A DNA stretch of 37,933 nucleotides from Planctomycetaceae bacterium (GTDB taxonomy: Bacteria; Planctomycetota; Planctomycetia; Planctomycetales; Planctomycetaceae). The stretch covers positions 1 to 37,933 of the forward strand of contig JANQQW010000057.1 of NCBI GenBank assembly GCA_028284885.1, given 5' to 3'. Numbering within the stretch: position 1 is the stretch's first letter; each line of letters opens with the position of its first letter. This document shows, in pieces, positions 1 to 37,933 of this stretch. The notes beneath the pieces are model-generated. The model saw only the letters and a list, made by a program, of their open reading frames with translations. It made no database searches and was not told the DNA's origin. The position numbers were made by a program, and so were the translations under genes.

Positions 1-102
1 GGGCCACCCAGCGCGGGAGAGAGGGCCCAAGAGCCGAGTCGTCGAAAGCCGCCGCGGGACCCGGTACCATCGGAGCACGACGTCCCCAACCGGAGCCACC
101 CC

Positions 103-1182
103 ATGACCCGCCTGCTCGCCGCGCTCGCCGTCCTGCTCGCCTTCGCCAGCCAGGCCCACGCCCGACCTCTGTACCTGACCACGTTCATCAAGAAGTACCC
201 CAAGGTCGCTGCGGCCGCGAGAGCCGCCAAGTGTGCCGTCTGCCACCCGGTCAAGAACAAGAAGATGCGAAACGCCTACGGCATGGCGCTCGGCAGGCAC
301 ATCGGCATGAACCAGAAGGTGCCCGGCCTGATCGACAAGGCCTTCGCGGCGACTGAGAAGGTCGAGGTGGTCAACGGGCAGACGTACGGCGACATCCTGG
401 CCGCCGGACAGCTTCCCAACGTCGCCCCTCCGGCACCGGCACCCGCCGCCGCACCCGCCGCGAAGAAGGAGGAGAAGTGGGTCCAGCTCTTCAACGGCAA
501 GAACCTCGACGGCTGGATCCCGAAGATTCGCGGCTACGACGTCGGCGAGAACTACGGCAACACGTTCCGCGTCGAGGACGGCCTGCTCAAGGTCCGCTAC
601 GACCCCGAGGCCTACGAGACGTACGACTTCCGCTTCGGCCACCTGTTCTACGAGAAGCCGTTCTCCAAGTACCGGCTGCGGGTCGAGTACCGCTTCGTCG
701 GCGACCAGTGCCCCGGCGGCGAGGGATGGGCGTTCCGGAACAGCGGCATCATGGTGCACGGCGAGATGCCGGACCAGATGACCAAGGACCAGAAGTTCCC
801 GTCCAGCATCGAAGTCCAGTTGCTCGGCGGCAAGGGGACGGGGAACCGGCCCACGTCGAACCTCTGCACGCCCGGCACGCACGTCGTGATGAACGGCAAG
901 CTCTTCAAGCCGCACTGCACGAACTCGAAGTCGAAGACCTACCACGGCGACCAGTGGGTCACCGCCGAGCTCGAGGTGCACGGCAGCGAGGTGATCAAGC
1001 ACGTCATCGACGGCGAGGTCGTCCTGGAGTACACCCAGCCGCAGCTCGACGACAGCGAGCACTCGAAGATGCTCGCCGAGAAGCGGGGCGGCAAACTGCT
1101 CGACTCCGGCAGCATCTCGCTCCAGTCCGAGAGCCACCCCTGCGACTTCCGCAAGGTCGAGATCCTGGTCCTCGAGGAGTAG
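103..1182 (+). CDS. Secreted DUF1080 (3-keto-disaccharide hydrolase-like) protein with N-terminal CxxCH motif
   Basis: The 359-residue product starts with a signal peptide (about residues 1-20, hydrophobic run ending in AHA). Residues 21-105 hold a CAVCH motif (CxxCH, typical of covalent haem c) in a Lys-rich context with several Met residues that could serve as a distal ligand. An Ala/Pro linker follows, then a DUF1080 domain from about residue 125 to the end, opening with WVQLFNGKNLDGW. DUF1080 is a concanavalin-like fold, common in planctomycetes, linked to glycan binding or 3-keto-disaccharide hydrolysis. The start is supported by GGAG seven bases upstream of the ATG. Bases 1-102 show no gene. 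The haem-like module on a carbohydrate domain suggests a periplasmic or cell-surface protein; that CAVCH binds haem is inference. The next gene starts 6 bases downstream. Confidence 0.85.
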   Translation: MTRLLAALAVLLAFASQAHARPLYLTTFIKKYPKVAAAARAAKCAVCHPVKNKKMRNAYGMALGRHIGMNQKVPGLIDKAFAATEKVEVVNGQTYGDILAAGQLPNVAPPAPAPAAAPAAKKEEKWVQLFNGKNLDGWIPKIRGYDVGENYGNTFRVEDGLLKVRYDPEAYETYDFRFGHLFYEKPFSKYRLRVEYRFVGDQCPGGEGWAFRNSGIMVHGEMPDQMTKDQKFPSSIEVQLLGGKGTGNRPTSNLCTPGTHVVMNGKLFKPHCTNSKSKTYHGDQWVTAELEVHGSEVIKHVIDGEVVLEYTQPQLDDSEHSKMLAEKRGGKLLDSGSISLQSESHPCDFRKVEILVLEE

Positions 1183-1188
1183 TCGACG

Positions 1189-1818
1189 ATGCCCGAGGAG
1201 CGTGAACGGATCGAGCACTACCTGCGGTTGGCCGACCGAGCTTCAGAGCGTTTCGAGTCGCGTCGAACGCTGGAGTGGCGGCTAGCGTTCGGAGTATGGC
1301 TGCTCTTCGCCGCAGGTGCCGTGGCCGTGCTGAATATTGATTGGTCCCCGAATAGGCCGATTGCTGCACTCGGAACTCTGATGAGCGTTGGGATCGTTGT
1401 GGTGTACACTGGCACGTGGTTGCCCTACCTCAACAGGAGTCACCAGCGTGAAGCTCGCACGGCCTACTTCTGGGAAACCTGCGTCGAAAAGGCGCTTTCT
1501 AAGGACGGCTCGCGGATTCTACCTGCCTATCTTCGACCTGAGAATAAGCACCCAGACGACAGAGTGAGTGAGTGTGAGTGGGCGACCGCCTTCGATGCGT
1601 TCCCAGGGAAGACTGGCGGTGTACAAGAGGGGGATGAGCGGGCATTGTCCTCGACTTTGCATTCCACACAACGTGGACAACGATGTGTGGCCATCATTCT
1701 CGCGGTGGCCTTCGTGATCGCGTTGTGGATCAAGACAGAGCCTGCCAAGGGGACAATCAGCGTGAAGGGTAAACTTACCGTCGAGGAATCGAGTGATGAG
1801 ACGGCGGCCGAAGAGTGA
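1189..1818 (+). CDS. Uncharacterised three-segment membrane protein, AT-richer than its neighbours
   Basis: The 209-residue product is not one I recognise. It has an amphipathic charged N-terminus (residues 1-28), two closely spaced membrane segments (about 29-48 and 57-80), a soluble middle with several acidic and aromatic residues, and a third membrane segment (about 165-183) before a short acidic tail. Codon use is visibly less GC-rich than in the genes on both sides (AAT, GAT, TTT and GTT are frequent), which suggests later acquisition or relaxed selection. It sits 6 bases after the DUF1080 gene, and its stop overlaps the next start as GTGA, so it is probably co-transcribed. Function unknown. 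Confidence 0.7.
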   Translation: MPEERERIEHYLRLADRASERFESRRTLEWRLAFGVWLLFAAGAVAVLNIDWSPNRPIAALGTLMSVGIVVVYTGTWLPYLNRSHQREARTAYFWETCVEKALSKDGSRILPAYLRPENKHPDDRVSECEWATAFDAFPGKTGGVQEGDERALSSTLHSTQRGQRCVAIILAVAFVIALWIKTEPAKGTISVKGKLTVEESSDETAAEE

Positions 1819-2618
1819 CGGATAGACAACGAACCCATGAAATGGAGGTCGCGAACCGGGCGGCGGCGGCCGGTGGGGAGATCGTCGCGCGGTACTTCCG
1901 CGACGGGATCGACCTCGAGGAGAAGTCCGAGCAGGGCTGGAACCTCGTCTCGAAGGCGGACGTCGAGTCCGAGCGGGCGATCGTCGAGACCATTCGAGCC
2001 GCCTTCCCCGGCCACGCGATCCTCGGCGAGGAGGAGTCGACGGCCGACCTCGACGCCGAGCACCTCTGGGTCGTCGACCCGCTCGACGGCACGAACAACT
2101 TCGCCCACGGCATCCCCCACTTCGCCGTCTCCATCGGGTACCGGTTCCGCGGCGTGCCGACGGTCGGCGTGATCCTGAACCCGATCACCGGGGACCTCTA
2201 CACGGCGACGAAGGGGGGCGGGGCGTTCGCCGGCGGGGCGCGAGTGCACGTCAGCACGGCGACGTCGCTCAAGCAGGTCTTCGTCGGCTGCGGGTTCTAC
2301 TACGACCGGGGGGCCATGATGCAGGCGACGCTCGACGCGATCGCCGACCTGTTCCACGAGGAAATCCACGGCATTCGCCGCTTCGGGACGGCGTCGCTCG
2401 ACCTCGTACACGTCGGCCTCGGGCGGTTCGGCGCGTACTTCGAGTACACGCTCGCCCCGTGGGACTTCGCGGCGGGGGAACTGTTCGTGACCGAGGCGGG
2501 CGGCCGGATCACCACGGGACGCGGCGAACCGGTGCCGCTGGCGAAGACGAGTGTCGTCGCCTCGAACGGACCGCTGCACGAAGCCGTTCTGGCGATCGCG
2601 AAGAAGCACCACCCGTGA
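1815..2618 (+). CDS. Inositol monophosphatase family protein
   Basis: The 267-residue product has the FIG/IMPase superfamily metal-binding motifs: GEEES (motif 1 Glu), WVVDPLDGTNNF (motif 2, Asp-Pro-Leu-Asp-Gly-Thr) and WDFAAGELFVTEAGG near the C-terminus. Members are Mg-dependent, Li-sensitive phosphatases acting on inositol phosphate, histidinol phosphate, fructose 1,6-bisphosphate or PAP; the sequence does not settle the substrate. The full length matches the family (about 260-280). The GTG at 1815 overlaps the preceding stop (GTGA). An in-frame ATG at 1842 is a plausible alternative that loses only nine residues and no motif. A cytoplasmic enzyme is expected. Confidence 0.88.
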   Translation: MTDRQRTHEMEVANRAAAAGGEIVARYFRDGIDLEEKSEQGWNLVSKADVESERAIVETIRAAFPGHAILGEEESTADLDAEHLWVVDPLDGTNNFAHGIPHFAVSIGYRFRGVPTVGVILNPITGDLYTATKGGGAFAGGARVHVSTATSLKQVFVGCGFYYDRGAMMQATLDAIADLFHEEIHGIRRFGTASLDLVHVGLGRFGAYFEYTLAPWDFAAGELFVTEAGGRITTGRGEPVPLAKTSVVASNGPLHEAVLAIAKKHHP

Positions 2619-2640
2619 GCCGGACGAACGGGAGGCTCGC

Positions 2641-3774
2641 GTGGAGACGGTGACGCTGATCGCAACGGCCGCGTTCGGACTGGAGTCCGTCGTCGCGCGG
2701 GAGCTGCGCGAGCTCGGCTACGCGGAGACGACGGTCGAGGACGGCCGCGTGATCTTCGAGGCGACGCTCGACGCGATCCCGCGGTGCAACCTCTGGCTGC
2801 GGTCCGCCAACCGTGTGCAGGTGATGGTCGGCCGGTTCGAGGCCCACGACTTCGGTGAGCTGTTCGACCGCACGAACGACCTGCCGTGGGAGCGGTGGAT
2901 TCCGAAGAACGGGTCGTTCCCCGTCAACGGTCGCAGCGTGAAGTCGCAGCTCTCGAGCGTGCCGGCCTGTCAGCGGATGGTGAAGAAGTCGATCGTCGAG
3001 CGGCTGAAGAAGACGCACGCCGTCGAGTGGTTCGAGGAGGACGGCCCGGCGTGTGCCGTCGAGGTCGCCCTCAACAACGACGTGGCGACGCTGACGCTCG
3101 ACACGACCGGGCCGAGCCTGCACGAGCGGGGCTATCGCGTGGACGGCGGAACGGCACCGCTTCGCGAGACACTCGCGGCCGGGCTGATCCAGTTGAGCTT
3201 TTGGAACCGCGAGCGGCCGTTCGCCGACCCGTTCTGCGGCAGTGGCACGCTCGTCGTCGAGGCGGCCATGATCGGCCGGAACATGGCCCCCGGCCGGTTC
3301 CGGGACTTCGCCGCAGAGGAGTGGCCCGCCATCCCGGCCGAGGCGTGGGTGCGGGCCCACGAAGAAGCAAACGACGCCGTTCGCGACGGCTTCAACGAAC
3401 CGCTCGTCGGCTCCGACGTCGACGGCCACGCGATCGGCCGTGCCCGCAAGCACGCCGAGGCGGCCGGGGTCGCGGCCGACGTCCGCTTCGAGACGAAGCC
3501 CGTCAAGGAGTTCGCGGCCCGCCGCCGCTACGGCTGCATCGTCACGAACCCGCCGTACGGCGAACGGCTGGAGGAGACCGACGTCCCGCGGCTGTACGAG
3601 GAGTTCGGCCGTGCGGCCCGCAAGCTGGAGGACTGGTCGGTCTACGCCCTGACCAGCCACCCGGACTTCGAGACCCACTTCGGCCGCGACTCCGACCGTC
3701 GCCGCAAACTCTACAACGGCCGCCTGGCCTGCACGCTGCACCAGTATCTGGGTCCGAAGCCGCCTTGGCAGTAG
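2641..3774 (+). CDS. THUMP-domain class I SAM-dependent RNA methyltransferase (RlmL/YpsC type)
   Basis: The 377-residue product has a THUMP-like N-terminal RNA-binding half, then a Rossmann methyltransferase with motif I DPFCGSGTLVVEAAMIGRN and catalytic motif IV TNPPYGERL. The NPPY tetrad is typical of N2-guanine methyltransferases of the RlmL/Trm14/YpsC group, so 23S rRNA guanine-N2 methylation is the likely activity. It lacks the C-terminal RlmK half of the fused E. coli enzyme. I chose the GTG at 2641 because GGGAGG sits five bases upstream and homology begins there; the open frame continues upstream to 2551 but only through sequence belonging to the previous gene. It follows the IMPase gene by 22 bases. 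A GC hairpin follows the stop. Confidence 0.85.
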   Translation: METVTLIATAAFGLESVVARELRELGYAETTVEDGRVIFEATLDAIPRCNLWLRSANRVQVMVGRFEAHDFGELFDRTNDLPWERWIPKNGSFPVNGRSVKSQLSSVPACQRMVKKSIVERLKKTHAVEWFEEDGPACAVEVALNNDVATLTLDTTGPSLHERGYRVDGGTAPLRETLAAGLIQLSFWNRERPFADPFCGSGTLVVEAAMIGRNMAPGRFRDFAAEEWPAIPAEAWVRAHEEANDAVRDGFNEPLVGSDVDGHAIGRARKHAEAAGVAADVRFETKPVKEFAARRRYGCIVTNPPYGERLEETDVPRLYEEFGRAARKLEDWSVYALTSHPDFETHFGRDSDRRRKLYNGRLACTLHQYLGPKPPWQ

Positions 3775-3794
3775 CGGCCTGTCCCGCATGGCGC

Positions 3795-3813
3795 GTTGGC
3801 GAAGGTCGCCAAC
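3795..3813 (+). terminator. Hairpin 20 bases after the methyltransferase stop
   Basis: GTTGGCG (3795-3801) and CGCCAAC (3807-3813) form a perfect 7-bp stem with a 5-base loop. It lies between the methyltransferase stop and the next start. There is no T-run, so it may be a weak or factor-assisted terminator, or an mRNA 3' end stabiliser. Confidence 0.4.
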
Positions 3814-3836
3814 AACTGAGAGCGTGAAGGTGCCTG

Positions 3837-4229
3837 ATGAACTCCGCCGACTTGTATTCCAACGCGTTTGGGGACTGGAACCCCGAACACGATTCCACTT
3901 CAGCGATCAAATTTTGTCTCGATGCGATCTTGTTGGAAGGTGACTTTGACTGGCTCGTTGACTTCCTGGAGAGTCCGCGCGGGATGCAACTTCAGGGCGA
4001 TCCCGGCTGGGAACTCGAGAGACTCGTCGAAGATGGTTCCGCAGAGGACTCCATTCGAGCAAGTCTGCCCGTCGGCCTAATGGGAGTCGAAGTCGATGAG
4101 GTGCGGGTTGGGTTAGGTCAGTTCGCCGGCATCCTCCAGAGTATGCTGATCGCGTGGAGCGATCGGCACCCCGACCAGAACTCATTGGAGTTCAAGCGGC
4201 TCCAGGGGATGGTCCGAGCGCTCGCCTAA
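3837..4229 (+). CDS. Small acidic hypothetical protein
   Basis: The 130-residue product is not recognised. It has no signal peptide or membrane segment, is acidic, and looks like a small soluble alpha-helical protein (repeated Trp, Leu, Asp and Glu pattern). AAGGTG lies about five bases before the ATG. Base composition is clearly less GC-rich than in the flanking rRNA methyltransferase and ATPase genes, as for the other singletons in this window. It ends 162 bases before the convergent ExeA-like gene. Size and acidity would fit an immunity or antitoxin protein, but no toxin gene is next to it, so I assign no function. Confidence 0.6.
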   Translation: MNSADLYSNAFGDWNPEHDSTSAIKFCLDAILLEGDFDWLVDFLESPRGMQLQGDPGWELERLVEDGSAEDSIRASLPVGLMGVEVDEVRVGLGQFAGILQSMLIAWSDRHPDQNSLEFKRLQGMVRALA

Positions 4230-4290
4230 CGACGAGTAGCGGATGTCGCACAACGATGCGGGCGGCGTGGCAGGAGGCCGTTAGGCCGGA

Positions 4291-4337
4291 TGGCCCCGGT
4301 GGGAGGACGTCGATCGTGCGAGCGGCCGTCGGGGCCA
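4291..4337. terminator. Imperfect inverted repeat between convergent genes
   Basis: TGGCCCCGGTGG (4291-4302) and CCGTCGGGGCCA (4326-4337) pair at about 10 of 12 positions across a 23-base loop, in the 162-base gap (4230-4391) between two convergent genes. The position suits a bidirectional terminator, but there is no T-run. I see nothing else in this gap. Confidence 0.25.
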
Positions 4338-4391
4338 TTGCTTCGCTGCTGACCTCGCCACCCCTCGTTCGGTCGGCGACCTGCGTCTCGG

Positions 4392-5225
4392 CTACGCCGC
4401 GCGGACGGCGGTGAGCTCTTCGGCGACGCCATCGACCACGGCGGCGTCGATCACCTCGACGCGGTCGGCGTAGCCGACGAGGAGGGCCATGTCGGCGAGG
4501 CGGTTGATGCGGCGGGGGACGCCGCGGCTGCACTCGAACAGCGACCGCATCGCGGAGGCGTCGAAGACGTCGTCGGTCGTGCCGGCGACGGCGAGGCGGT
4601 GGCGGACGTACTCGGCCGTCTCGTCGGCGTCGAGCCGCCGCACCAGCGACTTCGTCGCGAGGCGGTCGTGCAGTTGCGGCAGCCGTTCGATGCGGGGCAG
4701 CACGATCGGCAGGCCGACGAGCACGAGCGAGAAGTCGAGCCGCCCGTTCGGCTGGTGGTTCAGCAGCAGGTGCAGTGTCGTCAGGACCTGTTCGTCGAGG
4801 TGGTGCAGTTCGTCGACGACGACGGCCGGGTGCCGTCCCTCCGCGGCGGAGCCGTCGGGCAGCGTGTGCACACGACGGAGCGTGGCGTCGGTTCCCGTGG
4901 GGACGGAGACGTTCCGGTCGTCGAACGGGGCACGGGCCGAGAGTCCGTACGCCAGCTGGCCGAGGAACTCGGCGGGCGTGAGTTGCGGGAAGTCGAGATG
5001 GACGACCGGGCCGTGCGTCTCCGGCAGGCGTTCCGGGACGAGTCGTGCGAGGTGCGTCTTGCCGACGCCCGGCTCGCCGACGACGAGGGCCGCCCCGAGT
5101 CCGTTCTCGACGACGTACAGCATCTTCAGCAACGACGACTCGTGCGTCTCGCTGGTGAAGAGGAACGCGTCGTCCGCGTCGTCACGGAACGGGGGCCGTT
5201 CGAGTTGCCAGTGGTTCTCGTACAC
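4392..5225 (-). CDS. ExeA/GspA-type AAA ATPase
   Basis: The 277-residue product begins MYENHWQLERPPF, the usual opening of ExeA-family ATPases, with Walker A GEPGVGKTH at residues 50-58 and Walker B AVVVDELHHL at about 134-143. A helical lid follows (RGVPRRINRLADMALLVGY). In Aeromonas, ExeA with ExeB helps insert the type II secretin through peptidoglycan; full ExeA carries a membrane segment and a peptidoglycan-binding domain, both absent here. So this is the ATPase module only, a short form also found as transposition-type (TniB-like) ATPases. It lies 9 bases after the gene for a single-pass membrane protein on the same strand, which probably supplies the membrane part. No secretin gene is in the window. 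Confidence 0.8.
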   Translation of the reverse strand: MYENHWQLERPPFRDDADDAFLFTSETHESSLLKMLYVVENGLGAALVVGEPGVGKTHLARLVPERLPETHGPVVHLDFPQLTPAEFLGQLAYGLSARAPFDDRNVSVPTGTDATLRRVHTLPDGSAAEGRHPAVVVDELHHLDEQVLTTLHLLLNHQPNGRLDFSLVLVGLPIVLPRIERLPQLHDRLATKSLVRRLDADETAEYVRHRLAVAGTTDDVFDASAMRSLFECSRGVPRRINRLADMALLVGYADRVEVIDAAVVDGVAEELTAVRAA

Positions 5226-5234
5226 GTTCTGACT

Positions 5235-6008
5235 TCAGCGAGGCTGGATGACGAGGGTGGGGCCGGAGTCGGACCGCGGCAGAGTGGCCCGGTCTGGCTG
5301 CGGAATCGTCCGCTGTGGGAAGCGGGGAGCGCGGTCGAAGCTCCGTTCTCCGTAGCCGGCGGCGGGCGACGGCACCTCCTCGATGCGTCCCTCCAGCCAG
5401 ACGGCCGGACGCTGGCTCGCGGTCGTCGGCAGCGAGACCGGCGAGACGCGGTCGACGTCCGGGTCGTCCGTCTCCAGTTCGGCGTGTTCGAGCTCCGGAT
5501 CGACGTAGAAGGGGGACGGTCGGCCCGGGGCGAGTCGAGCGAGCGGTTCCTCGGTCAACGGCTGCGGTGGCGGGGTCAGTGCGACCTTCTCCCCGACCGC
5601 AGGGAACGGGAAGGGCTCGGGGGCGATCTCGCTGGAGACGGTGCTGGAGATCGCCGGGAGCGAGGCGGGCGGCGCGGGCGGTTCCTCGGGCGTCGCCGGG
5701 AACAGCATCGCCCAGGCTCCGAGCAACACGCCCGAGAGCGACGCGGCCGAGCCGGCGGCGATCCGCATCGGGGCGCGGGCGACGATCGAGCCGACCCTTC
5801 GGCCGGCGACCGCGAACAGCCGACGGAGCAACGTCATCTTGAGCAGGTGCAGCCGCTCGCGAAGACCGGCACGCAGGGTGGCGAGCCGCTGCGACCAGGG
5901 TCGCGGACCGTCCTCCCGCTCCTTCAGCCAGCGGTCGATCACCGACTCGTTCTGGGACACGACGGACTCCGACAAGAACGCGAAACGCGGGCACTCGTCG
6001 GTTGTCAT
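5235..6008 (-). CDS. Single-pass membrane protein with Pro-rich outer region, partner of the ExeA-like ATPase
   Basis: The 257-residue product is not recognised by sequence. Residues 1-80 are cytoplasmic, basic and helical; a single membrane segment lies near residues 84-104 (SLSGVLLGAWAMLF); after it come about 150 Pro-, Glu- and Ala-rich residues. This layout (cytoplasmic N-tail, one membrane span, Pro-rich extracytoplasmic stretch) resembles ExeB/GspB, the usual partner of ExeA, and the ATPase gene follows 9 bases later. Equivalence to ExeB is inference from architecture and neighbourhood. It is 55 bases downstream of dapB on the same strand and could be the fourth gene of that run. Confidence 0.7.
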   Translation of the reverse strand: MTTDECPRFAFLSESVVSQNESVIDRWLKEREDGPRPWSQRLATLRAGLRERLHLLKMTLLRRLFAVAGRRVGSIVARAPMRIAAGSAASLSGVLLGAWAMLFPATPEEPPAPPASLPAISSTVSSEIAPEPFPFPAVGEKVALTPPPQPLTEEPLARLAPGRPSPFYVDPELEHAELETDDPDVDRVSPVSLPTTASQRPAVWLEGRIEEVPSPAAGYGERSFDRAPRFPQRTIPQPDRATLPRSDSGPTLVIQPR

Positions 6009-6063
6009 CGGCGTCCGGTTGGGGCGATCTTGAGGATCGCACGGCTGCGGCAGGAACTGCCGG

Positions 6064-6891
6064 TCAGAGCCCGAGGACGTCGGCCATGTCGTACAGGCCG
6101 GGATTCTTGCCGTCGAGGAAGCGAGCGGCGGCGAGGGCTCCCTGGGCGTAGCTGTCGCGGGAGTGGCCGCGGACGTCGAGGTCGATGGTCTCGCCGAGCA
6201 GGCCGAAGACGATGGTGTGCTCGCCGACGTTGTCGCCCGTGCGGAGGGCGTGGTAGCCGATCTCGTTGGCGGGCCGCTTGCCGGGGCGGCCCTCGCGACC
6301 GTGCACGTGCTCGGTCTGCCCCATCTCCTCGGCGACGATCTGCCCGAAGCGGAGGGCCGTGCCGGAGGGAGCGTCCTCCTTGTAGCGGTGGTGGCGTTCG
6401 ATGACCTCGACGTCGACGCCGGCCGAGACGTTCGCGAGGGCCCGGGCCGCCTCGCGGACGAGCTTCATCGTGAGGTTCACCGCGAGGCTGGTGTTCGGGG
6501 CGACGACGATCGGCGTGAGCTGGGCCGACTCGAGGACCGCGTTCCGTTGGTCGTCGTCGAGACCGGTCGTCGCGGAGACGAGTGCGATCTTCCGCGTGCT
6601 GCAGACCTGCGCGACGGCGACGGCCGCGGCGGGCACGGAGTAGTCGATCACGACGTCGACGGGGGGCGGGGCGGCCGGGTCGTCGGCGAGTTCGAGCTCT
6701 GCCGTGACCAGCACGCCGATCGGACCGACCCCCGCGAGCTCGCCGGCGTCCGCTCCCAGGAACGGCGACCCGGCCGCTTCGAGGGCGGCGGTGACGACCA
6801 GGTCGTCGCTCTCGTGGGCGAGGGCGACGATGCGACGGCCCATGCGGCCGCCGACCCCGTGGACTCCGACACGAATCTCGTGGTCCGACAT
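6064..6891 (-). CDS. dapB: 4-hydroxy-tetrahydrodipicolinate reductase
   Basis: The 275-residue enzyme reduces 4-hydroxy-tetrahydrodipicolinate with NAD(P)H in the diaminopimelate/lysine pathway, feeding both lysine and peptidoglycan. Diagnostic features are the nucleotide-binding motif GVHGVGGRMGRRI near the N-terminus, VVIDYS, the NTSLAVNLTMKL segment, and the active-site signature ERHHRYKEDAPSGTAL with its His-His and Lys. Length matches the family (about 250-275). The ATG at 6891 is five bases after the stop of the cupin gene. The open frame continues far upstream, but that part is antisense or out-of-frame sequence of the cupin and SDR genes. Cytoplasmic. Confidence 0.95.
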   Translation of the reverse strand: MSDHEIRVGVHGVGGRMGRRIVALAHESDDLVVTAALEAAGSPFLGADAGELAGVGPIGVLVTAELELADDPAAPPPVDVVIDYSVPAAAVAVAQVCSTRKIALVSATTGLDDDQRNAVLESAQLTPIVVAPNTSLAVNLTMKLVREAARALANVSAGVDVEVIERHHRYKEDAPSGTALRFGQIVAEEMGQTEHVHGREGRPGKRPANEIGYHALRTGDNVGEHTIVFGLLGETIDLDVRGHSRDSYAQGALAAARFLDGKNPGLYDMADVLGL

Positions 6892-6896
6892 GCTGG

Positions 6897-7259
6897 CTAC
6901 TCGTCGCGGTGAACGGTGTCGGGTGAGAAGGCCGGCAGGCAGATCGCGACGTACTCGGCCCCGTCCGGTCCGGGGCTGCTGTAGCGGATCCACTCGCCGG
7001 CGCTGGTGATCACGGCCTGCCCGGCGGCGACGTCGAGCGCGCCCCCTTCGTACTCGACGTGCAGCGTTCCCTCGAGGACGAGGGTGTACTCGTCGAACTC
7101 GGGCCGTTGGCCGGGCTCGGACCAGCCGCAGGGGCTGGTCATGCGGGCGATGCTGACGTCGGGCGTGCCCGAGTTCACGTGGCCGACGAACTCGCGGATG
7201 ATCTTCGGCGGCTCGCCGGCCGCCTCGACCTGGGTGTGCGTCTCGATCAGTCGGGGCAT
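6897..7259 (-). CDS. Cupin-domain protein
   Basis: The 120-residue product is a single-domain cupin: a beta-rich core with EFDEYTLVLEGTLHVE (cupin motif 1 region) and a Gly-containing turn at AGQAVITSAGEWIRY. The canonical HxH metal pair of motif 1 is replaced by Glu/Asp residues, as in EutQ-like and some sugar-binding cupins, so metal content cannot be assumed. It lies 12 bases after the SDR stop and 5 before dapB, all on the minus strand. A role as ligand-binding or isomerase partner of the adjacent SDR is inference. Confidence 0.8.
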   Translation of the reverse strand: MPRLIETHTQVEAAGEPPKIIREFVGHVNSGTPDVSIARMTSPCGWSEPGQRPEFDEYTLVLEGTLHVEYEGGALDVAAGQAVITSAGEWIRYSSPGPDGAEYVAICLPAFSPDTVHRDE

Positions 7260-7271
7260 CGACTCGCTCCG

Positions 7272-8066
7272 TCAGATGGTCATCGCGGTGTAGCCACCGT
7301 CGACGACGAGGTTCGCCCCGGTGACGAAGCTGCCCGCCTTGTTCGACGCGGCGAGCAGTAGGGCCCCAGCCAGTTCCTCCGGCTCGCCGAAGCGGTCCAT
7401 CGGCGTGTGCGTCATGATGCTGGCGACGCGGTCGGGCGTGAGGACCTTGCGGTTCTGCTCGGCCGGGAAGAACCCGGGCGAGATCGAGTTCACGCGAATG
7501 CCCTTCGTCGCCCATTCGCGGGCGAGGTTCAGCGTGAGGTTGAGGACGGCCGCCTTCGTCGCGGAGTAGGTGAAGACGCGGGAGAGGGGGATCATCGCCG
7601 ACAGCGAGGCGACGTTGACGATCGAGCCCTTGGTTCCGTGCTCCAGCATGTCGCCGCCGAAGACCTGGCAGGCGAGGCGGACGCTGGTCAGGTTCACGTC
7701 GACGATCCGCTGCCACTCCTCGTCTTCGATCTCGAGGAACGGCGTGGCCGAGTTGACGCCGGCTCCGTTGACGAGAATGTCCGTTCGGCGAACGGACTCG
7801 GCGAGGTGGGAGACGACGTTCTCGAGGTCCTCGCGACTGGTGGAGTCGCAGGCGACGAACTCGGCCGACCCGCCGTTGGCGGCGATCGCATCGACGCGCG
7901 CCCCGCCGTTCTCCGGGTTCCGTCCGACGACGACGACGTGCGCGCCGGCAGCGGCGAGGGTGTCGCAGAACGACCCGCCGAGCACGCCGGTGCCGCCGAT
8001 GACGACGGCGGTCTTGCCGTCGAGGCCGAAGAGATCGTGGAGGTACTGCTGGCTCGCTTCGCTCAT
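7272..8066 (-). CDS. SDR oxidoreductase, fructuronate-reductase (UxuB SDR)-like
   Basis: The 264-residue short-chain dehydrogenase/reductase has a Rossmann glycine motif GGTGVLGG, the NGAG motif, catalytic Ser in VNVASLS, and YSATK (Tyr/Lys). The segment PGFFPAEQNRKVL and the GRFGEPEELAGALL tail resemble, from memory, the SDR-type D-mannonate oxidoreductases (B. subtilis YjmF/UxuB), so a hexuronate or sugar-acid substrate is the best guess. It is the first gene of a compact minus-strand run (SDR, cupin, dapB, then the membrane protein and ATPase). A perfect inverted repeat (8075-8100) lies just upstream of its ATG. The SDR assignment is firm; the substrate is not. Confidence 0.85.
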   Translation of the reverse strand: MSEASQQYLHDLFGLDGKTAVVIGGTGVLGGSFCDTLAAAGAHVVVVGRNPENGGARVDAIAANGGSAEFVACDSTSREDLENVVSHLAESVRRTDILVNGAGVNSATPFLEIEDEEWQRIVDVNLTSVRLACQVFGGDMLEHGTKGSIVNVASLSAMIPLSRVFTYSATKAAVLNLTLNLAREWATKGIRVNSISPGFFPAEQNRKVLTPDRVASIMTHTPMDRFGEPEELAGALLLAASNKAGSFVTGANLVVDGGYTAMTI

Positions 8067-8074
8067 GCTGCGTC

Positions 8075-8100
8075 GTCCGGTGAGGTGCGTCGGACCGGAC
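8075..8100. promoter_or_regulatory. Inverted repeat just upstream of the SDR gene
   Basis: GTCCGGT (8075-8081) and ACCGGAC (8094-8100) are perfect reverse complements separated by 12 bases, starting 8 bases upstream of the SDR start codon. It could be an operator half-site pair or a 5' leader hairpin. Nothing else stands out in the 235-base divergent gap 8067-8301. Confidence 0.35.
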
Positions 8101-8301
8101 AGGTTAGCAGCCGAGCGGGGGCGTCGCGAGCGGGTAAGCGACGGAACCAGCCTCTTCTCGGTACAGGGGAAATCAAGTGCGAGCGAATCTCGAGGGCGCG
8201 GTCGGCCATGATGTGGGCCGCACGCTCCACCACCGATGCTGGTATCCTTCCAGCACGCGGTAGACGGTTGCCAGTCCGATATTCAAACCAAAGGTGCGGC
8301 G

Positions 8302-9270
8302 ATGATCAACGACCGGTTCGAGCGGCTCGAGTGTCGTGAGAGGCAGTTGACGATGGAGTGCGACAACATCAGGGCGTTACTGGCTAGGCGGCATGAGGAT
8401 CACGAGAAACGAATACAGGAGATTGCAAGCTGGAGGCAGACGATCCTCGCGTGCGCTTTGGTGTTCACCGGTGGTCTATATGTCGTCTATGGTCTCAAGC
8501 CTGAGGAGGTTGCGCGGGACGTGGCTCACGAGGTTGCTCGGGAGGCCGCGCACGATGCGGCCGAGCTAGAGGCTGCACGCGCAGTCCTCAAAGTTCCAGA
8601 GCGTATACGGGAGCAAACTCAAGACACGCTCGTCGCGGAGGTGAATAAGGCGATCGACGGGCAACTCAACGAAACGACAATGAAGGCCATCCAAGAGAAG
8701 AGAAGGGAGGCGCAGAGTATCGTCGACGCGTTGGTAGAGCTTCAGGACAAAGTCAACGCTGAACCGCTCGTCGCGATTCACACTTCAGTGACGGCGCTTC
8801 AGGAGGAGGCGAAAGCTCGTGAAGGCGCAATACTGGGGTGGGCGGTCGTTGGTGTTAAGGGAGACACAACGGAAGCACGTCTCAGCCAATCGATCCGCTC
8901 GGTCGAGCGAAAGGAGGTCAAGCAGACTCGACAAGTCCCGACACCCGCAGATCCAAGTAGTCCGATTACACGCAAGCTAAGTGAGTATCACTACTACGTC
9001 TCAACTAATATCAGCCGCCCGAAGGCAGAGGATCTCGCAATCATTGTGACGCCGAAGGGCGGGGACGTGTTCTGCTTTGGAAGCGCCATTGACGTGAAGA
9101 CAGACGAGGCCGGTAGGTTGCAGTTCAAGGTTCAGATCAGAAGGCTCGACGGTGAGGCTGTCGCTGCGGCATTCACTATGCTCATTGTTGGCCACGCTCG
9201 CCCGATGGCATTTCCTCCGCTGGATCAGGGTGCCGCTGCCAGTAAGGCGGGCGCCCAAGGAGCACAGTGA
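8302..9270 (+). CDS. Membrane-anchored coiled-coil hypothetical protein, AT-richer
   Basis: The 322-residue product is not recognised. Residues 1-45 are charged and helical, followed by one membrane segment (about 47-66, ILACALVFTGGLYVVYGL), then a long Ala/Glu/Arg helical stretch with repeating EVA/EAA blocks (about 70-180) that reads as a coiled coil, and a beta-rich C-terminal part (from about 230). I chose the ATG at 8302 because AAGGTG lies five bases upstream; an upstream in-frame ATG at 8236 would add 22 residues without a clear ribosome site. Codon use is far less GC-biased than in dapB or ftsH. It stands alone between two minus-strand blocks. Confidence 0.6.
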   Translation: MINDRFERLECRERQLTMECDNIRALLARRHEDHEKRIQEIASWRQTILACALVFTGGLYVVYGLKPEEVARDVAHEVAREAAHDAAELEAARAVLKVPERIREQTQDTLVAEVNKAIDGQLNETTMKAIQEKRREAQSIVDALVELQDKVNAEPLVAIHTSVTALQEEAKAREGAILGWAVVGVKGDTTEARLSQSIRSVERKEVKQTRQVPTPADPSSPITRKLSEYHYYVSTNISRPKAEDLAIIVTPKGGDVFCFGSAIDVKTDEAGRLQFKVQIRRLDGEAVAAAFTMLIVGHARPMAFPPLDQGAAASKAGAQGAQ

Positions 9271-9408
9271 CGCGTGACTCATCGTTGGCAGTGCGGATGA
9301 TACGCTGGCTTGTTAGCGGGGGATCTTAGTGTATGCGGAATCTCGATCTCTGCGACATCGCGGAGCCGCTAGTGGCACAGAGGCCGACCCACAGTGACGG
9401 CCGTCGTT

Positions 9409-9444
9409 GGGCGGTCCGAGCCGCCCTCCATTGTGGGGCGGCTC
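9409..9444 (-). terminator. Triple-arm GC hairpin just past the ftsH stop
   Basis: GAGCCGCCC (9418-9426) pairs perfectly with GGGCGGCTC (9436-9444) around a 9-base loop, starting 5 bases beyond the ftsH stop. The same CCGCCC arm also pairs with GGGCGG at 9409-9414, giving two mutually exclusive hairpins. No T-run follows on either strand. The rest of the 9271-9449 gap shows nothing recognisable. Confidence 0.5.
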
Positions 9445-9449
9445 TAGGC

Positions 9450-11489
9450 CTACGCGCCGTCGGCGGACTCGCGGGTCGGGCCTTCGTCTTCCTCGGCGGT
9501 CGACGTGGTCGGTTCAGCCGGTTTCGACTTCGGGCCGACGAAGGTGCCCGGCTTGATGCGGGGGCCGGAGTCGTGTTCGTCGAGGATCTTCGCGAGGTGG
9601 TTGGCGTCCATCGTCTCGACGTCGATCAGGTCCTTCGTCATGTGCTCGAGCACGTCGCGGCGCTCGGAGAGGATCTCGACGGCCGTGTCGTACTGCTCGT
9701 CGATGATCCGCTTCACCTCGAGGTCGATCTCGCGGACCGTCGCGCCGCTGTGCGAGACGTCGCCGCCGGTCGTCGCACCGGCGAGGAACGGGGAGGTCTT
9801 CGTCTCGCTGTAGTGCATGCGGCCGAGAGTGGGGCTCATGCCGAACTCGGTGACCATGCGGCGGGCGATGTCGGTGGCTCGTTCGAGGTCGTTCTGGGCC
9901 CCGGTCGAGGTCTCGTCGTAGACGATCTTCTCCGCGGCGATGCCGCCGAGCAGGCAGGCGATGCGGTTCTCGAGTTCGGACTGGGTGACGAGTTGGCGGT
10001 CGTCGGTCGGGCGGTGCATGGTGTAGCCGAGGGCGCCCATGCCACGGGGGATGATCGAGATCTTGTGGACGGGATCGGCGTGTGGCAGGCTGCAGGCGAC
10101 GAGGGCGTGGCCGCACTCGTGGTAGGCGACGCGCTGCTTGACCTCCTCGACGATGATGCGGTTGGCCTTCTCGAGCCCGGCGACGACGCGTTCTACCGCC
10201 TCCTCGCACTCGGTCATGCCGACGCGGTTCTTGTCCTTGCGGGCGGCGAGCAGGGCTCCCTCGTTGACGAGGTTGGCGAGGTCGGCCCCGACGAAGCCGG
10301 GCGTGATTTTGGCGAGGTGGTGCAGGTCGACGGTGTCGTCCATCTTGATCTTGGCGGCGTGCACCTTGAGGATCGCCTCGCGGCCCTTCACGTCGGGGCG
10401 GTCGACGAGCACGTGCCGGTCGAAGCGACCGGGCCGCATCAGCGCCGGGTCGAGCGTCTCCGGGCGGTTGGTGGCCCCCATCACGATGACCGACTGGTCG
10501 GAGGAGAAGCCGTCCATCTCGACGAGGAGCGCGTTCAGCGTCTGCTCGCGTTCGTCGTGCCCACCGGGGAGGCCGCTGCCGCGGACCTTGCCGAGGGCGT
10601 CGAGTTCGTCGATGAAGATGATGGCGGGCGACTTGGCGGCCGCCTGCTGGAACATGTCGCGGACGCGGGCCGCACCGACGCCGACGAACATCTCGACGAA
10701 GTCCGAGCCGGAGAGGCTGAAGAAGCCGACCCCGGCCTCGCCGGCGACGGCCTTGGCGAGCAACGTCTTGCCGGTGCCCGGCGGGCCGACGAGCAGCACA
10801 CCGCGGGGGATGCGACCGCCGAGGGCGTGGTACTTCTCCGGGCTGCGGAGGAACTCGACGACTTCTCTGAGTTCCTCGACCGCCTCCTCGATGCCGGCTA
10901 CCTCGTTGAAGGTGATGTGCACGTCTTCCTGGGCGTACAGCTTGCCGCGGCTGCGGCCGAACGACATGGCCGTCCCGGCCCCCCCCATTCGCCGCATGAC
11001 GAACAACAGCACGAGGACGAACAGGATCGGCAGGATGAGCAGCGGGGCGAGTGTCTGCCACGGCGTCGGCGGGTCGGCCCCGTCCACGTCGATGTTGGCC
11101 GCCTTGAGGCCCTTCTCGAGCCGCTGCATCAGCTCGCCGTTGCCGTCGAGGCCGATGCGGTGGACCTTGAACTTCTTCGTCCCCTCGGGCGTTGCCTTGG
11201 TCTTCTCGTCGTTCGGCTTGCTCTGATAGGTGATCGTCTGCGGGCCGATTTCGACCTCGTGAATCTCGTTCGACCCACCTTCGACTGCAGCCAAGAACTC
11301 GGAGAACTTCGTCTCCTTGCGGAACTGGTCCTCGCTCATCACCGAGAACAGGACGCAGGCGAGCAGCAACCCGATCATCAGGTACCAGAACAGGTTGCTG
11401 GACGGCTGACGCTCCGGCCGGCGATCCTGTCCGCGGCGGGGCGGGGTCGGGTCCTTGCCTGGCGGGGTCGGCTGCGACTCGTCGGACAT
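9450..11489 (-). CDS. ftsH: ATP-dependent zinc metalloprotease FtsH
   Basis: The 679-residue membrane protease is a hexameric AAA+ enzyme that extracts and degrades membrane and cytosolic proteins. A Pro/Arg-rich cytosolic tail (1-31) leads to a membrane segment (about 33-51), an extracytoplasmic domain, and a second segment (about 147-165). The AAA domain has Walker A GPPGTGKT (235-242), Walker B IFIDEL (291-296) and the second region of homology ending MRPGRFDR (351-358). The zinc site is HECGH (457-461), with a downstream Asp near 534 as probable third ligand. The C-terminus is an acidic, Thr/Ser/Pro-rich disordered tail. Length is typical. It stands alone, divergent from dxr across 284 bases; I see no good ribosome site before its ATG. 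Confidence 0.97.
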
Positions 11490-11665
11490 GCGGGGTGCGT
11501 CGTAAGGGGAGTCGTGACAATGGTATGGGGCGGGTGGTGGTCCCCGCGGCCCAATCGAGCAACTCTATGCCCGATTTCCGAGACGGTCAACAGACGGTGC
11601 GGCGAATGGCCGTTCGGTTGCGACCGCTGCGAAGGGATTGAAGGTGCTGCGGGCGTTCTGGCAAC

Positions 11666-11694
11666 TTGCGACGCTCGCACAACACCCCTAGAAT
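11666..11694 (+). promoter_or_regulatory. Candidate sigma-70-type promoter for dxr-rseP
   Basis: TTGCGA (11666-11671) and TAGAAT (11689-11694) are separated by exactly 17 bases and match the -35 and -10 consensus at four and five of six positions. They lie in the divergent ftsH/dxr gap, about 80 bases before the dxr ATG. Transcription would start near 11701. Confidence 0.5.
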
Positions 11695-11773
11695 CCCGCC
11701 AAATCGAGTGGCAATGGAGTGTTGCGCCGAATCTCGTCCTGGCGTCAGGACGACTCTGGCCGAACGGAGACCG

Positions 11774-12922
11774 ATGAAACGCATCGCCCTGCTGGGTTCG
11801 ACCGGCTCCATCGGCACCAGTTGTCTCGACGTGGTGGCCGAGCACGGCGACCGGGTCGAGGTCGTCGGTCTGTCGGCCCATCGGCAGTGGGAGATGCTCG
11901 CCGAGCAGGCGGGGCGATTCGGTCCTCGGCGGGCCGTTCTCGCCGACGAGTCCCTCGAGGGGAGTCTCGACGGCAATCGATTCCCGCCGTCCCTGTCGTT
12001 GGAGTTCGGGGCCGACGCGCTCGAGCGTCTCGCGGCGGACGACGCGGTGGACATGGTGGTTGCGGCGATCGTCGGAGCGGCCGGGCTGCGGAGTTCCTGG
12101 GCGGCCTTGGAGGCCGGGAAGGACCTCGCCCTCGCGAACAAGGAGACGCTGGTCGTCGCGGGGCCGCTCGTCACGAGGCTCGCCGCGGAGCGGGGGGCCG
12201 CGATCCTGCCGGTGGACAGCGAGCACTCGGCCATCTTTCAGGCGTTGCAGGCGGGGCGGCCGACGGAGGTGCGGCGGGTCGTGCTGACGGCGAGCGGTGG
12301 GCCGTTCCGGGGGTGGTCGAAGGGCCGCCTCGCGGAGGTCACGCCGGCCGAGGCGCTCGAGCATCCCACGTGGGACATGGGGGCGAAGATCACGATCGAC
12401 TCGGCCACCATGATGAACAAGGCGCTCGAGGTGATCGAGGCGCGGTGGCTGTTCAACCTGCCGGCCGACCGAATCGAGGTGGTCGTGCACCCGCAATCGA
12501 TTCTACACTCGTTCGTGGAGTTCGTGGACGGCAGCGTGGTTGCGCAGTTGTCCCCGCCCGACATGCGGCTACCGATTCAGTACGCCCTGACCTACCCGGA
12601 CCGACTGGAGGGGGTGGGGCCCCGGATGGACTGGACGGCCTCGACCCGGTTGGACCTGGAGCCACCGGACCTCGACGCCTTCCCGGCGCTCGGACTGGGT
12701 TTCGAGGCGGCACGGCGAGCCGGGACGTGTGGCGCGGTGCTGAACGCCGCGAAAGAGGTGGCGGTGGAGCGGTTCCTGAACGCTGACTTGAAGTTCCCGG
12801 ACGTGGCTCGCCTGTGCGGGGACGTCCTCGATGGACACGATTTCGACCCGAGCCCGACGCTGACCGACCTGTTGCGGTTGGACGCCCGGACTCGGGAGGA
12901 GGCCCGACGTTGGACTGCCTGA
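11774..12922 (+). CDS. dxr: 1-deoxy-D-xylulose 5-phosphate reductoisomerase
   Basis: The 382-residue cytoplasmic enzyme makes 2-C-methyl-D-erythritol 4-phosphate with NADPH in the MEP isoprenoid pathway. Signatures: [16 protein letters not shown] (NADPH binding), [22 protein letters not shown] (metal-binding Asp/Glu), the flexible-loop region [28 protein letters not shown] and [13 protein letters not shown] chose the ATG at 11774 because MKRIALLG is the natural start and GGAGA lies just before it; the frame is open further upstream. It overlaps the start of rseP by 13 bases. The dxr-rseP order is common in bacteria, usually after uppS and cdsA, which are not here. Confidence 0.97.
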
Positions 12923-14931
12923 CCGACTTCTCGCTGCTCGCGCTCTCGTTCGACGTCTTCGCCGCTCTGCGGGTGGCGATCGGGCTGGGGCTCGTCATCT
13001 TCTTCCACGAACTGGGGCACTTCGCCGTCGCCAAGTGGTGCGACGTGGAGGTGGAGCGGTTCAGCATTGGGTTCGGCCCGATCCTGTGGCGGATCAAGAA
13101 GGGGGAGACCGAGTACGCGCTCTCCGCGATTCCGTTGGGCGGGTACGTGAAGATGCTGGGGCAGGACGACATGGACCCCAGCCAGCTGACGCAGGAGGAG
13201 ATCGCCGAGGACCCGCGGTCGTTCTCGGCCAAGTCGGTTCCGCAGCGGATGGGGATCATCTCCGCGGGCGTGATCATGAACGTCGTCACGGGCCTGCTGT
13301 TCTTCGCGATCGCCTTCCAACTCGGCGTCGAGCAGACGCCGCGAATCGTCGGCGGCGCGCAGCCGGGCTACCCGGCGTGGGAGGCCGGCATCCGCGAGGG
13401 CGACCGGATCGACCGCATCGGCGGACGGCGAATCACCAGCTTCTCTGACGTGCAGCGGGCCGTGGCGCTGACGGCGTCGAAGACGCTGGTCGTGGAGGGG
13501 ATGCACGCCGACCAGTCCCGGTTCCGCGTGGAGCTCCAGCCGTACAGCCCGAACGACAACGACTCCGTGCGGCAGCGACTGATCGGCGTGACGCCGATGA
13601 GCGGGCTGGAGACGGCGAAGATGCCCGAGGGGCGAGCACCGGTCGTGACCGGCTCGGCCGCGGACAAGGCGAAGCCGGCCGTCCCGGGCGGTCACGTCGT
13701 CGCCAAGGTGGACGGCGAGGCCGTCACGGACTTCACCCAGTTGCAGGCCCTCGTCACGGCGAAGCGGGGCTCGGAGGTCACGCTCGAACTCGAGCCGGTC
13801 GGCGAGGACGCGGGCAAGCCGACCAAGGTCGAACTGCCGGCCGCCCCGTTCCGCACGCTCGGCCTGCGGTTCGAGATCGGGCAGGTGGCCGCCGTCCGGG
13901 CCGACTCCCCCGCGGCGAACGCCGGACTCCGGGCCGGCGACAAGATCACGCACGTCGTGGCCGACGGGGTCGAGGAGGCGATCGGCAAGGACCTCGACCC
14001 GTTCCGCCTGCCGGACCGCCTGCACGAACTCGCCGGAAAGGACGTCGAGATTCGCTACAGCCGGGAGGTGCCCGGCAGCGACCGCGAGGACCACGCGATT
14101 CACCTCGTGCCCGACGCCCGGCCCGGCTGGACGGAGCCACCGTCTCGCGAGGGGGTGCCGCTCTCGATTCCGGCGATCGGTCTGGCCTTCCACGTCATCC
14201 CGCGCGTCCACTCCGTCGAGGAGGACGGTCCGGTCTCCGGTGAGGTGACGGCCGGGGCGAAGCTCGTCGAGTGGAAACTGGTGAAGGACCCTGAGGCCCC
14301 GACCGACGGGTACAAGAAGTCCGTGATCGAGATCGACCTCGACGGCAAGCAGCCCAATCTCGCGTACGCCTTCTGGCTCACGCAGCACCTTCCCGGTCGC
14401 AAGGTGCAGCTCGTCGTGAAGAGCGGCGAGGAGCCGGCGAAGACGCTCGACGTGGAGACCGTGGCCGCGGAGGACTGGTACCTGCCCGGCACCCGCGGGC
14501 TGCTGCTGTACTCCCTCGCGGAGATGCGGCCGGTCGACGGGTTCGGCGACGCCCTCGGAGCGGCCTGCCTGTTCACCAAGAACTCGATCACCGACATCTA
14601 CCTCACGCTGCGGAACGTCGCGTTGGGCGAGCTCTCGGCGACGAACTTCAGCGGTCCGGTCGGCATCTTCGAGATGGGGGTGAAGGTGGCCGCGCAGGGC
14701 TACGCACCGCTGCTGATGTTCCTCGGCATCCTCAGCATGAACCTCGCCGTGATCAACTTCCTGCCGATCCCCGTGCTCGACGGCGGGCACATGGTCTTCC
14801 TGTTGTGGGAGGGGATCACCCGCAAGAAGCCGAGCGAACGCGTGGTCGTCGTCTCCACGAACGTGGGCGTCGCCCTCATCCTCGGGCTCGTCTGCTTCGT
14901 GATGTACCTCGACCTGTTCTACAACCGCTGA
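12910..14931 (+). CDS. rseP: RseP-type site-2 intramembrane zinc metalloprotease
   Basis: The 673-residue protein is a polytopic site-2 protease that cuts transmembrane substrates such as anti-sigma factors. The first membrane segment carries the zinc motif HELGH (residues 33-37), and the C-terminal one carries the LDG motif in [15 protein letters not shown]. Between them are PDZ-like regions (for example [21 protein letters not shown] and [16 protein letters not shown]) and further extracytoplasmic sequence. E. coli RseP is about 450 residues, so the middle is expanded by roughly 200. I chose the TTG at 12910 because GGAGGAGG sits seven bases upstream, inside the end of dxr; the overlap implies translational coupling. 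Confidence 0.93.
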
Positions 14932-14963
14932 GCGTCGTCCGGTCGTGAGGGGGGAACGTCCGA

Positions 14964-15923
14964 TTGCACGTCCTCCACACCCGCCCGCCGCACCACCGGC
15001 GTTACCGGGTCGAGTCGTTGGCGTACTCGCCCGACGGTGAGTTCCTGCTCGTCGGGATCGACCGTCGCGAGCGGGAGTGCTGGGCGACGGACCGCGAGGG
15101 CCGGCTGCTGCGACTGGACCCGAGAGGCCGTACCGACGAAGAACTCGAACGCGTCGGCGAGACGATCTCCGACGTCGCCTGGTCCGAGGACGGCACACGC
15201 GTCGCCGCGGTCGGCGGAGGACGGCTCGCCGTACTGACGCGGGACTTCGAGACCGTCGCTCGTGTTCCTCTGCCGTACGCGACGGCGGTCACGTTCGGGG
15301 TTCACCAAGAGGTGATCGTCACGTTGAGCCGTCATCACGGTGGCGGGGTCCTACGACTCGACCCCGCTTCAGCGGCGACAGCTCCGTGGTGTTCGGAACA
15401 GGTGCCGAGTGCCCTCGGGGACGAGTGGAGCGGGCCGCGCGGGCTCGGCCTTCGCTTCCTGCGGGGGTCGGTCTCCGCGACGATCCACCCGGACTACGGC
15501 CTGATCGTCGGTGGGCGGGACGGCGTCTGGATCGAAGAGCACGCGGGCTCCAAGGCACGCGTCGCGGGGGCTGGGTGGTTCGAGACCCTCGACCTGTCTC
15601 CGGACTCACGCGTGCTGGCCGCCGCCGCGGTGGCACGGGTGTTCTGCTGGAGCGTCGGGGAGTCGTCTCTCGACGGTCGGCGGGAACTCGTCGGTCACCG
15701 GAAGGAAGTGACCGCACTCGCCTTCAGTCCGGACGGCCGGTTCCTGCTCTCGACGAGCCTCGACGGCACCGTCCGATTGTGGGATCCGGCGAGCGGCCGC
15801 GAGGTCGCCTGCCTCGACTGGGGAATCGGGCCGGTCCGTTCGCTCGCCTGCCACCCGGACGGGACGACGGCGGCGGTCGGCGGTGGGCGACGCGATGCGA
15901 TCGTGGTGTTCGACCTGCCGTGA
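14964..15923 (+). CDS. WD40-repeat protein
   Basis: The 319-residue product contains WD40-type beta-propeller repeats. Clear blades are VESLAYSPDGEFLLVGID near the N-terminus and TALAFSPDGRFLLSTSLDG followed by TVRLWDPASG near the C-terminus, with degenerate ones between. It lacks a signal peptide, so a cytoplasmic scaffold or regulator is likely. The TTG at 14964 follows a G-rich ribosome site about ten bases upstream (GAGGGGGGA). It starts 32 bases after rseP and may be in the same transcript. Its stop is only 4 bases from the stop of the convergent YfhO-type gene. WD40 proteins are abundant in planctomycetes; the partner is unknown. Confidence 0.85.
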   Translation: MHVLHTRPPHHRRYRVESLAYSPDGEFLLVGIDRRERECWATDREGRLLRLDPRGRTDEELERVGETISDVAWSEDGTRVAAVGGGRLAVLTRDFETVARVPLPYATAVTFGVHQEVIVTLSRHHGGGVLRLDPASAATAPWCSEQVPSALGDEWSGPRGLGLRFLRGSVSATIHPDYGLIVGGRDGVWIEEHAGSKARVAGAGWFETLDLSPDSRVLAAAAVARVFCWSVGESSLDGRRELVGHRKEVTALAFSPDGRFLLSTSLDGTVRLWDPASGREVACLDWGIGPVRSLACHPDGTTAAVGGGRRDAIVVFDLP

Positions 15924-15927
15924 CGGC

Positions 15928-18720
15928 TCACTCGGCCGGTTCGCGTCGTCGGCCGCGCAGGAAGAGCACGGAGAGGACGAGTACCGCGAGCCACGCCGTT
16001 GCGGAGACGGTGCCGCCGACGTAGATCGAGCGGGGCTGGTAGCGGAACACGAGACGGTGCGTTCCCGCAGGGAGCCGCACGCCCCGCATGGCAACGTTCG
16101 TGCGGTGAACCACCCCGGGGACCGGCTCGCCGCCGTCGGTGGAGATCTCGACGGTCCAGTCGGCGTCGTACGTCTCGGCGACGACGAGGAACCCGTCCGT
16201 CTCCAACTCGGCCTCGAACTCGACCCGCGACGGGTCGTGGTGGACGACGCGGCAGGCTTCGAGGTCCGCCTCGCCCGAGCCGAGCGTCTCGGTGCGGGAC
16301 GCGGTGCCGGGCGGGAGTTCGACGTCCTCGACGATGGCCGTTTGGCGGACGTCGCGGTACTCGTCGAGTGGGAACACGATCGAGGTCTGGATCGGCACCC
16401 AGTCGAGCCGGTTGCCCTCGTCGATCGGCGGTCGGACCTCGATCTCCCGGACGACCCACGCCCGGGGAAGGGCGTCGGTGTTCCGGAGCACCAAGACCGA
16501 GCCCGGGTAGTCGCCGAAAACGCCGCCCGACTCGGCCGTCGGGTTCGGGAGCGGGTCGCCGTTCGGCCAGACGGTCGACTCCGGGTTCTCCGCCGACCAC
16601 CGCGGCTCGCTCCAGCGACGCCTCAGTCCGAAGGTCGTGTAGTCCATACGCGCCCCGCGTGGGAGTCGCTTCCGCGGGGGCAGGTCGGGCATGACGAACA
16701 GGTCGCAGCCCCACGCGTCGAAGGCCCGCCGGGGTTGCAGGGCGAGCTTGGACTCGCCCATCGGCAGCGGGTCGAAGTAGGACTCGACGAGGTTGATCTT
16801 GATCGTCGACGACCCGCCGATCTTGGCGACGCGGAGCGGCAGGTGGTGGTTGTAGCCGAGCGTGTCGAACGCCGAGCGGGCCCAGACGTCGGCGTTTCCG
16901 TCGGTCGAGTCCTTCTGCAGCCGGGTCGAGACGGGTTTCCAGTTGAGCGGGCGGCGGACGCGGACGGGGGTGCCGTCCTGCCGGTCGCGTTGGGCCGCCT
17001 CGACGTACTGGAGCAGTTCCGGCGAGCCGTCGAGGTAGTCGAGCGAACGGACGCACCACGCGTTCGCGACGGCGAGGTCGACCGCGGTGACCGCGACGAC
17101 CGCGAGTCCCGCCGCGAGCGGTCGCTTGTCGTGCCATCCGAGCAGGAACCAGGCGACCACGCCGACGACGCACGCGTGACCGAAGCACGCGAGCAACGCC
17201 TCGAGCATCGGCAACTGCTTGGCAAGCTCGGCCACCGAACCGTTCAGCAGGGCGATACCCTGCACGGCGATCGCGAGGAAGGCGATGCCCGTGACGACCG
17301 CGTAGCCCAGCAGGAGCCGCCGCGGCCAGGTGCGGTGTTCGCGGAGAGCGTCCCAGCCGAACGCCGCGAGCAGGCTGGCGGCGAGGGCGGCCAGCATCCA
17401 CATCTTCTGCGGGTACCGGAACGACGAGTGGACCGGCAGCAGCACGTTCATCAGCCAGTACAGGCCGCCGATCTCGCGGGAGACGCCGTCCCAGCCGGTC
17501 GTCTGCGTGATCAGCCAGCCGATGCCGAACCGGCCCAGGCTGCCGACCGCGAAGACGACGACGGTCCACGACAACCAGCGGGCCCGCTGCGAGCCGCCCC
17601 ACAACCTGAGACTGCAGAGGGCGAGCACGAACGGGACGAGTCCGGCGTACAACGTCGGCATCCAGAGCCGCTCTCCCTTCCAGACCGTCCAACGGGACTG
17701 TCCGCTGAGCGACCTGCCGAACGGGTTCGGGAGGAACCACTCGGCGTACCGCCGCGGCGTGAGCGAGAAGTTGTACGTCACGACGTGGTGCTTCGCGGGC
17801 GGGGGCGGGTCGCCCACGAGTTCGTCGTACCATTTCGGCAGTTCCCCCGTGTCCGGTCGCGGCTCGAGGTGGCGGTCGCTCGTCAGGTGGCCGGGCACCT
17901 GCCAGACGTTGGACGGCACCTGGGTGACCGAGCGGGAACTCGTCGCGTTCAGCTCCAGCGAGGGGAGCAACTGCACGGCCGCCAACGCCGCGGCGAGCCC
18001 GGCACTCACGGCGAGGAGCCCGGCACTCCAGAGGAGCGGTTTGACGTTCGACGCGGTCGTCTCGGACGTTCGTCGAAACGACGTGAGCAGCCCGAGTCCC
18101 GCGACCACTCCGACGTAGAACGCCGTCTGCGGGTCGCCCCCGAGCACCATGAGCGACATGCTGACGGCGAGTCCGACCGCCGACCGCGGGTGGCGGGTCC
18201 GCAGCAGGTCGTCCACGCACAGCACGGCGAACGGCAGCCAGGCGGCGCTCACGAGGAACACGACCGTCGTGTACATGAAGAGGACCGACCCGCCGAACGC
18301 GTACGAGAGGCTGGCGAGCGCAGCCGCGGCGTGGCTGCAGGACCAGGCCCGAGCCGTCCACCACGCACCGAGGCCCGCCACCACCACGTGAACCAGCACG
18401 TAGAACTTGAACGCGACCTGGAACGGGACCGGCAGGGCGAAGACCAGCTTGCCCGGGTAGAACACGCTGGGCGTTCCCTGGCCGACGAGCGGAATGCCGC
18501 CGTGGCTGTACGGGTTCCACAGCGGCACGCGGCCCGCGCCCCACTCCATCTGCAGGTACCGGAACAACGGCTCGAAAAAGTACTCGACGTCCCGGTACCC
18601 GAGTCGCCGTGGCAGGAACAGCACCTCCCAGAAGCAGGCGAGGAACACGCCCGCGAAGCAGCCGACGGCCACCCACGTGACGAGCTTCGCGTTCGACGGC
18701 TCGTTCGGTTCGACGTTCAA
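15928..18720 (-). CDS. YfhO-family polytopic membrane protein
   Basis: The 930-residue protein has about a dozen membrane segments in its first two thirds, then a large extracytoplasmic C-terminal region and a final membrane segment near the end (VSATAWLAVLVLSVLFL). The N-terminal RLGYRDVEYFFEPLFRYLQ and the RVPLWNPYSHGGIPLVGQG stretch are typical of the YfhO family (GT-C-like fold; Gram-positive YfhO is linked to glycosylation of lipoteichoic acid). Here the likely role is transfer of a sugar from a lipid carrier to an envelope glycan or protein, but the acceptor is unknown. The divergent neighbour is a methyltransferase; the convergent one is the WD40 gene. Confidence 0.82.
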   Translation of the reverse strand: MNVEPNEPSNAKLVTWVAVGCFAGVFLACFWEVLFLPRRLGYRDVEYFFEPLFRYLQMEWGAGRVPLWNPYSHGGIPLVGQGTPSVFYPGKLVFALPVPFQVAFKFYVLVHVVVAGLGAWWTARAWSCSHAAAALASLSYAFGGSVLFMYTTVVFLVSAAWLPFAVLCVDDLLRTRHPRSAVGLAVSMSLMVLGGDPQTAFYVGVVAGLGLLTSFRRTSETTASNVKPLLWSAGLLAVSAGLAAALAAVQLLPSLELNATSSRSVTQVPSNVWQVPGHLTSDRHLEPRPDTGELPKWYDELVGDPPPPAKHHVVTYNFSLTPRRYAEWFLPNPFGRSLSGQSRWTVWKGERLWMPTLYAGLVPFVLALCSLRLWGGSQRARWLSWTVVVFAVGSLGRFGIGWLITQTTGWDGVSREIGGLYWLMNVLLPVHSSFRYPQKMWMLAALAASLLAAFGWDALREHRTWPRRLLLGYAVVTGIAFLAIAVQGIALLNGSVAELAKQLPMLEALLACFGHACVVGVVAWFLLGWHDKRPLAAGLAVVAVTAVDLAVANAWCVRSLDYLDGSPELLQYVEAAQRDRQDGTPVRVRRPLNWKPVSTRLQKDSTDGNADVWARSAFDTLGYNHHLPLRVAKIGGSSTIKINLVESYFDPLPMGESKLALQPRRAFDAWGCDLFVMPDLPPRKRLPRGARMDYTTFGLRRRWSEPRWSAENPESTVWPNGDPLPNPTAESGGVFGDYPGSVLVLRNTDALPRAWVVREIEVRPPIDEGNRLDWVPIQTSIVFPLDEYRDVRQTAIVEDVELPPGTASRTETLGSGEADLEACRVVHHDPSRVEFEAELETDGFLVVAETYDADWTVEISTDGGEPVPGVVHRTNVAMRGVRLPAGTHRLVFRYQPRSIYVGGTVSATAWLAVLVLSVLFLRGRRREPAE

Positions 18721-18869
18721 CGGTTGCGGTTCCAGAGTCCCTGCACTGCACGAGTCGGGGCGAGACTACACCTCCGGCGGACCTCGGACAACAGGTCGCC
18801 CGTGCCGTTCGCGGCGACTGTGAACATCCTGCAAACTGGTCCGCTGTGGCTTCTGGAACCGTGGACGGC

Positions 18870-19664
18870 ATGGTAGCGTCGAACGTCGAGTCGTCCTTCT
18901 CTCCACTGGCCCTCTGCCCGATGTCGCCACTCTCCGAGGCCGTCACCGCGGACGCGACGTCGTTCGAGTACGACGGACACGACCTCGAGGCACTTGCCGA
19001 CCTGCCGAACTACTGCCGGTGGATCCTCGGCGGCTTCGGCGACCGCATGCAGGGCCGGGTGCTGGAGGTCGGGGCCGGGATCGGGAACTTCGCGGCCCAC
19101 TACGTCGACCGGGTCGAGGAAGCCGTCCTGATGGAGCCGGCCGCGAACCTGTTCCCCCGGCTGGCCGAGCGGTTCGAGGGCCGTGACGACGTGACGCCCG
19201 TCTGCAGCTACGTCGAGTCCTGGGCCGAACCGCAGCGGCAGGGAACGTTCGACACGATCGTGCTCGTCAACGTGCTCGAACACGTCGAACAGGACCGGGC
19301 GATGCTCGAGGTGCTGCGGTCGTTGCTGAAGCCGGGCGGCACGCTGCTGTTGTTCGTGCCGGCGATGCAGTGGCTGTACGGCACGCTCGACTCGATGGTC
19401 GACCACTTCCGCCGGTACTCGAAGCGGGGGCTGCGGTCGGAACTCGACGCGGTCGGCTTCCAGACCGACCGGCTGCGGTACTTCGACCTCGCCGGCGTCC
19501 TGCCGTGGTTCGTGATGGGGCGGGTGCTCAAGCGGAAGCGCTTCGACTCGGCCGCAGCGGTCGGGTTCGACCGCGTCGTCGCCCCCGTCATGTCGCGAGT
19601 CGAACGCGTGTTGCCGTTGCCGTTCGGCAAGAACCTGCTCGCCGTCGCCCGCCGCCCCGTGTGA
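18870..19664 (+). CDS. Class I SAM-dependent methyltransferase
   Basis: The product (about 264 residues) has motif I VLEVGAGIGNFAAHYV and the post-motif NVLEHVEQDRAML typical of small-molecule or lipid/sugar O- or C-methyltransferases. The start is uncertain: I used the ATG at 18870; a GTG at 18846 and an ATG at 18921 are in frame, and none has a convincing ribosome site. All keep the domain complete. Being divergent from the YfhO-type gene across about 150 bases suggests a shared surface-glycan theme, but this is only positional. Twenty bases after its stop lies a strong hairpin shared with the next gene. Confidence 0.78.
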   Translation: MVASNVESSFSPLALCPMSPLSEAVTADATSFEYDGHDLEALADLPNYCRWILGGFGDRMQGRVLEVGAGIGNFAAHYVDRVEEAVLMEPAANLFPRLAERFEGRDDVTPVCSYVESWAEPQRQGTFDTIVLVNVLEHVEQDRAMLEVLRSLLKPGGTLLLFVPAMQWLYGTLDSMVDHFRRYSKRGLRSELDAVGFQTDRLRYFDLAGVLPWFVMGRVLKRKRFDSAAAVGFDRVVAPVMSRVERVLPLPFGKNLLAVARRPV

Positions 19665-19684
19665 CGCCGGTGGGACGACGAAGA

Positions 19685-19714
19685 ACGCCCGACTCCTGAG
19701 AGGGAGCCGGGCGT
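19685..19714. terminator. Bidirectional terminator hairpin
   Basis: ACGCCCGACTCC (19685-19696) and GGAGCCGGGCGT (19703-19714) form a 12-bp stem with one A-C mismatch and a 6-base loop. It lies between two convergent genes, 20 bases after the methyltransferase stop and about 46 bases after the minus-strand stop at 19761. On the minus strand it is followed by TCTTCG, a weak T-tract. Confidence 0.65.
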
Positions 19715-19760
19715 CGTCATGAGGTCAGGCTGTTCGGCGAACCGCTCGCCGGGTTCTCGG

Positions 19761-21434
19761 TCAGCGAGTGAAGGTCAGGGTCTGCCCGCCTTCAGGGGTG
19801 AGGTCGAAGGAGCTGCCGGTCAGGTTCTCGAGGGCGACCTGCAGTTCCTCACCGTCGGCCCGCTTCAGCAGGAGCTGGTCGTCGGTCCGGGTGAAGGTTC
19901 CGTCGAACTGGCTCTTCTCGCCGTTCAGGTCGAGCTTCCACTCGAACTGGTCGTTGTTCATCATGAGGGTGATGGCGACGCCGCTGGCCGGCTGGGCCGT
20001 CCAGGTGCCCGTCAGGTCGACGGCGGCTTCGGCGGGAGCGGCGAACTCGGCCGCGGGAGCCGGAGGAACGGCCGGGCCCTTCTTCTCCGGGGCGAGCATC
20101 GTCGTCAGCTGCTTGGCGACCTCGTCCTTCGGCTCCAGCGTGTTGACCTTGGCCAGAGCGAGCCCGGCCGTCTTCTCGTGCCCCGTCATCAGGTAGTGGA
20201 CTCCGAGGAGGAACCGCAGGTCGGCGGCGTTCGGCTGGGCCAGCGAGGCCTGCTCCAGGCTTCGCAGCTGAGCGGTGTAGACGTCCGTGTCGGGGTACAT
20301 CTCGGAGAGCGTCTCCCACTTCCAGCCCGCGGAGGCCGTCATGGCGGTGTGGGCGACGGCGGCGGCGTCGTGGTGGTTGCCGACCGCGAACAGGATCAGG
20401 GAGTGCAGCATACGGACGTCGGCGTTGCCGGGCATCTCGCGGAGAGCCACCTCGACGAAGGCGTTCGCGGCGGCATAGTCGCCGGCTTGGAAGGCCGCGA
20501 CCGCCTTCTCGAAGGCCGTCTGGCCGGCATCCGTCACCACGGCGTTCGGCACACAGGGAACCGAGTAGTCGCAGCCGCCGATGACCGGGCGTTGGCAGTA
20601 GGGGTTCAGGTAGACGTTCGGTCGGACGTAGCAGAAGCCGAATCCGGGTCGCTGCCAGCAGTTGCCCCATCCCCAGTTCCAGCCGGGGCACTTGACCGGG
20701 GGCCGCACGATCGGGCCGGGGAACCACGGACGACCGGGCCGGTTGGGCGGGAACCACGGGGGCTTGCCCGGCTTGTAGGGCGGGATCGTCGGGGGCAGTT
20801 GCGGCTTCTGCGGGGGAATCTGCGTGATCGGCGGCTTGCCCGGCTTCCACGGCGGCAGCTGCGGCTTCGTCGGGGGCAGTTGCGGCTTCGTCGGCGGGAA
20901 CTTGGGCTTGCCGATCGGCGGCAGTTGCGGCTTCGTCGGCGGGAACTTGGGCTTGCCGATCGGCGGCAACTGCGGCTTGGTCGGCGGGAACTTGGGCTTC
21001 GTCACCGGCGGCTTCGTCGGGAAGCGAGGCTTCGTCAACGGCGGCTTCGTCGGGAAGCGAGGCTTGGTGACCGGGGGCTTCGTCGGGAACCGCGGTTTGG
21101 TGACCGGGCTCTTGCCGATCACGGGACGACTGCCGAGCGAGGGCCGCTTGCCGATCGTCGGCTTCTGGCTGGACACCGAAGGACGACGCCCGAAGGAGGA
21201 GGACTTGCTGAAGCTGGAACCCCGGCTGCTCGTGCCGCGGTTGAAGCTCGTCCCCCGGCTGCTGCTGCCGCGGTTGAAGCTGGAACCTCGCGAGGAGGAC
21301 CCGCGATTGGAGGAGCCGCGGCTGAAGCCGCTGGACCGGGAGAAGCCCTTGCCCCCGCGGTCGGCGGCGGAGACGCCGTACGGGACGGCAGCGAGCAGGG
21401 CGAACAAGGCGGCGAGAGCAACAAGGCGTTTCAT
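19761..21434 (-). CDS. Exported Ser- and Pro-rich repeat protein with TPR-like repeats
   Basis: The 557-residue product starts at the ATG at 21434 with a signal peptide (MKRLVALAALFALLAAVPY, cleaved near AAD). Next come about 60 residues of Ser/Arg/Gly/Phe repeats (SSRGSSFNRG units), then about 140 residues of Pro/Lys/Phe repeats, including 11-residue units ending in TKPP and three 15-residue units ending in KPQLPPI. A Cys- and aromatic-rich patch follows (about 245-290), then a TPR-like helical region (about 300-430), an Ala/Pro linker, and a C-terminal beta-rich domain with Trp- and Phe-containing strands. The role is unknown; the layout suggests an extracellular or cell-wall-associated scaffold. 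A G-rich ribosome site and a leader hairpin (21458-21475) precede it. Confidence 0.85.
   Translation of the reverse strand: MKRLVALAALFALLAAVPYGVSAADRGGKGFSRSSGFSRGSSNRGSSSRGSSFNRGSSSRGTSFNRGTSSRGSSFSKSSSFGRRPSVSSQKPTIGKRPSLGSRPVIGKSPVTKPRFPTKPPVTKPRFPTKPPLTKPRFPTKPPVTKPKFPPTKPQLPPIGKPKFPPTKPQLPPIGKPKFPPTKPQLPPTKPQLPPWKPGKPPITQIPPQKPQLPPTIPPYKPGKPPWFPPNRPGRPWFPGPIVRPPVKCPGWNWGWGNCWQRPGFGFCYVRPNVYLNPYCQRPVIGGCDYSVPCVPNAVVTDAGQTAFEKAVAAFQAGDYAAANAFVEVALREMPGNADVRMLHSLILFAVGNHHDAAAVAHTAMTASAGWKWETLSEMYPDTDVYTAQLRSLEQASLAQPNAADLRFLLGVHYLMTGHEKTAGLALAKVNTLEPKDEVAKQLTTMLAPEKKGPAVPPAPAAEFAAPAEAAVDLTGTWTAQPASGVAITLMMNNDQFEWKLDLNGEKSQFDGTFTRTDDQLLLKRADGEELQVALENLTGSSFDLTPEGGQTLTFTR
20868..21085 (-). 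repeat. In-frame tandem repeats in the exported Pro-rich protein
   Basis: Three 45-base units between about 20870 and 21005 encode near-identical GKPKFPPTKPQLPPI blocks. Adjacent 33-base units up to about 21085 encode TKPRFPTKPPV blocks. Units differ by a few bases only, so copy number may vary by slippage or recombination. They lie wholly inside the coding frame. Confidence 0.8.
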
Positions 21435-21457
21435 GGTTCCGTTTCCCCTCAGGTGAA

Positions 21458-21475
21458 GGGCCTTTCGTTCGGCCC
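21458..21475 (-). promoter_or_regulatory. Leader hairpin of the repeat-protein gene
   Basis: GGGCC (21458-21462) and GGCCC (21471-21475) form a 5-bp stem with an 8-base loop, about 24-41 bases upstream of the ATG at 21434. It may protect the mRNA 5' end or affect translation. I could not pick out a convincing promoter further upstream. Confidence 0.25.
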
Positions 21476-21481
21476 GAATTC

Positions 21482-21739
21482 GTGACACTTTGGGAAGCGG
21501 ATCCTCGCCAGTTCTGTTATCCCCTCTCGGCTGCAGAAATCGCGAGATTCGTAAGTGGCTCGGAGCCAGCGTGTTACGGAGTGTCTTGGCTGGCCCGGGC
21601 GCGCGTCTCCAGTGCCCGGGACCTCCGCGTGAACCAGCACGCCAGGCGGATGGGGACGTTCTGGGCAGACCGGTTTCGCGAGGAGTACCCGGGGTCGTCG
21701 CTACTCGAGGAGATCGATTCGCAGCTCGCCGAGCCGTGA
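21482..21739 (+). CDS. Possible small protein (85 residues)
   Basis: A GTG-initiated frame of 85 residues lies in the gap between two minus-strand genes. The second half has the strong G/C third-position bias of real genes here and a plausible helical sequence (FWADRFREEYPGSSLLEEID). The first half is weaker in bias, and I see no ribosome site. It overlaps the probable upstream region of the repeat protein on the other strand and ends 7 bases before the stop of the convergent SDR gene. No family recognised. The true start may be internal, or it may not be a gene. Confidence 0.38.
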   Translation: MTLWEADPRQFCYPLSAAEIARFVSGSEPACYGVSWLARARVSSARDLRVNQHARRMGTFWADRFREEYPGSSLLEEIDSQLAEP

Positions 21740-21746
21740 ACGGGCC

Positions 21747-22556
21747 TCACCAGTGCATCACGAACCCGCCGTCCACGTTGACGGTCTGACCGGTGACGTT
21801 GGCGGCCGCGGCGGACGAGAGGAAGACGCACGTGTTGGCGACGTCCTGCGGGGTCTGCCAGCGGCCGAGCGGCACGACCTTCCGGACCTTCTCGCCGGCC
21901 CACTCGTCGTACGAGAGCCGTTGTCCCTCGGGCTGCTGATCGTGCCACGCCTGCCAGACGCTCTTGTTGAGGGGCGTCTCCACCATGCCCGGGCAGACGG
22001 TGTTAACGCGGATCCCGTGCGGGGCGAGGTCCTTCGCGAGGCACTGGGCGAAGTTGACGTTGGCCGCCTTCGCCGCCGAGTAGGGCGGGTCGGTCTGCGA
22101 CCCGATCTGCCCGGCAACGCTCGCGAGGAACACGAACGTCCCGGTCCTGCGGTCGATCATCGCCGGTGCGACGGCATGGGCGACTCGGACCATTCCCATC
22201 ACGTTCACGTCCAGGCACCGGAGCCAGTCGTCGGGTTCGAGATTCGTGAACGGGAACCCGAACTTCCCCGACCCGATCGCCGCCGAGTGCACGAGGTGCT
22301 CGATTGGCCCGAGCCGTTCGCTTGTCTCGCGAACCGCTGCCACGAGCGACTCGTCCTGCGTGACGTCGACGTGGAGACCGATCACGCCTCGTCCCGTGGC
22401 CGCGGCGATCTCGTCGGCCACGCCTACGACACTCTCGGCGACGTCCCAGAGCGCGACGTCGGCGCCTTCGTAGGCGAACGTCTCAGCGGTCGCCCGTCCG
22501 ATCCCGCTGGCCCCGCCGGTCACGACCGCGACGTGGTTGGTGAGTTCCAGGTCCAT
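21747..22556 (-). CDS. Short-chain dehydrogenase/reductase
   Basis: The 269-residue classical SDR has TGGASGIG (residues 14-21, nucleotide binding), the SAAIGSG segment in place of the usual NNAG, catalytic Ser near FLASVAG, and YSAAK (Tyr/Lys). The C-terminal VTGQTVNVDGGFVMHW is the family tail. Asp residues after the second strand (DVAESV) favour NAD over NADP. The substrate is not evident; 3-oxoacyl-ACP or sugar/alcohol oxidation are both possible. It is 138 bases downstream of the DUF1553 gene on the same strand, with a large palindrome in between, so co-transcription is doubtful. Confidence 0.87.
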   Translation of the reverse strand: MDLELTNHVAVVTGGASGIGRATAETFAYEGADVALWDVAESVVGVADEIAAATGRGVIGLHVDVTQDESLVAAVRETSERLGPIEHLVHSAAIGSGKFGFPFTNLEPDDWLRCLDVNVMGMVRVAHAVAPAMIDRRTGTFVFLASVAGQIGSQTDPPYSAAKAANVNFAQCLAKDLAPHGIRVNTVCPGMVETPLNKSVWQAWHDQQPEGQRLSYDEWAGEKVRKVVPLGRWQTPQDVANTCVFLSSAAAANVTGQTVNVDGGFVMHW

Positions 22557-22590
22557 GGAATCGACGTTCCGGTTCGCTCAGGGATGAGGA

Positions 22591-22671
22591 CCCGCGAACA
22601 ACGCGCATCGACACGAATCAGAAAAGCGGTGGCACGACGACCCATTCGTGTCGATTCGCGCCATTCGCGGG
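22591..22671. repeat. Long intergenic palindrome
   Basis: ATCGACACGAAT (22607-22618) and ATTCGTGTCGAT (22644-22655) are a perfect 12-base inverted repeat around a 25-base loop. Outside it CCCGCGAA (22591-22598) pairs perfectly with TTCGCGGG (22664-22671), with a partly paired stretch between. It nearly fills the gap between the DUF1553 gene's stop and the SDR start. It may act as a terminator or be a dispersed palindromic element. Confidence 0.75.
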
Positions 22672-22694
22672 CCGCCCAATCGCCGCAGAGCAGG

Positions 22695-25856
<3,162 letters not shown>

Positions 25857-26008
25857 GGTGGGTCCGTGCGTGAGGAAGGGCGATGTCCTATGCTCGAAGC
25901 CCCATTAAACCGCACGCATCAGCGACTGTCCACGGGACGTGACCGGAGCGAACGCCAACCTCGCACCGCGGGCGACTCGCCTGCTCGAAAAGTCGACTGG
26001 CGTGCGTT

Positions 26009-26025
26009 GCGGGCGAGAAGCCCGC
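26009..26025. repeat. Short GC palindrome upstream of queG
   Basis: GCGGGC (26009-26014), loop GAGAA, GCCCGC (26020-26025) form a perfect 6-bp hairpin about 40 bases upstream of the queG start, in the 209-base gap between two divergent genes. I recall similar palindromes between genes in planctomycetes, but cannot verify this here. No promoter was evident in the gap 25857-26065. Confidence 0.45.
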
Positions 26026-26065
26026 GGTCCGTGTCGAACCCCCCACCGAGTGTCGGCCGCCCACC

Positions 26066-27151
26066 TTGAGCAACGCGTCCCCCGGAACGAGCGACACGTC
26101 GGCCGACATCGCGACCGAGCTGAAGGCCGAGGCCCGGCGGATCGGGTTCGACCTCGTCGGCATCGCCCCGGCCGTCACGCCGCCCGGACACCGCAGCTTC
26201 CTCGACTGGCTCGACCGCCGGTACGACGGGGAAATGGCGTACCTGCGGAGGCGGGAAGAGGCGTACTCGCATCCGCGTCACGTGCTCGACGTGGTCCGCA
26301 GCGTGGTGATGCTGGGCGTGAACTACTGTGGGGGCGACGAGGATCCGCCGGTCGACGGCGTTCCCGGGCGGGTCGCACGATACGCCCGCGCGGAACGCGA
26401 CTACCACGACGTGCTTCGCGAACGGCTGCGGCTGCTCGGCGACTGGCTGCACGACCGCGTCCCCGGCTGCCGGACGCGAGGCGTCGTCGACACGGCCCCG
26501 CTCCTCGAACGGGACTTCGCACGGCTCGCCGGCCTCGGCTGGTTCGGCAAGAACACGATGTTGATCAACAAGTGGATCGGCAGCTGGACGTTCCTCGCCG
26601 GCTTGCTGACGGACGTGGAACTCGAACCGGACGCGCGGCACGAGGCCTCGCACTGCGGGACGTGCACGCTGTGCCTCGAAGCCTGCCCGACGGACGCGTT
26701 CTCCGAGCCGCACGTGCTCGACGCGTCGCGGTGCATCTCGTACTTCACGATCGAACTCCGCGACCAACTGCCGCCCGAGGACCTGCGAGCGGGCGTGGGC
26801 GACTGGCTCTTCGGCTGCGACGTCTGCCAGGACGTCTGCCCGTGGAACCGGAAGGCCCCGACGACGAGCGACCCCGGATTCCGACCTCGCCCGGGGGCCG
26901 GTGTGCTCGACGCGATCGAACTCCTCAGCCTCGACGAGTCGGCCTTCCGCGAACGGTTCCGCGGCACGCCGATGATGCGTCCGGGCCGCGCCGGGATCTT
27001 GCGGAACGCATGCCTCGTGCTGGGGAACTCGGGCGACCCGTCAGCCGTGCCGTCGCTGCAGAAGTCACTCGACGACCCGGAACCGCTCGTTCGCGACGCG
27101 GCCGCGTGGGCGTTGGGACGGATTGCAGCACGGGGCGAGCCGCTGGTGTAG
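26066..27151 (+). CDS. queG: Epoxyqueuosine reductase
   Basis: The 361-residue cytoplasmic enzyme does the last step of queuosine synthesis, reducing epoxyqueuosine to queuosine in the tRNA wobble position with cobalamin and two [4Fe-4S] clusters. Diagnostic features are the two ferredoxin-like motifs CGTCTLCLEACPTDAF and CDVCQDVCPWN, the LGVNYCGG and LAGLGWFGKNTMLI segments, and a C-terminal HEAT-like repeat (PSLQKSLDDPEPLVRDAAAWAL). Length fits the family. The start is a TTG at 26066 without an obvious ribosome site; no better in-frame start precedes the conserved region. It is divergent from the DUF1553 gene. No other queuosine genes are in the window. Confidence 0.95.
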   Translation: MSNASPGTSDTSADIATELKAEARRIGFDLVGIAPAVTPPGHRSFLDWLDRRYDGEMAYLRRREEAYSHPRHVLDVVRSVVMLGVNYCGGDEDPPVDGVPGRVARYARAERDYHDVLRERLRLLGDWLHDRVPGCRTRGVVDTAPLLERDFARLAGLGWFGKNTMLINKWIGSWTFLAGLLTDVELEPDARHEASHCGTCTLCLEACPTDAFSEPHVLDASRCISYFTIELRDQLPPEDLRAGVGDWLFGCDVCQDVCPWNRKAPTTSDPGFRPRPGAGVLDAIELLSLDESAFRERFRGTPMMRPGRAGILRNACLVLGNSGDPSAVPSLQKSLDDPEPLVRDAAAWALGRIAARGEPLV

Positions 27152-27165
27152 TGGTCGATCGACCA
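27152..27165. repeat. Perfect 14-base palindrome at the queG stop
   Basis: TGGTCGATCGACCA begins at the first base after the queG stop codon. As a palindrome without a loop it is more like a protein-binding site than a hairpin, though it may fold with a small loop. Confidence 0.4.
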
Positions 27166-27181
27166 ATCACCGTCAGGCAGT

Positions 27182-27224
27182 ACCACGGATCACGCGGATG
27201 GGGTCGCGCCAATTCCGTGTGGTT
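27182..27224. repeat. Partial palindromic element related to the one at 29463
   Basis: ACCAC (27182-27186) pairs with GTGGT (27219-27223), and the adjacent GGAT and ATTCC pair imperfectly. It shares the 11-base string CACGCGGATGG with the large palindrome at 29414-29590. It lies in the 154-base gap between the convergent genes queG and the small membrane ORFan. Confidence 0.5.
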
Positions 27225-27305
27225 CCAAGACGTCGTTGTGGAATCTCCACCTCTCGTCGTCAGGTGGGAGCCTGAGCTACCGGAGCTGGAGTGTGCCGAG
27301 GAAAT

Positions 27306-27926
27306 CTACGGTGGCGACGACTGAGAATCACTAGTCGCATACCCGTCCGCGATTTCTGCTGCACGTTCCAACTTCGACATCCAATTGTCATCGACGAAGA
27401 GGCGGGGCTGGTAACTCTCCATTGAGGGATGCTCCTCTAGCAACTGTCGCAGCCGCCCCCAGTAGTACCGAAACTCTGAGCGGCTGGCTTTCGACTGCAC
27501 GCTGTTGTCGTCCTGGAGGCTTATGACCGACTCGGCGTAGTGCACTGCATTCCTCTGACAGAACGATAAGTCCGCGTGAGGATTTCCATGCCAGACCTTC
27601 GTCTCACGGATGTAGGTCCGCGACTCATGGCGTCGGAGCGGAGGGATGTCCTTTCGTCGCTGCAGCGAATACACTCCGTCCGGGCGATAGACGACTATCG
27701 GAAATTCGTGCTGGTACAACCACTTCCCAGAAACTTCGTGCCAGTGGTGTCCAGGCAGGTCACCAGCGTGCACTTCGTGTGTGCCCAGCGTCCGGGGGAT
27801 GCCCGACTCCATCGCGTCGTATGAGCGCCAGTCCGGTTGCCATGGTCTTGGGTTGGGTTTCCAAATGAAGGACCCAACTGCCCAGAAGCAGAACACGATG
27901 ACACAGCTCGCGAGGAATCGTCGCAC
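27306..27926 (-). CDS. Small membrane-anchored hypothetical protein, AT-richer
   Basis: The product (206 residues from the GTG at 27926) is not recognised. It opens with a membrane anchor or uncleaved signal (VRRFLASCVIVFCFWAVGSFIW); the rest is hydrophilic and rich in His, Trp, Tyr and Arg, with no obvious domain. I chose GTG 27926 because the anchor then starts at the N-terminus and GGTGA lies just upstream; an ATG at 27986 adds 20 polar residues but its ribosome site is too close. Codon use is markedly less GC-biased than in rodA and queG. It is downstream of rodA on the same strand, 261 bases away, in which I see nothing clear. Confidence 0.6.
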   Translation of the reverse strand: MRRFLASCVIVFCFWAVGSFIWKPNPRPWQPDWRSYDAMESGIPRTLGTHEVHAGDLPGHHWHEVSGKWLYQHEFPIVVYRPDGVYSLQRRKDIPPLRRHESRTYIRETKVWHGNPHADLSFCQRNAVHYAESVISLQDDNSVQSKASRSEFRYYWGRLRQLLEEHPSMESYQPRLFVDDNWMSKLERAAEIADGYATSDSQSSPP

Positions 27927-28187
27927 GCTATCACCGCTGGTGTCGCGGCCAGAGTGGCGGTGGGGGCTGCTGTTGGACAAACACATGCTCCTGCTGGCTT
28001 CGAGCAGTCGCAGAGCGCAATTGATCGTCTTCGGAGTTGATACGTCTGCTCACTCTTGGCGGTTGGGTGGCACGCTCTGACCGCGAAGCAGGGCGAGCAC
28101 GTGCGGTAGCGTCGCACGGCATGTTTGTCCGCCTCGGCGTCAAGGCACGGCACACAGGGCGGAGCTGAACCCCGCTCGGCCGCTTGC

Positions 28188-29315
28188 TCACGTCGAAAAC
28201 CGAAACGGGTCGCCGCGGAGTTCGTAGCCGGGGCGCATGCCGACGTTGACGAGGAGGCCGAGGGCGACGCAGGTGGCGAGGAGGCTGCTGCCGCCGTAGC
28301 TCATCAGCGGGAGCGTCATGCCGGTGATGGGCATCAGGCCGACCGTCATGCCGGTGTTGATGACCGTCTGCGCGGCCAGCAGAGCGACGATGCCGACCGC
28401 GACGAGGCGGCCGAACGGTTCTCGCGTGGCGGCGGCGATCATCAGGCCGCGGGTGAACAGCACGAGGTACAGGGCGAGCACGGCGAGGCAGCCGACGAAG
28501 CCCCAGCGTTCGCCGACGAGGCAGAAGACGAAGTCGGTCCGCCCGGCCGGCAGGTGGTAGAGGACCGGGTCGTCGGCCACCATGCCCTGCACCTCGCTGC
28601 CCCACGCGCCGCCGAGGGCGAGGACGCGCTTCGACTGGTGGAGGTGGTAGCCGTCGCCGCGCGGGGCGGGGCCGACGTCCTTCTGCGAGAAGAGGGCCGT
28701 CACCCGCGACCGCTGCTCGGCCGACATGCCGGTCCACAGGACGGGCAGCGACAGCACGCCGAGGAACGAGACGAGCGCGAGGTGCCGGGGCCGGGCGCCG
28801 GCCGTGAACAGCATGGCGAACAGCACGGGCAGGAACAGCAGCGACGTGCCGAGGTCCGGCTCGCGGAGGATCAGGCCGACCGGGACGAACGTCAGCAGGA
28901 ACGGCACGACGAGGCCGGTGAGCCGGCGGTAGTTGTCGCGGTACATCAGGTAGTGGGCGAGCGCCAGGACGTAGGCGATCTTGGCGAGTTCCGAGGGCTG
29001 CAGGTACGCGAAGCCGAGCGGGATCCAGCGGCGGGCCCCGTTCCGGACGGGCATCAGGAAGACGACGACCAGCAGGATCAGTGACAGCCCGAAGACGGCG
29101 TAGCCGTGGTGGCGGAAGCGGCGGTACGGGACGAGGGTGGCGGCGAACATGGCCGGCAGGCCGAGGGCGATCCAGAGGAGTTGCCGCTCGAAGAGCGTGC
29201 CGTCGCCGACGAGTTCGTCCCCGCGGGCGATGCCGCCGAGCCCGATGAGCAAGAGGGCCCCGCTGCAGACGACGATCGTCCACGGAACGCGGCGGCACCA
29301 CTCGGCGAAGGTCAC
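28188..29315 (-). CDS. rodA: Rod shape-determining SEDS glycosyltransferase RodA
   Basis: The 375-residue polytopic protein (about 10 membrane segments) belongs to the SEDS family (RodA/FtsW/SpoVE), the peptidoglycan polymerases working with class B penicillin-binding proteins. Diagnostic segments are [20 protein letters not shown], the [20 protein letters not shown] stretch, VGERWGFVG and the C-terminal [19 protein letters not shown]. The frame is open far upstream, but that part is antisense to other genes. I chose the GTG at 29315 ([16 protein letters not shown]), which gives a family-like length; the ribosome site is weak. No mreBCD or PBP2 gene is nearby. Presence of rodA supports a peptidoglycan wall. 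Confidence 0.92.
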
Positions 29316-29413
29316 GACGGCTCGGTCCGCACGCGGGAGGAGATCGGCGAAAACGACCGGTGGTGTAGCGGATTCCCGGAGTTCGGGGAACGGCGATCGG
29401 CGTGCCGTGTCCT

Positions 29414-29590
29414 CGACGCAAAGACGCAAAGGCGCTGAGACACGCAAAGAAGACGTCAGAGAACCGCGGATGGACACGGATGCACGCGGATGGCTTGTCG
29501 GCGTCGCGCGGGTTTCCCAATCCGTGCCCATCTGTGTGATCCATGGTCTCCCCTCTTGGCGCGTCTCAGCGGCTTCGCGGCTTTGCGTCG
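29414..29590. repeat. Large imperfect palindromic element between divergent genes
   Basis: The outer arms 29414-29452 and 29552-29590 (39 bases each) are reverse complements at roughly four in five positions and consist of CGCAAAG-type repeats. The inner arms 29463-29491 and 29519-29547 are ACACGGAT/ATCCGTG-type and pair less perfectly. The element occupies much of the 483-base gap 29316-29798 between rodA and the next gene; I see nothing else definite in this gap. It has no coding frame. Similar strings recur, from memory, in planctomycete and other environmental genomes. Confidence 0.75.
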
Positions 29591-29798
29591 AACAGCCAGC
29601 GTCACCTGTCGGAGGACGAGTACGACCCCCCGGACCCGCAGAAACCGACCGAGTCGGACGATCGGACGTGGCGTTTCGGAAACACGGCCCTCCCGGCGGA
29701 CGGGCGGGGGGATCTACGATCGACGCTCGTGGGCGACGTAGAGTCCAGCGACGGAACTCCGCGCGGGTCCGCGCCGACAGCGTTCGACGGAAGGTTCG

Positions 29799-31517
29799 AT
29801 GACCACGACAGCCGACTTCGCCACCAAGCCCGACTCGGAGCCGAGCGACGGCGTTCCGGCCGCCGGCGAGTCCGAGACACCGCGGGCCGAGACCGAGGAA
29901 CGTCCGCTGGAGGACTTGTCGCTGCTGGAGGACAAGACGCCGGACTGGTTCAAGACGACGTACCGGGTGCCGCTCGCGGCGTTCGTGCTGGGGCTGGTCT
30001 ACCTCTACTTCTCCTACACGCCGCTGTACCACACGGACCTGTGGGGCCACCTGTCGTACGGGCGGTGGATCGTGCAGAACGGCCAGCTGCCGGAGACGGA
30101 GCCGTTGCTGCCGCTCGCCGCGGGGCAGCCCTTCGTCGACACGGCGTGGCTCTCGAAGATCGTCGGCTACCAACTCGTCGAGTCGCTCGACTACGCGGGC
30201 CTGCAGTTCGTGAACGGCCTCGGCGTCGCCGCGGCGTTCGGGCTCCTCTGCCTGTGGATCGTCCACCGCACCGGGTCGCCGGTGTGGGGCGTGTTCGCCG
30301 GGGTTTTGTTCGCGATGGTCGGCTGGGAACACCTCTCGGTGTTCCGGCCGCAGCTGGTGGGCGTGGTGTTCTTCGTCGGACTGCTGACGCTGCTGCACTC
30401 GCGGCCGGAACGTTGGCAGCTGTTCGCCGTGCCGCTCGGCTTCCTGCTGTGGACCAACCTGCACGGGTCGTTCCTCATCGGCTTCGGCCTGATCGGCGCC
30501 TTCGTCGTCGGGCGAGCCGTCGACCTGCTGTGGCGAACACGGTCCTGGCGGTCGCTGTGGCACGACCGTCGGATTCGACGCGACTTCGTGCTGCTCGAAC
30601 TCGCCGGCGTGGCTTCGCTCGTGAACCCGTGGGGCCTGGGGCTGCATCTCGAGGCACTCAGCTTCGCGTCGCACCCGAACCTCGCCGCGATCGTCGAGTG
30701 GGAGCCGATGACGATCCGCATGCTGCAGGCGCGGCTGTCGCTCTATGTGCTGGCGGTCGTGTTCCTCGTGCACCGGTTCAGTCCGCGAAGGGCCTCGGCG
30801 ACGGAGCTGCTGCTGCTGATCTCGCTGGGCATGGCCTCGATGTGGGTGTCGCGGTTCATCGTCTGGTGGGGCGTCGTCGCCGCCTGGAGCACGGCGTTGC
30901 ACGCGTCCGCCGTCTGGAACTCTCAGCGCGGCACGCTGCCGGTCGCGAAGCGGCTGGAGGCCGGGGGGAAGTGGACCGTCGTCGCGATCGGCTGGCTGTG
31001 GATCGTCTTCGCGGTCTCGCCGCTGGGCTACCAGACCATCCACGGGGCGCAGCTCGACCACCGTCGGCAGCTCGGCTGGCACACGCCGATCGACATCGCC
31101 GACGAACTGGAGAAGCGGCCGCCGGAGGGCCTCGTCTACTCGACGCTGGCGTGGGGTGACTACCTGATGTGGGCGGGACCCGCGGAGATGGAGTTGTTCG
31201 CCGCTTCGCACGCGCCGGTCGTCCCCGAGGAGGTCTGGCAGGACTACCTCCGCATCTCCGCCGGGGCGGGCGGCTGGGACCACCTGCTCGCTCGGTACGG
31301 CGTGAACACCGTCGTCCTCGCGCACGGCGACCGGCCGGAGCTCGAAGCCCAACTTCGGAACGCACAGGACGAGTGGGGGACGGACTACGAGGACTACGTC
31401 GGCGTGATCTTCAAGCGGAAGAAGCCGATTCGCAACGTCACGACGACCCGCGATCCGTCACCGGCGTCGTCCGACGAGTCGCTGACCGAGATCGCCGCCG
31501 AGGAGGTGGAGCCGTGA
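29799..31517 (+). CDS. Polytopic membrane protein of unknown function (about 10 segments)
   Basis: The 572-residue product has an acidic cytosolic tail (1-50), about ten membrane segments between residues 54 and 410, then a soluble C-terminal part of about 160 residues. The motif [19 protein letters not shown] after the first segment resembles the Asp-containing first loop of GT-C-type glycosyltransferases, but the family is not certain. GGAAGG lies four bases before the ATG. Its stop overlaps the next start (GTGA), so it is translationally coupled to the anchored protein that follows. An envelope-glycan or protein-glycosylation role is inference. Confidence 0.75.
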
Positions 31518-32791
31518 ACCGAACGAGCTTTCTGACGCTGCAGGCCGTGGTGTTCGTTGCCCTCGTGGTGTCGTGGGCGCGACTGACGCCCGCCGAGCAC
31601 GACGAGGTGACGAAGCTGGTGACCGGCACGGCGCCGGTGCCGCGGATCGACGTGCCCCGCGAGCGCGGGCACCGGATGACGCCGTTGTACGACGAGCCGG
31701 AGGTCGTCTCCGACGCCGACCTCGCCGTCGTGCTCGAACGGGTCCGGCCGCGGTTCGACCGGACGTTCCTGCGGCCGAACCACGTCGAGCACGCGCTCCG
31801 GACGTGGGGCGTCGACGCGACGTTCGAGGATCCGGCGTGCCTCTCCGGCGAGGAGATGACCGAGGTGCTGACGAACCACGGGCAGTTCATGCTGTCGTGG
31901 GCGACGGCGAAGCAGCCGCCGCGGCCGCTGCTGATCGACGAGCCGGGTGGCGTGGCGATTCGCTGGTCGAAGCGGGGCGACACCTCGGTGCACCACGACC
32001 ACTGGCTCGCCTCGCTCACCGAGGCAGGCGTGCGGCTGGACCGCCCGGTCTTCACGCCCGCACGCGAGCAGACGATCGAGGACGTGCTGCAACTCGCGCT
32101 GCGGGACTTCCGGCTCGACGAGCGTGAGGTCGAGTGGTCGGCGATGGCGTTCGGACTGTGGTTGCCGCCGGAGACGAAGTCTTGGCGGACGGCGGACGGC
32201 CGACGGATGAGCTTCGACCTGATCGCCCGGCGACTGATGCGCGGGCACCAGAAGTACGGGACCTGCGTCGGCACGCACCGCGTCTACTCGCTGATGCTGC
32301 TGTGGAACCTCGACCAGCAGTACGACGTGCTGGCCGAACGGACGGCGGCCGACGTGTACGCGCACCTCGAGTTCGTGCGGGACGTGATCACGGCGTCGCA
32401 GCACGAGGAGGGCTACTGGCACGCCGACTGGATGGACGGGGCGATCGCCCTGGAGCATCCCAGTGCCGAGCCGGAACACCGGAAGATCATCGCGACCGGC
32501 CACCACCTGGAGTGGCTGGCCTACGCCCCGAAGGAACTGCACCCGCCGCGCGAGCAGATCCTGAAGGCGGCGAAGTGGATCGTCGAGTCGATCCGGGCCG
32601 AGGACGACCAGACGCTTCGCGACCGCTACACCTTCTACTCGCACGTGGGGACGGCCCTCGCTGCCTGGCGAGGGACGCGGCCGAACGACTTCTGGCAGGA
32701 GTGGCGGAAGTCGCACCCGTACGAGCCGAAGTCCGACGCGGCCGAGTACGGCCCCTCTGGCGGCGTCCAGCTGGGCGGCGACCCGGAGTAG
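31514..32791 (+). CDS. Membrane-anchored protein of unknown function, coupled to the upstream membrane protein
   Basis: The 425-residue product begins at a GTG overlapping the previous stop (GTGA), with a strong ribosome site AGGAGGTGGA at 31501-31510. Residues 4-22 form a signal anchor (FLTLQAVVFVALVVSW). The remainder is soluble and mostly helical, with Trp- and His-rich segments (HEEGYWHADWMDGAIALEHP, GHHLEWLAYAPKEL) reminiscent of alpha/alpha-barrel folds of terpenoid-cyclase or glycan-processing proteins; no catalytic motif is certain. It is most likely extracytoplasmic and works with its polytopic partner. The convergent next gene ends only 16 bases away. Confidence 0.75.
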   Translation: MNRTSFLTLQAVVFVALVVSWARLTPAEHDEVTKLVTGTAPVPRIDVPRERGHRMTPLYDEPEVVSDADLAVVLERVRPRFDRTFLRPNHVEHALRTWGVDATFEDPACLSGEEMTEVLTNHGQFMLSWATAKQPPRPLLIDEPGGVAIRWSKRGDTSVHHDHWLASLTEAGVRLDRPVFTPAREQTIEDVLQLALRDFRLDEREVEWSAMAFGLWLPPETKSWRTADGRRMSFDLIARRLMRGHQKYGTCVGTHRVYSLMLLWNLDQQYDVLAERTAADVYAHLEFVRDVITASQHEEGYWHADWMDGAIALEHPSAEPEHRKIIATGHHLEWLAYAPKELHPPREQILKAAKWIVESIRAEDDQTLRDRYTFYSHVGTALAAWRGTRPNDFWQEWRKSHPYEPKSDAAEYGPSGGVQLGGDPE

Positions 32792-32807
32792 GGGGCTCGG
32801 CGGCCGG

Positions 32808-33878
32808 TCACGGGAACAGGAAGAAGGCTCCCGTCGTCACGCCACCCTGCACGATTGCGGCGTCGAGGTTGAACGGGATCGGCTCGTACTGCTGCGGCGC
32901 GTGGTCGCCGGGGCGGTAGTAGCCCAGGGCGTACATCTTCTTGCAGTACGGGTCGATGGTCGCCTTGTACGGGATCGCGATCAGCTGCACGCCGAAGCGA
33001 GCCGCCGAGGCGAACGGCTGCACGAGGTGGTGGTGCGTGTGGCCGTACCGTTCGAGAGCCGGGTCGTCGAAGTAGAGCGGGTTGCTGTACAGGTTGCTCG
33101 CCTCCCACTCGAAGCCGATGTCGGTGACCGGGCGGATGTCGCCGGCCGCGAGGGGGAGCTCGAACTCCTCTGGACAGCGGGTGTTGAACCCCTCCGGGCA
33201 GTCCTCGGGACGCGGGCAGAGGTTCCCGCACGGGTCCTTGTCACGCAGCTCCGGGTTCGGCTCGTAGTCGGCGAACGGCTGGATGTCCTGGATTCGCGAG
33301 AGGCGGAAACCGGCCGGCGCGGCCTCGTAGTCCGGCATCGGCACCGGCATGACGGGGTTCGACTCCGCCGGCTCGTCGTCCACGACCGTCGCCTGAACCG
33401 GGGCGACGGCGTCCTCCGGCTCCTCGAAGGGCTGGAACGGTTCCTCGTCCGGGCTCGGCAGCGGGATCGGCCGACTCAGTGTGCCCTCGAGCGCCCGCGG
33501 CTTTCGCGCACGAAGACGTGTCGTCGATGCGGTCGCGGGACGCGTGGCCGGCGGCTCCGTCTCCCAACTCGTCTTCACGATCGGGTCGCGCTCGGCGGCC
33601 GGGATCGACCTTCGCGTCGGGCGTTTTGACTTCCCTGCCGGCTCGTCGAGTGTCCGCCAGCCGGAGTCGTCCGAGAACTCGAACGCGGGGCGGACGTCCT
33701 TCCAGCGTTCGGCGGCGGAACGACTTCGCAGTCGGTCCAGCGGGGACTCGGCGTGGGCCGTTCCGAAGCCGACCAGCGTGCCGAGCAGCACGGCGAGTGC
33801 CGCGACCCGTCCGAGCCGGTCAGGACTGGAGGTGTTCTGCCGAGTAGTTCGGTGCTTCCTGCGTGATGGCGATGTCAT
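32808..33878 (-). CDS. Exported Pro/Glu-rich hypothetical protein
   Basis: The 356-residue product has a long basic N-region followed by a signal peptide (about 25-44, cleaved after AHA), a Pro/Glu/Arg-rich low-complexity middle (about 60-190), and a Cys-containing patch ([13 protein letters not shown], then RCPEEF) before a beta-rich end with [18 protein letters not shown]. This last block resembles a planctomycete secreted family known only as hypothetical. AGGGAG lies ten bases before the ATG at 33878. The start lies inside the end of guaB, overlapping it by 59 bases on the same strand in another frame. Confidence 0.72.
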
Positions 33879-35295
33879 GCGGGTGGTTCTCCCTCACCGA
33901 GGCCGCCGAGATGCGGATGAATCGCGCTTCCGTGCGCAGTTGGTCGATCGTCTCGACGCCGACGTAGCCCATACCGGCCCGGAGGCCTCCGATGAGCTGG
34001 TAGAGGAGTGGCTGCAGGGCCCCGCGATAGGCGACGCGACCCTCGACCCCTTCGGGCACCAGTTTCCCCTTGTCGTCCGCGTCCTCCCCACTCTGCCGGT
34101 ATCGTTCGCTGCTGCCCTTCACCATGGCCCCGAGGGAACCCATCCCGCGGTACCGTTTGAAGCTGCGTCCCTGGTACAGGATCATCTCGCCGGGGCTCTC
34201 GTCGAGCCCGGCCAGCAACCCGCCAAGCATGACCACGTGGGCCCCGGCGGCGAGTGCCTTCGTGATGTCCCCGCTGTATCGAATTCCTCCGTCGGCGATG
34301 ATCGGCACGTCCGTCCCGGCGACCGCCTTGGCGGCACTGGAGACGGCCGTCAGTTGCGGGACGCCGATGCCGGAGATGATCCGGGTCGTGCAGATCGAAC
34401 CGGGCCCGATGCCGACCTTGATGGCGTCCGCCCCGGCGTCGAGCAGGTCCTTCGCCCCCCGTTCGGTGGCGACGTTCCCCGCGACGACGTCGATGTCCCA
34501 CTGCTTCTTCAGCTCGACGACGGTCTCCACGACGTTCTTCGAGTGTCCGTGAGCGCTGTCCACGGTGAGGACGTCGGCCCCGGCGGCGACGAGGGCCTCG
34601 ACTCGCTCGAAGTCGAACACCCCGACCGCCGCCCCCACCCGCAGCCGCCCGCGGGCGTCCTTCGAAGCCCTTGGGAACCGCAGGTTCTTGTCGATGTCCT
34701 TGATCGTGATCAGTCCCTTCAATCGGTACGAATCGTCGATCAGGAGCAGTTTCTCCACCTTGTTCCGCAGCAGAATCTGCTGAGCGTCGGCGAGGCTCGT
34801 CGACTCGGCCGCCGTAACGAGGTTCTCCTTCGTCATCACCTCGTCGATCAGCATGTCCGGCGAGTCGAGGAAGCGGAGGTCGCGGCTCGTCAGAATGCCC
34901 TTGAGCGTCCCGTCTTCCGTCGTGATGGGGACGCCGCCGATGTTCCGCTCGTCCATGATCCGCGACGCCTCGCGGACGGTCGCCGTCGGCCGGAGCGTGA
35001 CCGGGTCGACGATCACGCCGTGCTCGCTCCGTTTGACGCGGTCGACCTCGAGCGCCTGCTGCTCGACGGTCATGTTCTTGTGGACGATGCCGACGCCCCC
35101 CTCTTGGGCGAGGCCGATCGCCATGTCACTCTCGGTGACGGTGTCCATCGGGCTGGAGAGGATGGGGAGGTTGAGCGGGATGCGGCGGGTCAGCCGCGAC
35201 CGGACGTCGACCTCGCTCGGCACGAGCTCGCTGTACCCGGGCTCCAGGAGCACGTCGTCGAAGGTGACTCCGTCGTAGGCAATGCGATCGAGCAT
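33820..35295 (-). CDS. guaB: Inosine-5'-monophosphate dehydrogenase
   Basis: The 491-residue enzyme oxidises IMP to XMP with NAD, the committed step of GMP synthesis. It opens with [16 protein letters not shown], has a CBS pair in the middle (about 95-205), and has the catalytic loop [11 protein letters not shown] with the nucleophilic Cys. GMGSLGAM and the [11 protein letters not shown] flap follow. Length is typical (about 485-490). GGAG is correctly spaced before the ATG, though it sits in the loop of a 6-bp hairpin. It follows rsmA by 120 bases, which carry a palindromic repeat. Cytoplasmic tetramer expected. Confidence 0.97.
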
Positions 35296-35298
35296 GGG

Positions 35299-35313
35299 GG
35301 CAACTCCGTTGCC
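35299..35313 (-). promoter_or_regulatory. Hairpin holding the guaB ribosome-binding site
   Basis: On the minus strand GGCAAC-GGA-GTTGCC forms a perfect 6-bp stem with a 3-base loop just before the guaB ATG. The Shine-Dalgarno GGAG spans the loop and the first stem base. It could tune translation initiation; that is inference. Confidence 0.4.
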
Positions 35314-35314
35314 G

Positions 35315-35474
35315 GTTGAGAGTGGAGTGTGGAGTGTTGAGGTAGGCGAGCGGGGGGTGTGAGCCCCCCGGTTACGCGTGGTCTTGTCGGGTGACGGTCG
35401 AAGGTCGGACGAAGCTCAAAGTCGATCGCCGCTTGCCTGCTCCGGCTCTTGACTCTCGACTCTCGACTCTTGAC
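35315..35474. repeat. Composite repeat: direct arrays flanking a GGGGGG/CCCCCC hairpin, entering rsmA
   Basis: GAGTGGAGTGTGGAGTG-type sequence (35315-35341) and the opposing CTCGACTCTCGACTCTTGAC-type array (35446-35474) are partial reverse complements. Between them GGGGGG (35353-35358), loop TGTGAG and CCCCCC (35365-35370) form a very stable hairpin, which may end rsmA transcription. The right arm lies inside the rsmA coding frame. Confidence 0.65.
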
Positions 35475-36375
35475 CCCCGATCGCCGCGTGCAGCCGGTTC
35501 GCGAGTTCGACGTGGGTCTTCACGGGGATCGCCTCGGCGCGGGTGTTCGGCCCGAGTTCGAGGTCCGCGAGGATCGCGTCGACGGTCTCCTTGCCGACCT
35601 GCTTCTTGTACATGCCGACGAGCACGCTCCGCATGAGCTTGCGTCGTTGGTGGAACAGTCGGCGGACGTAGTCGAGGAAGAACGGCCGGTCGGCGATCCG
35701 CTCGCGGCCCCGTTCGTCCGGGTCGATCTGGATGATGGCCGAGTCGACCTTCGGCCGGGGCCAGAAGACCTGGTTGTTCAGTTTCTTGAGGATGCGGACG
35801 CGACACTGCGACTGCAACCAGACGGCGAGCGACCCGTACTTGCCGCCGCCGGCCCGCGCGACCATCCGCTCGGCGAGTTCCTTCTGGATGGTGACCACCA
35901 TCCGCGACCACGGCAGCTCGCTCGCCACGAGGTTCGAGACGATGGGCGTCGCCACGTTGTAGGGGAGGTTCGCCACCAGCTTCAGCCGTCGCTCCGGATC
36001 GACGGCGAGCTGCTCCTCGACGACGGCGAGCACGTCCGGGTTGAAGTGGTTCTTGTTCTTGAGGGCGTCGGTGTGGAGCAGGGTGACGTTGTCGAACTTG
36101 GCGACCGCCTCGGCCGCGAGGGCGTGCACGTTGGAGTCGATCTCGACCGAGACGACGTGCCCCGCCTGCCAGCACATGAAGGTCGTCATCCCGCCGGTGC
36201 CGGAGCCGATCTCGAGAACGACGTCGGACTTCTCGATCCGCGCACTCTCGACGACGAACTCGACGAGGTTGATGTCGATGAGGAAGTTCTGGCCGAGGTC
36301 CTTGCGCGGATGGAACCCGTGCTGCTCGAACAGCTCCATCAGGTGCGCCCGGGTCTGGCGGTCGAAGTCCTTCAT
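35416..36375 (-). CDS. rsmA: 16S rRNA (adenine1518/1519-N6)-dimethyltransferase
   Basis: The 319-residue enzyme dimethylates two adjacent adenines in 16S rRNA helix 45, a late 30S assembly step. Family features are HPRKDLGQNFLID, motif I VLEIGSGTGGMTTFM, motif IV NLPYNVATPIV (catalytic NLPY), and the C-terminal FFLDYVRRLFHQRRKLMRS. The ATG at 36375 overlaps the ribE stop (ATGA). The C-terminus is unusual: after the normal family end (ELANRLHAAIGG) about 19 residues (QESRVESQEP and on) are encoded by an intergenic-type repeat. Cytoplasmic; no missing key residue. Confidence 0.94.
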   Translation of the reverse strand: MKDFDRQTRAHLMELFEQHGFHPRKDLGQNFLIDINLVEFVVESARIEKSDVVLEIGSGTGGMTTFMCWQAGHVVSVEIDSNVHALAAEAVAKFDNVTLLHTDALKNKNHFNPDVLAVVEEQLAVDPERRLKLVANLPYNVATPIVSNLVASELPWSRMVVTIQKELAERMVARAGGGKYGSLAVWLQSQCRVRILKKLNNQVFWPRPKVDSAIIQIDPDERGRERIADRPFFLDYVRRLFHQRRKLMRSVLVGMYKKQVGKETVDAILADLELGPNTRAEAIPVKTHVELANRLHAAIGGQESRVESQEPEQASGDRL

Positions 36376-37007
36376 CGATCTCCCTCTGGGCCCTGCCGTC
36401 TCAAGGCCTCGAGGTACGGCTCCAACTGCTTGGTGATGTACTTGCCGATGACGTCGGTCTCGACGTTGACGGCGTCGCCGACCGCTCGTCTGCCGAGGGT
36501 CGTGACCTCGAGCGTGTGCGGGATGAGCGCGATGCTGAACCGCTCGGGCTCGACGTTCACCAGTGTGAGGCTCACGCCGTCCACGGTGACGCTCCCCTTC
36601 GGCACCATCGTGCTGGCGAGCTCGGCCGGCACGCGGAACCACATGTCGATCCAGTCGCCCTTCTCGTCGATCCGGTCGACGTGGCCCACGCCGTCGACGT
36701 GGCCTTGGACGATGTGCCCTCCGAGGCGAGCGTTCGCGGCCAACGCGCGTTCCAGGTTCACCGGGTCGCCGGCCGACAGTTTCCCGAGGTTGGTCTTCGC
36801 GAGCGTCTCGTCGCCCGCCTCGAAGGTGCGGAGTGGGCCGTCGAACGCGACGACGGTCAGGCAGCAGCCGTTGACGGCGATGCTCTCGCCGATCTCGGGC
36901 GGTTCGTCGCCGGGGAGACTCGAGGCGTCGACGACGAGACGCACGGCGTCGCCGTCGGGAACGATCTCCCGAACGAGCCCGCAGGCTTCGACAAGTCCAG
37001 TGAACAT
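36372..37007 (-). CDS. ribE: Riboflavin synthase, alpha chain
   Basis: The 211-residue enzyme dismutates two 6,7-dimethyl-8-ribityllumazine molecules to give riboflavin. It has the two lumazine-binding half-domains: MFTGLVEACG with GESIAVNGCCLTV and GHIVQGHVDGVG in the first, and KGSVTVDGVSLTL in the second. Length is as expected. Its stop overlaps rsmA's start (ATGA), so it leads a minus-strand run. I see no FMN riboswitch upstream. It is divergent from kdsA across about 400 bases. Cytoplasmic trimer in known cases. Confidence 0.95.
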   Translation of the reverse strand: MFTGLVEACGLVREIVPDGDAVRLVVDASSLPGDEPPEIGESIAVNGCCLTVVAFDGPLRTFEAGDETLAKTNLGKLSAGDPVNLERALAANARLGGHIVQGHVDGVGHVDRIDEKGDWIDMWFRVPAELASTMVPKGSVTVDGVSLTLVNVEPERFSIALIPHTLEVTTLGRRAVGDAVNVETDVIGKYITKQLEPYLEALRRQGPEGDR

Positions 37008-37171
37008 TCAGCAGGCTGACGGGTCGCGGGAGGTGAGCGGCTTCAGGGGGGACGTGATGGAGGACACGCCAGCCGCTCGACCGGTTCCGCGAGGAACGAG
37101 ATTCGTACGACGCTCCATTGGTGAAGGCTGCCGGAGCGGCGGCGGGATGTCAAGGAGTCGGTCCGGCTGGA

Positions 37172-37251
37172 CAGGAATGAGAACTGGGGACTGGGAACTT
37201 GGAAACAAGGAGCCCCCTCGGCCAGTCCCCAGTCCCCAGTTCTGAATCCTG
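37172..37251. repeat. Palindromic GGGGACTGG-type repeat between ribE and kdsA
   Basis: The arm 37172-37202 (GAACTGGGGACTGGG) is a near-perfect reverse complement of 37222-37251 (CCCCAGTCCCCAGTTC), separated by about 19 bases. It lies in the 398-base divergent gap 37008-37405. Strings of this kind recur, from memory, in planctomycete genomes. Confidence 0.75.
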
Positions 37252-37331
37252 AGTACCGATGGTTGCCGCGTTGCCGCGGACACCGTGTCGTCCAACTCGC
37301 GACGTCGTTTCGACGTACGAGGGTTGGCGAA

Positions 37332-37360
37332 TTGGAAACGCGTTCCGCATCGCCTACGCT
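37332..37360 (+). promoter_or_regulatory. Possible promoter for kdsA
   Basis: TTGGAA (37332-37337) and TACGCT (37355-37360) are separated by 17 bases, about 45 bases before the kdsA ATG. The matches to consensus are partial (four and three of six). Confidence 0.3.
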
Positions 37361-37405
37361 GTCGCCCGTTCGAGACCTCCCAGCCGTTCGATCCGCGAGT
37401 CCGCC

Positions 37406-37933
37406 ATGCCGAACAATCCGATTCGCATCGGCGACCACGAGTGCGGGACCGGGCGGCCGCTGCTGTTCGTCGCGGGGCCGTGCGTCATCGAGAGCGAGAC
37501 ACTCGTCCTCGACGTCGCGAGGCGGTTGCAGGACGTCGTCGGCGAGCTGGACGCCGGTCTCGTCTTCAAGGCGAGTTTCGACAAGGCGAACCGCACCAGC
37601 CTGGAGAGCTACCGCGGTCCCGGCTTGGAGAAGGGGCTCGAGGCACTTGCCAAGGTCCGCGAGGCGACGGGGTTGCCGGTGACGACCGACGTGCACCTCC
37701 CCGAGCAGTGCGGGCCAGCGGCGGAGGTCTGTTCGATTCTCCAGATCCCCGCCTTCCTCGCCCGGCAGACCGACTTGTTGGTCGCGGCGGCCGAGGCGAC
37801 GGCGAGGCACGGCGGCGTCGTCAACGTGAAGAAGCCGCAGTTCGTCGCCCCGCCGGACACGGTCCACTGCGTCAAGAAGGTCGTGGCGGTCGGCAGCCCC
37901 AACGTCATGCTGACCGAACGGGGCACCACCTTC
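37406..37933 (+). CDS. kdsA: 3-deoxy-8-phosphooctulonate synthase (partial, cut by the window end)
   Basis: The 176 codons seen run off the window edge. The protein condenses phosphoenolpyruvate with arabinose 5-phosphate to make Kdo 8-phosphate, the first dedicated step to Kdo of LPS. Motifs: [11 protein letters not shown] (residues 21-31), [49 protein letters not shown] and LTERGTTF. Cys26 in AGPC matches the metal-ligand Cys of the metal-dependent class (A. aeolicus type), where the E. coli type has Asn. The start is the ATG at 37406, in frame with all motifs; I see no clear ribosome site. Cytoplasmic. Confidence 0.95.

Follow-up and report, generated by a model that had tools for sequence, protein, structure and literature searches.

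A conserved pair of a polytopic and an anchored protein in planctomycetes, possibly a glyco-modification unit of the outer cell face

Organization of the locus

The window analysed here, a stretch of 37,933 nucleotides from a Planctomycetaceae bacterium, harbours two adjacent genes on the forward strand, in the following termed P1 and P2 (Table 1). The stop codon of P1 (TGA, 31515-31517) shares bases with the start codon of P2 (31514-31516), which yields a GTGA overlap preceded by a ribosome-binding site. Both elements, which had been pointed out in an earlier reading of the DNA that used its letters only, are indeed present, although the AGGAGG bases also code for Glu-Glu-Val-Glu and the ribosome-binding site may therefore in part be a coding coincidence. 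The translational coupling deduced in that sequence-only reading holds for the overlap in the window but not as a conserved feature: a gap of -4 is found in four of the 36 pairs of clade A (see below), namely in the window, L021, L171 and L172, where L021 is a contig of Schlesneria sp. that is classified under Planctomycetaceae. In the remaining clade A pairs, the gap mostly amounts to 20-220 nt, measured to the first possible P2 start, and the overlap was accordingly rejected as conserved coupling.

Table 1. Positions of the features at the P1-P2 locus, counted from the first nucleotide of the window
Feature	Position	Strand	Description or basis
RodA/FtsW-type gene, divergent from P1	28188-29315	-	Pfam FTSW_RODA_SPOVE on 28188-29084; GTG start at 29315 set by eye
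P1	29799-31517	+	ATG start, 572 aa, about 11 membrane segments
P1 motif HTDLWGH...LPETEP in predicted first outer loop (residues 78-102), candidate catalytic or metal site	30030-30104	+	Conservation
AGGAGG, ribosome-binding site of P2	31501-31506	+	Sequence; spacing to GTG 7 nt
P2	31514-32791	+	GTG start, 425 aa, single membrane anchor
P2 membrane anchor (residues 6-24)	31529-31585	+	Hydropathy
P2 conserved core (residues 89-390)	31778-32683	+	H93, H160, D162, H163, E205, C251, H255, Q296, H330, E333, H377

The interval between the RodA/FtsW-type gene and P1 contains a dispersed repeat (29413-29591) with 38-nt inverted arms of 87% complementarity, for which 19 further matches occur in the same genome, one of them corresponding to its own inverted arms. 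Directly 3' of P2, the opposite strand encodes a protein of 356 aa (32808-33878) that matches no Pfam family at E 1.

Pairing and distribution in planctomycetes

After exclusion of overlapping loci (L022, L024, L025, L079 and L070), the gene set comprised 65 P1 and 54 P2 genes, which form 53 linked pairs. Since P1 lies upstream of P2 on the same strand in all 53 of them, the pairing is far above chance. Conservation of the pair across planctomycetes, which had been proposed as a check, was thus borne out, and a separation of the linked genes in relatives, which would have spoken against it, was looked for and not encountered. The 54th P2 gene (L072) is situated at a contig end, and a different contig of that genome (L071) probably carries its P1. 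Of the eleven P1 genes outside both pair groups, ten are devoid of a P2 in the locus stretch examined; in the remaining one, L063, a contig end probably separates P1 and P2.

P1 was detected in 52 and P2 in 40 of 59 genomes, where both figures include weak matches to distant relatives. In a phylum-wide sample, the P2 profile matched 24 of 294 genomes, 17 of which belong to the family of the window, three to another family of the class and four elsewhere. The 31 pattern stretches on viral contigs yielded no relative of the pair, and no publication on this P1-P2 pair was found among the titles and abstract openings of the open-licence literature.

The polytopic protein P1

Hydropathy analysis of P1 gives about 11 hydrophobic segments once overlapping segments are merged by eye, so that its polytopic nature stands while the ten segments originally counted become approximately 11. 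From the positive-inside rule, likewise applied by eye, the N-terminus is predicted to lie inside, while the loop that follows segment 1 and the last 160 residues would face outward. Within this loop, D80, W82, H84, G88, P98, E101 and P102 are near-invariant in clade A and in the P1-only rows; D80 in particular is kept in 35/36 clade A proteins (one gap), 13/18 clade B proteins and all 11 P1-only rows. As judged by hydropathy and by-eye topology, P1 displays the hallmarks of GT-C proteins, i.e. a polytopic architecture, an inside N-terminus and a long acidic first outer loop.

In line with the GT-C-like loop suggested earlier, P1 may belong to the GT-C superfamily on grounds of loop motif, topology and weak profile similarity; curated GT-C families are unmatched. 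P1 retrieved no Pfam family at E 1, no NCBIfam family and no PDB match in sequence and profile searches, and a GT-C model is absent among the Pfam matches of 13 P1-type members. STT3/PglB was rejected as parent family, as PF02516 matched none of the 59 genomes at E 1e-10. When the P1 profile was compared by hhalign with a set of PMT_2-type GT-C proteins collected from relatives, global mode returned 89.6% and local mode 41.5%, a weak similarity of the kind that shared membrane composition alone can raise; four other sets reached at most 1.5% in local mode. This comparison supports a GT-C identity of P1 without proving it. Compared with PMT_2-type proteins (PF13231), P1 is thus alike in predicted topology, acidic first outer loop and weak full-length profile similarity but differs in that neither P1, at E 1, nor its relatives match a GT-C model. 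The AlphaFold models of P1 (pLDDT 41.7, pTM 0.23) and P2 (pLDDT 44.9), each built from a two-sequence alignment, are poor, and helix order alone was taken further from them.

The anchored protein P2

The description of P2 as an anchored protein rich in Trp and His proved accurate, with one N-terminal anchor and 16 Trp and 20 His per 425 residues. A hydrophobic N-terminus (>1.6) recurs in 52 of 54 P2 relatives, and the portion beyond the anchor is predicted to be located outside the membrane. Across 70 rows, including 30 secreted relatives of which four are duplicates (L100-L103), H93 and H160 are present in 70/70, H255, H330, H377 and E333 in 68/70, E205 in 67/70 and C251 in 64/70; the conserved core is hence common to secreted or lipoprotein-like relatives that occur without P1. 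Because of this near-invariant His/Glu/Cys set, P2 may be the catalytic member of the pair, more than a partner, and the residue set would then indicate a type of enzyme for which there is no curated family.

P2 matched neither Pfam nor NCBIfam, and 14 P2-type members are likewise without a usable Pfam match, so both proteins of the pair stand outside the known families of these collections, in agreement with the initial impression that neither is recognised. A Foldseek search with the P2 model returned no match at E 0.001. In this low-confidence model, six helices that bear the conserved residues (2.45, 2.65, 2.46, 2.42, 2.43 and 2.68 bits) alternate with intervening variable ones (1.97, 1.69, 1.70, 1.38 and 1.70 bits), as would be expected if inner and outer helices were paired into six hairpins of a toroid. 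Judged from the modelled helix order, P2 is predicted to be an (alpha/alpha)6 toroid enzyme with five near-invariant His residues and a Glu.

When a broad P2 profile was compared with the PDB, terpene cyclases were the only matches up to E 0.6 (best E 2e-4), and these run through a single Q-x-x-D-G-x-W motif over about 28 residues. A QW-type motif, Q..[DEN]G.[WF], is found in 49 of 54 P2 proteins. On the other hand, DxDD, the catalytic motif of squalene-hopene and terpene cyclases, is missing in 54/54, for which reason membership in the SHC family was rejected. The resemblance to these toroids consequently comprises a single motif of the QW type and the predicted alpha/alpha toroid fold, whereas the lack of DxDD and of a Pfam match, the predicted outward orientation and the His-rich core set P2 apart. 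In L028 (2946-4694), a single protein carries a peptidase C39 domain followed by a P2-type domain.

Two clades and the Tad pilus neighbourhood

A quick version of the P1 tree splits into clades A and B with a support of 100 on either side. Clade A comprises 36 paired rows, including the window, and 10 unpaired ones, while clade B consists of 18 rows and the unpaired L073. The genome of the window possesses one copy of each clade, with the clade B copy residing on C240 (L022/L158). No constant neighbour gene was found at the clade A loci.

In 12 of the 18 clade B loci (G000, G003, G023, G024, G040, G049, G057, G105, G126, G234, G278 and G289), the pair is situated directly 5' of genes for Flp-like pilins, rcpC/cpaB and tadA on the same strand. 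Counted by genus, this linkage holds for 7/13, five of the twelve loci sharing one genus, and the six clade B loci without Tad genes are partly on short contigs. RcpC/CpaB, T2SSE, T2SSF and prepilin peptidase were confirmed on example loci by Pfam and NCBIfam. On the contrary, RcpC or TadA is near none of the 36 clade A loci (flanks of about 4.9 kb in the median, with 2.5 kb or more of downstream sequence in 28/36), which corresponds to a Fisher p of 5e-8 that is uncorrected for kinship; a lone pilin is encoded near the clade A locus L048. The pilins beside the clade B pairs exceed Flp in length, and none of the pilin models of Pfam or NCBIfam matches them; they are termed Flp-like because of their gene position and N-terminal helix. 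RcpC has been implicated in Flp pilin glycosylation according to the part of PMC12307814 considered here, and a passage of PMC6370729 offers glycosylation of Flp pilin as one explanation of pilus width.

Moreover, six of the 18 clade B loci, but none of the 36 clade A loci, have a GT2 gene resembling polyprenyl-phosphate-sugar synthases (GT2, GtrA) near the pair. The copy in the genome of the window contains Pfam GT2 and GtrA/DPMS domains, and that of L031 is nearest to the PgfS and ArnC models, below their cut-offs.

Proposed function and alternative explanations

The pair may constitute an outer-face glyco-modification unit whose clade B twin serves the Tad pilus, a reading to which we assign a probability of about 0.4. 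P1 would take a sugar off a polyprenyl-phosphate carrier in GT-C fashion and hand it to an envelope acceptor, while P2, held beside P1 by its one-segment anchor, would bind or finish the glycan with its central His/Glu/Cys cluster. In clade B, the acceptors of the pair might be the Flp-like pilins of the Tad pilus. The proposal draws on the uniform order of the 53 linked pairs, the clade B position at Tad loci and near GT2 genes, the P1 loop motif with its PMT_2 similarity, the conserved residues and helix alternation of P2, its terpene cyclase matches, and the acyltransferase-3-like ORF at the place of P2 in L073. The original picture of a membrane enzyme with an outer-face partner in an envelope system agrees with the conserved pair, the hydrophobic N-terminus of P2 and the sister pair at Tad loci; it is altered in that P2 may itself be catalytic and that P1 occurs without P2 in ten loci. 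Against the glyco-modification reading speak the unmatched curated GT-C families, the absence of STT3, the ten loci with P1 but no P2, the clade A loci devoid of a GT2 neighbour, the six clade B loci devoid of Tad genes, the poor models with their negative Foldseek search and the weakness of the PMT_2 similarity. The proposed role would provide a first functional context for two uncharacterised protein families.

The strongest counterpoint arises from five clade B copies of P1 (L173, L174, L175, L075 and L078, four of them Tad-linked) that have lost D80 and mostly lack H84, R183, W301 or R352 as well, so that P1 catalysis via the loop motif cannot be needed there. This motif loss points to P2 as the part whose function endures, and it agrees with an explanation in which P2 is an enzyme that acts alone on its substrate, while P1 is a membrane platform, formerly a GT-C protein, whose catalytic loop was lost in some lineages. 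The five form one group in the tree (support 94) with long branches and share 23.8% identity with the other clade B copies in P1, compared to 45.4% in P2; all 26 checked P2 residues are unchanged in the 18 clade B pairs, these five included. We nevertheless regard this explanation as somewhat unlikely, given that a platform would have no need for the D80 retained in clade A, in most clade B copies and in every P1-only row, and that P1 persists without P2.

Alternatively, the pair could aid Tad pilus assembly or pilin maturation without any involvement of sugar, e.g. as chaperone or quality control, with clade A serving another filament or lipoprotein set. The operon-like position directly 5' of the pilin genes is in accordance with such a function, but clade A is free-standing and without Tad neighbours, and the genes that accompany clade B pairs (GT2, methyltransferase, acyltransferase-like) are at odds with a sugar-free process, which renders this alternative unlikely.

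Similarly doubtful is an activity of the window's clade A pair on cell wall or polysaccharide, for which the divergent RodA/FtsW-type gene would represent the functional link. Such a gene is found near P1 in 9/36 clade A loci and two P1-only loci from several genera; however, the stretch examined contains none in the other 27 clade A loci, a gap of approximately 1.6-1.8 kb intervenes in five loci of one genus, and the neighbourhood may be left-over gene order. RodA was thus rejected as a general partner. Finally, a chance neighbourhood of P1 and P2 devoid of joint function, with which the non-conserved GTGA overlap would be compatible, is refuted by the order and strand kept in 53/53 linked pairs from many genera with differing other neighbours and by the occurrence of the pair as two sister pairs, and its probability is close to nil.

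Returning to the glyco-modification unit, passages of PMC5394234 describe that the crateriform structures of Planctopirus limnophila and Gemmata obscuriglobus bear pili-like fibres which bind dextran; planctomycete surface fibres and crateriform pores have been observed by microscopy, and these passages assign no genes to them. Tad-type loci with long pilins are conceivable candidates for dextran-binding fibres, and the clade B locus thereby supplies candidate genes for the surface fibres of planctomycetes. A more far-reaching version of the proposal, which we consider improbable as a whole, envisages P2 as founder of a novel (alpha/alpha)6 enzyme family, His-based and outward-facing, whose members, together with a GT-C-like carrier protein, would modify the planctomycete-specific long Flp-like pilins, perhaps of the dextran-binding crateriform fibres; in one lineage, the GT-C partner would have decayed to a platform without catalytic activity, and P2 would have remained functional.

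Relation to known systems

Clade B resembles the three-component polyprenyl-phosphate sugar systems of GT136, as described in part of PMC11127046, in that the gene for a lipid-linked sugar synthase lies near a GT-C-like membrane protein and an auxiliary enzyme is present besides synthase and GT-C, a likeness drawn from the description. Unlike in those systems, the synthase-like gene accompanies only one third of the clade B loci and no clade A locus, and P2 is no known epimerase. The Pgf system of Streptococcus mutans modifies surface proteins according to passages of PMC5856776, and its operon is similar inasmuch as a PgfS-like GT2 adjoins a polytopic membrane protein. However, the GT2 protein here remains under the PgfS cut-off, and P2 has no counterpart in that operon as these passages present it. 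With regard to Tad/Flp pilus loci, clade B pairs sit inside such loci, whereas P1 and P2 are not among the Tad parts described in the literature covered, and the pilins differ from Flp in length and in their lack of model matches.

Further features of the clade B loci

In L073, an acyltransferase-3-like ORF, named by eye (2817-4052), replaces P2 between the clade B P1 and three pilin genes. A second, distant P1-like protein of 539 aa with a DPDLWGH motif is encoded in the genome of the window itself (L158, 10679-12596); its neighbours are a GT2-methyltransferase protein and a Flp pilin that is short and looks canonical. An unrecognised membrane protein of about 580 aa (cluster 8) is present in the clade B neighbourhood of L031, L041, L069, L076 and L077, and some of these loci also include methyltransferase-like and sigma-54-type regulator genes. 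Among 40 pilin-type ORFs (from L157, L159-L163, L173-L175 and others), 36 carry the motif (D/N/H)(Q/H)S(Y/F) directly after the membrane helix, possibly as a modification or structural site.
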